Origin: a virus
Length of the DNA: 64,000 bases
Strand: one strand, 5' to 3'
IMG/VR virus record: IMGVR_UViG_3300027719_000021
Coordinates: 1 to 64,000 of that record
Each line of letters opens with the position of its first letter. Within the stretch, counting starts at the first letter, position 1. Position numbers and translations under genes: made by a program. The notes under the pieces were generated by a model, which saw nothing but the letters and a program-made list of their open reading frames with translations, was not told where the DNA came from and ran no database searches. Shown piece by piece: positions 1 to 64,000 of this stretch.

Positions 1-40
1 ATATAATGTAAACTCCCCCCCCCATAAAAATTTTATGTTT

Positions 41-84
41 ATATCAGAGAGGCTAGATTATTTTTTGTTAATATATCAGAGAGG
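41..84. repeat. 12-bp direct repeat near the left edge
   Basis: The 12-mer ATATCAGAGAGG occurs at 41-52 and again at 73-84. The two copies lie just downstream of a run of nine C residues at 15-23. No ORF covers this stretch convincingly. The repeat could be a regulatory site for the first gene or part of an intergenic control region. Its function is unknown. Confidence 0.5.
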
Positions 85-152
85 TGAGACCACCTAAGGA
101 GAGTGCCCCGGTGCTTGAATGAGCGGGAAATATCCCCCCGCCAAGTAAAGTT

Positions 153-389
153 ATGCCAACAAAGAATGATTCACCAAGCAAGTCGACATTCGTCGACAGT
201 ATCGGAACTCTCATCTCTGCACGTCGTGCGTTCCTTGTGGACAAACCACAGGACTACGGCTTCGCATGCGTCCAAATGGACGGTAAACTCGTCTCTGGAA
301 TATGTGACCTTGAATTCATAGGCACACCACGTGGCACACAGGTAGTGGTCACGCAGAAGAAGGGTGAGAAGACATATAGAGTGTGGTAA
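153..389 (+). CDS. hypothetical protein, 78 aa
   Basis: Small soluble protein with no recognised domain. The central and C-terminal parts look beta-rich (a FACVQMDGKLV segment, then GTQVVVTQKKGEKTYRVW at the end). The ATG at 153 is preferred over an overlapping out-of-frame ORF from 103, because this frame has ordinary amino-acid composition and ends inside the loop of an apparent terminator. Codons are rich in C at third positions (TTC, GTC, GAC, CTC), unlike the A/T-ending codons of most plus-strand genes here. This may reflect strong expression or a different origin. Confidence 0.65.
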   Translation: MPTKNDSPSKSTFVDSIGTLISARRAFLVDKPQDYGFACVQMDGKLVSGICDLEFIGTPRGTQVVVTQKKGEKTYRVW

Positions 390-404
390 CACACACTCTT
401 TTTT
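378..404 (+). terminator. intrinsic terminator after the 78-aa gene
   Basis: An 8-bp stem (AGAGTGTG at 378-385 with CACACTCT at 392-399) is followed by a T run to 404. The stop codon of the upstream gene lies in the loop. An outer GACATAT/ATATGTC pairing (371-377 with 409-415) could extend it. Confidence 0.75.
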
Positions 405-446
405 ACCCATATGTCTGGGTAGAAGACCTAAAGGACAATACTAATA

Positions 447-496
447 ATAGCCTAAGTTTGATTAGGTCAAGATATTGATAGTCTTCAATAGGCTAT
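447..496 (+). ncRNA. stem-closed element a (8-bp helix)
   Basis: ATAGCCTA (447-454) is exactly complementary to TAGGCTAT (489-496) and encloses 34 nt. A shorter hairpin, GATAG/CTATC, would compete with it. This is the weakest member of the 447-791 cluster. Confidence 0.3.
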
Positions 497-499
497 CAT

Positions 500-610
500 A
501 ATGTGATGATGACCGTGACATAGTCGGTATGCCAAACCACAAAGGTTGCGTTTATTTGTTTCATAATTAAGTACTGTGGCAAAGAATGTAAGTTACACCA
601 TCATCACATT
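500..610 (+). ncRNA. stem-closed element b (12-bp helix)
   Basis: AATGTGATGATG (500-511) is a perfect complement of CATCATCACATT (599-610) and encloses 87 nt. Immediately inside the helix is an ACCG...CGGT hairpin (512-527) whose ACCGTG and TAGTCGGT flanks recur in element d (729-791). There are no coding signs. An independent small RNA or an RNA control element is possible. Confidence 0.5.
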
Positions 611-656
611 TCCAATTAACTATCACTATTTACTATGGAAACAGATTGAAACATGA

Positions 657-719
657 AAGGGCTATCCAGTTGACCCTCCGCTAAACAAGTCATGCGGTAT
701 ATAAATTCTCAGAGCCCTT
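657..719 (+). ncRNA. stem-closed element c (7-bp helix)
   Basis: AAGGGCT (657-663) pairs with AGCCCTT (713-719) around 49 nt that contain an inner CCGC/GCGG hairpin. At 63 nt it equals element d in length and sits 9 nt upstream of it. Confidence 0.4.
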
Positions 720-728
720 AACACAACT

Positions 729-791
729 TAACAGCGATAACCGTGCGTATAAACTATTAGTCGGTGAAGAGCTTAGCCACTATCGCTGTTA
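729..791 (+). ncRNA. stem-closed element d (11-bp helix)
   Basis: TAACAGCGATA (729-739) is a perfect complement of TATCGCTGTTA (781-791) around 41 nt. The interior begins with ACCGTG and has TAGTCGGT, the same hairpin flanks as element b, which suggests common descent. The next gene starts 38 nt downstream. Confidence 0.5.
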
Positions 792-829
792 TTTACACAA
801 TTAAATCAAACCCATAAAATAATAAAAGG

Positions 830-1138
830 ATGAAAACCAAGACTAACAAATTATTCTGGTATGGATGGAAGGCAGTGCTTGCCATCATACTAACATCAAT
901 TGCAATAGCATTGCTAATGAACTCATGTACATCACAATCAGGCCAACTCATAAATGTATATGAGAAGGTTGTAATACTCGAATCTTCATTTCCAACATAT
1001 TACATGAAGGAATATACTGAAGGATACAAATACAGACTTAAACGGATTGAAAGACAGAACATTACAAGTTATGTTTACAACCCCAATAAATGGACTGTAG
1101 GTGATACCATTCTAATAAGGTTTACTGATTACTATTAA
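830..1138 (+). CDS. small membrane or lipoprotein-like protein, 102 aa
   Basis: The N-terminus is basic (MKTKTNK) and is followed by a hydrophobic segment (about residues 14-31) ending in MNSCTS, which could be a Bacteroidota-type lipobox with Cys as the lipidated residue. The -3 Met makes this uncertain, and a plain N-terminal anchor is the alternative. The rest is a small, probably beta-rich extracytoplasmic domain ending TVGDTILIRFTDYY. It is preceded by AAAAGG close to the ATG. It lies 18 nt upstream of another membrane protein gene, so the two are probably cotranscribed. Function unknown. Confidence 0.75.
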   Translation: MKTKTNKLFWYGWKAVLAIILTSIAIALLMNSCTSQSGQLINVYEKVVILESSFPTYYMKEYTEGYKYRLKRIERQNITSYVYNPNKWTVGDTILIRFTDYY

Positions 1139-1156
1139 TACATAACAAACCCAATC

Positions 1157-1573
1157 ATGACAAGGAAAAAATTCTACAAAAGGTGCACTACAATAGGATT
1201 AATAGCAGTATTAACCCTTATTGCAGGTTGCATGTTGTTAATGTATGCCTCTGGCTCAGACAACAAAACAATGATTTTAATATCATCGTTTATTGTATTT
1301 GCCTCATTATTAACAGGTATAATAACAACAGTACTTAGTTTGGGTAATTATAAACCATCACTACCAAACATGCCATTCCCAATCATTTGTTACCCAAATA
1401 AATATGCTATTGTTCATCTTGAACAAGGCTGGTGGGTAATCAATTATTATGAAACCAAAGAAGAAACCATTGTGGATTATTCTATATACATAACAAATGA
1501 GCATAAACATGTATATGTCTATGAGAAAGTGTATACAAATGAAAAAGGTTATCATAATAAGCGAATATCATGA
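1157..1573 (+). CDS. two-TM membrane protein, 138 aa
   Basis: Two hydrophobic helices (about residues 12-34 and 40-62) with a short connecting loop are followed by a roughly 70-residue soluble C-terminal domain ending in a basic, Tyr-rich tail. Its stop codon overlaps the start of the next small gene in an ATGA arrangement, so translation is probably coupled. No family recognised. Location next to a possible lipoprotein suggests an envelope role in the infected cell, which is inference only. Confidence 0.75.
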   Translation: MTRKKFYKRCTTIGLIAVLTLIAGCMLLMYASGSDNKTMILISSFIVFASLLTGIITTVLSLGNYKPSLPNMPFPIICYPNKYAIVHLEQGWWVINYYETKEETIVDYSIYITNEHKHVYVYEKVYTNEKGYHNKRIS

Positions 1574-1746
1574 GTAGGTATGGTGAGCATACATCTCTCC
1601 AGGCTAAACTTAACATAAAGAATGGCCAGATCGAACAATGGCGTGGTAAGACACCAAAGCCAGCTGAACCAGATAACTGGTTAATCGGGAAAATGAATAT
1701 TAATGATATTAATAAATGTCCAGTAAGGGCAGGAATTAAGTCATAA
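1570..1746 (+). CDS. small hypothetical protein, 58 aa
   Basis: The ORF starts with ATG overlapping the upstream TGA (ATGA) and reads MSRYGEHTSLQ... to GIKS. The composition is polar and soluble, with a Trp-Arg-Gly (WRG) motif near residue 25 and a single Cys near the C-terminus. The translational coupling supports a real gene. Function unknown. Confidence 0.6.
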   Translation: MSRYGEHTSLQAKLNIKNGQIEQWRGKTPKPAEPDNWLIGKMNINDINKCPVRAGIKS

Positions 1747-1758
1747 CAAAGGACATCA

Positions 1759-1831
1759 CATAGGGGAGCATATTCCCGAATACAATTCAAATCTCTGCAA
1801 AGATTAGTTAATAAATCGATGCTCCCCTATG
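1759..1831 (+). ncRNA. stem-closed element e (13-bp helix)
   Basis: CATAGGGGAGCAT (1759-1771) is perfectly complementary to ATGCTCCCCTATG (1819-1831) around 47 nt, with an inner AATCT/AGATT hairpin. A short T run follows (TTTT at 1832-1835), so it may also terminate transcription, although the 47-nt loop is unusual for an intrinsic terminator. Confidence 0.5.
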
Positions 1832-1880
1832 TTTTATTACGCAATTCAAAGAATAATCATATAACAAATAACTATCATCA

Positions 1881-2669
1881 ATGGCAAATGAAATGAAATA
1901 CTACCGTGGCGTTATCGGTGGTAAACCAAAAACCGACACAAATGGCGTAGTCGTAAAAGACGCCAGTGGTAATCCCATTATAGAATTCGTATTTACCTCA
2001 AAGCCACCTGCAGGTTTCACAAACACCAGGTTAATGCAAGGTGGTAAGTTCGTAATTCTCTATCTCACTGAAGATGAGGCTACATCAACCAAATCGAAGA
2101 ACGGTGAAGAGATGATGATCCCATCACCACAGAGACAAGCAAAGGAAGTAACAGTCTTCCAGAACTCATATCCTGTATTATTCCCATTCCTTGAGCAGGC
2201 TATCTTAGATAGCAAATATCATGAGAAGATGGGCGAAGACAAGATAAGACTGACCAAACTACTCATACCAGGCTTGGTTGACACATTCGATGTAGGCTTT
2301 GAGTTCTACAGAATGACAAGGGACGAATCAGGCAAAATGGTTCCGTTCCTCATACCTGAAAAACGTGATCCAGTCACAGGCAAAATCATTAAGAACCAGA
2401 AAGTAAGGGTAAGTGAATTATCCATGTTCTGGTATGGTAATGAAGTCGAAAGAGTCGAGGCACTGAGAAAATCAGCAATTGTGGCTCTTGAAGAGTATGC
2501 TGAAAAGGTGAAACCAGAAGGTGTAAAGTCCAACAGGGACGCTGTCATTGACAGTATAACCGAAGGTGAAGACAATGTTGTCGCTCCAATTGAAGCCGCA
2601 CCAGCACCTGCAGCACAGCCAGTACAGCCTGCCGCTCAAGCCCAGCCAGCAACACCAGTTGTAAGGTAG
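1881..2669 (+). CDS. hypothetical protein with Ala/Pro/Gln-rich tail, 262 aa
   Basis: A soluble N-terminal domain (about 1-215) is followed by an acidic linker (SITEGED) and a low-complexity Ala-Pro-Gln tail (about residues 232-262). The design, a compact domain plus a flexible tail, recalls DNA-binding accessory or scaffold proteins, but no family motif is visible and no function is claimed. Codon use is richer in G and C at third positions than in most neighbours, as expected of an abundant product. It is followed by a very stable UUCG hairpin, so it ends its transcript. Confidence 0.8.
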   Translation: MANEMKYYRGVIGGKPKTDTNGVVVKDASGNPIIEFVFTSKPPAGFTNTRLMQGGKFVILYLTEDEATSTKSKNGEEMMIPSPQRQAKEVTVFQNSYPVLFPFLEQAILDSKYHEKMGEDKIRLTKLLIPGLVDTFDVGFEFYRMTRDESGKMVPFLIPEKRDPVTGKIIKNQKVRVSELSMFWYGNEVERVEALRKSAIVALEEYAEKVKPEGVKSNRDAVIDSITEGEDNVVAPIEAAPAPAAQPVQPAAQAQPATPVVR

Positions 2670-2701
2670 ACAAACCAGAGCAAGTATGAATAAGTCACGC
2701 A

Positions 2702-2725
2702 AAGGGGTATCTTCGGATACCCCTT
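2702..2725 (+). terminator. UUCG-capped hairpin after the 262-aa gene
   Basis: A 10-bp perfect stem (AAGGGGTATC at 2702-2711 with GATACCCCTT at 2716-2725) is closed by the extra-stable tetraloop c(UUCG)g. The following sequence is TTATTATAAATT rather than a pure T tract, so it may act as a terminator, a 3'-end stabiliser, or both. Confidence 0.7.
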
Positions 2726-2810
2726 ATTATAAATTAGGGGGTGATAATCAAAGTTAGTATTAGGTACAGCCGTTTTGCGGATAAGGGTCAATACCTTCCC
2801 CCCACCTAAC

Positions 2811-2888
2811 GAAATGTATGCTCAATGGTTAAGTGAATTAACTGTTTGGCATAACGTTGTTTTTATATAACCAACGAGCGTACATTTC
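2811..2888 (+). ncRNA. stem-closed element f (13-bp helix, three-way fold)
   Basis: GAAATGTATGCTC (2811-2823) pairs with GAGCGTACATTTC (2876-2888), 13 bp with one G-U. Inside are GTTAA/TTAAC and GTTG/CAAC hairpins, giving a possible three-way junction of 78 nt, about tRNA size but without tRNA motifs. Confidence 0.5.
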
Positions 2889-3043
2889 AATCCATATTTT
2901 TTTATTATCTATAAGGATATTATACCTTATTTGAAGGCATTGTGTAATTGCTATTTTATTGGGTTTATCGTAGTTATACTTTGCCTTTTGTTTTGAATGT
3001 GTTATTTAATCAAAATATAAACCATTTATTAACAAAATCAATT

Positions 3044-3235
3044 ATGACCAAACAAAATCTTGAGAAACTGACCAAAGCCGACCTTATGGTATTGGCTAAC
3101 ACAGAGTACAAAGATGTCAAACTCAGCCCCAAAATGCTGAAAGCAGACATGATTGATGCTATTCAGAATGGCACCAAGCGTACCAAGACAACATCATCTG
3201 TTTCGCCGCAGCCAAGGGAAAAAGCCAGATACTAG
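3044..3235 (+). CDS. small SAP/HeH-like protein, 63 aa
   Basis: The segment LEKLTKADLMVLANTE followed by KMLKADMIDAIQ has the helix-extension-helix pattern of SAP/HeH/Rho-N type nucleic-acid-binding modules. The remainder is a short basic, Ser/Thr-rich tail. The ATG at 3044 is chosen because the upstream in-frame extension is a hydrophobic, leader-like stretch with no homology signal. It lies 6 nt before the amidoligase gene, so the two probably share a transcript. The fold is inferred from the pattern only; DNA or RNA binding is plausible. Confidence 0.7.
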   Translation: MTKQNLEKLTKADLMVLANTEYKDVKLSPKMLKADMIDAIQNGTKRTKTTSSVSPQPREKARY

Positions 3236-3241
3236 CAATAT

Positions 3242-4198
3242 ATGGCATCGTTGAATCAAAGGATTAAGGGTGCAGTATTAACTGCCCCTTACCTTTTACA
3301 CAAAATCCAATCGCAAAGCTCAACTAATCAGCATATATTTAATGCTGCTGTTAAGCGTTTGCTTCCACATAGAACATCTATGGAAATCGAACACATGCCA
3401 ATTGAGTTAGATTTATTTAACAGTAAAATTAATATACTTAAGTTAAATAATAAATACAATGATATATATGAATTTGATTTAAATGGTAATATCTTTAGTA
3501 AATTACACGCCATTGATGAATCAAAAATATCTATACACAATTGGCAATATTTAGAACCAACATATAATATATTAAATGTATTAAAAGAACATACATCACT
3601 TGATGACAATGGTTCTTTACATATACATGTAAACTTACATGCTTGGTACAAATGTATAGGTTTAAATGATATACAAAAATATCACAGAGCATTAGGCTAT
3701 AAAATATTAACCCATTCAGGTTCTGATGAAGTTTGCTATTTCCTAAAATATATACTTGATAAATTAGGAAAATTGTTTAGCATTACTTTAAATGAAAGTA
3801 CATTTGATTATTCTATTGGTTATTTAAAAGGAATTAGTGAATTTGAGTCTGGTAAAGGAAATAAGAGAGCAATAGGTTTTCTTAATGATGATTTAGACAA
3901 TATTATTGAAAAAACAAGGTATTATAATGAATATATGACATACTTAAGAAAAATGAGTGGTCAAGGTGATAATCATCAACAAAGGAAAAAGAAAGGAATA
4001 CCTGAATCATCGTGGAAACTAAATTGGATTAACATGAGAAATGATCCAACTACTATTGAATACAGAACAGGACCATGTACATTTGATTACAGTGAAATAA
4101 TAAATTACTGTATTGAGTGTAATAGAATAACAAAGGAATTTTTAAATTTTATTGACTATATTGGTGAGAGGACTGAACGGACTGCAGTATTACCGTAA
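3242..4198 (+). CDS. putative amidoligase (glutamine synthetase-like fold), 318 aa
   Basis: It resembles the amidoligase family (Amidoligase_2). There is an acidic MEIEHMP motif at residues 47-53, HIHVNLH at 127-133, and NWINMRN...TIEYRTG at about 261-277, followed by a helix, the order seen in these ATP-dependent amide-bond-forming enzymes. The insert at 200-250 is basic and low in complexity. Family members join amino groups to carboxylates in peptide or metabolite modification and often sit beside a glutamine amidotransferase. None is present here, so it acts alone or with host partners. Codon use is AT-rich. The substrate is unknown, and I rate the family call moderate to good. Confidence 0.65.
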   Translation: MASLNQRIKGAVLTAPYLLHKIQSQSSTNQHIFNAAVKRLLPHRTSMEIEHMPIELDLFNSKINILKLNNKYNDIYEFDLNGNIFSKLHAIDESKISIHNWQYLEPTYNILNVLKEHTSLDDNGSLHIHVNLHAWYKCIGLNDIQKYHRALGYKILTHSGSDEVCYFLKYILDKLGKLFSITLNESTFDYSIGYLKGISEFESGKGNKRAIGFLNDDLDNIIEKTRYYNEYMTYLRKMSGQGDNHQQRKKKGIPESSWKLNWINMRNDPTTIEYRTGPCTFDYSEIINYCIECNRITKEFLNFIDYIGERTERTAVLP

Positions 4199-4513
4199 CT
4201 TATTGTAAATCGAGATAACACAATAAGTAGTATTATCGCTAAATTACATATAGTATAGGCTAACGTGGCCTATTCTTCATAGACTACTTCAGTTATGATA
4301 ATGCTAGCATAACTTAATATGAAGTATAGAAGAGAAGTATATATATAGATAAATGATGTACATATACAGGTGATGCTGGTTGATACATATATTTTATTTG
4401 TGTAGTAGCATTGCATAAATAATACAAATCGCAATGTCGATGAAAAGTCTAGAGCTCAAAGGCGATTGCAAATTTGAAAATATGATTCTCGATAGTATTG
4501 ATAATTAAGGAAC
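4199..4513 (+). other. 315-nt structured non-coding stretch
   Basis: No ORF is supportable. A hairpin of 9 bp spans 4198-4228 (ACTTATTGT with ACAATAAGT) right at the amidoligase stop. Element g (4229-4305) follows. Further on, AAAT-GCAAT (about 4425) can pair imperfectly with ATTGC-AATTT (about 4470). The tRNA-like gene begins at 4514. Confidence 0.5.
4229..4305 (+). ncRNA. stem-closed element g (9-bp helix) with a competing hairpin
   Basis: AGTATTATC (4229-4237) pairs with GATAATGCT (4297-4305), one G-U, around an inner TAGGC/GCCTA hairpin. The competing hairpin AGTTATG (4291-4297) with CATAACT (4308-4314) spans the 3' arm, so the two folds are mutually exclusive. Confidence 0.4.
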
Positions 4514-4608
4514 TCCTCTATAATTTAGTGGTTAGAATATATTTGAATATTTATGCCGAAGAAGTATAAAGAAACAAATAGACGTTGGTTCGAATCCAAC
4601 TTGAGGAA
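4514..4608 (+). tRNA. tRNA-like gene with an expanded anticodon region
   Basis: A perfect T arm is present (GTTGG, loop TTCGAAT, CCAAC at 4584-4600), with a 7-nt acceptor pairing (TCCTCTA 4514-4520 with TTGAGGA 4601-4607, one mismatch) and a D arm ATTT/GAAT with AGTGGTTA loop. Between D and T arms, however, there are 45 nt instead of about 22. A 6-bp helix TATTTG (4540-4545) with CAAATA (4575-4580) stands where the anticodon stem should be, but it encloses 29 nt and position 33 is not a clear U. It could be an intron-bearing, long-variable-arm or decayed tRNA. I assign no anticodon. Confidence 0.5.
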
Positions 4609-4623
4609 CAAATTCAAATCAAA

Positions 4624-4860
4624 ATGAGTAAACCTACAAAAAAACAAAAGGAATTTCTTGAAATAATCAGAGAAGAACTCAGATTTATGAAAGAAGATTG
4701 TAATAATATCAATACTCTTGAAATACCAGAGGAAATTGACAGAGTTACAAAGAAACTAATGGATGGTACTATGGAACCTAAAATAGAACCAAGACATGCT
4801 GATCGTTTGAACGATATATTGTATGAAATTGTTACACTAACAAGGGACCTTGAAAGATGA
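4624..4860 (+). CDS. hypothetical helical protein, 78 aa
   Basis: Highly charged and probably all-helical (KKQKEFLEIIREELRFMKED, then two further helices). The frame stays open back into the tRNA-like gene, but ATG 4624, preceded by A-rich sequence, is the sensible start. Its stop overlaps the start of a small membrane protein (ATGA). No family recognised. Confidence 0.7.
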   Translation: MSKPTKKQKEFLEIIREELRFMKEDCNNINTLEIPEEIDRVTKKLMDGTMEPKIEPRHADRLNDILYEIVTLTRDLER

Positions 4861-5033
4861 AAACATTTTTTATTATAATGTTAATCATGTTAGGCACAAT
4901 TGGCTTAATATTAAGTGCTATCAGATGGGAAAATTCTCCATATAATAGTGGAGAAGAATTCATATTCAAAGCTCTGTGTAATATAATATGCGGTATATTT
5001 TATTTACTTGCAGGTATATTAACACAGATTTGA
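4857..5033 (+). CDS. small two-TM protein, 58 aa
   Basis: Starts with ATG overlapping the previous TGA. Two hydrophobic helices (about residues 3-22 and 40-56) flank a short acidic loop with WENSPYNSGEE. It is one of several very short membrane proteins in this island and is translationally coupled to its neighbour. Function unknown. Confidence 0.6.
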   Translation: MKTFFIIMLIMLGTIGLILSAIRWENSPYNSGEEFIFKALCNIICGIFYLLAGILTQI

Positions 5034-5041
5034 TAATATGA

Positions 5042-5367
5042 GGGGGTGACCTGGTTTTGACAGCAGTGTAAACATATCTATTGCAATGGCTAGAGCTTAA
5101 TTAGCATAAAATAGGCACAACAAATAAGCGACGATACAACAATTGTTCGCATGTATAGTGAACTCAGACTGAGCGCATAATACATCTGGTAGTCACACTA
5201 GCCATGGAACATAAATGTGACAACAGATTTAGTTATTAGATTAAATAACTTGGTGGAGCTGGTATTTTACCAGTACGTCCCAGTTGTCTGTTCACAACAG
5301 AATATCATTGTAGTATATAGGTATTAGTAGTATTGTCTGGACGCGGGTTCGACTCCCGTCACCTCCA
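5042..5367 (+). ncRNA. ssrA: tmRNA (phage-encoded)
   Basis: The 5' end GGGGGTGACC...TTTTGACAGC and the 3' end TGGACGCGGGTTCGACTCCC with CACCTCC form the tRNA-like domain: a 7-bp acceptor (GGGGGTG with CACCTCC, one G-U) and a canonical T arm. Both ends resemble Bacteroides tmRNA. The 326-nt length and a hairpin-rich middle suit pseudoknots. CCA is not encoded. A candidate tag frame resumes at GCA 5115-5117 and runs 21 codons to TAA 5178-5180, ending LRLSA. A second frame resuming at GGC (5114) and ending at TAG is possible, so the tag is tentative. The product would rescue stalled ribosomes during infection. Confidence 0.88.
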
Positions 5368-5378
5368 CAATTAAACAT

Positions 5379-5447
5379 AACGAATGTGTCTATGCCAATG
5401 AATACGGGTACCAGTTTAAAGGATTTGGCGAACCTGACACATTCGTT
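5379..5447 (+). ncRNA. stem-closed element h (12-bp helix)
   Basis: AACGAATGTGTC (5379-5390) is a perfect complement of GACACATTCGTT (5436-5447) around 45 nt, which carry an inner GCCAA/TTGGC pairing. It begins 11 nt after the tmRNA 3' end and ends 14 nt before the next gene. Confidence 0.5.
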
Positions 5448-5461
5448 TATAACAAATTAAT

Positions 5462-5701
5462 ATGGCTATAGGTAATAACAAAGTAACAGTACAACAAATT
5501 AGATCTTTATGCTTAGAAGCCCATAAAAATACAATAGAAGCTGTATCTAATGAAATGATACAAAATGCTAAAAGAGGAGTACCATATATAAATTTACCAA
5601 CTAGTATTCCACAAACAGTGTTAGGTTATTTTGCAGAGCAAGGCTTTAATGTAATACAAATGGACTTTATAGGCTATAGATGGTTTAGAGTATCACTTTA
5701 A
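5462..5701 (+). CDS. hypothetical protein, 79 aa
   Basis: Small alpha/beta protein: an N-terminal helix (VQQIRSLCLEAHKNTIEAV) and a C-terminal strand-rich half ending GYRWFRVSL. It lies 4 nt upstream of the sigma-factor gene and is probably cotranscribed with it. No family recognised. A regulatory partner of the sigma factor is conceivable from position only. Confidence 0.7.
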   Translation: MAIGNNKVTVQQIRSLCLEAHKNTIEAVSNEMIQNAKRGVPYINLPTSIPQTVLGYFAEQGFNVIQMDFIGYRWFRVSL

Positions 5702-5705
5702 AAAC

Positions 5706-6290
5706 ATGAGTATGGAGAATTATAAAACAGATGCCGATTTGGTTAAACTTACTCTCAATGGTGATAATAATGCATTTGGTATACTTGTTAATAGGTATAA
5801 AACAGCATTATATTGGGTTATATACAAAATTGTAAGTAATCCTGTTGATGCAGAAGATATAACTATAGAAGTATTAACAAAAGCATATCATAATTTAGCA
5901 TCTTATTCTCCTACTCATGCTTTTAGCACATGGTTACATACCATTGGTAGAAACAAGGCTATTGATTTTGTAAGGTTGCGTAATAAACAACCACAAGTAT
6001 TAAATAATCCTGTTTCTACTGAGGAAGATATCATGACACCCTCTATATCTACAGATTTATCTGCAGAAGATAGTATGATACGTGAAGAAGTAAGTAATGC
6101 TGTTATGATTACACTTAATGATTTAAAGCCATTTCATAGACTATTAATAGAAATGAAATACTTTAAGGATATGAGCTATGAAGAAATAGCCAATGAACTA
6201 AAAAAACCAATAGGTACAATTAAAACTGGTTTATTCAGAGCTAAGAAACATTTATATCATTTAATGAAACATAATAAAAACTTAACTTAA
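5706..6290 (+). CDS. ECF-type RNA polymerase sigma factor, 194 aa
   Basis: Two-domain sigma-70 family protein of ECF size. Region 2 spans about 10-90, with DAEDITIEVLTKAYHNL and the region 2.3/2.4 segment FSTWLHTIGRNKAIDFVR. Region 4 is a helix-turn-helix at about 137-190 (KYFKDMSYEEIANELKKPIGTIKTGLFRAKKHL). It would bind host core RNA polymerase and direct it to phage promoters. There is no region 1.1 or 3. The start could also be ATG 5712. Its stop overlaps the next ATG (TAATG). Phage ECF sigma factors are uncommon, and here one coexists with a virion-type RNA polymerase. Confidence 0.88.
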   Translation: MSMENYKTDADLVKLTLNGDNNAFGILVNRYKTALYWVIYKIVSNPVDAEDITIEVLTKAYHNLASYSPTHAFSTWLHTIGRNKAIDFVRLRNKQPQVLNNPVSTEEDIMTPSISTDLSAEDSMIREEVSNAVMITLNDLKPFHRLLIEMKYFKDMSYEEIANELKKPIGTIKTGLFRAKKHLYHLMKHNKNLT

Positions 6291-6475
6291 TGTCAAAGGA
6301 AAAAACAGTACAGAAAAAAATCAAAAGATTGTACACACAACTGGGGAAACACACTCTTCAGCCTGCAACAAGGATATCCAGATTTGCAGAAAGTAATGGT
6401 ATTGATAAAACAATCCTTACAAGATGTGGTAAAATTGAAAAAGCTATTTCATTACTTGAAAAATCAAAGAAATAA
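6290..6475 (+). CDS. hypothetical basic protein, 61 aa
   Basis: Overlaps the sigma-factor stop by one base and the following start by one base, so three genes are tightly coupled. It is basic and helical (VQKKIKRLYTQLGKH, then a turn and IDKTILTRCGKIEKAISLLEK). A small nucleic-acid-binding or sigma-interacting protein is possible, but this rests only on charge and position. Confidence 0.7.
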   Translation: MSKEKTVQKKIKRLYTQLGKHTLQPATRISRFAESNGIDKTILTRCGKIEKAISLLEKSKK

Positions 6476-6921
6476 TGGCAAAAGAACAAGCTCCTCAAAG
6501 TAGTCAGAAAAAATCTACTTCTGATGGTATAGGATTTAACAGATATCCTCAATGGTATAATGGTCCGGCAATGTTTGCTCCATTATTGCAACCCATTGAA
6601 AGACCAAATCTGAAAACAAGAGTTGTAGACAAAGGATTAGCCACCCAATTAGGAGAAGCAAGAAAAGAATTGCTTAAATCTCCTATACTTCAATCAGAAA
6701 AGGAAATGGAACTCCAAAAACTGAACGCTGGTATTCTTGCTATTAACAAATCAACAAAAGAAAAGCCACTTACAGAATATGAGTTAATAAAATTACTCAA
6801 ATTCAGAACACCAAGAAAAAGACATACACCCAAACTTGAAAAACATATTGTCAAGCAAATGGGTCGTAAAAGAGGAAAACTTAAATTGGCTAAATTGTTG
6901 ACAAATGGCAATAACAATTAA
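6475..6921 (+). CDS. hypothetical protein, 148 aa
   Basis: Polar N-terminus (QAPQSSQKKSTSDG), an aromatic segment (RYPQWYNGPAMFAPLLQPI), a central helical region, and a strongly basic C-terminus (LKFRTPRKRHTPKLEKH, then MGRKRGKLKLAKLL). The basic tail suggests binding to nucleic acid or membrane. It is the third gene of the sigma-factor operon. No family recognised. Confidence 0.75.
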   Translation: MAKEQAPQSSQKKSTSDGIGFNRYPQWYNGPAMFAPLLQPIERPNLKTRVVDKGLATQLGEARKELLKSPILQSEKEMELQKLNAGILAINKSTKEKPLTEYELIKLLKFRTPRKRHTPKLEKHIVKQMGRKRGKLKLAKLLTNGNNN

Positions 6922-7015
6922 TCAGAACAAGAACCCATTTGATAATCCATATAAATGGTTTATTATATGGGCTGTCATAATACTTGCTTTATTAGGTATT
7001 ATGCTAATAGTATAA
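6905..7015 (+). CDS. small single-TM protein, 36 aa
   Basis: Overlaps the 3' end of the previous gene in another frame. A polar N-terminus (MAITINQNKNPFDNPYKW) is followed by one hydrophobic helix to the C-terminus. The clean TM pattern and position directly before tRNA-Leu support a real gene. Function unknown. Confidence 0.5.
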   Translation: MAITINQNKNPFDNPYKWFIIWAVIILALLGIMLIV

Positions 7016-7021
7016 TGGTTT

Positions 7022-7104
7022 GCCCAGATGGTGGAATGGTAGACACGAAGGACTTAAAATCCTTTGACTTAACAGTTGTGCAGGTTCAAGTCCTGTTCTG
7101 GGTA
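7022..7104 (+). tRNA. tRNA-Leu(UAA)
   Basis: The cloverleaf is complete: acceptor GCCCAGA with TCTGGGT (G1-U72 wobble), D loop with GG, anticodon arm AAGGA-CTTAAAA-TCCTT (anticodon TAA), a long class II variable arm as expected for Leu, and a T arm with loop TTCAAGT. The discriminator is A and CCA is not encoded. Confidence 0.95.
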
Positions 7105-7124
7105 CTAATTTAAAATAAATCAAT

Positions 7125-7406
7125 ATGAAAAATTTAGTAAAAATCAAACTTACCAAACTAAGCGAAAGAAAAGATGCAGAAGTACCAAATAATATTCAAG
7201 AGGGAGAATATCGTATTGGTTATGTTGATAAAGACAAACTTAAACCAATTGTTGGCTTAAGTTATGTAGTACCAGCAGTTGAACAAATAAACGATGAAGC
7301 AGTAAGTCCAATATTTCATTATTTCTATACATCACAAGTAATAGAGATTATTGATGAGTTAACATTTAAAACACTTAATTCAATCTATAAAATTGAATTA
7401 TTATGA
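7125..7406 (+). CDS. hypothetical protein, 93 aa
   Basis: Small, probably beta-rich soluble protein (KNLVKIKLTKLSE, then EGEYRIGYVDKDKLKPIVG and a hydrophobic C-terminal half). The stop overlaps the next ATG (ATGA). No family recognised. Confidence 0.7.
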   Translation: MKNLVKIKLTKLSERKDAEVPNNIQEGEYRIGYVDKDKLKPIVGLSYVVPAVEQINDEAVSPIFHYFYTSQVIEIIDELTFKTLNSIYKIELL

Positions 7407-7498
7407 AAGAAGATCCATTAAGAGCATTTAAAGGAATTACAATGTGGTTCTTTATTGCAGTAATAATATGGATTATAATATTAAAACTAATATTATGA
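7403..7498 (+). CDS. very small single-TM protein, 31 aa
   Basis: The start overlaps the upstream stop and the stop overlaps the downstream start, both ATGA. The product is a short polar head (MKEDPLRAFKG) and one hydrophobic helix (about residues 12-30). The double coupling is the main evidence that it is translated. Confidence 0.5.
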   Translation: MKEDPLRAFKGITMWFFIAVIIWIIILKLIL

Positions 7499-7629
7499 AA
7501 AAAGCTAAGGTTAAGTTAACTACTATCGCAGATTGGAAAGAAATAGTACAAATATATCGTGAATTTGAAAAAAGGAAAAAATTAAAAAAAATTAAAAAAA
7601 TTTGGAAGTATATTAAAGGAATAAAATAG
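7495..7629 (+). CDS. small basic protein, 44 aa
   Basis: Starts at the ATG overlapping the previous stop. The C-terminal half is almost entirely Lys, Arg and hydrophobics (EFEKRKKLKKIKKIWKYIKG), an amphipathic cationic helix. The frame stays open upstream to 7444, but that part overlaps the 31-aa gene. The last bases form the 5' arm of the following structured RNA. Confidence 0.5.
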   Translation: MKKAKVKLTTIADWKEIVQIYREFEKRKKLKKIKKIWKYIKGIK

Positions 7630-7771
7630 TTACTGTAGCAAATACTTCTTCCAGCAATGGATATATGCAGGATAGTCGAAAGACGAGGATAAGATGTGCA
7701 TCCTATTTACTGTTCACGGACAGAAATGAACAGAGAGATTGTAGCTAAGACTAATCTCCGGTAACTATTTT
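7623..7771 (+). ncRNA. cloverleaf-like structured RNA (element i)
   Basis: An 11-bp terminal helix (AAAATAGTTAC 7623-7633 with GTAACTATTTT 7761-7771) encloses three hairpins: AGGAT/ATCCT (7669-7704) with an inner GTC-GAAA-GAC tetraloop, CTGTTC/GAACAG (7710-7733), and GAGATT/AATCTC (7735-7758). A T run follows, and tRNA-Gln starts 7 nt later. It is not a tRNA (149 nt, no T loop). A stable small RNA or a terminator-capped regulatory RNA is likely. Confidence 0.6.
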
Positions 7772-7777
7772 TTTATT

Positions 7778-7850
7778 TGACCCATAGTGTAATTGGCAAC
7801 ACGTCACATTTTGGATGTGAAGAGTCCTAGTTCGAGTCTAGGCGGGTCAA
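7778..7850 (+). tRNA. tRNA-Gln(UUG)
   Basis: Acceptor TGACCCA with CGGGTCA (mismatch at position 7/66), D arm with AATTGGCAAC, anticodon arm TCACA-TTTTGGA-TGTGA (anticodon TTG), and T arm CCTAG-TTCGAGT-CTAGG. The discriminator is A and CCA is not encoded. The code used in this window is standard, so this is an ordinary CAA reader. Confidence 0.93.
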
Positions 7851-7878
7851 CTAATCACTAATCCTTACGTGAATTAAA

Positions 7879-8055
7879 ATGAGTAAATGTAAATTAGATG
7901 AGGTGGATAAGTTGGAATACGAATTACCTCAAAAAGTTAAAATCAAACGAAAATCAAAAAATGGTAAAGTTGATAACAAGAGAAAACGCGTTAGCCCTTT
8001 TAAAGAGGCTGACAGAAAAGCTCGAAGAAAGCAACAAACAAATACTGATTGGTGA
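7879..8055 (+). CDS. possible small basic protein, 58 aa, overlapping the next gene
   Basis: An ATG ORF 28 nt after tRNA-Gln encodes an acidic N-terminus (CKLDEVDKLEYELPQ) then a very basic tail (VKIKRKSKNGK... RKARRKQQTNTDW). It overlaps the following gene by 95 nt in another frame. The composition looks protein-like and the position suits a first gene, but the long overlap makes it doubtful. The alternative is a leader region with a chance ORF. Confidence 0.35.
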   Translation: MSKCKLDEVDKLEYELPQKVKIKRKSKNGKVDNKRKRVSPFKEADRKARRKQQTNTDW

Positions 8056-8479
8056 AGTAAAAGCTGTACGATTTGGTAAAGAGAAAGAATTAACAACAGC
8101 CTCTTTTCGTAAAGGACAACTTGTTTTTACCAGAAGAGGTATAGGTGTTGTTGAAGATAAATCTTGGACAAAAGGTTCTACAAATAAACTAATTGTACGT
8201 CATAGAAAAACTGGAAATAAAAACAGGTCTTTATATGATTTAAAAGATGTTATGAAATTAGTTGTTGTAGACAAGGATGGTAATAATATACCTATATCCC
8301 CAATGTTCTATGATCACCTTATTGCAAGTATTAATAAAAAAGTCAAATTTTATATTAATGCTAGGGATACTGCTATGCTTACAAGAAAACAACAAGAACT
8401 CCTTCGTAGAGATCAACTTGCAAGTTTAAAAGGTGCTTTTAACCTTATTACAGTATACCAAAATGAAAATTTATGGTAA
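7961..8479 (+). CDS. hypothetical protein, 172 aa
   Basis: Starts MVKLITRENALALLKRL with a coiled N-terminal helix, followed by a beta-rich core (GEVKAVRFGKEKELTTASFRK, then FTRRGIGVVED and LIVRHRKTGNK) and a C-terminal helical region. The frame is open back to 7898, but ATG 7961 follows an A-rich stretch and removes an unlikely Trp/Asn-rich extension. The beta core could be an SH3/KOW-like fold, which is speculative. It precedes the 710-aa repeat protein. Confidence 0.7.
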   Translation: MVKLITRENALALLKRLTEKLEESNKQILIGEVKAVRFGKEKELTTASFRKGQLVFTRRGIGVVEDKSWTKGSTNKLIVRHRKTGNKNRSLYDLKDVMKLVVVDKDGNNIPISPMFYDHLIASINKKVKFYINARDTAMLTRKQQELLRRDQLASLKGAFNLITVYQNENLW

Positions 8480-8502
8480 TCAAAATATAAAATAATCAAA
8501 TC

Positions 8503-10635
8503 GTGGATAATACAGCTAAAAAATTAATAAGTCAAGAAGTAGTTAAAGATATGACTGAACAAAATCTCAATATTTTAAAAGAGATTCTGTTAACAGATCC
8601 TATTAAGATTAATTCAGCAATTGACATGTGGACTAAACGTAAATCTAAAGCAAGTGTCCCAGACCAAGCTCGATGTGAACGTAATATCAGAAATTTGTAT
8701 TCTATTTTGGAAGAAGTAGTAAATACAACGATGAAAGTCTACAATATAGATTCTGAAAAAGAAACTACTATTGAAACTAAAGTAGAAACAACCGATGTTG
8801 TTGCTACAAAAGAAGAAACTACTATGGTTCATCAACCACCTGTTGTACAGGAAGTTGCAGAACAAACTGAAACTCATGAGTCCAAATTAAGGATTGTAAG
8901 AGATGTTGAAGATCCAAGGGAAAAATATAAGGATCTCATCAAAACAAAAACTATTGAAGAGTTAATAGCTCACTTTAGGACATTACCTAAAGAAGAAGCA
9001 ACTGAAGCTGCTACTTTTATATTAGGTAAAGGTTTATACAAGGCTAAAAAGAATAAACCATGGCCTACTGACAGAATTGCAAACTGGTTAGTTTCAACTG
9101 TTTTTAAAGAAGTACAGCAACAAACAGAAGAAACTAATATTAGTTCTACTGATGAACAAGATCTGGAAGAAAAGTACAAAAGCATTGCTAATACAATGAC
9201 ATTAGCAGAGATAGGAGAATACATAAGAGATCTTGTAAAGAAGGATAAGTTTCATGATGCTTTGGAAATGGCAACATATATACTCTCGAAAGGATTATAT
9301 GTTGATGCTCAAAAAGAATCTTTAAACTGGAACACAGAAACTATAACTGTATTCTTTGAACAGAGTACAGCTGGTTTATCTTCAGAAACAGTAATTCCTG
9401 ATGCTGAAGAAGTTAAAGATGATGCTCCATTCTATGATATAACTTATGCAGAAATGTATAAACATATCGATGATGCTTCTAAAGTAGAAGGAGCTACAAT
9501 GGAATCGTTGAAAGCGATATATATGGATTACTTAAACACTAATACAGCTAAATCAATTGAAAAAGTTGATGATCTTATTAAAGAAAGTAATGCAGATCAA
9601 GTTTGGGAAAGTTTATTTGCTCAAACAATTCAATATCGCATAAATGAAGTAAAAAGAAAGGCTGATTTGGCTAAATTTGAAGCAGAACATGCTGAAGAAA
9701 AAAATCAGATTCTTGAACAATTTATGGAATCTGATATTAAAGCCAATAAAGAAAAACTTGAAGCTGAAAAAGATTTTGCCCTTAATACTATAAAAGATCT
9801 CAAAAAGATTTTAACAGATAAAGGGTGGACAGATACTACCTTACCAAACGCAAGAGATATGGTAAAGGAATTAGCTAAAAGAGCTGCTGTAAATGTTAAA
9901 TACTTTATGAAAAAAGATAATACAACTGAACCAACCCCTCTTCCTGAAAAGACAGAAACAAATGTTCCGGACAATGTGGCTATCATTGGCCCTGAAGTTC
10001 CTGTTAATAATAAATATCCGGAAATCGAAGATGAAGTTGGAAAGGCTAAATACCTAGAAGATGTACATTCTATAATTATAAAGTATACGGAACCTGATAA
10101 AGTAACTGCTGTGTTACAACTTGTAACTAATGCTTTCTTAAATAAACAAATATTTGAGAAATCAAATGATACAGAAGCTTTAAACTGGACTATTGAACAA
10201 GTAGAAGATTGGTTAGGGAAACTTGATCAAACTCCTGTTGTTGAAAAAAAACAGGAAGAAGTTACTACTAAAGAACCACTTATTGATGCAGAAACAGATA
10301 TTTCTAAAACTACTGAAGAAGCCACTATTGCTACCGAAACTGTTGAAGAATCATCTGATACTAAACCAGATAACCCCTTTTATAAAATAAAGGACAAAGA
10401 AGATTTTCTTAATGCTGTAGCAGATAATATTAAGAGGTTAAAAGAAGAAGGACTTGATGTAAAAGCAATTCGTTCTACTATGGCTGATTTAATAATTGAT
10501 GCTAGAATAAAAGCTAAAAAATCATTTGCTAGGAACGCTTATAAAAAAGCGGCTCCAGGTGAATTGTTTAACATGATAAACAAAGTAGCTATAGCTAATA
10601 ATATTGAAGGCTTTATGAATGAACATAAAGACTAA
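8503..10635 (+). CDS. large acidic repeat protein, 710 aa
   Basis: Acidic helical protein with at least three copies of a roughly 65-residue module at about 139-210, 222-290 and 514-585. Each copy starts KYK/KYL, carries an (I/A)LxKGLY- or LNKQIF-like turn, and ends W-(T/N)-x-E-x-(I/V). A second module class begins PFYDITYAEMYK (about 306) and PFYKIKDKEDF (about 624). Glu/Thr-rich linkers separate them, and a coiled coil spans about 385-440. No catalytic motif is seen. The start is GTG 8503; MTEQ at residue 17 is the alternative. A scaffold, a decoy or a structural protein of the infected cell is possible. Confidence 0.85.
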   Translation: MDNTAKKLISQEVVKDMTEQNLNILKEILLTDPIKINSAIDMWTKRKSKASVPDQARCERNIRNLYSILEEVVNTTMKVYNIDSEKETTIETKVETTDVVATKEETTMVHQPPVVQEVAEQTETHESKLRIVRDVEDPREKYKDLIKTKTIEELIAHFRTLPKEEATEAATFILGKGLYKAKKNKPWPTDRIANWLVSTVFKEVQQQTEETNISSTDEQDLEEKYKSIANTMTLAEIGEYIRDLVKKDKFHDALEMATYILSKGLYVDAQKESLNWNTETITVFFEQSTAGLSSETVIPDAEEVKDDAPFYDITYAEMYKHIDDASKVEGATMESLKAIYMDYLNTNTAKSIEKVDDLIKESNADQVWESLFAQTIQYRINEVKRKADLAKFEAEHAEEKNQILEQFMESDIKANKEKLEAEKDFALNTIKDLKKILTDKGWTDTTLPNARDMVKELAKRAAVNVKYFMKKDNTTEPTPLPEKTETNVPDNVAIIGPEVPVNNKYPEIEDEVGKAKYLEDVHSIIIKYTEPDKVTAVLQLVTNAFLNKQIFEKSNDTEALNWTIEQVEDWLGKLDQTPVVEKKQEEVTTKEPLIDAETDISKTTEEATIATETVEESSDTKPDNPFYKIKDKEDFLNAVADNIKRLKEEGLDVKAIRSTMADLIIDARIKAKKSFARNAYKKAAPGELFNMINKVAIANNIEGFMNEHKD

Positions 10636-10653
10636 TATATTATAATAGTATAT

Positions 10654-10780
10654 AGGTGTGACGCTTAAAAAATTCAATTAACATATTTAATAAATTGATT
10701 TATTTAGTTCATCCTTTTCTATTTAAATTGAAATATTATTTATGTGATTGGGCTAATATCGTAAGATAGGCGTCACACCT
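10654..10780 (+). ncRNA. stem-closed element j (11-bp helix)
   Basis: AGGTGTGACGC (10654-10664) is a perfect complement of GCGTCACACCT (10770-10780). The 105-nt interior is very AT-rich, and TTCAATT near 10672 can pair with either of two downstream partners. It fills the gap between the 710-aa gene and the next operon. No ORF is seen. Confidence 0.5.
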
Positions 10781-10795
10781 CTTTTACTTAAAATT

Positions 10796-11281
10796 ATGGA
10801 TAAAAAAGCATCTATTTGCCAGCGTATCATTTTCTTATCTGAACAAATTGCTTGTCATAAAAAGATAAATGATAAATTACGACATGTAAAATATTTATAT
10901 AGTCGTTTAGCATCTGTTCCCCCATCAACAATATTTTTTAAAGAAATTGAAGATGAAAGTAAAAGAACTATAGAAGAAATGGAGCAAACTATATCTAAGC
11001 TTATGAAACCCTTAATGAAAGGAATTTCATTTGATATGGATATATCATCTTTATCTTCTAGAGATATATATAGAGGTTATATTGAGTTGTACGATTCAAC
11101 TACAAATAAACAATATATATTATTCTTCAAATCATTTAACAATGGATTATTTAATATTGAAGAAGGCTCTCTTGAACTCAACGATAGAGGTCAATTAGAA
11201 AAGGTTTTAGAAGATATAAAACCTATAAAGAAAACCCAGGAAGCAAAAACTTTATTCGATGTAATAATGAATCAAAAATAA
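10796..11281 (+). CDS. hypothetical coiled-coil protein, 161 aa
   Basis: Helical N-terminal half with probable coiled coil (about 5-30 and 45-75), then an alpha/beta C-terminal part (DIYRGYIELYDSTTNKQYIL, then FFKSFNNGLFNIEEGSLEL). One base separates its stop from the next ATG, and the three genes 10796-13098 form an operon ending in the ANL-like protein. No family recognised. Confidence 0.75.
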   Translation: MDKKASICQRIIFLSEQIACHKKINDKLRHVKYLYSRLASVPPSTIFFKEIEDESKRTIEEMEQTISKLMKPLMKGISFDMDISSLSSRDIYRGYIELYDSTTNKQYILFFKSFNNGLFNIEEGSLELNDRGQLEKVLEDIKPIKKTQEAKTLFDVIMNQK

Positions 11282-11282
11282 A

Positions 11283-11654
11283 ATGAACAAAGTAGTCGTA
11301 GTTAGCTCAGGAATGAGTGACTTAGATAAGGATTTAGTAAAAACCTTATTCAAGCTCAAGGCACTTTCACTCGAATACGTAGAGGAAGTTGTTGGTGTAT
11401 ATTCTGCTCAACGTAGAATTATAGACACTGCTCACAAACTCATTGATTATATGAGTGAATTCTCAAGAACAGATTCATTTTTCTATATTTTTATGGGAGA
11501 TGAAACTGAAGAAAACTTAAAATTAATAGTAAATACAGTTGTTGAAAAAACAGATAAAACCAAATATTTTGCTGTAAAAATTCATAGCAACTGGTTAGAC
11601 TTTTCTGTTAATCAGTTAAGTTTAAGCGGTAAAATGTTCACTAAAGTTAGGTAA
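11283..11654 (+). CDS. hypothetical protein, 123 aa
   Basis: Begins NKVVVVSSGMSDLDKDLVKTLFK, a beta-loop-helix start, and has further helices and the strand pair FFYIFMGDE and KYFAVKIHSN. The alternation suggests a small alpha/beta fold. It sits between the coiled-coil gene and the ANL-like gene with 1-nt gaps. There is no Ser in a carrier-protein (DSL) context, so I do not call it an acyl carrier. Confidence 0.75.
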   Translation: MNKVVVVSSGMSDLDKDLVKTLFKLKALSLEYVEEVVGVYSAQRRIIDTAHKLIDYMSEFSRTDSFFYIFMGDETEENLKLIVNTVVEKTDKTKYFAVKIHSNWLDFSVNQLSLSGKMFTKVR

Positions 11655-11655
11655 T

Positions 11656-13098
11656 ATGGTAAGCTATCAATCTACAATAAGAACCATACTAAGAGCTTTA
11701 TCCGATCAAGATAAAGAAGAATTATCTATTCTGGTAGCTTATTATGGACGTCAGATTGAAGATGATGAAACTCCTATTATATTTATTAAAGAAGACAAAG
11801 AGCACGTATTATGTAGATTAGCGCTAATGATACTTGGCTTAGATTTTGCTGTAATACCTACAACAATGTCTAATGCAGAAATAACATCTTCTTTTACAGA
11901 TTTTAGTAAGGGAGTCATTATAACTGATAATATAGAAAATGTTGAAAGTAAATCTCTATTGTTTCGTACACTAGATTTTTATCCTGACAACTATAATGTA
12001 AAATCAGAGATATTTGACGAAGAAGAATATCCTAACTGGACTATGATACTATATGATACAAAAAGAAATCAAGTAATGATTAACAGTACTTTATTTTCTT
12101 TATTATATGAAAATCTTGATATGAACTTCCAAAAGTATGGAATATTTTATCAGAGAGAATGTTCTATTCTTGCTGAATCAGAAGATTTCTTCTTATATTA
12201 TTTAGTATCGAGATCCTACTCAAGAATACCATTTACAATAAATGAATATGAAAAGGAACAATTGCTTCTCATATCATATAACAATTACAAAACAATTTGG
12301 AAAGAAACACTATCCTTAACACTACAAAACAAAATATTCTTTAAATTATTCTTTAATAAGATAATAGGGAGAATTATTATGTTAATAGTAGTGAAAAGAT
12401 TCTTAAAGCGATTTAAACTATTTAAAAAAATAGTTGTACTAGGATTAATTACTGATCCTATACTAGCGGAAGTATCAGAAAAACTTAGAAGTAAGAAAGT
12501 ATTTAATACATATGGCGAAACTAGTAGTTTAATGGCTACTGGTATGTCACAGAAACCAGGACATATATCTATAATACCTGGTCTTTCTACAGCTTCTATC
12601 TCATTAAAGGAAAGCTCAAAGAATTTTAGGATTCTTTCTAAAGATAATGATGTAAATACATTTGATAGAGTATCAAACGTTATGTTATCTTTTCGAACAA
12701 ATAACTTATTATTAAACGTAATAAGCGATTCGTTATTTATAATAAATGGTGATTATGCAAAATTCCTAGGACACGCTTTTACAAATGGAGTATGCCCTAT
12801 ACATATTGAATCAATTTTTAACTCATTCCCATTTATCAAGGATTCTGCTTTAGTATTATGGAAAGGAAACTATCATCTTTTATTAGATGTAGATGAGGCA
12901 ATACTTGAAGCAAATAACATCAACTACGTGTTCTTTAATAAGATTATGAAAGGACAAGTAGATAAAATGAATGAACTTGTATTGCCAAAAGCGATACAAA
13001 TAAAAACTTTTGGACAAGTCCCATGTTCTGTGCCTAACTATAACAGACTGGGCCTATTAAATAAAGATTTTCTATATAATGTAGAATTCATTGTTTGA
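11656..13098 (+). CDS. degenerate ANL-fold (acyl-adenylate ligase-like) protein, 480 aa
   Basis: Landmarks in order match AMP-forming ligases. An N-terminal segment LALMILGLDFAVIPTTMSN with following GVIITDN (about 55-95) resembles the first subdomain. The A5 motif is NTYGETSSLMATG at about 284-296, where ligases have YGxTE. A C-terminal segment NGVCPIHIESIFNSFPFIKDSALV (about 376-400) matches the GxxVxPxxIE helix. The Gly/Ser/Thr-rich ATP loop (A3) is replaced at about 128-140 by TMILYDTKRNQVM, and the usual A10 Lys is not obvious. It therefore looks like an inactivated or repurposed ligase fold. It ends one base before the giant non-coding region. Confidence 0.5.
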   Translation: MVSYQSTIRTILRALSDQDKEELSILVAYYGRQIEDDETPIIFIKEDKEHVLCRLALMILGLDFAVIPTTMSNAEITSSFTDFSKGVIITDNIENVESKSLLFRTLDFYPDNYNVKSEIFDEEEYPNWTMILYDTKRNQVMINSTLFSLLYENLDMNFQKYGIFYQRECSILAESEDFFLYYLVSRSYSRIPFTINEYEKEQLLLISYNNYKTIWKETLSLTLQNKIFFKLFFNKIIGRIIMLIVVKRFLKRFKLFKKIVVLGLITDPILAEVSEKLRSKKVFNTYGETSSLMATGMSQKPGHISIIPGLSTASISLKESSKNFRILSKDNDVNTFDRVSNVMLSFRTNNLLLNVISDSLFIINGDYAKFLGHAFTNGVCPIHIESIFNSFPFIKDSALVLWKGNYHLLLDVDEAILEANNINYVFFNKIMKGQVDKMNELVLPKAIQIKTFGQVPCSVPNYNRLGLLNKDFLYNVEFIV

Positions 13099-14430
13099 TA
13101 GTAGAGACGTTAGTTGCCGTCAATAATTAGTATAATGAGTAGATCTACCGGAGATTGCTGATACATTAGAAAATAATACGGGTTACACACATTGACGCAC
13201 TGAACAGTACATTTAATAATCTATACTACTAATAATTTTATAGGTGTAAGGGACAGCAAATCTCTTAGATAATGTACAACATGCTGTGCTGATGTTAACA
13301 TAATGTTAACTAAACGCAATAGACTTTGCCTATGTGTCTTCTAATTGCATAAATTATACTCGTGACGAACAGGGTGGAATTCCCAATGAAAAATACATTG
13401 TCTCTAAGTCACAGACTAGGTTGCTATGCTAGAAATGAGAGCAAAACCTATCAAAGGTAAAGGCATCGTGTTTGTATTACGAAAGTATATGCCAAACTAC
13501 ACGTAAAAATAAGTTTTAGGTACGACTACCAGTAACCAAATCTGGGTTGAATAAAAAAGCTAGGATCTGACCCCTTCTTAACAAAGGAATAACTAGTGAG
13601 ATGTCGAAAAATTATTGGAAAGTATTAAACTTATTGGTAAATTGGGTGCTATAATCAAATAGCTTCGAGGTTGAAATCCTCCACGCGTATCCAAGAGAGG
13701 CCGTTAACAGCCGTAGTGCAAAGGGGCCCAATCGCTTAAAAGTACAGTAGCTAGAAACTGTATTTGATAGTCACTAAGTTAATTAATATTGGAAAATAAT
13801 GCTTTATCGGGTTTAATGTTTTAGATTAAATATGTTAGACTGCACAGATAATATATTGGCGTAAAATAGGAATATATTACAGCAAGTGACATCGAAGAAT
13901 ATTAAACAAGCCGAACTGAGTCGGATAGTATACTCAGAAACGCAACTAATGATATATTTGTGAAACATTTTATATAAAGAAGTGCGAAACAAGTTCGGTA
14001 AATCATTTCTTACTGGAACTGACTAGTGTGAAAACTGTTAGCTCTATATCTACAACAGATGTAGTGAAAGTAGGGAGGTTTGAGGCCCGTCTAGTAGTAG
14101 CTGCTGATGTGAAAGTCAGATTACGCGTGTCGTTAAAATTATTTTTTGTATAAAGGGAGTAATAAATATGGAGGTGGAGCAAGGATCAATATAGAAATAT
14201 ATTTGCCAGCTAAAATTATGCATGTTTATTGAAAAAACAAAACTCTACTGCTATCGTAAGCTAGTACATTGATACTTAATTACCATGTCAATAGCTGTAG
14301 AGTGAGCAAACAAAACCTTATGGTGAGTATATGCTCATCTAAAAGCAACAGAGAGAAAGGAAAAGTGTTTTACTTGTCTGACGATGAGATTGCATTTCTC
14401 GTTTGTTTATCACTCTACTTATTTTTTAAT
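13099..14430 (+). ncRNA. candidate giant structured RNA, about 1.3 kb
   Basis: It starts right after a stop codon and ends in a T-rich tract before the next gene. I find no ORF above about 60 codons in any frame. Helices seen by eye: GACG/CGTC 13106-13121; TTACAC/GTGTAA 13183-13249; GTTAAC/GTTAAC 13294-13310; a junction closed by ATTGGG/CCCAAT (13641-13646 with 13727-13732) holding a GCTAT/ATAGC arm and a T-arm-like GAGG-TTGAAAT-CCTC (13667-13681); TACAGT/ACTGTA 13743-13762; GCCGAACT/AGTTCGGT 13910-13999; and the 3' module at 14242-14425. AGTAGAG (13100-13106) can pair with CTCTACT (14413-14419) to close the whole. It recalls phage giant RNAs such as GOLLD and ROOL in size and setting only. 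Confidence 0.6.
14242..14425 (+). promoter_or_regulatory. possible RNA switch or attenuator at the 3' end of the giant RNA
   Basis: GTAGAGT (14297-14303) has two partners. Upstream ACTCTAC (14242-14248) forms a hairpin extended by GCTAT/ATAGC. Downstream ACTCTAC (14412-14418) forms a longer helix extended by AAACAAA (14308-14314) with TTTGTTT (14402-14408). The downstream helix is followed by a T-rich tract (ATTTTTTAATT), so the second fold would resemble a terminator. The two folds exclude each other, as in attenuators. The next gene starts at 14445. Confidence 0.4.
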
Positions 14431-14444
14431 TAATAACCACTTAA

Positions 14445-14885
14445 ATGAAAACAAATTACTATTTTGAGTTACTAACAAACTGTAGTCCTATAGTAAAAGG
14501 TGGTGAATTAATTAAAGATTCGAATGTAGGAGGAATAAAGAATACATACAATGTTTATAAAGTTTATAGTATATTTACTGTAAGCTTATATAAGCGTCAT
14601 TTGGGTAAAGTCATTCTACTAAGACCATATAAATCAATATGGAATAAAAGAATGTCAAGGTTACCAAAAATTTATTGGGGTAAGGATCCCATTTTTATTA
14701 ATATGTGGTTATTGTTAACAAAGGATTATGATAAACTAAATGTTTCATTTGGTTCAACGAGTGTATTGATGTATGAAAGCACCACCCAAACTAAAACTAT
14801 TAGTATATTAAATGTACAATTCGAATCCAAATTAATAAAGAAATTCCTAAAAACAAATCAATCCTTTAGTATAAATCAAAAATAA
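14445..14885 (+). CDS. hypothetical protein, 146 aa
   Basis: Basic protein with several hydrophobic beta-like segments (YNVYKVYSIFTVSLYKRH, VILLRPYKS, FINMWLLLTKDY) but no clear TM helix. AT-rich codons. It is the first gene after the giant non-coding RNA and is followed 8 nt later by a gene with different codon use. No family recognised. Confidence 0.7.
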   Translation: MKTNYYFELLTNCSPIVKGGELIKDSNVGGIKNTYNVYKVYSIFTVSLYKRHLGKVILLRPYKSIWNKRMSRLPKIYWGKDPIFINMWLLLTKDYDKLNVSFGSTSVLMYESTTQTKTISILNVQFESKLIKKFLKTNQSFSINQK

Positions 14886-14893
14886 CTAAAATC

Positions 14894-15352
14894 ATGGCAA
14901 AGAAAAGTTTTATTTCAGCAGATGCAACAGAACAAGTTATCACAAATAACATCAAAGAACTCTTAAAAGAGGAAACAAGGAACAGAATTCCTTCAATGTT
15001 TACTGAATCTTATATGCTTGCGGAAGCAGATGCAGAAGATGGCGTAGCTGAAGGTAAAGTCATCAATGACCTTGATGTAACAAGTTTTGCTACAATCAAG
15101 GAGGTCTTCGTAACTTCTATTGTTTCTGTCGACAACGGAAAAGCAATAAGAGTTAACGGAGAAATCGAAATTCCACTGGAATCAGGGAGAAAAGTTTCAC
15201 TCTTCGAAACTTTGTTCACAGACAAGAACGAAGCCATTGCAAGATGGGAAGATTATATGGAACAGAAACTCAAGGTTGCCCTTGACAAACAGAATGCTTA
15301 CAACAATCTTGTTGGCTTCCTGAAAAATCAGATCTCAGAAAGAAACTTCTAG
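14894..15352 (+). CDS. hypothetical acidic protein, 152 aa
   Basis: Acidic N-terminal half (SYMLAEADAEDGVAEGK), a central strand-rich region (VFVTSIVSVDNGKAIRVNG, then EIPLESGRKVSLFETLF), and a C-terminal helix. Codon use is more G/C-ending than in flanking genes, as in the 262-aa gene at 1881. It is probably well expressed. One base separates it from the next gene. Function unknown. Confidence 0.75.
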   Translation: MAKKSFISADATEQVITNNIKELLKEETRNRIPSMFTESYMLAEADAEDGVAEGKVINDLDVTSFATIKEVFVTSIVSVDNGKAIRVNGEIEIPLESGRKVSLFETLFTDKNEAIARWEDYMEQKLKVALDKQNAYNNLVGFLKNQISERNF

Positions 15353-15353
15353 T

Positions 15354-15926
15354 ATGAAAAAATTACTAGGTATTTTTCTGATAAGTATTTTGAGTTTGTT
15401 TTTAATACAAGCTCAAGATAATACATCTAAATCTTATGCTGTTTCAGCAGGTGACACTGTGACCGTAACAGTAAAGACTACAGATGTGAATCTTCCTATT
15501 AAGGATACCAAAATGATCTATGATCAAATTGATAGACTTAAGGAATCAAACAAACTAGAATATGATGCTATGATTAGTAAACTAAATTTAGTAAACAGTA
15601 AAATTGATAATATTGTTTACAAAGAAAGTGATGCTAAAATAGAATATATAGCAGCAAATTTTGGTATGACAGAGAAAGATATAACTAATACAATTCGACG
15701 AAGTAGCGCATTTACAATAATTGCATGCATCATTCCTATAGTACTATTATTCTCTGTATGGTGGAAATTATATAAGTTCCGACAACTAGAAGCCAGTAAT
15801 GCCTTAATATGGGTGATACTGATGCTAGTTGTTGCACTCGTTACTGGGTTTCTTATCAAATTTACACTTGAACATCTATTTAATCAAGACATGGCCGTCT
15901 TGACACATCTACAAAACTTATTGTGA
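15354..15926 (+). CDS. secreted/anchored protein with signal sequence and two C-terminal TM helices, 190 aa
   Basis: A clear signal peptide (MKKLLGIFLISILSLFLIQAQ) leads into a short extracytoplasmic region with a coiled-coil-like part (about 60-105) and two TM helices (about 118-141 and 152-175). Its position about 0.8 kb upstream of a secreted M23 peptidase makes a lysis (holin- or spanin-like) role plausible, but no family motif confirms it. Confidence 0.7.
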   Translation: MKKLLGIFLISILSLFLIQAQDNTSKSYAVSAGDTVTVTVKTTDVNLPIKDTKMIYDQIDRLKESNKLEYDAMISKLNLVNSKIDNIVYKESDAKIEYIAANFGMTEKDITNTIRRSSAFTIIACIIPIVLLFSVWWKLYKFRQLEASNALIWVILMLVVALVTGFLIKFTLEHLFNQDMAVLTHLQNLL

Positions 15927-15933
15927 AAAAATC

Positions 15934-16500
15934 ATGTTAAGTTCAAATTTCGCTTTATCAAGACTTCTTAGAAAGAAGTTAAAAGAGGTGATACAATATT
16001 CTGAAGACTTTTTAGGATACAAATATGTTAAGGTGAGGAGGACCGGCAAGGTCCTTCTTGCCAAAAACATATTCCAGTTTATATTTAAGCCAGTAAAGCT
16101 TAATTTAAACCAGGTATTATCTCATATAGATACACACATTGTTAATGATGTATCAATCCCTGAAAAGATTGATGTATTATATACAGCTATATTAGCGAAA
16201 AAATACAACTTAACCCAAACAAAGGAACCGTCTCTCACATTGAGAGCATTACTGCGTATGGGAGCCTTAACAGACTCTCGTTATGCTGAAGGATATATTA
16301 ACTTAATCTATGGTTATGTAAAGGATAAATACAGTGCTAATCTATTAAGTATAATTGAAATATTAACCACGTCTAAAAACGTTGTTAGACCTTCTGCTGA
16401 CAGGACTGATAAAGTTGTTATTAATGCTATACTGAGGTCTCTTAGCTTATTAAGAGCTCCTCCTAATAGAGTAACAATAGGGCTACTACGAGTAGCTTAA
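15934..16500 (+). CDS. hypothetical basic protein, 188 aa
   Basis: Basic, helical protein (RLLRKKLKEVIQYSED, LTLRALLRMGALTDSR, ILRSLSLLRAPPNRVTIGLL). No TM segment or catalytic motif. It ends 13 nt before a strong terminator and so closes the transcript that begins after the giant RNA. Function unknown. Confidence 0.7.
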   Translation: MLSSNFALSRLLRKKLKEVIQYSEDFLGYKYVKVRRTGKVLLAKNIFQFIFKPVKLNLNQVLSHIDTHIVNDVSIPEKIDVLYTAILAKKYNLTQTKEPSLTLRALLRMGALTDSRYAEGYINLIYGYVKDKYSANLLSIIEILTTSKNVVRPSADRTDKVVINAILRSLSLLRAPPNRVTIGLLRVA

Positions 16501-16513
16501 AACAAATTAAAAA

Positions 16514-16555
16514 GATGGGTGGTAGTCTATAAGGGCTACCATCTATCTTATTTTT
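16514..16555 (+). terminator. intrinsic terminator
   Basis: A 14-bp stem with several G-U pairs (16514-16527 with 16534-16547, core TGGTAG/CTACCA) and a 6-nt loop is followed by TTATTTTT. It separates the 15.9-kb gene from the peptidase gene. Confidence 0.85.
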
Positions 16556-16701
16556 GATAACCTAATATACCTACTTTAACAAACACTTTCAGTAACTTTA
16601 CAAATCTTTTACCGTAAATAAAGAACCAATCTTAATCAAGCTTTTGGAAAAGTTAGTATATCAACTAAAGAGATATACAAATATGAACCAAATCTTTAAT
16701 T

Positions 16702-17346
16702 ATGAAGAAGCTTTTAATAGCTTTTTCTGTGTTAATTCTAACAACTTTAAATAGTTATGCTCCTACTTATGATAAAGAGTATATAGAAAATACAGAAAAG
16801 TTAACAAAAGTGGTAAACATTAGTAAAGAGCTGGATATAAATGAGATAGGAATATCAAATATACCATTAAATCCTTTTATTGATTTAAACAATGAACAGG
16901 AATTTAAACTTTCAAGTAAATATGGTTATAGAATGCATCCTATACTAAAAGCAGTTTTACTGCATAAAGGTATAGATGTTATTGTTGAAAAAAACGAACC
17001 TATTTTAGCATCTGGTTCAGGTCAAGTAATAAAAACTGGATACTCCAAATTCGGGTACGGTAATCACGTGATTATCAAACATAATGATGAATATAGTACA
17101 TTATACGCCCATCTAAACGATATCAATGTAAAAGAAGGAGATTATGTACATTATGGAGATGTAGTCGGCTTAGGCGGACAAACAGGCCTCGTATGGGGTA
17201 AAAGCTGTCATCTTCATTTTGAATTAAGAAAGAACAATACTGCGATTGATCCTCTTAAATTCATAGGAGCAAAAACTGGTGAAGAATTTGCTTATAAAAT
17301 GTATCAATTAAAGGAAACCAACGACTATTTATTTGGAGTAAGTTAA
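16702..17346 (+). CDS. secreted M23-family peptidoglycan endopeptidase, 214 aa
   Basis: N-terminal signal peptide (MKKLLIAFSVLILTTLNSYA) and a C-terminal M23/LytM-type zinc peptidase domain (about 70-200). Motifs are YGYRMHP (H79), LHKGIDV (H88 and D92), NHVIIKH, LYAHL and HLHFELR (H170 and H172); H88, D92 and H172 are the expected zinc ligands. It cleaves peptide cross-links of peptidoglycan, probably for lysis. The Sec-type signal means export would not need a holin. It follows a strong terminator, with a 145-nt AT-rich leader in which I see no clear promoter. Confidence 0.92.
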   Translation: MKKLLIAFSVLILTTLNSYAPTYDKEYIENTEKLTKVVNISKELDINEIGISNIPLNPFIDLNNEQEFKLSSKYGYRMHPILKAVLLHKGIDVIVEKNEPILASGSGQVIKTGYSKFGYGNHVIIKHNDEYSTLYAHLNDINVKEGDYVHYGDVVGLGGQTGLVWGKSCHLHFELRKNNTAIDPLKFIGAKTGEEFAYKMYQLKETNDYLFGVS

Positions 17347-17386
17347 TAGAGTTACAGGCACTCTAAGAATAAACAAATCAATTAAC

Positions 17387-17941
17387 ATGAATTTCGCAGA
17401 AAAAACTTTTAAACTTGAAAAACTAATTGATGTAAAGTCTGGTATTGAAGAATTTATTAAACTAAAGATAGATGAAAAGTCTAAATTATTATACTCGAAA
17501 GAGTATTCAGTTGATAAAGACAAAGATATAGACGATACTATTGCCACGTTGGATGAACAACTTGTAGAAGTTAAGTTGGCTATCCAAATAGCAAATACTA
17601 ATGAGAAACACGAAGACGGTAATACAAACAATCATTACATATATTTGTTATCCTCATTAAACAGAAGATTAGCAATGTTACGTGAATTAGAAAAAAGGGG
17701 AGAAAATCATCTCTTTTTATTTTCTAAAGAAACGACAAAAGGCCCTAATGCGGCCCATAACAAAAAATTACGTGAGCGTCTTACTACAAAGAAAGAAGCT
17801 GAAAAACGTATGAAAGAAATTGCTAATGAAATTGTAAAAATTGAAACTTCTATTTCAGAAATAAAACCAAAACTAACAGAATTTAACAAACGTGTCGAAA
17901 CGAAGGTTAAAGTTTTTGAAGGACTTGAAAAATTCTTTTAA
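17387..17941 (+). CDS. hypothetical coiled-coil protein, 184 aa
   Basis: Almost entirely helical and charged: a first coiled coil (about 5-75), a loop with NHYIYLLSSLNRRLAML, and a second coiled coil with Lys/Glu repeats (about 120-180). It lies 40 nt after the peptidase gene and 19 nt before the structured element preceding the reductase gene. Long helical proteins of this kind are hard to assign, and no function is claimed. Confidence 0.75.
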   Translation: MNFAEKTFKLEKLIDVKSGIEEFIKLKIDEKSKLLYSKEYSVDKDKDIDDTIATLDEQLVEVKLAIQIANTNEKHEDGNTNNHYIYLLSSLNRRLAMLRELEKRGENHLFLFSKETTKGPNAAHNKKLRERLTTKKEAEKRMKEIANEIVKIETSISEIKPKLTEFNKRVETKVKVFEGLEKFF

Positions 17942-17960
17942 TCTGAAATAATAATTATAT

Positions 17961-18032
17961 TAGTAGGGTTTGTGATGTATTAGTTCCCAGGTTAGGAGCC
18001 AGGTGATGACGATACTAAATCAAGCCCTGCTA
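17961..18032 (+). ncRNA. stem-closed element k upstream of ribonucleotide reductase (12-bp helix)
   Basis: TAGTAGGGTTTG (17961-17972) pairs along its full length with CAAGCCCTGCTA (18021-18032), with two G-U pairs, around 48 nt. TTTTT follows at 18033-18037. The reductase start used here (ATG 18048) is 15 nt downstream, so it could control that gene or terminate upstream transcription. It does not look like a cobalamin riboswitch. Confidence 0.5.
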
Positions 18033-18047
18033 TTTTTATCGACATAC

Positions 18048-20033
18048 ATGAAAAGTTTTGAACTATCAGATAACTTTATAAAGAAATATAAATCAATAGA
18101 TCCAGGATTTGGATTTAATGGTTTAGGGGAGATTACATTTTACCGTACATACTCCAGACAAAAAGAAGACGGTGTTAATGAACAATGGTATGAAGTAGTA
18201 CGTAGAGTAGTAGAAGGTTCGTTCTCTATGCAAAAGAATCATATCACAGAATACAATCTTGGTTGGGATGAGAACAAAGCTCAAATACAAGCACAAGAGA
18301 TGTATGAAAGAATCTTTAAAATGAAATTCTTACCTAGTGGTAGATCATTATGGGTAATGGGCACAGATGCTATATATAACAAAGGTCTATATGCTGCACT
18401 TAATGCATGTTCATTTGTATCTACAAAAGATATTAGTAAAGAACTTACTAAACCTTTTGAGTATATGATGGATATGTCCATGTTAGGTTGTGGTGTAGGC
18501 TTTGATATAAAAGGTGAAAACCAATTGCTTATAAGAAAACCTAAAGGTGAATTTCAATATGCTATACCTGACACAAGAGAAGGTTGGGTAGAATCTCTAA
18601 AGTTCTTGCTCGAAGCATACTTTATAGGTTCTTCATTACCTATATTTGATTATAGTTTATTAAGATTAAAAGGTGTACCAATAAAGACTTTTGGTGGTAA
18701 ATCATCAGGTCCAGAACCTTTAATCAAATTACATCTTCAAATTATAGAAAAATTAAATAAAAGAATAGGCGAAAAATTAACTGCAACAGATATTACAGAT
18801 ATAATGAACCAAATAGGTTGTTGTGTAGTAGCAGGTAATGTTCGCAGATCAGCTCAAATTGCATTAGGTAATCCTACAGATGAATACCTTAAACTTAAGG
18901 ACTATTCATGGGATAACTTCAATATGAGATATGTTGGTTCTAACTCTAAAAGAGCAGAATGGGGATGGACTTCAAATAATACAGTATTTTCTACAATAGG
19001 AGATGATTACACAAAGTTAGCAGAACAAGTATCTGTTAATGGTGAACCTGGTTTCTTTTGGATTGATAATACTCATAATTATGCTCGTATGAATGGTGTA
19101 GTAGATACTACAGATAATAGAGCAGAAGGCACCAATCCATGTGGTGAACAGCCACTTGAGTCATATGAAATGTGTTGCTTAGTTGAAACATTTCCTACAA
19201 GACATGACAATCTTGAAGATTTCTTAAAGACATTAAAATATGCATACTTATTTGCTAAGACTGTTACATTAGGTAAGAGTCATTGGGCAGAAACTAATAG
19301 GGTACAAATGCGTAATAGACGTATAGGTACATCTATAAGCGGTATAGCACAATTCATTGGCACTAACGGTGTTGAAGAATTAAGGAAATGGCTTGAAGCA
19401 GGTTATACTACAATTAAGAAATACGATCAAATATATTCAGATTGGTTATGTGTACCTCGTTCTATACGAGTAACATCTGTAAAACCATCTGGTACAGTTA
19501 GCTTATTAGCAGGTGTAACACCTGGTGTACATTTTCCAGAAAGTACATATTATATAAGGAGAATACGTTTCTCTACTAACTCATCGTTACTAAAAACAAT
19601 TAAGAATGCCAACTACAATATTGAAAAAGACTTAGATGATCCAGATCATACAGTTGTAGTAGAAATACCAGTAGAAGTTAAGAATTGTAAAACAATTGAT
19701 GATACTAATATTTGGGAGCAGTTAGCCATAACAGCATTTCTACAAAAATATTGGGCAGACAATCAGGTATCCTCAACAGTTACATTTAAACCTTGGGAAA
19801 AAGACCAAATTAAAACAGCATTAGACTATTACCAATATCAATTGAAACTTATTAGTTTTCTTCCAAAGACAGATAGCAAGATCTATCCTCAAATACCATA
19901 TGAAAAAATTAGCAAAAAGGAATATGAAGAAAAAGTAAGTGTAATTAAACCTGAATTATTAAGGTTTGATAAGGTAACAGATAAAGCTGAACCAGAATTA
20001 TACTGTACCAATGATACATGTACAATTAAATAA
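18048..20033 (+). CDS. nrdJ: adenosylcobalamin-dependent (class II) ribonucleoside-triphosphate reductase, 661 aa
   Basis: Matches the monomeric class II reductase that makes dNTPs using adenosylcobalamin. Visible are NACSF (C121), the catalytic NPCGE motif (C365) with a second redox cysteine 11 residues later (ESYEMCC, C376), the phosphate-site motif SVKPSGTVSLLAG, and a C-terminal shuttle pair CTNDTC five residues apart. The ORF is open to 18003, but that part lies in structured element k, so ATG 18048 (MKSFELSDN) is preferred. No small subunit is needed or seen. It supplies dNTPs for phage replication and depends on host B12 and a host thiol reductant. Confidence 0.93.
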   Translation: MKSFELSDNFIKKYKSIDPGFGFNGLGEITFYRTYSRQKEDGVNEQWYEVVRRVVEGSFSMQKNHITEYNLGWDENKAQIQAQEMYERIFKMKFLPSGRSLWVMGTDAIYNKGLYAALNACSFVSTKDISKELTKPFEYMMDMSMLGCGVGFDIKGENQLLIRKPKGEFQYAIPDTREGWVESLKFLLEAYFIGSSLPIFDYSLLRLKGVPIKTFGGKSSGPEPLIKLHLQIIEKLNKRIGEKLTATDITDIMNQIGCCVVAGNVRRSAQIALGNPTDEYLKLKDYSWDNFNMRYVGSNSKRAEWGWTSNNTVFSTIGDDYTKLAEQVSVNGEPGFFWIDNTHNYARMNGVVDTTDNRAEGTNPCGEQPLESYEMCCLVETFPTRHDNLEDFLKTLKYAYLFAKTVTLGKSHWAETNRVQMRNRRIGTSISGIAQFIGTNGVEELRKWLEAGYTTIKKYDQIYSDWLCVPRSIRVTSVKPSGTVSLLAGVTPGVHFPESTYYIRRIRFSTNSSLLKTIKNANYNIEKDLDDPDHTVVVEIPVEVKNCKTIDDTNIWEQLAITAFLQKYWADNQVSSTVTFKPWEKDQIKTALDYYQYQLKLISFLPKTDSKIYPQIPYEKISKKEYEEKVSVIKPELLRFDKVTDKAEPELYCTNDTCTIK

Positions 20034-20048
20034 ATCAAACTATTAAAT

Positions 20049-21236
20049 ATGGCCAAATCAAATAGAGTCAATACTAAACAAACAAAAGACGAATTAGAAA
20101 TATCAGGTGATATAAAATCTACAAGAAAATATGCAGAAAATATTATACTTGATAGATTTCTAAAAAAAGCAAAAGTCAACTTATCTATATGGAAAGTAGA
20201 CAGGTATCAAATTGGTTCCTGGGATGTTACTATGAAATTAGATAAAGGTAAAGACAGTCCTAAATTTCCAAAAACAGTAACTAACTATAATATAAAAGTA
20301 TGGTTAAAAAAAGAGATTATTAATCTCGAAGAATCTTTAACAAATTTAGTTAAAACTATACCATTATTTCAATATTCTTCTACAATGCCCATGACAAGAG
20401 ATCAAAATGGTATTGCATTAGAAATAGCTACATTAGATGCTCATTTTGGAAAATTAGCATGGTTAATGGAAACAGGTTATAGAAATTATGATACTAAAAT
20501 ATCATTAGAAGATTATGCATATGTTACAGATAAACATTTACAATGGTCTTCTAATTTTAAAGTAAGTAAAATATATTATATAATTGGACAAGACATATTT
20601 CATATTGATAATATGGAAGGACGTACTACAAATGGCGAACATTCGTTAGATGTAGATGGTAGAATAACTAAAATTCAAGATAAATCTTTTGAAATTATAG
20701 TTAAAAATATATATGCTTGTAGAGCAGTTGCTCCAGTTGAGATCATATGGTCTCCTGGTAATCATGATTACTTAGCATCATATATGTTATGCTTTGCATT
20801 AAAGGAGCATTTTAGAAAAGACGAATATGTTACTGTAGATATAGGTAAAAATCCAAGAAAAGCCAGATTATGGGGTAACCTACTAGTAGGATGGACACAT
20901 CGTATAACAGGACGATATAATAACTGGGGAAATGAATTAGCTCAAGCTTTCCCAGAACTGTGGAGCAAATCTATATTTAGAGAATGGCACCATGGAGATC
21001 AACATAAAAAACAAGATATAAAGTCTGTTCCAGTATTCACAAGTGGTGGTGTATTGTGTAGACAATTAACTGCATTATCCCCCGTAGACAGATGGCATTT
21101 TGATAATTTATTTACAGATGCTATTCCAGGTGGTGAATCATTTTTATGGTCTGCTTCAGAAGGCATATTTGCAAATTTCATAGCATGGACTGGGCAATAT
21201 GAAAAGAACAGAGATTATCTCATAAACAAAGAATAG
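20049..21236 (+). CDS. calcineurin-like metallophosphoesterase, 395 aa
   Basis: Metal-binding motifs of the metallophosphoesterase superfamily appear in order: LDAH (129-132), IGQDIFH (about 179-185), SPGNHDY (235-241), GWTHR and HHGDQH (314-319). The N-terminal 120 residues are an extra domain of unknown role. The substrate cannot be predicted; phage relatives act on nucleic acid ends or nucleotides. The gene is 15 nt downstream of the reductase gene, suggesting one transcript, and it ends in a hairpin (AGTAATAC with GTATTACT at 21235-21262). Confidence 0.88.
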   Translation: MAKSNRVNTKQTKDELEISGDIKSTRKYAENIILDRFLKKAKVNLSIWKVDRYQIGSWDVTMKLDKGKDSPKFPKTVTNYNIKVWLKKEIINLEESLTNLVKTIPLFQYSSTMPMTRDQNGIALEIATLDAHFGKLAWLMETGYRNYDTKISLEDYAYVTDKHLQWSSNFKVSKIYYIIGQDIFHIDNMEGRTTNGEHSLDVDGRITKIQDKSFEIIVKNIYACRAVAPVEIIWSPGNHDYLASYMLCFALKEHFRKDEYVTVDIGKNPRKARLWGNLLVGWTHRITGRYNNWGNELAQAFPELWSKSIFREWHHGDQHKKQDIKSVPVFTSGGVLCRQLTALSPVDRWHFDNLFTDAIPGGESFLWSASEGIFANFIAWTGQYEKNRDYLINKE

Positions 21237-21262
21237 TAATACTTACTACTCAGAGTATTACT
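21235..21262 (+). promoter_or_regulatory. hairpin overlapping the phosphoesterase stop codon
   Basis: An 8-bp perfect stem, AGTAATAC (21235-21242) with GTATTACT (21255-21262), has a 12-nt loop. No T run follows, so an mRNA-processing or stability role is as likely as termination. Confidence 0.45.
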
Positions 21263-21282
21263 GTAAGGAAGTGATTTTTAAA

Positions 21283-21714
21283 ATGAATATTAATTATCAA
21301 AAATATAAGAACATGTCAAACGATAAAAAAATTGAAAAATATCTGCAGATCCTGCAATTACGTGCTAGACTGACAGAATTAACTGAAGCCAGGGCTTATC
21401 TTGGTAACACTCAGTATTTCTCTACCAGGCGTAGGGTTTTAGCACAGGCTATTGAAGCTGCCGTATTAGACCTTCTTGGTCTTCAGCAAAAGTTAGCTCG
21501 TCCCATAAAGACTGTAGTTGTAGAAGTTGAACGCGAAGTTGGAAATGATTTCAGCTTTGGTGATATGGAATTATCTGTTGAAAAGTCGTTAGTAAACGAA
21601 GAACAGTTTAATCCTGTTAATTCAATTGCACGAGCATTTGGAATTCAGATTCCGAAGGATATGTCTAATGTAGACCAGTATCTCGTAACTGAGATAAGGG
21701 GCTTACTTAGATAA
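21283..21714 (+). CDS. hypothetical helical protein, 143 aa
   Basis: Helical protein (KYLQILQLRARLTELTEARAY, VLAQAIEAAVLDLLGLQQKL) with an acidic middle and a C-terminal segment IPKDMSNVDQYLVTEIRGLL. ATG 21283 is chosen over GTG 21271; MSNDKK at 21313 is also possible. Codons are more G/C-ending than in the phosphoesterase gene, suggesting higher expression. A strong terminator overlaps its end. Function unknown. Confidence 0.75.
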   Translation: MNINYQKYKNMSNDKKIEKYLQILQLRARLTELTEARAYLGNTQYFSTRRRVLAQAIEAAVLDLLGLQQKLARPIKTVVVEVEREVGNDFSFGDMELSVEKSLVNEEQFNPVNSIARAFGIQIPKDMSNVDQYLVTEIRGLLR

Positions 21715-21747
21715 GGAAGGTTAGGGGGCTACGGCCCCCTTCCTTTT
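21713..21747 (+). terminator. intrinsic terminator
   Basis: GGGGGC-TACG-GCCCCC core (21724-21739), extended by AAGGAAG/CTTCCTT flanks and a T run (TTCCTTTTATA). It ends the transcript that includes the 143-aa gene. Confidence 0.88.
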
Positions 21748-21759
21748 ATACTATAGGTT

Positions 21760-24219
21760 ATGAGTAATTGCATATTTCCTATGGTTAATGCATGGGTAAG
21801 TAAAAAACCAGTAAAATACTGGAGAGCTTTTACACCGAGAGACATACCACATCATGACTCAAAACAAAAAGCTGTATTATTCTATGAATGGAATGATAAA
21901 GGTAAATTTTGGGGAATTAATTCATTACCTGCTCCTAGTCGTTCTTGGTCTTATAATAATATCAAGAATATAATAGCCAGAGGAAATAAATTAATAAAAG
22001 GTGGTATACACGAAACTGTTATTGTAGAAGTACATCCTAAGTTTAGGATAGGAAAATACAAAAATATTGAAATTCTTAATATATATTCTGAAAATACACA
22101 GTGGAGGAGCGATCTTACATATAAAATATATGAAACACAATATTATATTAAGTATAATAATAATGTAACAATAGTAACAGAAACAGAATTAATTAATATG
22201 ACAACAAAGTCAAATTGTTGCTTTGTTTATACTTATCAGAAAGGTAAAAATACCTTTTTACATATAAAAAGTAAAACAAATGACCCTCAACGGGAGAAAA
22301 AACAAGTTATTGACATATTATCTACACCAGGTTTAAAATTTCATTTTCCAACTAATCCATCTTTTCAGTATAATAAGTTATCAGGAGAAGAATGGAAGTA
22401 TATATCTACAGATAATCTTCCTAAGAAAGTATGGAATATAGCAAAAGCTAGTCAACCTACTGTAGAATATGACAATGATAAAAATGTATATAACATGCAT
22501 TTTACCTTCATGAATTTAAAAAAATATTATGAAGGACAAATTGCTAAAATTAAATCATCCAATATACGAGATGATTTAGATTCAGCATTTTTAAAGGCTG
22601 CTATGACAAATCGTACAAAAACAGCCTCATCCCACAATAGAAACAGGAGTAAAGTATCCGGACGCCGGTATAAAAGGTCTTTACGGGATGATTCTTCTAA
22701 GGAACATCATAAACACGATGCGAAAGAAGAAACAGTATATGTAACGTATACTAAACAAGAAAAGAAGTTCAAAAAAGTACCTGAAGATTTAATTATACAT
22801 AAAAAAAAGCTTACTGTTTCGCGAAAAGAAGTAACTTTTGAAGATGCAGAAATATTTCAAAGGTGCCCAAGATGGGCTGCTTTAAAACTTCAGGTACAAA
22901 ATCCTGATGTCAAAATTTTAACAATACTGGAATACAACAAGTTGCGATCCACTAAATATCAGAAAGATAAATCTGCGGAGTCTATCTTGCATCCTGAAGG
23001 AACTTTCAACAGAAAGTTACGAAGATTAGAGAAAGGTAAGAATAGAAAACGTAGTAGAGTAGTTCATACTCAATATGTTTCTAGAGAAATTAGTGATAAT
23101 AAAATAGGAAATTATCCCCATGCCAAACATGCAAATGTAGACGGGGATAAATTTATTACACCTAGTAGTATAACTGGTGCTGTTATAAAAGTCGGTAATA
23201 GGTTAGTTGCAAAAGACTCACTTAAACCAATCTATCATCATGTGAAAAACGATAATAGAATAATAACGAAGCATAATGCTAAAAAGCAAACTGTTTCGCC
23301 TCTATTGCAAGAATTAAAAGACAAATATGGCTCTAGTGATAGACGCTATACTAATAATTCTGATGTAGAAAATTGGTCTATACAATTCTTTGTAGTACTT
23401 AGGATGATAAAAGACCAGGAGCGTCATAAAAAAGTAATAAATTACATTACTAAGAAATGTGGATTCTCTAATGAATTTGCCGAAGGGCTCGTTAAGTATC
23501 TACAATTGACTAGGAATGGCGATCCAACAAGAGAACATAAACGGAACCCTGTAGTACGTTATAAGCGTATAAAGGTAACAAAGCCCCATTTACAAATTAA
23601 TAGTCCTGATCCCAGGCAACCCATTGTCATAGAACATGAAGTTGCTAATGAAGATGAGGGTGGTGTAAAAAACATAATCACAGAAAATGCTTATGTTAGA
23701 TATAATAAAAAGAGCGGATTGAAGTTCTTTACATATAATTTAGAAACCAACGAACACATATTCGTATGTGACGCTAAAACTATTAAGAAGTGGGTTTATG
23801 TTCAAGAGTATAAAGAAGATATTAACAAAGCCAAATGGCATGAGTTAGTAACTGTATCTACTAAAGAAGTAGATGCTATTCAAAATATTCCATTTAGATT
23901 AGAAAGAAGAGTAAAAGGCGGTAGACCAAAGAAATGGCTAAGCCCAATACCATCAGATAAAACAGTCAAGTATATAATAAAATTGTTACTTGCTCACAAG
24001 AAAAATAACAATGATATACTGTTATATTCTACAATACTTAATAAAGTTATGAACGAATATAAAGATAGTACTGATCTATATGAAAAATTGAGATTTACTT
24101 TATACCATAATTATAGTGATTTAGGTAAATATATTGTTACAAAGATAAAGGCAAACAAAATGGATGACCCAGATCTTGTAACATTCATGGAAGACCTAAT
24201 GAACCCCCATTTTAATTAA
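21760..24219 (+). CDS. large hypothetical protein, 819 aa
   Basis: Strongly basic throughout, with a low-complexity Arg/Lys/Ser/His linker at about 285-325 (NRNRSKVSGRRYKR, SSKEHHKHDAK) separating a Tyr/Trp-rich N-terminal half from a C-terminal half. A second basic patch (RKLRRLEKGKNRKRSRV) lies near 425. I recognise no enzyme motif, Walker box or zinc site. Basic character and position directly upstream of DNA polymerase suggest nucleic-acid binding, which is inference. It is bracketed by a terminator 13 nt upstream and element l downstream, so it is probably its own transcript. Confidence 0.8.
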   Translation: MSNCIFPMVNAWVSKKPVKYWRAFTPRDIPHHDSKQKAVLFYEWNDKGKFWGINSLPAPSRSWSYNNIKNIIARGNKLIKGGIHETVIVEVHPKFRIGKYKNIEILNIYSENTQWRSDLTYKIYETQYYIKYNNNVTIVTETELINMTTKSNCCFVYTYQKGKNTFLHIKSKTNDPQREKKQVIDILSTPGLKFHFPTNPSFQYNKLSGEEWKYISTDNLPKKVWNIAKASQPTVEYDNDKNVYNMHFTFMNLKKYYEGQIAKIKSSNIRDDLDSAFLKAAMTNRTKTASSHNRNRSKVSGRRYKRSLRDDSSKEHHKHDAKEETVYVTYTKQEKKFKKVPEDLIIHKKKLTVSRKEVTFEDAEIFQRCPRWAALKLQVQNPDVKILTILEYNKLRSTKYQKDKSAESILHPEGTFNRKLRRLEKGKNRKRSRVVHTQYVSREISDNKIGNYPHAKHANVDGDKFITPSSITGAVIKVGNRLVAKDSLKPIYHHVKNDNRIITKHNAKKQTVSPLLQELKDKYGSSDRRYTNNSDVENWSIQFFVVLRMIKDQERHKKVINYITKKCGFSNEFAEGLVKYLQLTRNGDPTREHKRNPVVRYKRIKVTKPHLQINSPDPRQPIVIEHEVANEDEGGVKNIITENAYVRYNKKSGLKFFTYNLETNEHIFVCDAKTIKKWVYVQEYKEDINKAKWHELVTVSTKEVDAIQNIPFRLERRVKGGRPKKWLSPIPSDKTVKYIIKLLLAHKKNNNDILLYSTILNKVMNEYKDSTDLYEKLRFTLYHNYSDLGKYIVTKIKANKMDDPDLVTFMEDLMNPHFN

Positions 24220-24227
24220 GGCCACTA

Positions 24228-24305
24228 AGAGCCCTTCTAGGCAACGATTAACTTTAAGTTAATTATATACACAGGTTAGATCCTGGACTGCATGAGAAGG
24301 GCTCT
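24228..24305 (+). ncRNA. stem-closed element l upstream of DNA polymerase (11-bp helix, three-way fold)
   Basis: AGAGCCCTTCT (24228-24238) is a perfect complement of AGAAGGGCTCT (24295-24305). Inside are hairpins TTAACT/AGTTAA and CAGG-TTAGAT-CCTG, giving a three-way junction of 78 nt. It begins 8 nt after the 819-aa stop, and its 3' arm ends one base before the first possible polymerase ATG (24307). Confidence 0.55.
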
Positions 24306-24327
24306 AATGCCTTTTAAATACGAAACT

Positions 24328-26175
24328 ATGAACATTTACGTATATGACATAGAAGTAATGATAAATTACTTTGCTGTAATATTTAAAAACGTAAATAGTC
24401 AAACCATAAAAGAATTCATTGTATACAAAACAAGAAATGATATAGATGATTTATATGCTTTTTTAGATGCTAGTAAAAACGATTGGATAGTAGGATATAA
24501 CTCCTTTAACTATGATGATCAGATAATGGCATTTATATATAATAACTATGATCGATTATTTAAATATGAATTCGCTGAAAATATTACTGCGTTATTACAT
24601 GCTTTATCAAATGATATAATATCAGATGATAAAAGACAAAAAGATTACAACATACCATTTCAAGGAATAGACCTAATGAAAGTAGGTAACTTACTACATA
24701 AATCATTAAAACTTGTAGCAGTTAACCTTGAGTGGCATAAAATACAAGACCTACCATTAAAACATACTGTGATGGTAGAAGAAAAAGACTTACAGTTATT
24801 ACATGAGTATAACCTTAATGATGTACTCATAACAGAACAATTATATATAAAGTTAAAAGATGCTTTAACATTACGTTGGGAAATTAGTCAGAAATATAGA
24901 ATAAATGTCATATCAGAAAGTAAGAGTGGCATGGCTAATAGACTATTAGAAAAACTATACTCTGAAAAAACAGGTATACCTGTAAAGGAACTCAAAAAAA
25001 TGAGAACCAATAGAGAGATAATACATTTTGAAAACGTAGTACTACCAGAGATTAACTTTCAGACACCAGAATTAAATGTTATATTATACAAACTATTAAG
25101 ATCTGTATATTATAAAGGACAGCCTTTTATACGAAGAAACATACCATATAATGGTGTAATCTATAAAATGGGATTTGGTGGATTACATTCTGATGATAAA
25201 CCTGGTTCATTTGAAGCTACTGAAACTGAAGATATAATTGATTGTGATATTTCTTCAATGTATCCAACATTAATAATTAATTATGATTTTGTGCCTGCTC
25301 ATTTAGGTTCTAATTTTATAACCTTATATAGAGAAATAAGAGATAGAAGACTTGCTGCTAAACATGCTGGTCAAATGAATGAAAGCGACACATTAAAAAT
25401 TACAATTAATAGTGTATTTGGTAAAACTGGTAATGAAAATCACTGGTTGTATGACCCTTTAGTAACATTAAGGACTACAATTAATGGTCAATTATTTATG
25501 TTAATGCTTATAGAAAGATTAACAATGGCTGGCTTTAAAGTTATATCCGCCAATACAGACGGCGTGATAACTATTGTACCAAAAGATAAAAGAGAATTAT
25601 ATGATAGTATATGCAATATATGGTGTGAAGAAACAAAATTTGAATTGGAATTCACAGAATATAAAAGATATATAAGAAAGGATGTTAATAACTACATTGC
25701 TATAACTAAGGAAGATAAGATTAAAGTCAAAGGAGACTTTATTCAGAAAATGGAATTAGAAAAAGGTGTAGACAAACCTATTATTGCAAAAGCATTATAT
25801 GACTATTTTGTTAATGGTATTAAACCAGAAGAAACAGTTAAAAATTGTAATGATATATTAAAATATTGTGCTGCTAAAAAGATTGACTCTAAATTTGAGA
25901 ATTATCTATATTATATAGAAGATTATGAATTAAAGAGAAAGCCTTTACAAGATACAGTACGATTTTATATATCAAAGTCTGGTTATCAATTATATAAAGT
26001 TGATAAGAAAACAGACGAAAAGATTAACTATTGTGTAGGATTTAACGTTAGATTATTAAATGATGTAGATAAAAATACACCATTTGAAGAATATGGCGTT
26101 AATAAGAATTACTATATATCAGAAATATATAAAGTAATCAATCAAATTGAAGACAAACAACTCAAATTATTTTAA
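24328..26175 (+). CDS. family B DNA polymerase with 3'-5' exonuclease, 615 aa
   Basis: Exonuclease motifs: YVYDIEVM (DxE) at the N-terminus, GYNSFNYDD (Exo II) and EYNLNDVLI (Exo III, YxxxD). Polymerase motifs: A, DCDISSMYPTLII (about 305-317); B, KITINSVFGKTG (about 357-368); C, NTDG (about 409-412). All catalytic acids are present, so it should be an active proofreading replicase. At about 615 residues it is short for the family, as in several phages. The frame is open to 24292, but that lies in element l; MNIYVYDIE at 24328 is a typical N-terminus. ATG 24307 is possible. No intein. Confidence 0.93.
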   Translation: MNIYVYDIEVMINYFAVIFKNVNSQTIKEFIVYKTRNDIDDLYAFLDASKNDWIVGYNSFNYDDQIMAFIYNNYDRLFKYEFAENITALLHALSNDIISDDKRQKDYNIPFQGIDLMKVGNLLHKSLKLVAVNLEWHKIQDLPLKHTVMVEEKDLQLLHEYNLNDVLITEQLYIKLKDALTLRWEISQKYRINVISESKSGMANRLLEKLYSEKTGIPVKELKKMRTNREIIHFENVVLPEINFQTPELNVILYKLLRSVYYKGQPFIRRNIPYNGVIYKMGFGGLHSDDKPGSFEATETEDIIDCDISSMYPTLIINYDFVPAHLGSNFITLYREIRDRRLAAKHAGQMNESDTLKITINSVFGKTGNENHWLYDPLVTLRTTINGQLFMLMLIERLTMAGFKVISANTDGVITIVPKDKRELYDSICNIWCEETKFELEFTEYKRYIRKDVNNYIAITKEDKIKVKGDFIQKMELEKGVDKPIIAKALYDYFVNGIKPEETVKNCNDILKYCAAKKIDSKFENYLYYIEDYELKRKPLQDTVRFYISKSGYQLYKVDKKTDEKINYCVGFNVRLLNDVDKNTPFEEYGVNKNYYISEIYKVINQIEDKQLKLF

Positions 26176-26176
26176 A

Positions 26177-26515
26177 ATGTCTAACAAACAATTATATAGG
26201 TCTTTATTATCTGATAAAGTAGGAGAAATTCTACATCAGATAAACGCAGAAGACAAAAAGAAAGAAGAACAACGTACTCATAAAATGATTGAGAACCTTG
26301 TTATAGCTAGAAGGAAGCAACCATCTATTGAAGATGCAAGAGTATATATTGAAATACTAAAACAGGAATATCCATTGTTTATGGATATGTCTGATTGGCA
26401 TATTGCTCGATTGTTATTATCAGAATTAGATGTTCGTATGGAACCTCGATTAGTGGCTTTGTCATTAAATAGAATACCTTATAGTCTATATAAAACAATA
26501 ACTTACATGAGATAA
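26177..26515 (+). CDS. hypothetical helical protein, 112 aa
   Basis: Starts one base after the polymerase stop. It is helical and basic, with regions KVGEILHQINAEDKKKEEQR and DWHIARLLLSELDVRM. Position between polymerase and helicase in a gap-free operon suggests a replication accessory role, but no family is recognised. Confidence 0.75.
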   Translation: MSNKQLYRSLLSDKVGEILHQINAEDKKKEEQRTHKMIENLVIARRKQPSIEDARVYIEILKQEYPLFMDMSDWHIARLLLSELDVRMEPRLVALSLNRIPYSLYKTITYMR

Positions 26516-27046
26516 ATGCTTATAACACTTAATACAGATTCTATAAAACAGCTTAATGTTCAATTAGAACATTATATTTTTCTATTATTAGCTGCTGAAC
26601 AAAAACAGGATCTATTTGATCATTATTTTTCAAAAGATACCAGAGATGTCCTATTAAAAGAGGATTTAATAGAAAATGTAGAAGAGTGCAAGTTAACAGA
26701 AAAAGCAAAAAATATTGTTTATGGTGATAACCTTTTTAAAGAGTTCACAAATGAATTCCCACAAAAAGTCACCAGAACAGATGGAACAGTCGATTTTCTA
26801 AGAACTGATTTGGTCAATGCAGAAAATTTATATCTGAGCTATGTTGGCCGTAGCAGAGACAAACATAATCATATCATAAAATGTCTGAAAGCTGAAGTAA
26901 AGCAACGTGAAGGAAACGGATCAATGCCTTATATGAAGCGAATCTTTACGTGGTTAGCCAGCAAAGGCTGGCAATCATATGAAGATATAGTTGATGAAGT
27001 ATTAACTTCCAATAAAGACTTGGGATATGGAACAACGCTTGTCTAA
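26516..27046 (+). CDS. hypothetical protein upstream of helicase, 176 aa
   Basis: Directly abuts the previous stop and overlaps the helicase start by 20 nt. Mostly helical, with a C-terminal winged-helix-like stretch (YMKRIFTWLASKGWQSYEDIVDEVL). Genes in this place in other phages can encode helicase loaders or replication-initiator-like proteins. Here that is inference from position and the possible winged helix. Confidence 0.75.
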   Translation: MLITLNTDSIKQLNVQLEHYIFLLLAAEQKQDLFDHYFSKDTRDVLLKEDLIENVEECKLTEKAKNIVYGDNLFKEFTNEFPQKVTRTDGTVDFLRTDLVNAENLYLSYVGRSRDKHNHIIKCLKAEVKQREGNGSMPYMKRIFTWLASKGWQSYEDIVDEVLTSNKDLGYGTTLV

Positions 27047-27974
27047 CGACAAAACCCCACAATTAAAGCATATTTCTAAAGCCGCTGAAGAGATAGTGTC
27101 GTATATTGACAATCGTCGTAAAGGCATTGTTACATCACTAAAAACAAAGTGGACTAAGTTTAATCATGCTACTATGGGAGGAATTGAACCCAATATCATT
27201 ATGACCATCGCTGGTATTAGTGGTAGTGGTAAATCGTCCTTTGTAAACAGTTTAGAAACCGATTTAGTTGATCTGAACAAGAGCGAAGACCTCATAATCT
27301 TATCATTTAATTTTGAAATGTTAAGTAGTAAGCAAGTAGGTAGGAAACTATCTTACAAACTTACTAAGACTACTGGAGAATTATATTCCAGTGGATATGA
27401 TGGAGATCCTGTATCAGATAATTTATTTGAAGTAATTGAAAAAGAAGCAGAACATATAAAACATTATCCCGTATATTATGTAGATGTACCATGCACAGTG
27501 GATCAGATACATGATACTATACGTAAATTTCAATTTAGCGAGAAAACTAAAGATAAATGGCTAGTAGTAATACTTGACCATACTTTGTTAACTCGTGGAA
27601 GAGCAGGAGAACAGGAAAGGGAAACCTTGGCAAACCTGCAAAAAGTCTTTATGGAAGTAAAGAAAACCGGTAAAACTACCGTTATTCAACTTAGTCAAAT
27701 GAATAGGGATATTGAGTCGTCTGAAAGGATAACCAATCAAGCTATGCATTTTCCAATGAGACGTGATTTATTTGGATCTGATTCTTTATTTCAAGCCTCA
27801 GATTACGTAATTGTCCTCCACCGCCCTGAATTATTAGGTATAAAAAGTTATTCTCCAAATAATTGGCCTGTACAAAACAAAATATACATGCATTTCCTAA
27901 AAATCAGGGAAGGTGAACCTAAAATACTAAGTTTTATAAATAATCTTAAGTATAACAGAATTGACGAATATTAA
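27027..27974 (+). CDS. DnaB-like replicative helicase (SF4), 315 aa
   Basis: RecA-like ATPase core of the DnaB family. Walker A is GISGSGKSS (63-71), Walker B is VVILDH (180-185), the DNA-binding motif is QLSQMNRDIE (221-230), and the C-terminal RDLFGSDSLFQASDYVIVLHR resembles the arginine-finger segment. The DnaB N-terminal collar domain is absent, so it is a minimal phage form that would work with the separate primase at 30067. The gene overlaps its upstream neighbour and is tightly coupled to the polymerase operon. Confidence 0.92.
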   Translation: MEQRLSNDKTPQLKHISKAAEEIVSYIDNRRKGIVTSLKTKWTKFNHATMGGIEPNIIMTIAGISGSGKSSFVNSLETDLVDLNKSEDLIILSFNFEMLSSKQVGRKLSYKLTKTTGELYSSGYDGDPVSDNLFEVIEKEAEHIKHYPVYYVDVPCTVDQIHDTIRKFQFSEKTKDKWLVVILDHTLLTRGRAGEQERETLANLQKVFMEVKKTGKTTVIQLSQMNRDIESSERITNQAMHFPMRRDLFGSDSLFQASDYVIVLHRPELLGIKSYSPNNWPVQNKIYMHFLKIREGEPKILSFINNLKYNRIDEY

Positions 27975-27993
27975 CAAATTTTTTAACATATTT

Positions 27994-28560
27994 ATGAACA
28001 ATAGAATTGCGATAATATTAGACGATATAACTCAGGCAAAAAAACAAGGTTGCTGGGCAAAGTTTAAGAATTTATTAAAAAGAAAGGTTCGTAAGAACCA
28101 AAGACATCCTATTCTTTCATTACAAAACGGGGATGCCTTAATACTTGAACTTGATGATACGCAAGCTTCGTATTATGCTGAAAGAGACTACTTACAGTTA
28201 TTAACCAATGGTTATGTAAGGTCGCCTTTAGCAACATTAGTGCCTGAAGAAAATACATTTTTCTTTATGAAGAATTATAACCAAATTTTTGAATTATTAC
28301 AGAATTTACTTGATCTTGAAGATGACGAACAGGGAGTAATCCGTGTTGTTGTTCAGGAACCCGTAAGGCGTGTAAAACCTGTAATTCGCTTTAGGGCGCA
28401 AATAAAAGAAAAGATTACCATTTTTGAACGGTTTGTTAAGATTGGTTGGAATACTTACAAACGTAAGTACAGCTTCCTTAACAATTGTGATTTCATCGAA
28501 GTAGACGGAACAGTGTTCTACATTAAGATGGATCGTTACGGAAATGAATATCTTGCTTAA
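27994..28560 (+). CDS. hypothetical protein, 188 aa
   Basis: ATG 27994 is preferred over an upstream TTG at 27961 that overlaps the helicase gene. It has a basic N-terminal region (KFKNLLKRKVRKNQRH), an acidic middle (LLDLEDDEQG), a strand-helix C-terminus (RFRAQIKEKITIFERFVKIG), and ends in DRYGNEYLA. Codons become more G/C-ending than in the helicase. No family recognised. Confidence 0.72.
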   Translation: MNNRIAIILDDITQAKKQGCWAKFKNLLKRKVRKNQRHPILSLQNGDALILELDDTQASYYAERDYLQLLTNGYVRSPLATLVPEENTFFFMKNYNQIFELLQNLLDLEDDEQGVIRVVVQEPVRRVKPVIRFRAQIKEKITIFERFVKIGWNTYKRKYSFLNNCDFIEVDGTVFYIKMDRYGNEYLA

Positions 28561-28689
28561 TTAATAATCATGTCGCTATACACGGCTACGGTTAAGGTTA
28601 TTCACCGCCTTCCAAAAGCAAAGAATATGCTACCGAGGTAAGAAATTAACCCAAGAGCAATTTCGGTTACTTAACTAGTGACTATTAAT
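28560..28689 (+). ncRNA. stem-closed element m upstream of the Sak4-like gene
   Basis: ATTAATAATCA (28560-28570) pairs with TGACTATTAAT (28679-28689) at 10 of 11 positions. Inside, GTAA-GAAATT pairs with AATTTC-GG-TTAC (28638-28670), and an upstream G/C-rich part may form another hairpin. It overlaps the last base of the preceding stop and ends 11 nt before the next ATG. No ORF is seen. Confidence 0.4.
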
Positions 28690-28700
28690 ATAAACAAAAA

Positions 28701-29360
28701 ATGTCAACACCCTATCAGATAGCTTTAGTAGGTATGTCTGGTAAGGGAAAAACAATGGCTTTACGTGATATGGATCCCAACACATGTGGATTCATAAATG
28801 CTGAAAGCAAACCATTACCTTTTATCAACAAATTTAAACATTACTGTACTCCTAACAGTTGGCAGGAAACTTATCAGAAACTTATCGAATATGGCAAAAA
28901 CCCAGAGATTACGGAAGTGGTACTGGACAGTTTTTCCGCTTACATTGACAGCTTGCTTAAAACAGCAAGAGAAATAAAAAAAGGTTTCGATACCTGGAAT
29001 TACTACAACGAAGAAATAGGTAAACTTATGTTTCTTATTAAGAAATATCCAAAAGATATAATCGTTACAGCACATTCGGCAAATGTCGAAACAGAAGAAG
29101 GCGTTGCAGAAAGACGTATTGCTGTTAAAGGCAATGAATGGAATAAAACTGGTGTAGAAAAAGATTTTACTATTGTGTTATTTGCAGAAGTTAGTCTTAA
29201 CTCTGGTAAAAGAGAATATACATTAAATCTCTTATCAGATGGAAAGACATCTGCAAAAACCCCACCTATTTTCATAGAAGAGGGGAAAGAATCTATACCA
29301 AACAACGCACAGACTTTTTTACAACACATAAGAAAAGTACTAGCTAACAATAATAATTAG
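28701..29360 (+). CDS. RecA-like ATPase, Sak4-type recombinase, 219 aa
   Basis: Walker A GMSGKGKTMA (11-20) and Walker B EVVLDSFSAY (about 75-84) sit in a short RecA core. The next strand ends DIIVTAHSANVE, resembling phage Sak4/AAA_24 proteins that promote single-strand annealing together with a cognate SSB. The downstream gene ends in an SSB-like acidic tail, which fits that partnership. Length is typical. Family call moderate to good. Confidence 0.8.
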   Translation: MSTPYQIALVGMSGKGKTMALRDMDPNTCGFINAESKPLPFINKFKHYCTPNSWQETYQKLIEYGKNPEITEVVLDSFSAYIDSLLKTAREIKKGFDTWNYYNEEIGKLMFLIKKYPKDIIVTAHSANVETEEGVAERRIAVKGNEWNKTGVEKDFTIVLFAEVSLNSGKREYTLNLLSDGKTSAKTPPIFIEEGKESIPNNAQTFLQHIRKVLANNNN

Positions 29361-29380
29361 GAATTTTAAAAACATCGCAC

Positions 29381-30031
29381 ATGTATAATGTAACAAAAGA
29401 TATTAATTCGGAGAGCAGGTCAAACAACTTTATGGGACCTGGTATCCATGAGAATGCAGAACTTAAGCATAGTGAAGAAGGCAAATATCCTATTGTATAT
29501 GGCGAATCAAAAAGAGGTAACAAGTTTGCAGCCTTTCATTTTGTAAATGATAAAGGAGAAATATTGATCCATACTGAGTATGAACCCTCAGATGAAGATC
29601 ATGAGAAACTTGAGAACAAAACATTAAATCAGATCAAGAGGTTTAAACATATAATTACGAAGTTTGTACCCGAAGAAAATTTTATCTTTGAGGCAACAAA
29701 TTTTGAAGATTTTGTTAATAAATCTATCCAAATACTAGGAACTAACTATGTTGGTAGAAAATTAAGAATTAAGGTTGTACTTAACTCTAATGATTATACC
29801 ACATTGCCAAATTATGTACCTTTTATTGAAACTATGGAAGTAACTAAAAGTAAACTTTCAATAAATACTGCTATGGATAAAGTAGTAAAAGAAGGCCGAC
29901 CAGACGTAGAGGTTGCATCGGGTGTAAATCCTTTTGCACAGCCTATCGAAGTAGCAGATGCTACTGGAGAGTATGGAGCCAATGTCCAACCGACAATGGA
30001 TTCTGATACAGCTGAGAACTTACCTTTCTAA
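29381..30031 (+). CDS. probable single-stranded DNA-binding protein, 216 aa
   Basis: The core is strand-rich (PIVYGESKRGNKFAAFHFV, then KLRIKVVLNSNDY). It is followed by a flexible region and a C-terminus MDSDTAENLPF, acidic with terminal Pro-Phe as in the interaction tails of bacterial SSBs. Position right after a Sak4-like recombinase and before primase supports this. The core OB fold is inferred, not shown. Confidence 0.65.
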   Translation: MYNVTKDINSESRSNNFMGPGIHENAELKHSEEGKYPIVYGESKRGNKFAAFHFVNDKGEILIHTEYEPSDEDHEKLENKTLNQIKRFKHIITKFVPEENFIFEATNFEDFVNKSIQILGTNYVGRKLRIKVVLNSNDYTTLPNYVPFIETMEVTKSKLSINTAMDKVVKEGRPDVEVASGVNPFAQPIEVADATGEYGANVQPTMDSDTAENLPF

Positions 30032-30038
30032 TATAATT

Positions 30039-30058
30039 AGGGGGTGGCAACACCCCCT
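30039..30058 (+). terminator. GCAA-tetraloop hairpin after the SSB-like gene
   Basis: A perfect 8-bp stem AGGGGGTG/CACCCCCT (30039-30046 with 30051-30058) has a GNRA-type GCAA loop. No T run follows and the next ATG is 8 nt away, so it may modulate mRNA stability or start-site access rather than terminate. Confidence 0.6.
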
Positions 30059-30066
30059 GCTATATT

Positions 30067-31077
30067 ATGGTCTACAATACAAATAATGTCATAGAAAATT
30101 TATGTCTTGAAGAACTACTTAAAAAGATAACCGAATATGATGTTTATCATCATTATTTAGGTAATAAATTTAAAGTAGGACAGATAATGTCTTCTCCTTT
30201 TAGAGAAGATAGACATCCTTCGTTTGGAGTATTTAAATCTACAAATGGAGCATTATTATGGAAAGACCAATCAACTGGTAAAACAGGAAATATTGTTACT
30301 TTTGTAAAAGAAATAGAAGATCTATATCATAATAAACAGGCTTTGAAACTTATTTACGATAAATTCGTAAAAGGTATAATAGTACCTACACCGGAAGGCA
30401 TAAGAGTTAGAGAATATTATGAAAGAATAAGAAAATCTATTTCTATTAAAAGACAAAATTTTACTAAAACTGATGATGAGTATTGGTCACAATACCAAAT
30501 CAGTAAAGAGACATTAAAAAAATATAACGTATATCCAATAACATTTTTCTGGGTAAATGATATGTTACAGCCATTTAGATATAGCAAAGACAGTCCTATG
30601 TATGCTTACAAAATATTTGATAAGTTTAAAATATATAGGCCTTATTCTATATACAAAAAAGATAAATGGCGAACTAATTGTTCTACACTCGATATACAAG
30701 GGTTTGAACAATTACCAGAAGATGGCGACTTATTAATACTAACTAAGTCTTTAAAAGATGTAATGGTATTACATGAGTTAGGATATAACGCTGTTGCACT
30801 ACAATCAGAGAACGATAAACTTAATTACAAGATTTATAATAATTTGTCAGATCGTTTCAAAAAGATAGTTATATTGTTTGATAATGATGAACCTGGTAAG
30901 GATAGCGCTGCTAAACTTTCCAGTGAATATAATATTGAATACTGCTTTATAGATTCTAGTATGTATGACTTATATAAAGTTAAAGATATTAGTGACTATA
31001 TAAGTGTATTTGATAAAAAACAAACGATTAAATTATTAAAATCACTAATTAAATATGAAAGTGCAAATAGTGAATAA
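30067..31077 (+). CDS. DnaG-like (Toprim) primase, 336 aa
   Basis: The N-terminal SSPFREDRHPSFGVF...GNIVTFV (about 42-80) matches the CHC2 zinc-finger fold of DnaG, but the zinc-binding Cys/His positions are replaced. A Toprim domain follows: LLILTKSLKDVMVL (about 222-235), with Lys where the first catalytic Glu is usual, and ILFDNDEPGKDSA (about 269-281), with D272 and D274. It would synthesise primers for the DnaB-like helicase. The gene overlaps the dUTPase start by 23 nt. The altered metal sites are worth checking but may be typical of this phage group. Confidence 0.85.
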   Translation: MVYNTNNVIENLCLEELLKKITEYDVYHHYLGNKFKVGQIMSSPFREDRHPSFGVFKSTNGALLWKDQSTGKTGNIVTFVKEIEDLYHNKQALKLIYDKFVKGIIVPTPEGIRVREYYERIRKSISIKRQNFTKTDDEYWSQYQISKETLKKYNVYPITFFWVNDMLQPFRYSKDSPMYAYKIFDKFKIYRPYSIYKKDKWRTNCSTLDIQGFEQLPEDGDLLILTKSLKDVMVLHELGYNAVALQSENDKLNYKIYNNLSDRFKKIVILFDNDEPGKDSAAKLSSEYNIEYCFIDSSMYDLYKVKDISDYISVFDKKQTIKLLKSLIKYESANSE

Positions 31078-31555
31078 ATCTAACAATCCTTTACCTGCTT
31101 ATCAGACTAAAGGAGCTGTTGGTTTTGATTTATCTTCAGACGAAGAGAAAAAATTATACCCAAACGAAACAAAACTTGTTTCTACAGGATTATATATTGC
31201 TATACCAGAAGGATATGAAGGTCAAATACGACCTAGATCTGGATGGGCATTAACTCAAGGGTTAACAGTTCTAAATACACCAGGAACTATAGATTCGGAT
31301 TATAGAGGAGAAATAAAAATAATTCTTCATAATGCTGGATTTAATGAAATAAATATAGCACCAGGAGATCGTATAGCACAACTTATTATATCTCCTATAC
31401 AAAGAGTAGAATTGGAAGAAGTTGAAGAACTTGATTCTACTGAAAGAGGCGAAGATGGATTTGGTAGTACTGGATTAACAGTAGAACCAGATTTGGTCGA
31501 CTTATATGAAGACGAAATCCCTATTAATTATGTCCAAGAACAAGAAGATTTCTAA
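31055..31555 (+). CDS. dut: dUTPase (trimeric dUTP diphosphatase), 166 aa
   Basis: All five dUTPase motifs are present in order: GAVGFDLSSD, RPRSGWA, NTPGTIDSDYRGE, GDRIAQLII and RGEDGFGSTG. It hydrolyses dUTP to dUMP and keeps uracil out of phage DNA. The C-terminus continues about 20 acidic residues past the last motif. The start overlaps the primase by 23 nt and the 3' end overlaps the next nuclease gene, a compact replication operon. Confidence 0.96.
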   Translation: MKVQIVNKSNNPLPAYQTKGAVGFDLSSDEEKKLYPNETKLVSTGLYIAIPEGYEGQIRPRSGWALTQGLTVLNTPGTIDSDYRGEIKIILHNAGFNEINIAPGDRIAQLIISPIQRVELEEVEELDSTERGEDGFGSTGLTVEPDLVDLYEDEIPINYVQEQEDF

Positions 31556-31991
31556 CGCTACAGAACTTGAATTTGAAGGAATTAAGTTTCGTAGTAAATT
31601 AGAGGTTTATTGTTATAAGAGGTTAAAAGAAGAAGGATTAAGTTTTAAATACGAAAGTTATACATATAACTTGATTCCGACATTTAAGTATAAATATAAA
31701 CTATATGAACCTTATAAAAAAGGCTCTACTTGGTTATTTGGAGAAAAAGATAATAATATAAGAGGCTTAACCTATACACCAGACTTTGTCAATGATGATG
31801 CAGGATGGATAATAGAATGTAAAGGTTATCCAAACGATGCTTTTCCATTGCGATGGAAATTATTTAAATATTTATTATCTCAATTAAATGTAAACTACGA
31901 TTTATATTTACCAAAAAATCAAAAACATATAGATGAGTGTATACGTTTAATAAAAGATAAAAATGCCGGAGAAAGATTATCACAAAATTAG
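31530..31991 (+). CDS. PD-(D/E)XK endonuclease, phage resolvase-like, 153 aa
   Basis: It has the E...PDF...ExK pattern: E24 in RSKLEVY, D85 in YTPDFV, and E96/K98 in IIECKG, followed by a helix with RWKLFKYLL. This arrangement is shared by phage Holliday-junction resolvase-like and T7 endonuclease I-like nucleases. The start MSKNKK at 31530 avoids a longer dUTPase overlap. Likely role: processing replication intermediates. Confidence 0.8.
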   Translation: MSKNKKISNATELEFEGIKFRSKLEVYCYKRLKEEGLSFKYESYTYNLIPTFKYKYKLYEPYKKGSTWLFGEKDNNIRGLTYTPDFVNDDAGWIIECKGYPNDAFPLRWKLFKYLLSQLNVNYDLYLPKNQKHIDECIRLIKDKNAGERLSQN

Positions 31992-32946
31992 AGCAGTATC
32001 GTCTCATTCACTTGCTAACTTCGAAGAGTCTCCATTAACTTTTAAAAAGTTCCTGGAAGAAGAATTAGAGAAAGAAGATAAACGATACCTAGATTTTGGC
32101 AGACAGATACATATGAGAATACTTGAACCCAAGTTGTTCAAAGACTCTTATACAGTACTGAATTACGAATTACCAAAGTCAGAACAACAAAAAACATTCT
32201 GTACTTTATATGTGGAAAATTCACATTTAAGCAAAGAAGAAAGGTTAATACTGGCCTACACAAATGCTTACTCTGTAAAAGGTAAGTCAGATGACAAAGT
32301 ATTATCAGATGCTACAGAAATGTATGAAAAGATAAAAGACTATTTAACCTATTTAACAAAGGCAAAAAAGTATAAAGAAGTATTAACTTTTGCTAAGAAA
32401 CAAAAGATAGATACTTGCTACTTTAATACATACAATCATAAGTTAGCAAACGAACTTCTATTTGATAAAGACCCAAAAGAAGAAGGAGTACATTCTTATA
32501 ATGAGTTAGAAATACAATGGCAACACCCTATTCATTTAAGTGTGCCATGTAAATCTATGATTGATAGATTAATTATAGATACTAATAACAAAGTTATAAA
32601 ATTAGTTGATATTAAAACAACAATATCATTAAGAAAATTCAAGGAATCAGTCTATGAATTCAACTATCATAGACAAATGGCTTTCTATACTATGGCATCA
32701 TACTGGTACATTAAAAATGTATTAAAGATGGACGTAGAAGACTACAAATTTGAAGTCTATATAGTAGCCATAAAGAATATACCTCCTCATGAAGTGAAAG
32801 TCTATAAAATAGAAGATCATATACTCAATCAAGGATTAGATGAAATAGCTATGATAATGAATAAAATATCATGGCATTTTGATTCAGATCTTTGGGAGTA
32901 TAGTAGAGAATATTATGAAGGAAATGGTTTAGACAAACTAGAATAA
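31963..32946 (+). CDS. RecB/Cas4-like PD-(D/E)XK exonuclease, 327 aa
   Basis: Motifs of the RecB-type nuclease superfamily: H50 in FGRQIHMRILEP, D201 in SMIDRLI, D216-I-K218 in LVDIKTT, and Q238 with Y242 in YHRQMAFY. Length and layout match phage exonucleases that work with recombinases such as Sak4-type proteins. It overlaps the upstream nuclease by 29 nt. It probably resects double-strand ends for recombination-dependent replication. Confidence 0.83.
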   Translation: MPEKDYHKIRAVSSHSLANFEESPLTFKKFLEEELEKEDKRYLDFGRQIHMRILEPKLFKDSYTVLNYELPKSEQQKTFCTLYVENSHLSKEERLILAYTNAYSVKGKSDDKVLSDATEMYEKIKDYLTYLTKAKKYKEVLTFAKKQKIDTCYFNTYNHKLANELLFDKDPKEEGVHSYNELEIQWQHPIHLSVPCKSMIDRLIIDTNNKVIKLVDIKTTISLRKFKESVYEFNYHRQMAFYTMASYWYIKNVLKMDVEDYKFEVYIVAIKNIPPHEVKVYKIEDHILNQGLDEIAMIMNKISWHFDSDLWEYSREYYEGNGLDKLE

Positions 32947-32947
32947 A

Positions 32948-33385
32948 ATGGACAAAGAATTATATAATATGACAAGCACAACCTTGTATTTATTACCATT
33001 ATTATTCTCAGAAGATATCAAACATATCGATATTATAAATAAAGATTTTAAAGCTGCTTATATAGCAGATTTTGACAAGAAACAGTATGATGATAAAATC
33101 TTACTTGTTTATGATGATTATTCAATTAATATACCACTTACTAGTAGAGTTGATTCTTATAAAAGAAATGACAATACTGTATTAGTATATAACTTACCTG
33201 ATGAATTTACAGAAGATTATTATAAGTTTCTTATAAGAAATCTAAAAGGTTTATCAGATAAGGCAAAGAAAAGAATTCTTGAATTTTGGGAAGAAGGAGA
33301 GAAATCAGCTCTTTACAAAACTCTCTACGGCAAGGGAAATAAAATGCCGGAAATTAATTTACATTTGGAAGTGCTGGGTCTTTAA
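32948..33385 (+). CDS. hypothetical protein, 145 aa
   Basis: Follows the exonuclease by one base. Alpha/beta composition: YLLPLLFSEDIKHIDI, then AYIADFDKKQYDDKILLVYDDYS, and a C-terminal basic helix. The stop lies in the loop of an intrinsic terminator, so it ends the primase-nuclease operon. No family recognised. Confidence 0.75.
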   Translation: MDKELYNMTSTTLYLLPLLFSEDIKHIDIINKDFKAAYIADFDKKQYDDKILLVYDDYSINIPLTSRVDSYKRNDNTVLVYNLPDEFTEDYYKFLIRNLKGLSDKAKKRILEFWEEGEKSALYKTLYGKGNKMPEINLHLEVLGL

Positions 33386-33397
33386 ACCCAGCATTTT
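33372..33397 (+). terminator. intrinsic terminator overlapping the stop codon
   Basis: An 8-bp stem TGCTGGGT/ACCCAGCA (33372-33379 with 33386-33393) has a 6-nt loop containing the TAA, and TTTT follows. Confidence 0.85.
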
Positions 33398-33420
33398 CAT
33401 TTAATTAAAACAGATATCAG

Positions 33421-33804
33421 ATGACTTTAAAAAAATCGCAAGTTGAAAATTTACATTCATATCTTTATTCGGAATACTCAAACCGACTGAATAAATTAGA
33501 GACAGAACGAATCAATAAAATACTGGAATCTGATGAATACAAAACTTTATATAACAAATTTGAAACATTTTACAAAGAAGTAGGACTTGATATGACCGAA
33601 TGGCAGATTAAAGATCATACTATGATAGTATTACATGGTTATAAAAATCGTGTTGATACATGGAATATATTTGATAAAATGTCAAATAAAATAAGAGCAA
33701 TATTATCAACATTACCTCAAGATACAGATTTTGAAGATGTAGTCAAATTGGTTGAGGAAAAGCTTCAATTAGATAACATTATAACTGAAGAATATAACCG
33801 ATAA
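33421..33804 (+). CDS. hypothetical helical protein, 127 aa
   Basis: Predominantly helical and charged (NRLNKLETERINKILESDEY, YNKFETFYKEVGLDMTEWQI) with an acidic C-terminus. It is the first gene after a terminator and is followed 10 nt later by a coiled-coil gene. No family recognised. Confidence 0.75.
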   Translation: MTLKKSQVENLHSYLYSEYSNRLNKLETERINKILESDEYKTLYNKFETFYKEVGLDMTEWQIKDHTMIVLHGYKNRVDTWNIFDKMSNKIRAILSTLPQDTDFEDVVKLVEEKLQLDNIITEEYNR

Positions 33805-33814
33805 TTATAAGACT

Positions 33815-34624
33815 ATGGAACAAACTGTAAATACAATGACTATTACTCTTGATGAGTATAAAAGAATGATTGATGAAGTTTCTAACTTACAAGCTAAATT
33901 AGCTGTAAAAGATGAAACTATTAAAAATCTCCACAAAGAATTAGGAGTATTACAAACTACTATTGCTAATCTTGAAGCTAAAGCAACTGAAGAAGAAGTT
34001 ACTATATATGTAGAAAATCGTAGAAATGATTATTATTCTAGGAGTTATAGCAATGGGGTGCGTCTTTCAAAAGAATCACCTGAATTAGTAGAGATTATTA
34101 AGAATTCTATAGATCAAACTATGGAAGATACTATTAAAGAACAAGAAAGAAAAATTGATGTTCTTCAAAACGAATTAGATAATTCTTATAAAACATCTAA
34201 TAAAAATAAAACTAAACTTATTGAGAAGCAGGAAGCTGAAGTTAAAGAATTACAAGACAGACTTAATTCTTTAACAGAAGATTATGAAAATCTTAAACTC
34301 GATAAGGCTGCTAATTTAGTTGAAGCAGAACGACTTGAAGAAATTAATAGGTTAAATGAACAAATTGTGGCATTAGAAGTATCTAAAGATAAAGAAACTA
34401 TTATATGGCCACGTGGTTTATTTAGTACATTATTCCACAAACAAATTGCTAGAGCAGCAGATACTTTATTTGAGCAATATAAAGCTCGTAAAGACTGGAG
34501 AGAAGTTAATAAAACTTCCGCATATGGTAAAGCTAAGGATTATTTGAAGACTCTTAATGAGCCTGTAAATAGTTTTTATTACTATGGATCACATGGTGCT
34601 TGTACAGCAACTACAAGTTGGTAA
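33815..34624 (+). CDS. coiled-coil protein, 269 aa
   Basis: Two long coiled coils (about 15-65 and 95-190) with Leu/Glu/Lys heptads surround a short segment IYVENRRNDYYSRSYSNG. The C-terminal region is basic, then ends SFYYYGSHGACTATTSW. It may be an oligomeric scaffold. It is followed by a strong terminator and the AAA+ ATPase gene, with which it could interact. No family recognised. Confidence 0.75.
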   Translation: MEQTVNTMTITLDEYKRMIDEVSNLQAKLAVKDETIKNLHKELGVLQTTIANLEAKATEEEVTIYVENRRNDYYSRSYSNGVRLSKESPELVEIIKNSIDQTMEDTIKEQERKIDVLQNELDNSYKTSNKNKTKLIEKQEAEVKELQDRLNSLTEDYENLKLDKAANLVEAERLEEINRLNEQIVALEVSKDKETIIWPRGLFSTLFHKQIARAADTLFEQYKARKDWREVNKTSAYGKAKDYLKTLNEPVNSFYYYGSHGACTATTSW

Positions 34625-34628
34625 ATAA

Positions 34629-34658
34629 AAAGGGGGTATAGCAACCCCCTTTATTTTT
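34629..34658 (+). terminator. intrinsic terminator
   Basis: A 9-bp stem AAAGGGGGT/ACCCCCTTT (34629-34637 with 34644-34652) is followed by ATTTTT. Confidence 0.87.
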
Positions 34659-34678
34659 AAATTAACAAATATATCAGA

Positions 34679-35512
34679 ATGTTTATAAAAGAAGATGATG
34701 GATCAAAAAGGTTAATATTTGATAACCTAGACAGTATACAAGAATCTCTTGACCCAGGAGTGTATTCACTAAAAGTTGTAGAACGAACTGGGTTTTTTGG
34801 TAAACAAGAGTTGCTTTATTTTAATGAAGTAAACACATTTATTGGTAAAAATTTTGTAAAGGCTGGGATATATAAAAGGATAGATGACCTTATTAATATC
34901 CATCTCAGTGATGCTATGACAGAGGCCAAACGAATATTAAAACTACGAAACAAAGTAGGTTTAATGTTTAATGGTGCGCCTGGCACTGGCAAAACCTTTA
35001 CAGCAGGTCTGATAGGACAACGAATTGTTGATAAGAAAGAAGGAATCTGTGTAGTAACCACAGATGTAGATGGAGAAAGAACAAGAAAAATTATACAACA
35101 TTTTCGTACTTTCACTGATAAACCCATAGTATGGGTATTTGATGAATTTGAAAAATCTGTAAGTAAAGGAGATAGTGCTTTATTATCATTATTAGATGGT
35201 GTAGATAGTCCTGAAAATATTATCTTTATAGCCACTGTTAATGATACATCAAAGTTACCTAACTTTATAACAGACAGACCAGGTAGGTTTGAAAGTATTA
35301 TAGAATTTAAAATTGAAGATCCTGTAATATTAAAATCTATTGTTCATTCAATGTTACCAGAAGAATATAGAGATAGTAAATTGATAGAAGATATTAACAA
35401 ATCTATCCTTGCAAGTAATAATAAAACTATAGATAAAATTGTGCTTATAATGAGAGATCATTTAAGCAAGTTTATATATCTACAGAATAGAAAAGAAAAA
35501 GGGGCTCAATAG
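34679..35512 (+). CDS. AAA+ ATPase, 277 aa
   Basis: A single AAA+ module: Walker A FNGAPGTGKTF (97-107), Walker B VWVFDEFEK (151-159), sensor 1 FIATVND (183-189) and the arginine-finger segment ITDRPGRFESII (about 197-208). The last motif resembles FtsH/Cdc48-type AAA proteins, which remodel or unfold proteins. There is no protease domain. It is the last plus-strand gene, its stop sits inside a bidirectional terminator, and it faces the convergent virion operon. Confidence 0.9.
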   Translation: MFIKEDDGSKRLIFDNLDSIQESLDPGVYSLKVVERTGFFGKQELLYFNEVNTFIGKNFVKAGIYKRIDDLINIHLSDAMTEAKRILKLRNKVGLMFNGAPGTGKTFTAGLIGQRIVDKKEGICVVTTDVDGERTRKIIQHFRTFTDKPIVWVFDEFEKSVSKGDSALLSLLDGVDSPENIIFIATVNDTSKLPNFITDRPGRFESIIEFKIEDPVILKSIVHSMLPEEYRDSKLIEDINKSILASNNKTIDKIVLIMRDHLSKFIYLQNRKEKGAQ

Positions 35513-35528
35513 AACCCCTTCTTTTTTT
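35499..35528. terminator. bidirectional terminator at the convergence of the two gene blocks
   Basis: AAGGGG (35499-35504) pairs with CCCCTT (35515-35520), with an inner TC/GA pair. A T run lies on the plus side (CTTTTTTT), and the A-rich sequence upstream reads as TTTTTCTTTTC on the minus strand. It serves the AAA+ gene and the giant minus-strand gene ending at 35560. Confidence 0.85.
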
Positions 35529-35559
35529 AACCAAAGATTTAGTAAAAAACCTAAAGTAC

Positions 35560-38500
35560 TTATCTTTTAAACCATGGTATTTGTGTATCAATGTTTCTAA
35601 GTCTATAGTATTGTCTAAGCACTGGTACCATATTAACCATATGTTTATACATTTTTAACTGACCTTTCCAAGGACCACTTTCGTATACTTCCATTGGATT
35701 AAGCGCCTGTCTAGCCAACTTACCAACGTTTTCTACCACTGATAAAGATGCTGCGGGAGATCTTAATATAGCCATAGCATCTGGTATACTTACATAGAAC
35801 ATCAGTTCTGCCTTTAGTCTAAGTAGTTGATACATTAGGAAGTTATCTGCAAAGCTTAATTCTTCTTCATCGTCGTCCATAAGTCTAACAAAGAGTAGTA
35901 TACTGGCAATCATTACTATTTCTAATAAACCACGTACAATGTTAGCTCTTTCTTGATCACTTAACATTGCCCATCTTTGACCAACTGTATACTGTCTTAA
36001 TAAAGCCAGTTCCTCTTCTGTTCGTTTCCACCATGTAGCTAACTGAAAAGCTGGTTTAATCATATGTTCATACATTGTAGGATATATTCCAACCTGATAT
36101 TCCATGGTACGTTCTTCATATCTTTTCTTACCCCAATGTCTACGTATACCAGGAGCCATAAACTTCCTAAACATATAAGCTAAAGATAGAAAAGCATTCT
36201 GCTGCATCATGACAATAGCTAAATTTGAATAGTCACCATGTAATCTACTGGCAACTCCCTCTACTCTTTGCTTAAAGTTAATTTGATCTATTTTATTCCA
36301 CTGAGACCTATCTAAATCTACTTTACCTTCTTTATCAAATATTAATTTACCTTTATCGTTAAGTGTATAAAAATCCATTAATGAGCCAATTACTTTACCA
36401 TCCTTATCATAAGCTTTCTTATCATATAGCATACCTACAAGCAATTTAACCTTCATAAAATGTTCACCCATATTATTTAAAGAATGAACCATTTTATCAG
36501 CTCTAAATCCTTGTGCCTTTGACATTTGACTAATACTCTTTGCAGAAGGCATTTCTACTATATCAAATGATTGTGCCAATAAGGTTAAGAAATTTTCAGG
36601 TACCCTTGCTCCAACATCTGATATCATACCAGGTAAGTTTGCTGCATAGTCCTTGTGTGCTTTAAGATATGACATCTTGGACATATATTGCCCAGCTACT
36701 GCTTCTATCCATTGATTTATTTCACCCAAAGATACGTTATTAATACCTTGTGTAATGTTTAAACCTAACAAGTTAGCAGCAGTATATTTCTTTAAAAACT
36801 GTATTAACTTGCCTACATCAATATTAGTACCTGGTATAACACCAGCATCTTTTTCATATTGACCAAATATAACAGCATTTATCCAGGATATAGTTTGGTT
36901 AGCTATATTACCACCAATAACAGTAGGTGTTCTTTCACTAGTTATACCAACTATCTTTTCAAATGTATTTTTAACAGTAGCACTAAAAGAGTCCCTCTTT
37001 ATAATCTCACGCTGTTTTAATACATCTTTCATCATAGTTACTTCTGCCAATATAGCATGTTTTTTACTATAGTCCATAGCAGATGCATAATAACTAAAAT
37101 ATATACCAAAAAGATCAAATGATTGATTTTCATAATCTTCAACATAACTATCTCCTACTTTCTTAAGTACAGGTTTAATATAATGAATAGGTATCCAATA
37201 TAGTGCCTCTCCTTTATCATCTACAATTTCTTGTGGCCTATGAGTGTCATCTACCTTAAAAGTAAATGTCCTACTTAAAGACTGAGATGTCATTGTATAT
37301 AAATTCTGACCACTAGATATTCGTTCGTTCTTTTGTTTTATAATACCTGGTAATCTAGCTCCTATAGCCATACCACCTGGAACAAGATTGTCTGCATTAC
37401 GCTGCATTTCAACAATAGCATTATATACCTTGGTTCTTATATCATTAGGATCCTTAAGTATCTCTTGTAATTTGTCCCACTGTGATGTATCCCACGCAGG
37501 ACCAGCCTCCCTATAATCATCTATATGTTCATTGGTCCACTTCCTAATAGTATTTACAACTTCTTCTCGTAAGTAACCATCTTTAACTTCCTTGTCAAAC
37601 TTAGGAAATAACTCCTTAATATGAAGCTTTTCTGTTATAAGGTTATATTCTTTATCTGTAATATGATTAGGGTCATCTTTATCTAATAATGTAAGTTCTT
37701 TTAAATAAGTATATATACCTTCTACAAACTTTAAGTTATTTAAAGGCATATTATCACTTAACCAGCCGTTTATAAAGCGTCTACGCTCCTTATCTTCTTC
37801 TTTTTTATCTTCATTTGTAATAGTAGAGGCCAATATAATAGCTTTCTTCTTTTCTTTAATTAATTCAGATGGGAACTTACTAATTATATAGTTAGTAGGA
37901 TTACCTTTGCTATCTTTTTCTAACATAAAATCATACATACTCTGATAATTGCTAAATATAGCACCAGATTTATGTAAATGATTGTAGTATTCTTTAAGTA
38001 TAGGCTCGTATTTAAGTCTTTCTTCTTCTACTAATATACGTCTTTCATCATCAGTAGCAGTTATAAACTTAACAAAAGCACCAACAGCAGCATCCCCAGT
38101 ATCAAGTACATTATCTACCAACATCTCTAAGTAACCAATGTCTTTCATACCTTTCTTTAATTCGGCGGTAATGCCCTCTAATGAGTCTTTCTCAATTGAT
38201 TTCTGTATTGGACCAGTATTTATAACAGCATATACATATTCATCTTCTGACATAGCAGGGTTAAACAATTTAGTTGTTTCAATACCATGCTCATAATTAT
38301 ATTTATTTAACCTATAATCACGTTTAGCGGTTTCTATATGTTGTACCTTAATTTTATTATAATATGGTACTAATGTAGTAGCTAAAAGTTTTATAGCTCT
38401 ACTAATATACTGATCTTTAACATAATCTATATCTGATACAGCCTGCTTAAGCCTACTTCTATATTGCTTTCTTAAATCTGTTTCACCTTCTCTTTGAATA

Positions 38501-41500
38501 TTAGGTATTATATTAGCATTATCTACAGCATTAACTAAATACTGTTCATAATGCCTTAATATTTCAAAAGAACCTATCATAGAATAGTACCTAATGAGTT
38601 TCCTTTTATCAGCTGCAACATCTGTAGACCAACTATTGATCATATTTGTTCTTGCTTCCGACAATATTCTAGCGGCATAATCTATAAATTCGTTCATAGC
38701 CTCTACAGGCTCTTTGTGTTTAGCAATAATGTTATGCATAGCAGCAGCAACTTCTTCTGCCCTAAACTTATTACCAAACATTGATTCTAATTTTTTTCTT
38801 GTAGTTAGTTTTTCAACTACTTCTAGTAATATCTTTTGTATGTCTGTCTGATTTGTTTCAGCAAACATTGCTTGTCTAAAAGACTCTTCTTCATTAAGAG
38901 CTCTTTCTTCTATAGCGTCATCGCTTGTATCTATAGTAACTTCTTCCTCAAGATAACGCTCCCTAACCTTTTGAAACTCTTCTTTCCATAATTCAGATAT
39001 AAGTTTACTATACCATAATAATTCATGAATATAAGAATTCTGAAATTCCCTATCTAAATCATACTTACCGTCTGGTGTTTCTGCTATAGATATAATATAT
39101 CTCCTATCCGCTAATACTCTGTGAGATGGTTGGCCAGGATTTATAACATTAGACATCATCATAGTATCTAAATGTAACCTTAATTGAGTCCTATCCCTTA
39201 AAGTTCCTGGTCTAAATGTTACATAATTTGGTTTAGTTTTATCAGGACCCTTTAAATTATTAAAGGTACCCATTTCCTTACCACCATCAAATAAATTTAT
39301 CATAGAATAAACAAGCATACCACTTGTCTTATCAGTATAGAATACAACAAAATCTACAACATCATATACTTTTCCATCATTGTCCCATAATACAGCATTT
39401 GTAATAACAGCTGCATCTTCACCAAACATTGTTTTAAACTTACCAATTAGCTCTTGTTTAGATCTATCTGTAATATCATATCTATTATTAAATTCACCAA
39501 TTGCTTTTGCTATAGCATTACTACCATTATATAAATTATTTACTTTAAGGTTAGAATCAAAATTCTTTATAGTTTTATCTATATTAGATGATACATCTCC
39601 TATATCAAGCGCACTAACTATTCTTTCAGCTTCTAATAACTCTTTAGAATTAATAACAGCGCCCCCTTCTTTAAGGTGTTTATCTAACAACTTTTTAGTT
39701 ACTTCAGCTTGATCTTTAATTGTAGCCTTATATTTTGAATCAGGACCTACTAAATCAACTAAATATTTATTAAATGACTCATTAAGACTTGGGAACGACT
39801 TCTTATGATATAATCTAGGAATAGTCCTACTTACATGTATAGTATTATACTTTGATAATAATTCTATTAATGATTTGAATGTCTGACCTTCTATTGTTTT
39901 TGGACTATAGCCAAAAAACTTTAATACAGCATTCCATATTCTTTCTAAAAAGTTAAACTCAGATGTGTTAAGTTCTTGTAATATTTGAGGATCAGTAATA
40001 CCATCTGCCATAAACTCTTCAAGGCTACCATAACCAGGGTGTCCTGCCTTAGCTAGTTTACTCTTAGCCTTAGCTGCCTTGTAGATGTTGTTTAGCTCAC
40101 GTTTAAGGGCATGTTGTTCAGCAGTGGTAGGATTTATTATAGCTTCCATAGTAATGCCGTGTATGGCCTCGTGTAGAAGCGTACCCATAAGGGAATCAAT
40201 AGTGGATGAACCAAATATACCTATATTATCTTTTATTATATAAATAGTAGTATTACCCTTCTTACTATCTGTAATAATAAATCCATCAGAATCTTTTACT
40301 TCTTTATACCTACTTGGGTATAATGTTGCTATCTCTAACCTGCTAGCTATCTTAAAGTCAATGTTATTAAATTCTTTATTGTTCTTTATAATATCAAATA
40401 CTCTTTCGTGAGATATAGATATACCATATTGATCTTTTAAGTTATTAATAACATCTATAATATTATTGTTGTTTTGATTTTTATTTAAGAAGTTCATAAT
40501 CTCATTAGATACTGCTTCTGTATGAGCAGCAGACTCAGGAGCCATTTCATCCTTTAAGCCAGGATCAAGGTTCTCTGAGTATACATTATCTACAGTAACA
40601 CTATGGGTAGGAGAAAAGTCTATTGTTAATTGTGCTGATGTATTAGGAGGGGTATTAGGCACAGGACCTTCTTCAAGATTCTGATTACCTTTAACACCAT
40701 GATAATGATCTAACGCAGACTGATGAATGCCCATCCTAAAACCTTTATACTTAACAGCATATTCGCCATTGGGCATAGGTTTGTCATGGTACTCATTATA
40801 TTGTTTTACTTCTAATAAACCAGGTATAATTCTATTAATAGCTATAGCAAACCCACGCATATGAGCGACATTACCAGCCAATCTCTCAGGATCGTCTTTA
40901 CGTAATATCTCAACATGCCCGTTAAATATAGTTTTACCTAATGCATTATTATAACCTAATAACAGTTTAGCTACATCACGCCATGTAGTTTTGTTAACTA
41001 TCTCCCTAGCTATATAGTCAAATTTATTTGGTATAACTCGTATTTTACTTAATATAACATCTTTGTTTAAATTAAAAGAAAAATGTCTAAAACCCTTTAT
41101 TTCTGCAAATTTATTTTTGCCAACTGAATTAAATGGTATATAATTAGCAAAATCTCTAATATCTTTTAGCCTACCCATCTTTAATTTTGCCAAAAATATA
41201 GGTTGCCAGTCTTGAAAAGATTTTTCGTTAGTATCTAACTCTAAGGCTTTAACAAAAAATAAGTCAATGGCATAGCCATCTATATCTCCACTAATTGTTA
41301 TTTCATTATTATTACCTTTAAAAGAATTGGTTATTTTAAAAGAAGGATATTTATCTTTTATAGATTTTAAAATAGGATGCTTTCTATAAGATTGATCTAA
41401 TGTTTTAGTAAGATTATCTAAAAGAAATCCTTTACCTGATTCAGATGCTCCTTCAAAATTTCTATCAAGATCAGCTAATAATTTATCAAAAAATTCACCA

Positions 41501-42444
41501 TGTTTGTCAGAAGTTAATGTAAAATCTAAATCATGTAAATCTTCACTAGCATCTCTATATAGTGTTCCCTGTCTTCTTAAACTGAGAGATCCTGTCAATA
41601 ATAAACCAAGCTCTTGAAAGTTTTCTATTATCTCTTTTGCTTTAGCATCTTTGCTTATAGTATTATCATAATTTGTTAATTGTTGAGATTCTGATAATGT
41701 TGTACCAAATTTATCAAAATTAAGATTTAAAACATCATTGGCTAAATCATCCAATAGATCTATAATTTCTTCATTAGATAATTTATTATCAAATAAGCTT
41801 TCAACAAAAGATTTTATTTTAAGTAATAAATACTTTAATTGCCTTTCCAGTTTACTACCCCCTTTTATTTGCCAATACTCAGCTTTTCTATTTTGATAAC
41901 TATCTTTTGGTAATTCAAAATTATTTTTTATAGCATCTGCTATAAAATCTATAACTATTAATTCTTTAATTTTACCTTCTGATAAATTAGGGCTACGCTT
42001 TTTATAGTCGTTATGTATTTTTGAATAATTTGTAATATTTTCTATAGAGTGAAGTAGATCTGTTCTGATCTTATTTTTTTTTCCAAGAAAACTGTACACA
42101 ACGTATGCTGTTTCTTTTAAAAGACCTTCTTGTTTATAATTATTATTAACTAATATAGTTTTATATAATAAATCTGTTAAACTTTGAGGGTTATATTCTG
42201 ACGCATCTTTTAAATCATCTCTAAATTCTGTAGTAAAATTTAGGTTATTTAAAAATTGTAATAACTTACTATCTAAAGGAACGTCTTTATTTTCAGATAC
42301 AAATTGATCTAAACTAGGCCATTCATCAGTATTATTCTGCTCCATCCACACACCCATCTTTGCAGATAATATTGCAGGATGCAGACCAGATGCTTCCACT
42401 AATTCGTTAAAGTCAGGATGATTTATATTAATACATTTAGCCAT
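35560..42444 (-). CDS. giant virion protein with NTase-like and zincin domains, 2294 aa
   Basis: Start MAKCINI overlaps the stop of the 3984-codon gene (TAATG). A nucleotidyltransferase-fold signature is visible: TGSLSLRRQGTLYR (G285, S286) then DLDF (D305, D307) and a later YAIDLFF (D394), the GS...DxD...D pattern. A zinc-peptidase signature follows: LLHEAIHGI (H758, E759, H762) with EEFMAD (E809/E810) downstream as a possible third ligand. Long helical regions fill the rest. Near the C-terminus is a hydrophobic helix (IVMIASILLFVRLM) before an acidic stretch. crAss-like phages carry comparable giant proteins near the virion RNA polymerase gene; injection with the polymerase is inferred. Confidence 0.85.
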   Translation of the reverse strand: MAKCININHPDFNELVEASGLHPAILSAKMGVWMEQNNTDEWPSLDQFVSENKDVPLDSKLLQFLNNLNFTTEFRDDLKDASEYNPQSLTDLLYKTILVNNNYKQEGLLKETAYVVYSFLGKKNKIRTDLLHSIENITNYSKIHNDYKKRSPNLSEGKIKELIVIDFIADAIKNNFELPKDSYQNRKAEYWQIKGGSKLERQLKYLLLKIKSFVESLFDNKLSNEEIIDLLDDLANDVLNLNFDKFGTTLSESQQLTNYDNTISKDAKAKEIIENFQELGLLLTGSLSLRRQGTLYRDASEDLHDLDFTLTSDKHGEFFDKLLADLDRNFEGASESGKGFLLDNLTKTLDQSYRKHPILKSIKDKYPSFKITNSFKGNNNEITISGDIDGYAIDLFFVKALELDTNEKSFQDWQPIFLAKLKMGRLKDIRDFANYIPFNSVGKNKFAEIKGFRHFSFNLNKDVILSKIRVIPNKFDYIAREIVNKTTWRDVAKLLLGYNNALGKTIFNGHVEILRKDDPERLAGNVAHMRGFAIAINRIIPGLLEVKQYNEYHDKPMPNGEYAVKYKGFRMGIHQSALDHYHGVKGNQNLEEGPVPNTPPNTSAQLTIDFSPTHSVTVDNVYSENLDPGLKDEMAPESAAHTEAVSNEIMNFLNKNQNNNNIIDVINNLKDQYGISISHERVFDIIKNNKEFNNIDFKIASRLEIATLYPSRYKEVKDSDGFIITDSKKGNTTIYIIKDNIGIFGSSTIDSLMGTLLHEAIHGITMEAIINPTTAEQHALKRELNNIYKAAKAKSKLAKAGHPGYGSLEEFMADGITDPQILQELNTSEFNFLERIWNAVLKFFGYSPKTIEGQTFKSLIELLSKYNTIHVSRTIPRLYHKKSFPSLNESFNKYLVDLVGPDSKYKATIKDQAEVTKKLLDKHLKEGGAVINSKELLEAERIVSALDIGDVSSNIDKTIKNFDSNLKVNNLYNGSNAIAKAIGEFNNRYDITDRSKQELIGKFKTMFGEDAAVITNAVLWDNDGKVYDVVDFVVFYTDKTSGMLVYSMINLFDGGKEMGTFNNLKGPDKTKPNYVTFRPGTLRDRTQLRLHLDTMMMSNVINPGQPSHRVLADRRYIISIAETPDGKYDLDREFQNSYIHELLWYSKLISELWKEEFQKVRERYLEEEVTIDTSDDAIEERALNEEESFRQAMFAETNQTDIQKILLEVVEKLTTRKKLESMFGNKFRAEEVAAAMHNIIAKHKEPVEAMNEFIDYAARILSEARTNMINSWSTDVAADKRKLIRYYSMIGSFEILRHYEQYLVNAVDNANIIPNIQREGETDLRKQYRSRLKQAVSDIDYVKDQYISRAIKLLATTLVPYYNKIKVQHIETAKRDYRLNKYNYEHGIETTKLFNPAMSEDEYVYAVINTGPIQKSIEKDSLEGITAELKKGMKDIGYLEMLVDNVLDTGDAAVGAFVKFITATDDERRILVEEERLKYEPILKEYYNHLHKSGAIFSNYQSMYDFMLEKDSKGNPTNYIISKFPSELIKEKKKAIILASTITNEDKKEEDKERRRFINGWLSDNMPLNNLKFVEGIYTYLKELTLLDKDDPNHITDKEYNLITEKLHIKELFPKFDKEVKDGYLREEVVNTIRKWTNEHIDDYREAGPAWDTSQWDKLQEILKDPNDIRTKVYNAIVEMQRNADNLVPGGMAIGARLPGIIKQKNERISSGQNLYTMTSQSLSRTFTFKVDDTHRPQEIVDDKGEALYWIPIHYIKPVLKKVGDSYVEDYENQSFDLFGIYFSYYASAMDYSKKHAILAEVTMMKDVLKQREIIKRDSFSATVKNTFEKIVGITSERTPTVIGGNIANQTISWINAVIFGQYEKDAGVIPGTNIDVGKLIQFLKKYTAANLLGLNITQGINNVSLGEINQWIEAVAGQYMSKMSYLKAHKDYAANLPGMISDVGARVPENFLTLLAQSFDIVEMPSAKSISQMSKAQGFRADKMVHSLNNMGEHFMKVKLLVGMLYDKKAYDKDGKVIGSLMDFYTLNDKGKLIFDKEGKVDLDRSQWNKIDQINFKQRVEGVASRLHGDYSNLAIVMMQQNAFLSLAYMFRKFMAPGIRRHWGKKRYEERTMEYQVGIYPTMYEHMIKPAFQLATWWKRTEEELALLRQYTVGQRWAMLSDQERANIVRGLLEIVMIASILLFVRLMDDDEEELSFADNFLMYQLLRLKAELMFYVSIPDAMAILRSPAASLSVVENVGKLARQALNPMEVYESGPWKGQLKMYKHMVNMVPVLRQYYRLRNIDTQIPWFKR

Positions 42445-45400
42445 TATAAACAATTTTTATGATTAGTAATTTCTTCAGGTGACATAGCAATCATATCTTT
42501 TAATGTCAAGGGTACATAGTTAGGTTTATCTTTATACTTATTATTAACTAAATCCTTTAATTGATTTAAGGACATATCTTCTGGTTGTTCAACCGTCCTT
42601 GTACTAATATTAGTATCCTCTGTTACATCGGTAGACATCTCTGATATTAACCGATCCCTAACTGAAATATTACCTGCAAAAGCATTATCTAATACAACAC
42701 TATAGTCGTCTATAAGGATAACATCTTTGGCATTTTCAAACTCCATAGACGGATGGTTAAAGTATAACATTTCATCTCCATCGGGAATATAGTTGTTTAT
42801 AGTTTTAACAGCTTCTTTACCATTCTTATCTAAGTATTCTAACTTTAATGTTTCTTGATTCTCTTCAATAGCACTCTGGTCAAACCAATACTCCTTATAT
42901 GTTATACCACCTTTATCGTATGATTTCCTTGGTATAGTTTTATATATAGGATGTATTTCTGTAATGTATTTAGTTTTAGTTACATTTCTACCATTAGAAT
43001 CTACTGCATCTACAGCTTCCTCTTTTGATATTTTGTAGTAACCTATATACTTAAATAAATGAGGTTTAATATTGAAAGCTGAAGAATTATCATAATACAT
43101 TATATACTTAGTAAATATAGGATCGCCTGCCATATTATTACCCAAGAAATGATTAGAGTCTTTGGTTATACGAGGTGCTTTCTTTGACTTAACATCATAT
43201 GTGACCATTTCAACATGATTTAATTCTATCATAGTCAAAGAACCATCTTCAGCTGTCAACAAAGGAACACTATTATCTTCTTTCAGTTTACCGGCTGGCA
43301 CTTCTTTAAATAACAAAGGAATATTATCATCAAATACGGTTGGTATTAAATCCTTGTTTTGAGCATTGTTAATAAACACTTCGTCTATAGTAGACATTAT
43401 TTCAGTTGATAATATAGGATCGCTATATAATTGACGTTTGCCTTTTATAAACTCGTTTAAACTCACAGGTTCTTCACCACGCCTAACCTGAAAGTCCTTG
43501 ATTAAATCAGGTGGTATGATATTAAAAAATGAATGTAACCTATTCCTAAACCCTGAATTATAGAAAGCAAATACAAACAACCTCTTTGCAAAAGATACTA
43601 TTCTCTTACCTTCTTCTGTAGATTGATCTGCATTTAACATATCAAGCCAGTCATACATATAATCATCATTAGATAATTTATCTGCAAATGACTTCTTAGC
43701 AGTACCAATAAAATATTTAATGGGTAATTTAGCTTCTGTTGTTATGGGTAATTTACTAAAGGACCTCATCACAGCATTGTTTTTTAGATATGCTGCTTCA
43801 GGTACCTTATTCATTTGAATCTTACCAAGATACTCCATAACACTATTCCATAATACAACAAGATTACCAGAACCATCTTTATTGGTATCTGTAGTAATTA
43901 TATCGTCGTGAAAGAACTCACCTACAATAGTAGCATATAATTCATCGGCTATAGAATTTATAAATCTTTTGTCTAATGTATCTGAATTATTAGATAAATC
44001 AAGTATAGTACCTAATGCCCTCATAAATACAGGAGAAGCATATATAGTTAATTGTGGTAATACATCTAATAAGAACCCTACAGAATTTCTATAATATGGC
44101 CCCAATAAGCTTTCGCCATTCTTAATATCTTTTATAGGTAATAGTTTATCTGCATTCTTAAACAAAGGATAATTACCTTCATTCTTCTTTGTAAAGTCTT
44201 CGAGTCTTTTATTATAGTGAATAACTTCTACAGCAGTCTTACCATACTTCTTAGTATCTATCTGAGATAACTGAACAAGATTATTAAGATCTTTTGATAT
44301 ATAATCAAAATGCTTATATATAGAAAGAATCCTTAACTGATGTAATATAAATGCGTCTTTCTCTTTGTCAGATTCAAATGATTCTATAGTTTTGTTATAG
44401 TAATCAAGTTTTTCATTACCCGCAATTGATATGGTTTCTTCTACAGATTCATTATTTAAAAATTCAGATCCCTTAATATTTTCATATTCTTTCTTACCAT
44501 CTTCTGATAAAGCAGCTTCCCATTGTTTCTTTGTTTCATTGAAAGCATGTGTCTCATTGTAGTATAACCTCATCCTATGTTTCCTACCAGAGTTTATAGA
44601 CGATCTGGCAAATTCTTTAAGTATAGGTTGTGATAAGAATTTAAATGTTTCAATACCCATGCCACCCCTTAATAATAAGGATGTAACATTATAGGTTACT
44701 TCATTGACATTTAATTTCATAATATAGTTATCCTTGGCTAAGTCAACGTGAGCATCTATCATAGCAGATAACCAAGATAATATACTTAATCTATCCTTGC
44801 CGTAAGTATCATTTAAACTTATACCACCTTTGTCGCCTTCTATAAGTAAACCTAGACCATTACCAGTATGTTGTAACCTTGCAATCTGACCTAAGATATG
44901 ATGTACATTGTTTAATGCAAACGGAGCTATACCTTTCTGTCCACCATTATACTGAAACTTTAATTTGTTTTGATGTGTAGCAGAATATACATATAAATCA
45001 TTAGAACTAAACTCTTCGTTTATAGTGCTTGCTAACTTCTTAAGCTGACCAGTAAATCCACCTAAAGGTAACTGAGTTTGTATAAGGTGTTCTTTACTAC
45101 TATATATAGATAAGTAGGCCGTAAATAGTTGATTCTTTATAGCACCCACAGTATTATATTCATAAGGATCTTTGTTCTTATTATCTTCTAAAAACTTTTC
45201 CCTTATCTCTTTTAAATTCCAATCCTTTACAGTATCTTTAATATGCATCAACACACCAATTGTCTCTAATGATAGAGAAGACGAGTCTGTTTCAACATTC
45301 TTCATTAAGTAATCTAAGTCAGTGCCTATTATATTTAATAAATCTTCATATAAGTTATCACCAAGAGATTGAATTATAGATTTAAGAGTATCTACTTTAT

Positions 45401-48400
45401 TACCCCTAAACTTGTCAGGATCTATTTTATAAATTCTACCTAACTTGTCTATCTTATTTACAATATTGTTTATAATATTTACTGTTTGGTAATTAAACGC
45501 CTCTTCTGGAGTATTACCAAACCTTGTTATAGACATATTGCCCTTTTCATTTAAACTATAGTTATATCTTATAGCATATAATTTGTCAATGTCAAAGTCA
45601 GAACCAGTTAAAGCTGTTACAGGAGAAGGAAGAATAATAGTATCGCCCATAGACTCTTCAGTAACATCCTTTATCTTAAGATATATAACAGATGCTTGAG
45701 ACTGTGTAGGAATACGATAAGCTAATATTTCAGGGGTATTCTCTAATACCCATTTTCTTGCATCTTCAAAAGATATATCTTCATAGTTTGGTATAACATG
45801 TTTGAACATAGAGATAGATACAATGGCTTCGGAAGCAGTTAATCTGCCTTCTGCGTCTATAGTATACCACTTTAATTCTTCGCTAGGAGATGCCGCAAGC
45901 CCTTGATTAGACATCTGAATAAAGGCGTTACCAGGCATAAGAATATCAATAACACTCTTATTAGTCATACCTATTATCCTACTTGATATCTGTCTTTTAT
46001 TAGGCATAGCATCAAGCTCTATATATAGAGAGCCGTCGCTATCTAACCTAAATGAATCAGATATAAGGTCTGGCATAGCAGACATAATAGCATCTTCACG
46101 TAATGTGTCAGATAATGTTTTTAAATCAATAGACTTATTTTCATCCTTCCAACCTATCTTTTCTTTTAATCTTAAAAGACCTTTATCACTTATGCCAGCA
46201 AGAGACTTAAATATAACATTTGATATCTCCCTACCAGTTAACATATTACCGTTAAAATTGTATACCTTATCAAATAAGTTTAAGTCAGCAAGACCAATCT
46301 TAGCAAACTGAGTACCCATTTTAGACTCCTCTACATCATGAGGATCAGTAACAATCTGTTTCCTTAAAGAAGCAAATGGCGTAGGATATGATGCTAAATC
46401 AAATAAATCATTAACCTCTTTCCTATCTGCTTTCTTATATAATGGTTTAGAAGCCCTATTACCAACCTTTACAGCAGAGTTGTAAACAACCATATGTACA
46501 GGTTGTTTATTAGAACCTTCGTACTTACCAGTCACCATCATTCTATCATATACTTCCTGTAAATGTGTACCTTGTATTAAACCTGGCCATAATACAGCTG
46601 TAGATAATTTAAGATATAATGGAGATAATATTTGATCATATTCTAATAAGTCAAATAATACTGGTTTTAAAGGAGGCATTAATAACCTAGATATAATAAC
46701 TGACTCCGAAGGAGTCATTTCCCCTATTGGTTTTGATAACATAAGATTATAAGCTTCTTCCATCTCATCTGTCCATTCACCATGCTTATCAAGCAATGAC
46801 CTATACATTTGAGGAGTAATATAACCTTGTCCATCCGTAGGATCTATATCTCTATAAGGTCTTAATAAGTCCTTTATATTGATCTTAAACTCTTTCTTTA
46901 ATATATCTTGAAGAATGTTTGGATCTAACTTATCTTCGTCTAAAACAGTTTCATATTGCTTATACCTTTCAGGATCTCTAAACTTTAAGTCCCTCAAGAG
47001 TATAGTAGCATAGTTGATTGTTATAATTCTTTCTAGATTAGCATATGATTCCTTATCAAATTGATCAGGGTCATTCATGTTAATCTTCTGAGTATGTAAT
47101 ACTGCTAAATTAAAATAGTCTTGATTGTTACCATATGTTATGGGATTACTACTGTAACTACTACCAGAAGATGTCATAACACCTAAACGTTTAATCCTAT
47201 CTGCTTGTACTGTTCCCTCTTTACTTGCATAGAATGCGGGATCGCCAACAAATAACATGTTGGTTTCAAAGTTAGTCATGAGCATTGATAACTCATTCAT
47301 CATAATAGTATTACGAATAGCAAAGTCTATTGGACCTGGGTCTTCTTCTTCACCTAATAGTTTTTGAGTTTCAAGTAATTTACCTTTATCTAAATAATTA
47401 TTTTCTAATGTGTTTTCTTCAGTTAATCTAATAACATTATTTTTTAGAGCATGATCTATACCTATTTCTACTATCTCTTCTAGCATAGTAGTTATAAGAC
47501 CTTTGGCCTCGGCTTCAAAATTAAAATCCTCTGCGTTAAAAGATCTAAACTCAATATATTTATAAGCATTTGCCCATTTGTCAAGATTACCTTTTGGTTT
47601 AAATATAGGTTTGAACGAATCACCTTCTTTAACTATATTATAATGATAGTTTTGAATCATTTCATTTTCAAGGATATTTTTCTTTGTAGCATCATCTGCT
47701 TCTTCATATCTCTTTAATAATTCATTTGCTTCATCTATCCTATCCTTTTCAGCCCTAGCATAATTAATAAATATATCTATTACTTCATCCTGTAGTACTA
47801 ATTGATTATCTACAATATTATATAAGAACTGTGGCATCTTAAACCCATCGAGGAAATAATAAGTTGTTCTATCAGCAAGAATTGGTAATGGTATAAGACC
47901 TGCTTGGAAAGCAGTAAGTCTCATAACATAATCTTCTATATCGTTAAGATTTGCATACGATGTACCTTTATCGCTAGCATCTCTTTCTTGCCAAGCTGAT
48001 AATGTTTTTAATCCTATGTTCTTCTTGTTAGATTCGTTGTTCTTAAGAGAGTTAAGTAAATAAGAATACTTATGATATTGTTTACCTAAATATCTATCTA
48101 CTTCTTTTTCATCCCTAAATTTCTTAATTTGATCTGTAGCATAACTATTATCAGAATATGCAAAGTATTGATGACCATCTGGACCAATAACCATGATATT
48201 AAGTAGATCGGGATATAAATTATACTTGGCCTCTGATAATTCCCTAACTATATAAACACTTTGAACTTTACTAGATAGTTTTTTAGGGCTTTCATACATA
48301 CTAAGTATACCACCGTATACATTATAACCTTCTTGATTAAGTTGCTTTTCTCTAATATCAGCAAACCTAGTTACAAGTTCGCCACCTTTCTTTAATATAT

Positions 48401-51400
48401 AATCTGCTAATTCACTAGCATAGGTGCTGCCAAATTCTTTAACTCTATTTTCTAATACATAATCTAATATTTCTTTTGTAGTACCAATGGAAAATTCACT
48501 AATAAACGATAAGAAATCATTTTCTAAATTAGCTAATATAGTTTTATTAAATCTCTTACTAGTTGTTTTATTTTCAGGTAATTCTTCCTTTACTTTATTT
48601 TTAAGGTCTTCCCATTTTTGAAGAAGTTCATTATACTTCTTTACATTTACAATTTGTCTACCATTATGTTCTTTAAAGTATTCAGATTCAAAGAAGTCAT
48701 ATGCCCATCTCCTTGCTTCATCTTTTTCAGCCCTTGAAACATCAGCTCTCTTTATTTCAAATTCAAAACCACCGTTCCTAGTTCTATTATATAGAATATT
48801 TACAAACTCATGTTTATGTTTATTAACAGTAACTTTAAATTGAGTACGAAGTCTTTCTGGAGCGTTTGATAACTTATTATATAAATCCATATAGGAGTAA
48901 TGTACTTCTCCTTTCTTCTTTATATAGTCCATCATTTCCTCTATAGTTAACTTGTCATGTAAGCCAAACATAATATCATACCACATATGATCAAAACTAA
49001 CATAACTAGGAACACGAGTTATTTCATTTATATCTTCATTCTCCCTAATAGTTGCTATCAAGAATTTAATATTAGAACTTGCATTATCTCTAACATCTAC
49101 TTCATACGATGCTTTACCGTACCTAAGTATCATATCGGCTGAACTAGCTTCTTCAACACTAAATTCTAAGTCTTCTTCGTTCTCAAATACATTATCTCTA
49201 GCAGCAATACCATACTGACTCCTAAGCATACCATGTATGTGTTTCACATAAACGGGCATGTATTTTGGATCTAGTACGGATTCATATAACTTTACTATAC
49301 TATCAATCTTATCTTTTTCTACTTGTAAATCTGCTAAAGTTTCACCTTCTTGTAAAATATTATTTTCTATATCATATTGTAAAGACTTTTGAATAACCCT
49401 AAAACCATCTGATTCAGATTCGTCTTGAGCTTCTTTATCCAATAATTCTTTCTCAATATAATTAAATAAATTCTTAAGGTTTATATTCTTATATTGTTTT
49501 AATGATACTACATTGCTTTGTGCTATCAATATTGTAGTAAGACCTTTTACAAAATTCATAAACTCTTCATGTGAGTTTATCTCTGGCATATCTATCCTAC
49601 CTGTGCCAAGTAATGAAGCCACCTCATAAGGAGCCTCATAGTCTTTTAAATCATACCTTCTCTTAAGTCCTATAAATCTATCTGTAAATCTACCAGCATC
49701 TATCTGCTTGAATAGACCTTCTATCTCATATGAATTAAGTCTATTACTACCAGTAAAGAAGTATACTATAAAATCATATAAACGTTTAATCCAAGGTGTA
49801 ACTTCTGCATATAAAGGTTGTTCATCTGCTTGATTTAATTTCCACGCCCTAAACTCATTAGCAAGTCTTTCTTCAACTACGCTATCTTTAGCGTTGGGCA
49901 TATTGTATTTCTTGCGAGCCTCATCATAATATTTAGCTCGTTCTTTCTTTGATAAATAACCAAGAGATACCCTATGAAATGCTTCGTGATATATAACACC
50001 CATTGGAGATTCTTTATATATATAGATGGCATTGGCTCTAAATAAACCAAATGCTTCTCTACCAGGAATAGCAAGTTGTAATAACTTATCTACTTCTTCA
50101 ATTGTCTTACCTGGAAATCTTGCACTAAACCAGTTCTTTTCTGTTTTAGATACTCTAGGACCTGTCTCATGAACTTTGTCATATTCCCAAGCAGGTAGGT
50201 TGTTTTTATCTATAGATGGTGCATTCTTAAGCCTACTGCGTTTTACTGGTTTAATAACTCCTTGCCTTATTGCGATACCTTCCTGTGATAGTTTTATACG
50301 AATATCTTCAGGAATATTTTTTGACTTTTCTAATAGATCCAAAACAGTAGCAGAATCAGGATACGCCATTGTCTTACCCCATTCACCATAAGATTTATCA
50401 ACATACTGGGTAAGAACATTTATTGCATCGTCCATCCAAGCACGTTCTTCACGTATCTTACCTTCTTCTGTAGGAGTAGTAACTGGAGGAGTAACTATAG
50501 GTTCTTCAGTCTTTGCTGATTCATTTGCTTCAGTAATATTATGTATATTAGCAATTAGTACTGGTTTACCATCTACTACCTTATTACTATTTAAAGTAAC
50601 ATTAGTACTTACAATATAACCAGGTTTACCCCTCTTATCATGTTTAATCTGTGTGCTAGCTAATACCTGAGCCCATGTTAAACCTGCTGTAGGATCATTA
50701 ACAATACTACCAATCTTAAACTTCTTATTAATAGGTTTATTTAAAGAATAACCAGGTAACCTCTTTAACTTAAGTGGTATCCTATACTTCTTATTTTCAA
50801 TAGCCCATGTAATAAAAGCACTACGTTCTGCCTTACTAATATTAAGTATATCTTCTATCTTACCAGCTGTACCAAAGTATAAAGTACGTCTGTTCTCATC
50901 TATAAATAATCTATGATTAGATAACTTTCTTTCATCTGTAGTAACTGTACCATACAATGCAAGTAGACCAATAACCTCACCTGCAGTAATACCTTCTACC
51001 CTATTATCAATAGTAGTATTATCTACATATATAGGAGAACGCCTACCTTTACCAGGTGCATTTAATGTTACTATAGTATTTAATAATATATCAGCATGTT
51101 CAGGAGTTAAGTTAGCTACATTAGCCATGATAGATACAGTATTACCTTGCATGGTTTTACTTGTCTTAAATGACACAGAACCAGGTATAGAACTTACTGT
51201 AGATACCTTATCATTAGCAGCATACATTGAATCCTCATCTAGTGCTACCCATAACTCAAGTTCTTTGATATTCATCTCCAACCTATTATGTATAGCATCT
51301 GCTGTAGCAACCCTGTTTAAATGACCTCCTTCACGGCTTAAACCATTTACTACAAATGAACGACCAGCCATTAATTCATCTAGGATCATTAACCTAAACG

Positions 51401-54398
51401 CCCTAGTCTTTTCCCTTTGTGTTTTCTTATATATTTCTGGGTTAACTCCTTCTTCTTCTGGAGCAGATAAGTTCCAGAAATCAGAATCATGTACAAATAA
51501 TTCGTTATTAAATTTCTTATCACCAGATGTTATTGTAACACTTATAGGAATTGTATCTAATAAAGTATTCCAACCTGTTTCTGATGTTTGAGGAGTAGGT
51601 GTATCATAAAAGAATTTTAATACAGCTCTTATATCTCTATTCCTATCCTTCTTTGTAGACTTAGGATTAAATATAGTAGTTAACCTATTAAACAAATCTG
51701 TTTTCTGTTGCCTCATTTCTGGAGTATCTGCAGGATCTGTCCAATATTTATTATTAAAGTCAACAGAATATGTTATAGTAGATTGCTGTAATAGTTTATC
51801 TATTTCTTCACCAGGCTTACTTACAAACTCATCTAATTCTTTATCCCTTACAACAACTTTACTTGGAGCTTCTTTATCAAGATGTATATATGAAATAGTA
51901 TCATCTAAAGTTATGATAGGTCTGTTATTACGTTTCTTCTTTAATTCTAACCTATATTGATTATTAAAATTAGAATCAGGATTAACCATATTAGATACAG
52001 TTTCAAACTCTTCATAATTAGCAGCCGTATCATTATATTCTGAAGTATGTAGATCATCTATCTCATATGATATAGGAGCAATATTATCTGGTACAAATGC
52101 ATTTAATGAATCAAATGTGCCAGGTATAACTTTATATATAAGTTTACCATCCTCACCTTTTTCTACAGAATCTACAATACCTTCTTTATTTATAGAAGGT
52201 ATAAATACAATATCATTTGCTCTGAAACCAAACTGTTCATTTACATCGTTGTTCCTTTCTTCAAAGTCTTTATAGTACTTTTCAATTTCTTCCTTTGTAG
52301 CAGTATAACCATTGGCTAATCGTTTCTCCATTGCCTTATAAGCATGAGAGTCTGCCTTCAATTGAGATAATTGTTGTGAAGTAGCTTTAAAGGCTTTTAT
52401 ATCTTCTGTGTTTAAACCTTTTAATATTTTTTTATCTTCAGGAGTTAATTCACCACCTAAACCTTCTACTACTTCTTTCTTAGTCTTTAACTGTTCATCA
52501 TAATATTTAAGTTGTTCAAGAGCATCTTTCTTAGCTCCATCAGACATATTATTTAATACCTCTTCTGTATATCTTGATCTAAAGGAATCAGCTTCTATTT
52601 GTTCTGCTTCAAGTTCTAAGTCTAATTGTAACTTCATCTTAGCAAAAGCAGACAAACCAGCATAACTTTTACCTATCTCACTTTCATCATCTATAAGTCT
52701 ACCTAAGTCCTGCTTCCTTATTTCTAATTCTGATATAGCACCATCTATAGCTTCTCTTGAAGCCCTAGTCTGGACTATGGTACCTGCTAATAATTTAGCA
52801 TAGTTATCAGGACTCATATTCTTATATTGAGGAGCCCTATTCTTATAAGCTGTCTTAAAACCTTTGCCTAGTACAGACTTAGGATTACTAATATCAGACA
52901 TTACTTGATTATACTTCTCAGCAATATCTTTTACTTTTCCTTTAAGTTCCTTAGCACGCTGTTTGTTATCTTGTCCCCTAAATGGAGCAACCTCTTCCTC
53001 AGTTAAGCCAAACTCACCTAAGTTCTCATTAGTGAACTCATCGTTTACTATAGCATCTATAAGACCTTCTGTATGAGGTATACTATTATTAATTGCTGCA
53101 TTAACAGCTAATGTTGATATAAGTTTATCTTCAGCTAACTTTTCTTTTATAGGATTATTTTGAGTTCTAGCTTCAAGTATTTCACTACTTATAGCAGAAA
53201 ATAATTGTGCTTGTGATTTAATTTTTGCTACACTTTCATCTTCTATACCACGAACTTTATCCATTAACCCACGACCACCTTGCATAGCAATAGCACCTAA
53301 TGCACCAAAGAACATATTGGTCCATATTTCACCACTTTTTAAATGTTTCTTAGCTACTTGTGAAAATGGTACATCTAAATTAGGATTAAGTTGTCTTTCA
53401 ATAAAATGCTTACTGTATTCATTAGACATGAACTGATAACCTTCTTCTAATCCTTCCCCAATAGCATCTTTTAGTAAGTTATAAGACTCTACATTAAATA
53501 TATTACTTGCTGCTTGACCAAGAGATAATTTACCTTTTGTACTGATAGCTCCTGCTAATGCCCTATTAAGAAACATATACTGAGGTATATCCTGCATAAT
53601 CATAGGCCAGTTAAGCATATAATTCTTTTGAGCTCCTTTTGCCGCCATAGTTATAGCTTCCTGTTCAGATAAACCTTGCGCTAAAGCACTTTCTTTAAGT
53701 TCATCAAAGGTACCTTTGGCTTCCATCATTGATTCCATATGTCTGGATACACCAGCTTGTATAACAGCAAACCCAGTTTTACTCATTTTTAAACCAGTAA
53801 CTGCCTTACCAACTTTAGATACAACTCCTGCTACACCTGCTGCAGGTATCATTAACGATATAGATGAAGCTATACTAGGAGCGTTTTTCATCCACCATGA
53901 CCAATCCCAAGGCCTAAATTCACCTTCCCTGTAACTAAATTCATTTATAGGCATTTCTTCCCTAGCCCATTCTCGTAAATTAGCCCCAGCATTACTTAAA
54001 GCGTTGCCAAATTCATCATCTGCTCCTTCGGCAAGCTTATTGAACTCACGTAAAGCAAATAAATAACCAACCCCTTCCATCATACCACCTGCCACCTCGC
54101 CTATTACAGCTTGACCAAGCATGCTACCAAATTGAACCATTGGGCCTTGTTTATCTGCCCTAATATTCTGTAAATATGGCTGATCTAACCTAGTAAGACC
54201 TCTATCATATCTAGACTCTCCTACACCATATGAATCAACAGGACGATATACATCATCATAATCATCATATACTTCGCCAGGAAATATCCTAGTATTTTTC
54301 GGAAATTGATATGAAGGTTTTTCAAAATAACTCTCTTGTCCTAAAGCTACATTGACTTTCTTATTTTCGGTAGTATCAAATAAAGATCTTTTTGCCAT
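42444..54398 (-). CDS. giant virion RNA polymerase protein with zincin domain, 3984 aa
   Basis: The polymerase core resembles the crAss-like single-chain virion RNA polymerase related to QDE-1-type double-psi barrel enzymes. The first barrel has NSAVKVG (K2644) and KMGTQFAK (K2693, K2700). The second has the metal motif GSDFDIDKLYAI (D2934, D2936, D2938). A zinc-peptidase motif YHEAFHRV (H1471, E1472, H1475) lies upstream. The N-terminal 330 residues include hydrophobic stretches (SIASSISLMIPAAGVAGVV, MFFGALGAIAMQGG), consistent with membrane passage during ejection. It would transcribe early genes after injection. A KOW-like segment (ANDIVFIPSINKEGIVDSV) is possible near 730. Confidence 0.9.
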   Translation of the reverse strand: MAKRSLFDTTENKKVNVALGQESYFEKPSYQFPKNTRIFPGEVYDDYDDVYRPVDSYGVGESRYDRGLTRLDQPYLQNIRADKQGPMVQFGSMLGQAVIGEVAGGMMEGVGYLFALREFNKLAEGADDEFGNALSNAGANLREWAREEMPINEFSYREGEFRPWDWSWWMKNAPSIASSISLMIPAAGVAGVVSKVGKAVTGLKMSKTGFAVIQAGVSRHMESMMEAKGTFDELKESALAQGLSEQEAITMAAKGAQKNYMLNWPMIMQDIPQYMFLNRALAGAISTKGKLSLGQAASNIFNVESYNLLKDAIGEGLEEGYQFMSNEYSKHFIERQLNPNLDVPFSQVAKKHLKSGEIWTNMFFGALGAIAMQGGRGLMDKVRGIEDESVAKIKSQAQLFSAISSEILEARTQNNPIKEKLAEDKLISTLAVNAAINNSIPHTEGLIDAIVNDEFTNENLGEFGLTEEEVAPFRGQDNKQRAKELKGKVKDIAEKYNQVMSDISNPKSVLGKGFKTAYKNRAPQYKNMSPDNYAKLLAGTIVQTRASREAIDGAISELEIRKQDLGRLIDDESEIGKSYAGLSAFAKMKLQLDLELEAEQIEADSFRSRYTEEVLNNMSDGAKKDALEQLKYYDEQLKTKKEVVEGLGGELTPEDKKILKGLNTEDIKAFKATSQQLSQLKADSHAYKAMEKRLANGYTATKEEIEKYYKDFEERNNDVNEQFGFRANDIVFIPSINKEGIVDSVEKGEDGKLIYKVIPGTFDSLNAFVPDNIAPISYEIDDLHTSEYNDTAANYEEFETVSNMVNPDSNFNNQYRLELKKKRNNRPIITLDDTISYIHLDKEAPSKVVVRDKELDEFVSKPGEEIDKLLQQSTITYSVDFNNKYWTDPADTPEMRQQKTDLFNRLTTIFNPKSTKKDRNRDIRAVLKFFYDTPTPQTSETGWNTLLDTIPISVTITSGDKKFNNELFVHDSDFWNLSAPEEEGVNPEIYKKTQREKTRAFRLMILDELMAGRSFVVNGLSREGGHLNRVATADAIHNRLEMNIKELELWVALDEDSMYAANDKVSTVSSIPGSVSFKTSKTMQGNTVSIMANVANLTPEHADILLNTIVTLNAPGKGRRSPIYVDNTTIDNRVEGITAGEVIGLLALYGTVTTDERKLSNHRLFIDENRRTLYFGTAGKIEDILNISKAERSAFITWAIENKKYRIPLKLKRLPGYSLNKPINKKFKIGSIVNDPTAGLTWAQVLASTQIKHDKRGKPGYIVSTNVTLNSNKVVDGKPVLIANIHNITEANESAKTEEPIVTPPVTTPTEEGKIREERAWMDDAINVLTQYVDKSYGEWGKTMAYPDSATVLDLLEKSKNIPEDIRIKLSQEGIAIRQGVIKPVKRSRLKNAPSIDKNNLPAWEYDKVHETGPRVSKTEKNWFSARFPGKTIEEVDKLLQLAIPGREAFGLFRANAIYIYKESPMGVIYHEAFHRVSLGYLSKKERAKYYDEARKKYNMPNAKDSVVEERLANEFRAWKLNQADEQPLYAEVTPWIKRLYDFIVYFFTGSNRLNSYEIEGLFKQIDAGRFTDRFIGLKRRYDLKDYEAPYEVASLLGTGRIDMPEINSHEEFMNFVKGLTTILIAQSNVVSLKQYKNINLKNLFNYIEKELLDKEAQDESESDGFRVIQKSLQYDIENNILQEGETLADLQVEKDKIDSIVKLYESVLDPKYMPVYVKHIHGMLRSQYGIAARDNVFENEEDLEFSVEEASSADMILRYGKASYEVDVRDNASSNIKFLIATIRENEDINEITRVPSYVSFDHMWYDIMFGLHDKLTIEEMMDYIKKKGEVHYSYMDLYNKLSNAPERLRTQFKVTVNKHKHEFVNILYNRTRNGGFEFEIKRADVSRAEKDEARRWAYDFFESEYFKEHNGRQIVNVKKYNELLQKWEDLKNKVKEELPENKTTSKRFNKTILANLENDFLSFISEFSIGTTKEILDYVLENRVKEFGSTYASELADYILKKGGELVTRFADIREKQLNQEGYNVYGGILSMYESPKKLSSKVQSVYIVRELSEAKYNLYPDLLNIMVIGPDGHQYFAYSDNSYATDQIKKFRDEKEVDRYLGKQYHKYSYLLNSLKNNESNKKNIGLKTLSAWQERDASDKGTSYANLNDIEDYVMRLTAFQAGLIPLPILADRTTYYFLDGFKMPQFLYNIVDNQLVLQDEVIDIFINYARAEKDRIDEANELLKRYEEADDATKKNILENEMIQNYHYNIVKEGDSFKPIFKPKGNLDKWANAYKYIEFRSFNAEDFNFEAEAKGLITTMLEEIVEIGIDHALKNNVIRLTEENTLENNYLDKGKLLETQKLLGEEEDPGPIDFAIRNTIMMNELSMLMTNFETNMLFVGDPAFYASKEGTVQADRIKRLGVMTSSGSSYSSNPITYGNNQDYFNLAVLHTQKINMNDPDQFDKESYANLERIITINYATILLRDLKFRDPERYKQYETVLDEDKLDPNILQDILKKEFKINIKDLLRPYRDIDPTDGQGYITPQMYRSLLDKHGEWTDEMEEAYNLMLSKPIGEMTPSESVIISRLLMPPLKPVLFDLLEYDQILSPLYLKLSTAVLWPGLIQGTHLQEVYDRMMVTGKYEGSNKQPVHMVVYNSAVKVGNRASKPLYKKADRKEVNDLFDLASYPTPFASLRKQIVTDPHDVEESKMGTQFAKIGLADLNLFDKVYNFNGNMLTGREISNVIFKSLAGISDKGLLRLKEKIGWKDENKSIDLKTLSDTLREDAIMSAMPDLISDSFRLDSDGSLYIELDAMPNKRQISSRIIGMTNKSVIDILMPGNAFIQMSNQGLAASPSEELKWYTIDAEGRLTASEAIVSISMFKHVIPNYEDISFEDARKWVLENTPEILAYRIPTQSQASVIYLKIKDVTEESMGDTIILPSPVTALTGSDFDIDKLYAIRYNYSLNEKGNMSITRFGNTPEEAFNYQTVNIINNIVNKIDKLGRIYKIDPDKFRGNKVDTLKSIIQSLGDNLYEDLLNIIGTDLDYLMKNVETDSSSLSLETIGVLMHIKDTVKDWNLKEIREKFLEDNKNKDPYEYNTVGAIKNQLFTAYLSIYSSKEHLIQTQLPLGGFTGQLKKLASTINEEFSSNDLYVYSATHQNKLKFQYNGGQKGIAPFALNNVHHILGQIARLQHTGNGLGLLIEGDKGGISLNDTYGKDRLSILSWLSAMIDAHVDLAKDNYIMKLNVNEVTYNVTSLLLRGGMGIETFKFLSQPILKEFARSSINSGRKHRMRLYYNETHAFNETKKQWEAALSEDGKKEYENIKGSEFLNNESVEETISIAGNEKLDYYNKTIESFESDKEKDAFILHQLRILSIYKHFDYISKDLNNLVQLSQIDTKKYGKTAVEVIHYNKRLEDFTKKNEGNYPLFKNADKLLPIKDIKNGESLLGPYYRNSVGFLLDVLPQLTIYASPVFMRALGTILDLSNNSDTLDKRFINSIADELYATIVGEFFHDDIITTDTNKDGSGNLVVLWNSVMEYLGKIQMNKVPEAAYLKNNAVMRSFSKLPITTEAKLPIKYFIGTAKKSFADKLSNDDYMYDWLDMLNADQSTEEGKRIVSFAKRLFVFAFYNSGFRNRLHSFFNIIPPDLIKDFQVRRGEEPVSLNEFIKGKRQLYSDPILSTEIMSTIDEVFINNAQNKDLIPTVFDDNIPLLFKEVPAGKLKEDNSVPLLTAEDGSLTMIELNHVEMVTYDVKSKKAPRITKDSNHFLGNNMAGDPIFTKYIMYYDNSSAFNIKPHLFKYIGYYKISKEEAVDAVDSNGRNVTKTKYITEIHPIYKTIPRKSYDKGGITYKEYWFDQSAIEENQETLKLEYLDKNGKEAVKTINNYIPDGDEMLYFNHPSMEFENAKDVILIDDYSVVLDNAFAGNISVRDRLISEMSTDVTEDTNISTRTVEQPEDMSLNQLKDLVNNKYKDKPNYVPLTLKDMIAMSPEEITNHKNCL

Positions 54399-54402
54399 AA
54401 TA

Positions 54403-56223
54403 TTATCTATTGTATCTTAATCCTCTAGAAGGAGTAGTTTCATCTGGATCTAATATATTTTCAGTACCGTATATGTTTTCCAAAGCTAATTCATATATTT
54501 GTCTTAATGAAGTAGTTGCTTGAATAGGAGATCCGTTTGTTGGATTTGTCATTGTAACTGGTTCAAATTGATTAGGACCAACTTGTCTTTCCAATTTATA
54601 TTGAGGAATAAAAGTAGGTTCACCATTAATATATTCAAATCCATAATCTAAATTAACAACCATACCATCCTCAGTTAGAGGTAACCTGCCTTTCTGACCA
54701 GTATCTACCATTCTCCTTAATTGATTTAAAGGTTTCATAGTATTATCTATATCAGCATAGCCTGTTATAATTATTTCATTAGAATTATCAATAATACTTT
54801 TAGATTCTTTTTTATTATTTTTTGGTATAATAGAAGCTGATATGCCACCAGCCTTGTCAAACGAAGGTGCCCCAATTTTTATACTTTTTTCAAATTCTGC
54901 CACATCCTTATAACCGGTTTTATCAGCAATTTCTTGTGGAGAAAACGATTGTTCTATACCAGGAATTACAAATCTTAAATTATTAAAATCATTATGAACA
55001 AGTTGATTAGTATATTCAATAACATCAGGATCATTAACTTTAAAAGTAGCAGAATCCATTCTAGATTTAGTAGCCTTCTTGTAGTTATTTAATATCTCTT
55101 TATCATCTAATTTAGTTTTACCATCTGGACTATATGCCATATGAGGATACTCTTGTATTATAGAAGAAATAGCACTCTTTCTTTTTTCTAACATTGCTTG
55201 ATATTCATCTGCCCTCATAGCATTTCTAACATCTCCTAATCTAGAAGCCGCATTAGATTGTGAATATGGACTGTGAGACCATTGATCAGTAGAACTTGTA
55301 GGAGTAGCATAATCATAGTCAAGTACATCTGATATACCTAATATATCTTGATTAACACTTCCTCCGGGTTTAACTACAGGATTTACACGATATGGTTTTG
55401 GACCAGATTCACCACTACCATCTCCTTGTGCAAACTCAGGTAATACTTGATCATTAGATGTTATATATTGTCTGCCATAGTCTTCCATCTGTGTTCTTAA
55501 TATATCCACATTACTCATATCTTTAGCAATTTCAGGATACATTTTATGGAATAATTTTATTTGTTGTTGTCCCTGAGGAGTAGCAGCTAATTCTTGAGCT
55601 GCCCGATTAGATATGTTGCGAACATCATTTATATCTATACCTTCTCTAAGCGCCCTTATACCACCTGCTAAAGTTACAATACCTTTAGACTGTGGTTTCA
55701 TATGCTTATAGTATTGTTCAAATAGTTCTGATTTGTCGGTATAAGCTTCTGGCATATAATTATATACACCTGTGGTACTATCCCAACCAGCAGCTGGATC
55801 TTCATCAAGCATTTGATTATATCTACCAGCAGCAATAAGTTTCTGTTTCATTTCTTGTGCTTGGTTCCACCTACCTTTACTTTCTTCAATCCTACGTATA
55901 GTTTCTGATGTACCAACACCACGAAGTTTTGTAGAGTACTTGGCCCATTCTACAGGATTTGTTAAGTCAACTGACATAGCTTCCTCTGCATACTTTTGTA
56001 AAGTAGGCATATACTCGTTTTTAACCCATTGCTCATCTTTAGAATTAGCAATATAATCAACTAACGAAGCTTGATCTATATACTTAGATGCAGTATCTTG
56101 TTTACGCTCAAGGTCTGACTGACGTTTCATACCAAGAGCAGTAATCTGATCTAATGGTAGAGGAACAAATGTATTAAAATAGTTACTCTCAGCAGGAGAG
56201 TCATAGCGATTAATCTTAGCCAT
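54403..56223 (-). CDS. probable internal virion (cargo-type) protein, 606 aa
   Basis: Four nt upstream of the RNA polymerase gene. The N-terminal half is helical (KRQSDLERKQDTASKYIDQA, then repeated Glu/Lys/Gln helices to about 260). A Gly/Pro-rich spacer (about 285-300) and a mixed C-terminal half ending PDETTPSRGLRYNR follow. In crAss-like phages, genes between the muzzle and polymerase genes encode proteins packaged with the polymerase. I infer the same here from synteny; no motif is diagnostic. Confidence 0.72.
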   Translation of the reverse strand: MAKINRYDSPAESNYFNTFVPLPLDQITALGMKRQSDLERKQDTASKYIDQASLVDYIANSKDEQWVKNEYMPTLQKYAEEAMSVDLTNPVEWAKYSTKLRGVGTSETIRRIEESKGRWNQAQEMKQKLIAAGRYNQMLDEDPAAGWDSTTGVYNYMPEAYTDKSELFEQYYKHMKPQSKGIVTLAGGIRALREGIDINDVRNISNRAAQELAATPQGQQQIKLFHKMYPEIAKDMSNVDILRTQMEDYGRQYITSNDQVLPEFAQGDGSGESGPKPYRVNPVVKPGGSVNQDILGISDVLDYDYATPTSSTDQWSHSPYSQSNAASRLGDVRNAMRADEYQAMLEKRKSAISSIIQEYPHMAYSPDGKTKLDDKEILNNYKKATKSRMDSATFKVNDPDVIEYTNQLVHNDFNNLRFVIPGIEQSFSPQEIADKTGYKDVAEFEKSIKIGAPSFDKAGGISASIIPKNNKKESKSIIDNSNEIIITGYADIDNTMKPLNQLRRMVDTGQKGRLPLTEDGMVVNLDYGFEYINGEPTFIPQYKLERQVGPNQFEPVTMTNPTNGSPIQATTSLRQIYELALENIYGTENILDPDETTPSRGLRYNR

Positions 56224-56225
56224 AG

Positions 56226-57896
56226 TTATCTTTTTTTATTATAAGACCTTAAATCATCTATACCCATCCATTGATTAAAGAAAGGATTAACCCTCTGTAA
56301 TACATCTAAATAAGCATTCTGTGAATTCATTTGATTTTTCATTTGCATCTGATTAAGAGCATAACTTTGTAAGCCACTTGCAGCAGACGCACCAAAATTA
56401 CGTTTAGCTGCCATGTTACGAGCATTTATATCATCGCTCATCATAAGACCTCTTGCGTTCATATTACCAAGGTTCATATCCATTTCAGCTTGTTCACCAA
56501 GATATTGATTATCCATATTGTTCTTTTGTGCATATGCAGCAGCATCAGCACCATATCTTGCGTTAAGACCACCCATTAAGTTAGATAACAACCTAGACCT
56601 ATCGCCACCAGATGCACTAGCCGCATTACGATTATATACTGCATTTGCTGTTCTATTAGCTGCCAACATAGGATCTATATTAAAACGTCTATCGTTCATC
56701 CTAGAACGTATCTGATTCGTATAAGGATTAAAGTACCTATTGCGTTCAACCTTTTCAGGTTTACTAAATAAGGCATTACCTAGATTATATATATCTGGAG
56801 CAAGAGCCAATGCTTGCATACCAATACCACCCCAATTAGTATTACTTTGTTTACCACCAGGAGTTGCGCCTAACTTATCAAATTGATTTGCTAATCCTGC
56901 ATAGTTTACAGGCGATGCGTTCTGAGCAGCATCTGTGGCTTGCATAGCAGCATTAACATCTATATTCATATCCGGAGAGGAAGGACTATATTTTAATAAT
57001 TCCATTTGAGAGGCAAGATAATCATTTCCAATAGGAGATTTATTACCACCACCGGTATTACCAGTACCAGCATTACCTGTCATAAATTGTGAATACCTAG
57101 AAAATTGAGGTATTTGAAAGTTAGATATATTATTAATACTTTCTGGCCATACATAACCTTGTGAACCAAATCCACTATAACCTAAATTATATTGTGGAGT
57201 TTTGCCACCTTTCCAATACTTACCTGGCACACTACCACCTTTAGACATCTTCATAGCTTCCTGCTTACCAAATAAATCATAACTCATCTTTAATGAATTT
57301 TGCTTATTTAAGTTAGCTGTCTTTTTGTTTAAGAAAGTAGACCCAGGATTCTTTAATGCTTTCTCTGCTTTGTCAGAAATCTTCTTATAAGATAACTGCT
57401 CCTGAGCAAATGTTTTATTTTTACTGAATTTTAATTTATCACTGAATATCATAGTACCTGGATCAAAATATTTAAAATTATCACCTGTAGTATTGGCATG
57501 GGATGGTAAGCTAAACTCACGCATCCTACCATCAGGAGACACTGCTGTTTCACCCTTTTCAATTTCTGCATTCATGCCAACCCTACCACCATACGCCATC
57601 ATTTGTGTAAATGGATTTTGATTACCACCCATCATCATGGCATTAAATGAATTGGTAGCATTTGATACTTTCTGTTGAGATAGTTTTAATTGTTCTTCCC
57701 TATTGCCTTGTACTTCCCCAAAAGCACCTTTAAGGAATGCACCAGCCCCACCTATAATAGCACCAGGTATAGCCCCAATACCACCAAAGGCAGCACCACC
57801 CATAGCACCCATGCCAGCGCCAGCTGCAGTATCTGCTAACACACCGCCCCACGAATATTTAGGTGTAGCTTTAGATCTTTTATTTTTTGTACTCAT
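56226..57896 (-). CDS. probable internal virion (cargo-type) protein, 556 aa
   Basis: ATG 57896 (MSTKNKRSK) is preferred over an upstream start overlapping the muzzle gene; the gap to that stop is one base. A Gly/Ala-rich hydrophobic stretch (about 17-55, with GAIPGAIIGGAGAFLKG) is typical of proteins that insert in membranes during DNA ejection. A segment AEIEKGETAVSPDGRM followed by LPSHANTTGD resembles a recurring motif of phage internal proteins. The C-terminal third is rich in Asn, Ala and Met (RNMAAKRNFGASAASGLQ). It lies in the virion operon between muzzle and second cargo-type genes. Confidence 0.75.
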   Translation of the reverse strand: MSTKNKRSKATPKYSWGGVLADTAAGAGMGAMGGAAFGGIGAIPGAIIGGAGAFLKGAFGEVQGNREEQLKLSQQKVSNATNSFNAMMMGGNQNPFTQMMAYGGRVGMNAEIEKGETAVSPDGRMREFSLPSHANTTGDNFKYFDPGTMIFSDKLKFSKNKTFAQEQLSYKKISDKAEKALKNPGSTFLNKKTANLNKQNSLKMSYDLFGKQEAMKMSKGGSVPGKYWKGGKTPQYNLGYSGFGSQGYVWPESINNISNFQIPQFSRYSQFMTGNAGTGNTGGGNKSPIGNDYLASQMELLKYSPSSPDMNIDVNAAMQATDAAQNASPVNYAGLANQFDKLGATPGGKQSNTNWGGIGMQALALAPDIYNLGNALFSKPEKVERNRYFNPYTNQIRSRMNDRRFNIDPMLAANRTANAVYNRNAASASGGDRSRLLSNLMGGLNARYGADAAAYAQKNNMDNQYLGEQAEMDMNLGNMNARGLMMSDDINARNMAAKRNFGASAASGLQSYALNQMQMKNQMNSQNAYLDVLQRVNPFFNQWMGIDDLRSYNKKR

Positions 57897-57897
57897 T

Positions 57898-60800
57898 TTA
57901 TCTGTAAGAATTTCTATATGTAACACCTAAGTTTTCAATAATAACTCTGTATGAGTTAGTATTATTTGTAGAGTATTTGGTATCAATCTCACATATAAGG
58001 TATTTATCCCTCATACGCTCTGGATACGAAGTACCATCTCCACTAAGATCTTCTATAGAAGGATGTAGGTACTGTGCATTATATAATGCCTCAACATCGT
58101 TCCTTGGTATAATTGTTTGCCAAGTTCTTTCACGACGTTCTAAATTTGTTTTGTAAGTCAATACATGATTACCCGTTGTTTGATAATCATTATAGAATAA
58201 TACACTATGTATAGGACTAAGCTCATTATCAAATGTTTCATTAATATCACGCTTATATGTATCTGAAGCATTGGTACATAATTTAATGTCACCATTATAA
58301 AACATATTATCAAATACCTTAGTATTTAAATAATATGGATTAAACACAGTCCTAAGTTTTGACCTATGTCTGCCCAACGCATCATTATAATATAAACCAT
58401 AGAAGTTATTCCTAGCTTGTATAGTATCATCTACATTATGTACAAACAATAAGTTTGATGGATAAGGAGATGTTATATATAATGAATTATGTGTTGTTGC
58501 TGATAAAAATGTATTATTATATGGTATGTATATGTATGGTTTGAATGTATACTCTGACGTGAAGCAATCCATAGTTTCACTAAAGCATAGTGTAAAAGGT
58601 CTGTTTAAAGACACTTCTGTTATACCAGGATTTGATATAACACCATCTTCATAATTAGCTAAAGTAAATAATACTTCATTATTTGTTTTATCTTGCACAG
58701 ACATATATTTAGGCCATGTAGCAATATCAGCATCTATAGTAAATAAAGATTTAACTTCTTTCTGTAATGCCAAGTCAGCTAATGATTCAGCAAACCTATT
58801 AATAGATAAGCTACGTCTGTCTACCCAATATACACCAGCTACACCAGCTACTACAGAGAATTTATCTTCACAACCTTTCTGTGTAGATATATAGTCAAAT
58901 CTATCAAGTACACCACCTGTACCTAATGATAACTTAGCAGAGTTATTATCTTGTATTAAAGATCTATCATTTACTGCTAATACACCAAATGCTTCATCCT
59001 GCCAAAAATATAATGATTGACCATACTCAAGCATTGCATTTAACGGACCATATCTGCTATCTACATCTATTGTTTCGTTAACACCAAACCTTGTCCAAGA
59101 GTCAATATATTCACCATTAATTTTAACATTAGATGCCCTAACTTGTGTATCAAATACTGTTTCGTTGCTACGAGTAGTATCAATTGAAATCCTAGATGCT
59201 ATAAGTGGTTGCTGTGAATACACAGTATTATACTTATACATATCATCTGTCTGATTATATACTACTAGCGTTGGAACATTATTTGTATACATATGTACCC
59301 CTAATTCCTCTTGCATAAGATATGAATTAACGGCACCATATTGCTTATGCATTTGATATGCACCAACCCGTAAGTTACAATTTATAGATGATTCTAATGG
59401 TATATATACAGATTCGTTTTTAGAATAAAAACTAGTTTCACCTTCTGCTATAGCTGGATCATATAATAATGTAGCTACATCAAAGTATGTTATAAATGTA
59501 TCACCATATTCACAATTATATGTAGTATCTTCTTCATATATAATATCAGAACATGGCAACATATTATTAAACTGCCTGTTTTCATATGTTAAACCACCAT
59601 ATTGAGATGTCCAACAATTATTCTTGTAATTAACAACGGCTAATACTTTATCTTCAGCAGACCAACTATTATTAGAATATTTAATAACTAAACCAGTTGA
59701 ACCTTTGGCATTGATATAGGCAGAGTCGTTATAATTATAGAAAGATGTGCCACCAACACTAAATGTTACAGGATCACCATCTATTGCTATAATAGATATA
59801 ACATCATTAATATCACTACGATCATTAGCTGTTATTGCAGAAGACGGAGTATTCTCTGTACATTTAACTATTCTTCTATTGTAACCATTAGTAAGAGCTC
59901 CTACATCAATGCTACTGTATTTTGTTATGTATTCAAGATAATCATTACCAGATTGACTTACATTTTTAGTTATATTTATTTCTGGAGATACTAATTTAAT
60001 CAAATTTTCATTACCACTAGTATATGTATCTAGATTGTCTGTAGCAGTTGCTAAATACCAACCGTTATCCACATATTCAAAAGGATATGCCAAACACTGT
60101 GTAACAATTTGTTTATCTTCTTTACCCCTTATAACCCTATAAACTTGTGCAGAAATAGCATCTGTTGGCCACGTATTATCTTTTATTTTTATAGTAGGAT
60201 ATATACGTCTAGCTGTAGTAGTTGTACCAGATGTATCTGTTAATACACCATATGTAGATTCCCTTAAAGCTGGAAACCTTAAATCTGTGATCCATTTAGG
60301 ATCAGTATCTTGACCTCGTTTATTTTTAAATATAATAAATAACCTATATACTTCATCCCTCTGCCAACTAAGTTTACCAAGATTTAAAGGACTTGAATAG
60401 TTTTTATAAGAACCATCTGCCTCTGTACCAACATAGTAAGTTTGAGGAGTTGTAGCAACTTCGTCTATAACAAAATCATCGTAGTCAAAACCTATAGTAA
60501 TATTAGGACCTTCTGCACCTAATGTAAAACTATCTGATTGATATATATAAGTTTCATTTGAATCAGTATCGTTATCAGGATTATTATAATTATTTATACC
60601 ATCATGATCTTCATGATAGTTATGCCAACCAGCTGTATCCCAACTAGTAGGATCACTAGTATCACTAGGAACTAAAATCGTTAAATCACCATACCCATGT
60701 GTTATATCAGAAACTTTTGATAAAATAGTGGTTGCCCCAGTAGATGTATATGTATACTCAAATATGGTACCACCAACTACTGTATTACTTATTGTACATT

Positions 60801-63057
60801 CTGTTAATACAACAGGTGTACCAATAAATATAATATCTGGTGAAGTTATTTCTGATACAAATTCTGTACCATTCCACACAGGATTAATAAATGTAATATT
60901 AGCAGAAGTAATAGTATATGTATTTAGACCATACATATATTTAAAATGTAACTTATTTGCTAAAGCAGTAACAGTTGATATAGTTCTATCGACCGGTATA
61001 GCCGCCCATTCCTTAAAGTTTGAAATACTTAAATATATACTATTTGGCCCCCAATATATAGTTGTTATATAATCTTCTGAATCTTCAGGAGAAGAATCAT
61101 AAACTTGAGTAGTTATATAATCTGTACCAGCTAATTCTTCTGTATAATTTTTAAATCTTACAGCCCTAGCATCAAAGTCATCAATCTCAAATGTCTTCTT
61201 TTCTATATTACCAGCAAACAATATATTTGCTTTTGTAGCTAACTCTTGACATATAAATATTTCAGATGAGGCAATATTAAATTCATCAACTGTCATCTCA
61301 CCTACAATTGCACCTACATCTGTTAATGTAATATTTGTGTTGTTAATTAAATCTATAGGTATATCTGCCGCTATATATACAGCAGGTACCTGATTATAAC
61401 TACCATAATGAATCCTAAGTAATTTTAATCTATTATATGAATTGTTACCAGAGAAATCTATATTTACTATAAATCCTTTTGATTTAACAGAATCAACACC
61501 ATCTCCTTTATAGTATAAATCATTGGCATAATAATCACTATCAGCTACTACATGTGCTGGATCACTTATATATGATATAGCAGATTCTGCACCATTTTCA
61601 ATATATAGTTGATATGCATAGAATACTACACCTGTAGGAATAGTACCTGTTGTTATACCAGTTATAGTTGGTTTATTTAATTTAACTTCTGGTAAAAATT
61701 CAAATTTATCTACTCCCCAATAATCACCATCATTAACATATACTTCTCCTGTAATTGTAGATGGTTCAGATACATTAATATATCTTATAGGATTAATACC
61801 ATCTGTCCAATATACTTTTTGTATACTAGGAGATTCATATCTTGATACAGCTTTAATAGGATTATTAATATCAAAGTCTAATGTTGAATTATCAACATTC
61901 AAAGAATCATCATATAATAATTCTAGTGTATTTATTTCACTATTAGAAGTACCGCTTAATTTTAATTTATATATTTTTGAATTTTTTATAGTAGGCATCA
62001 TGGAATATACGTTATTCCAATTATTATCATATGGTGCAAAAGATCCTTCTATAGAAGATGCCCAGTCTATATCATCTATTATCTCAGGTATTAAACTACC
62101 ATTTTTATAGTGAGTTACAGCAAGATTTTGTTTAGTCCATATCTGAGTTCCTATTTGAATAGTGTCATAAACATTACCATCATAATCACTAACAGTATCT
62201 CCAGAAGTCCACCCTATATTAGAATCACGAACACATCTAACAGATATCCCATCTGTGTTATTAAAAGTCGCATTCGTAACAAGTGATATATTATTATCAA
62301 AAAAACTATATGATAAAAAAGCACTAGTAGAATCTGTACTTGCAAAAACACTTAATCTATTAAATTGTGCAAAAGGACCTAACTGTGTTCTATATCCAGT
62401 ACCTATTGCACTAAACTCAGAACTATTTGTAGCACCAGTATTATATGGAAGTTCCCAATATGAATAGTTTCCAGGAAGAGTAATTGCTTCAGCAGTTGCT
62501 TGCGCTCCACCAAGATATGTACTTAATTCTTCCCATTCACTCTGGGATGGAATATGGTATCCTTCTGGAGCTAATCCTCTAGAATCTAATATAGCATATT
62601 TGTTATATAATAATCCATAGGAAGAAATTCCAGGATCCATTATATTTGTTGTGAATAATACTATTTCATCCCTTACTTCAACACCACCTACTATATACAT
62701 ATCTTCTGGTATAGTATATGATGTAATATCTATAACTCTACCAGTACCAGTAAATGCTAAACCATTTGCTGTTTCACATGTAAATGTAGAATATATTAAA
62801 TATGTTACAGCATTATATATAATTGTATCTGCTACAACTAAATATATATGACCATCTATTAAAGGAGTTGTGTTTGTGAAGGCGCTATCACCAATAAACT
62901 TATTACCCTTTATATTTTCTATGGCACCTGTTGTACTAAAACCAGAACTTACTGGCCTAAAGTTTTCAGAGTGAACATACTTTTGATTATCCAATAAAGA
63001 GTAATGCAAGTCCTTAGACATGCCCTTCATAAACCCATTTATAACTTTTTCAGCCAT
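57898..63057 (-). CDS. muzzle/stabilization-type tail protein with an inserted FISUMP domain, 1719 aa
   Basis: The backbone looks like the large crAss-like stabilization or muzzle protein: an N-terminal KVINGFMKGMSKDLHYSLL opening, NPIKAVSRYESPSIQKVYWT (about 400) and beta-rich repeats. Between about 140 and 345 lies material typical of Fibrobacter-type FISUMP domains: GLAPEGYHIPSQSEWEEL (161-178) through SVRCVRD (272-278), then DYDGNVYDTIQIGTQIWTKQ (291-310) and THYKNGSLIP. These two halves are in reverse order relative to the usual domain. FISUMP/C-type-lectin-like folds often bind surface ligands, so a host-binding decoration is plausible. It is 2 nt from the ring-protein gene. Confidence 0.82.
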   Translation of the reverse strand: MAEKVINGFMKGMSKDLHYSLLDNQKYVHSENFRPVSSGFSTTGAIENIKGNKFIGDSAFTNTTPLIDGHIYLVVADTIIYNAVTYLIYSTFTCETANGLAFTGTGRVIDITSYTIPEDMYIVGGVEVRDEIVLFTTNIMDPGISSYGLLYNKYAILDSRGLAPEGYHIPSQSEWEELSTYLGGAQATAEAITLPGNYSYWELPYNTGATNSSEFSAIGTGYRTQLGPFAQFNRLSVFASTDSTSAFLSYSFFDNNISLVTNATFNNTDGISVRCVRDSNIGWTSGDTVSDYDGNVYDTIQIGTQIWTKQNLAVTHYKNGSLIPEIIDDIDWASSIEGSFAPYDNNWNNVYSMMPTIKNSKIYKLKLSGTSNSEINTLELLYDDSLNVDNSTLDFDINNPIKAVSRYESPSIQKVYWTDGINPIRYINVSEPSTITGEVYVNDGDYWGVDKFEFLPEVKLNKPTITGITTGTIPTGVVFYAYQLYIENGAESAISYISDPAHVVADSDYYANDLYYKGDGVDSVKSKGFIVNIDFSGNNSYNRLKLLRIHYGSYNQVPAVYIAADIPIDLINNTNITLTDVGAIVGEMTVDEFNIASSEIFICQELATKANILFAGNIEKKTFEIDDFDARAVRFKNYTEELAGTDYITTQVYDSSPEDSEDYITTIYWGPNSIYLSISNFKEWAAIPVDRTISTVTALANKLHFKYMYGLNTYTITSANITFINPVWNGTEFVSEITSPDIIFIGTPVVLTECTISNTVVGGTIFEYTYTSTGATTILSKVSDITHGYGDLTILVPSDTSDPTSWDTAGWHNYHEDHDGINNYNNPDNDTDSNETYIYQSDSFTLGAEGPNITIGFDYDDFVIDEVATTPQTYYVGTEADGSYKNYSSPLNLGKLSWQRDEVYRLFIIFKNKRGQDTDPKWITDLRFPALRESTYGVLTDTSGTTTTARRIYPTIKIKDNTWPTDAISAQVYRVIRGKEDKQIVTQCLAYPFEYVDNGWYLATATDNLDTYTSGNENLIKLVSPEINITKNVSQSGNDYLEYITKYSSIDVGALTNGYNRRIVKCTENTPSSAITANDRSDINDVISIIAIDGDPVTFSVGGTSFYNYNDSAYINAKGSTGLVIKYSNNSWSAEDKVLAVVNYKNNCWTSQYGGLTYENRQFNNMLPCSDIIYEEDTTYNCEYGDTFITYFDVATLLYDPAIAEGETSFYSKNESVYIPLESSINCNLRVGAYQMHKQYGAVNSYLMQEELGVHMYTNNVPTLVVYNQTDDMYKYNTVYSQQPLIASRISIDTTRSNETVFDTQVRASNVKINGEYIDSWTRFGVNETIDVDSRYGPLNAMLEYGQSLYFWQDEAFGVLAVNDRSLIQDNNSAKLSLGTGGVLDRFDYISTQKGCEDKFSVVAGVAGVYWVDRRSLSINRFAESLADLALQKEVKSLFTIDADIATWPKYMSVQDKTNNEVLFTLANYEDGVISNPGITEVSLNRPFTLCFSETMDCFTSEYTFKPYIYIPYNNTFLSATTHNSLYITSPYPSNLLFVHNVDDTIQARNNFYGLYYNDALGRHRSKLRTVFNPYYLNTKVFDNMFYNGDIKLCTNASDTYKRDINETFDNELSPIHSVLFYNDYQTTGNHVLTYKTNLERRERTWQTIIPRNDVEALYNAQYLHPSIEDLSGDGTSYPERMRDKYLICEIDTKYSTNNTNSYRVIIENLGVTYRNSYR

Positions 63058-63059
63058 GA

Positions 63060-63983
63060 TTAATTATGGTTATAGTAAAATTGTTCCTGACCAAGTGTAG
63101 AGAACCCGGAAGAATGTTCACGTATTTCTGGGATTAACCTAACCCAAGCGTTCTTAATACTTTCAAGTTTATCAGCATTAGGCATTAATGCATCCCCATA
63201 TGCTTGCTTACAATAGAAGTTCCATGATCGCCTAGCATCATAATATACAGCATCTCGTACCCTACCTTCAGCCCATTTAGGATACATAAGTTTCATATTA
63301 ATATACCAATAGATTGCTTCTTTAAAACTTATATCATCGGGTATCATAGGATAACCGTCACAATCTGTAGGTATAGCCTGATAAGCCATCATAATATAAC
63401 CATTCCTAACATTACATTTTATATAACCACTAGTTATAACATAAGTTATATCATCTGTTGTATGTAAAGGATTGCCTACATTTGATACTAAGTTATTTAC
63501 TTTATCATATCCTGCTGCAAGCATAGAAGCCAATAGAACTCTCTTGTCAGGATTAGTATTAAGATATGTTATTGCTGCATCATAAGTTAAATCATACACT
63601 TCCATAGCGTATGTAACTATATCTGATTCTGGAGGAGTTGTTGCTAAATTTGTATTTATATTAGTAATATCACCAAATGTTTCAAAATGACCTGTAGAGT
63701 ACCTCATAGGTAGATAAGGACCATTCTGAACACTTGAATATGTCATTTGTATTAAAGAATAAAAATCACATGGTAACTTACATTGATAGTTAGCTACTTC
63801 AAGTAAAGGAACTCCTTCTAACCCAGTAACCTTATTTACAAAATAAGGGAAAGCTCCTATCTTCTCAAGTGCTTCACCTGCCCATTCTATCATGTCAGAC
63901 ACCCTATGTGTCTCTTCCTTTAAATCTAAATCTGTAAATACTTTTGCTATAACAGATTTAACACTTGCTAATTTATATATCAT
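63060..63983 (-). CDS. ring/tail-tubular-type protein (P22 gp4-like adaptor), 307 aa
   Basis: Length, position just upstream of the muzzle gene, and sequence character fit the crAss-like ring or tail-tubular protein that joins portal and tail. The N-terminus is helical (VSDMIEWAGEALEKIG), a beta-containing middle follows (NGYIMMAYQAIPTDCDGYPMIPDD), and then the helix SFKEAIYWYINMKLMYPKW, a pattern seen in P22 gp4/T7 gp11-like adaptors. It is the first minus-strand gene in the window. Terminase, portal and capsid genes would lie past the window's right end. Confidence 0.75.
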   Translation of the reverse strand: MIYKLASVKSVIAKVFTDLDLKEETHRVSDMIEWAGEALEKIGAFPYFVNKVTGLEGVPLLEVANYQCKLPCDFYSLIQMTYSSVQNGPYLPMRYSTGHFETFGDITNINTNLATTPPESDIVTYAMEVYDLTYDAAITYLNTNPDKRVLLASMLAAGYDKVNNLVSNVGNPLHTTDDITYVITSGYIKCNVRNGYIMMAYQAIPTDCDGYPMIPDDISFKEAIYWYINMKLMYPKWAEGRVRDAVYYDARRSWNFYCKQAYGDALMPNADKLESIKNAWVRLIPEIREHSSGFSTLGQEQFYYNHN

Positions 63984-64000
63984 TTAATTAAATTTAAATC

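Follow-up and report, generated by a model that had tools for sequence, protein, structure and literature searches.

Introduction

To our knowledge, bacteria and phages have yielded very few giant structured RNAs, and the recently solved ones are RNA cages of unknown use. The cage of GOLLD is a 14-mer, and that of ROOL (Rumen-Originating, Ornate, Large) is an octamer. A further point of reference is provided by the viral tRNA mimics, which copy the tRNA elbow.

GOLLD is a giant ornate phage RNA whose 3′ part is conserved and whose 5′ part varies. It is often located near tRNA genes, and some of its copies carry tRNAs in a linker. ROOL is a large phage RNA of complex fold and unknown function that is found near tRNA islands and assembles into nanocages; cage formation and a location near tRNA genes are common to both RNAs (PMC12286853). 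The ribosome, RNase P, and T-boxes, in turn, use T-loop folds for the recognition of tRNA elbows (PMC4810234).

Here we analyze an intergenic region in a stretch of 64,000 nucleotides (the window) at the start of a virus record of 104.6 kb. The region belongs to a previously undescribed RNA family. The kind of RNA is already known; the family is larger than the known ones, carries a module that is permuted in an unusual way, and is among the largest structured RNAs in viruses of bacteria.

Results and Discussion

Genomic Context

Judged by its proteins, the source virus is a crAss-like phage: the major capsid protein matches Crass_capsid with E = 7.5e-170, and the large terminase is 50-52% identical to those of human-gut crAss-like phages. 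The slot under study comprises the 1346 bases that separate a 480-aa gene, which stops at 13098, from a 146-aa gene, which starts at 14445:

11656 to 13098, + strand: upstream gene, 480 aa, a diverged AMP-binding (ANL) enzyme according to profile comparison
13099 to 14444, + strand: giant structured non-coding RNA spanning the whole intergenic interval, with putative ends (ORF-free, synteny, alifold)
14445 to 14885, + strand: downstream gene, 146 aa, of a family without known function, adjoining the RNA in every member

A gene for an AMP-binding (ANL) enzyme is unusual in a phage. The upstream genes of the relatives L082, L083, L084, and L085 match PF00501 above the cut-off, and profile comparison links the 480-aa protein of the window to these enzymes with 95% probability. 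The adenylating-enzyme gene is located directly 5′ of the RNA in the window, L082-L085, and L181, and its product is possibly a partner of the RNA.

There are tRNAs at 7022 and 7778 of the window. Upstream of the RNA region there is also a tmRNA gene (5042-5370, + strand, ARAGORN tag DDTTIVRMYSELRLSA), which scores 82 bits in Rfam against a cut-off of 47; tmRNAs are uncommon in phages. An Rfam tRNA match of 42.6 bits over 95 nt at 4514-4608 (+ strand), to which no ARAGORN call corresponds, is possibly a tRNA with a long variable arm or an otherwise unusual tRNA. In L083-L085, a tRNA is located 2-3 kb downstream.

Members of the Family

With only the flanking 480-aa and 146-aa proteins as queries, no close relatives were recovered, and searches of annotated phage records by DNA and by the downstream protein gave none. 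Relatives were recovered when the ribonucleotide reductase (RNR) gene, located 3.6 kb downstream, was used as the query. L009 and L002 contain the complete region in synteny, with ~70% nucleotide identity to the window, and the RNRs of L003 and L085 as queries led to additional phages. In L003, L081, L082, L083, L084, L085, L099, and L172, the same slot is ORF-free over ~1.6-2.0 kb, and the gene directly after it is homologous to the 146-aa gene. The homology of L003 and L081, which a three-sequence nhmmer profile did not reach, is based on synteny and shared modules; the alignment of the downstream protein is too diverged for use in scanning. The L172 contig (JAGYLR010000005.1) is a family phage binned in the GTDB bacterial genome record 'Bacterium isolate M50B98'.

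Module A of the RNA (see below) was also used alone, as a DNA pattern, in the search for further members. This was a prediction test that could have failed. It returned three new contigs from two species (L177/L181 and L180), in which the neighbors are as predicted: the downstream gene is at the expected place in L180 and L181, and the upstream gene in L177/L181. The remaining RNA modules are also found in these contigs. A DNA-pattern match in L076 was rejected as a chance match within a gene. Module A is missing from other RNR-bearing phages, where scores do not exceed 20.7 bits, so that within the present sampling the RNA is confined to this lineage.

The family comprises at least 13 distinct members, all of them crAss-like phages and all ORF-free in a region of 1.3-2.0 kb. 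The first-pass annotation of the window had proposed an RNA of about 1.3 kb, a size that holds for the window itself; in relatives, the RNA reaches up to ~2.0 kb. Every member with a sufficiently long contig shows one and the same arrangement, namely, the AMP-binding-enzyme-like gene (if covered by the contig), the RNA region, and the gene for the ~146-aa protein.

Other ORF-poor stretches near RNR lie outside the family. The related phage L004 has a different 0.9-kb ORF-free region (2362-3261), ~5.6 kb upstream of RNR, which starts with a tRNA-like domain without an anticodon arm (GGTCAAT...GGGGGTGCGAATCCCCC...ATTGACC). This region has no module A match and may be another large RNA. Module A is also absent from the ORF-poor stretches L102:17060-19520, L155/L167:4632-5670, L163:11972-13109, and L162:5771-6511.

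Non-Coding Character

The region 13099-14444 is non-coding. It had been annotated as having no ORF above about 60 codons, and indeed none of 60 codons or more is present on either strand; the longest stop-to-stop frame has 69 codons, compared to a shuffle median of 79. Since stop codons are frequently reassigned in crAss-like phages, the codes TAG=Q and TGA=W were also considered. The longest frames are then 155 and 83 codons, respectively, both inside the shuffle range.

The comparison with relatives leads to the same picture. A conserved ORF, which the first-pass annotation had named as a finding that would count against its proposal, was not found in any of the 13 members, and in none of the 13 do the frames exceed those of shuffled sequences, whether read with table 11, TAG=Q, or TGA=W. 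The substitutions between the window and L009 are distributed evenly over the codon phases (126/126/120), without codon periodicity, and the indels between the two are mostly non-multiples of three that break the frame. The common stop reassignment in crAss-like phages could suggest a decayed or recoded protein gene; with frames at shuffle level under three codes in all 13 members, a flat phase distribution, and frame-breaking indels, the coding interpretation is refuted and retains next to no probability.

Folding and Conservation of the Region

The alignment of the window, L009, and L002 gives an RNAalifold energy of -547, compared to -408 ± 13 for 40 column-shuffled alignments (z = -10.8). 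The interval, which had been described as full of complementary segments, thus folds far better than the shuffled controls. In an independent set, consisting of L083, L084, and L085, z is -20.6. In both cases, folding is better for the + strand than for the complementary strand (-547 vs -467 and -993 vs -940, respectively), and helices with up to 5 compensatory pairs are present in the two sets.

Conservation and covariation in relatives, which had been suggested as a check, are both strong. The RNA shares 72% nucleotide identity with that of L009, while the neighboring upstream protein shares 45% amino-acid identity. The segments between the modules are too variable for sequence alignment across the 13 members, and the RNA family is conserved by structure rather than by sequence.

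The long-range pairings proposed from the window alone need revision in part. The pairing of 13910-13917 with 13992-13999 is lost in L009 and L002 and was rejected; the partner of positions 13992-14001 is instead 14010-14020, and this helix has 4 compensatory pairs. The 7-bp pairing proposed to close the whole molecule (13100-13106/14413-14419) is kept in the relatives, but it requires G-U pairs and one mismatch and shows no compensatory change.

Helices and Modules

The elements of the RNA are as follows:

13208 to 13276, + strand: helix 13208-13213/13271-13276, 3 compensatory pairs, three relatives
13362 to 13412, + strand: universal module A, outer helix 13362-13366/13408-13412, covariation over 13 members
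13641 to 13732, + strand: tRNA-elbow-like junction, covariation
13667 to 13681, + strand: universal module B, T-arm hairpin with the loop UUGAAAU, covariation
13687 to 13724, + strand: conserved words GTATCCAAG (13687-13695) and GTGCAAAGG (13716-13724)
13807 to 13914, + strand: long conserved stem with internal loops, nearly invariant in close relatives
13992 to 14020, + strand: hairpin, 4 compensatory pairs
14042 to 14066, + strand: hairpin, 5 compensatory pairs
14104 to 14119, + strand: universal module C, hairpin CTGAT-GTGAAA-GTCAG, whose loop contains a conserved TGAAA, covariation
14342 to 14410, + strand: 3′ domain AAAGCAACAGAG ... TTTTACTTGTC ... GATTGCATTTCTC, short shared words
14419 to 14428, + strand: T-rich 3′ end TTATTTTTTA, sequence comparison

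The covariation of modules A, B, and C is far above that of shuffled and slid controls. In module A, 97.4% of the cells are paired, and the covariation score is 0.615, compared to 0.263 for the shuffled controls (0/500). The outer helix of this module is paired in 13/13 members, and each of its five pairs shows two-sided changes. The helix encloses an inner hairpin (13371-13374/13382-13385) with a 7-nt loop, which is UGGAAUU in the window and UGRRAUU-like across the 13 members. A covariance model of module A gives 46-78 bits on the members, and no other score in a background of 1.86 Mb of related phage DNA exceeds 20.7 bits. Because the 13 members are the training set of the model, these scores show specificity, not discovery.

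Module B has a 7-nt loop with U at the first and A at the fifth position in 12 of the 13 members, and its covariation score is 0.462 (0.229 for the controls, 0/500). The T-loop of L172 is shortened. The module matches the form of a tRNA T-arm; the version in L084 (GTGAG-TTCGAAT-CTCAC) has the loop UUCGAAU, like a real tRNA. The highest covariation score is that of module C, 0.838 vs 0.274 (0/500).

The helix 13208-13276 occurs as UACAUU/AAUGUA, CAUAUC/GAUAUG, and CACAUC/GAUGUG, and the hairpin 14042-14066 as CUCUAUAUC/GAUGUAGUG, GUUUAUGCC/GGCAUAAGC, and GCUCAUGUC/GACAUGAGC. The stem 13807-13914 is formed by GTTTAATGTT/AATATTAAAC, with the inner pairs ACTGC/GCAAGT and GATAATATATT/AATATATTAC. 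The 3′ domain reads AAARCATTNAGAG ... GGTTTACGRTT ... ATGCACTC in the relatives, and the T-rich 3′ end is kept in L009 and L002 and is not seen in clade II (defined below).

The tRNA-Elbow-like Junction and Its Permutation

The junction at 13641-13732, with its T-arm-like hairpin (loop TTGAAAT), had already been noticed in the window; it is real, and it covaries. It is composed of a closing helix (13641-13647/13726-13732), a D-like hairpin (13648-13663), and the T-arm (13667-13681). The latter two are the only tRNA-like parts of the region; an anticodon arm is absent, and scans of 13099-14444 with ARAGORN and Rfam turn up no tRNA.

The order of the elements differs between two groups of phages. 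In the window, L009, L002, L003, and L081, GTATCCAAG and, if present, GTGCAAAGG follow the T-arm. In clade II (L082-L085, L099, L172, L180, and L181), the T-arm comes after the two words, and the counterpart of the closing helix is a local covarying hairpin with the loop YCGTAAN, as expected if a single module had been circularly permuted. The split follows the RNR tree, in which the group of the window, L009, L002, L003, and L081 has a support of 0.98, and no intermediate between the two orders is seen. From the element order and the shared words, we infer that the swap represents a natural circular permutation within the RNA that affects this module. Such a permutation would provide a test of how large RNAs evolve.

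Interpretation and Alternatives

Rfam scans at gathering thresholds, applied to the window and the relatives, give no match to GOLLD, ROOL, or OLE, in line with the check that the first-pass annotation had proposed. At E ≤ 10, the region in the window, L085, and L181 shows no GOLLD, ROOL, OLE, T-box, intron, or ribozyme. The literature searched, which leaves out most subscription journals, reports no such RNA for crAss-like phages. Since there is no conserved ORF, the covariation is strong, and no Rfam family matches, a new RNA class, which the annotation had regarded as possible, is the best interpretation. That we are dealing with a real structured RNA family is almost certain.

The main rival is that the region serves the ~146-aa gene as a very long, structured 5′ UTR (leader) and regulates it in cis; the T-loop module would then sense tRNA or the translation state in a somewhat T-box-like manner. 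The same gene is indeed located directly downstream on the same strand in 13/13 members, no strong terminator conserved across the clades was found, and T-box leaders read tRNA by means of T-loop modules (PMC4810234). However, no T-box or other riboswitch in Rfam matches the region, and in the clade of the window a T-rich, stop-like end precedes the gene. We also know of no leader class as long as 1.3-2.0 kb. A leader is thus an unlikely explanation, albeit one to be taken seriously. An action in trans is instead favored, because the size of the RNA exceeds what a leader needs and because the RNA is better conserved than the upstream protein; we consider it reasonably likely.

A self-splicing intron or another ribozyme would also be a large folded phage RNA, and a group I intron does occur elsewhere in L009 (19681-19918; Rfam, 74 bits), with none in the window at the gathering threshold. 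The region is, however, situated between two complete genes rather than inside one, and introns were rejected, as neither they nor ribozyme families match it even at E up to 10, which makes this option very improbable. The fixed genome position might alternatively reflect a DNA element, i.e., a replication origin or packaging site that pairs as single-stranded DNA. The better folding of the + strand in both sets, the use of G-U pairs in the helices, and the presence of more than 50 helices over 1.3 kb, which an origin would not need, leave such an element with a very slight probability indeed.

We lean toward the interpretation that the region is a member of a new giant structured RNA family, probably a folded particle that acts in trans and may touch the translation machinery. 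The multi-domain RNA, ~1.35 kb in the window, would be read from the + strand with the neighboring co-directed genes and would be made as a separate or processed RNA. It may then fold into a large particle, as the ornate phage RNAs GOLLD and ROOL do, and work in trans, its T-loop modules meeting tRNA-binding partners, such as the host ribosome, tRNA, or tRNA-binding factors. Contact with the host translation machinery is suggested by the T-loop modules and can be put forward tentatively, by analogy; they may serve either tRNA-elbow recognition or tRNA mimicry. The formation of a homo-oligomeric particle, also by analogy, is somewhat unlikely. A more specific and rather speculative proposal is that the elbow-like T-arm mimic is a core part of an RNA machine larger than GOLLD and ROOL, retained through circular permutation, and that the particle captures or decoys host translation components. 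Such a machine would possibly work with the flanking adenylating-enzyme-like and ~146-aa proteins. The tRNA-like module offers a concrete handle on binding to the ribosome or to tRNA-binding factors.

Comparison with Known Systems

The family is about twice as long as the recently solved giant RNAs and is tied to the crAss-like lineage, and its 13 natural variants and conserved gene neighborhood constitute a fresh system for the study of giant-RNA function. Compared to OLE, also a large ornate bacterial RNA, it differs in that OLE has ~600 nt, occurs in Bacillota, and has the partners OapA/B/C, which are not seen here; there is also no Rfam match. With ROOL it shares a large complex fold and a phage location near tRNA genes, but ROOL is ~0.6 kb long, against 1.3-2.0 kb here, has other conserved motifs, and does not match in Rfam. 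T-loop folds are used both here and in the T-box Stem I and the RNase P specificity domain, neither of which gives an Rfam match; there the T-loops are interdigitated; here they cap hairpins like the T-arm of a tRNA.

The differences from GOLLD are the lack of an Rfam match, the length (1.3-2.0 kb vs 800+ nt), and the tRNA-like module, which in the crAss-like RNA is part of the fold and has no anticodon arm. The likeness consists of the nearby tRNA genes, the conserved 3′ domain, and the tRNA-like module in this genome. The region is long, ORF-free, and conserved, with many covarying helices, as is characteristic of large ornate non-coding RNAs, and, like GOLLD, it is phage-encoded near tRNA genes.
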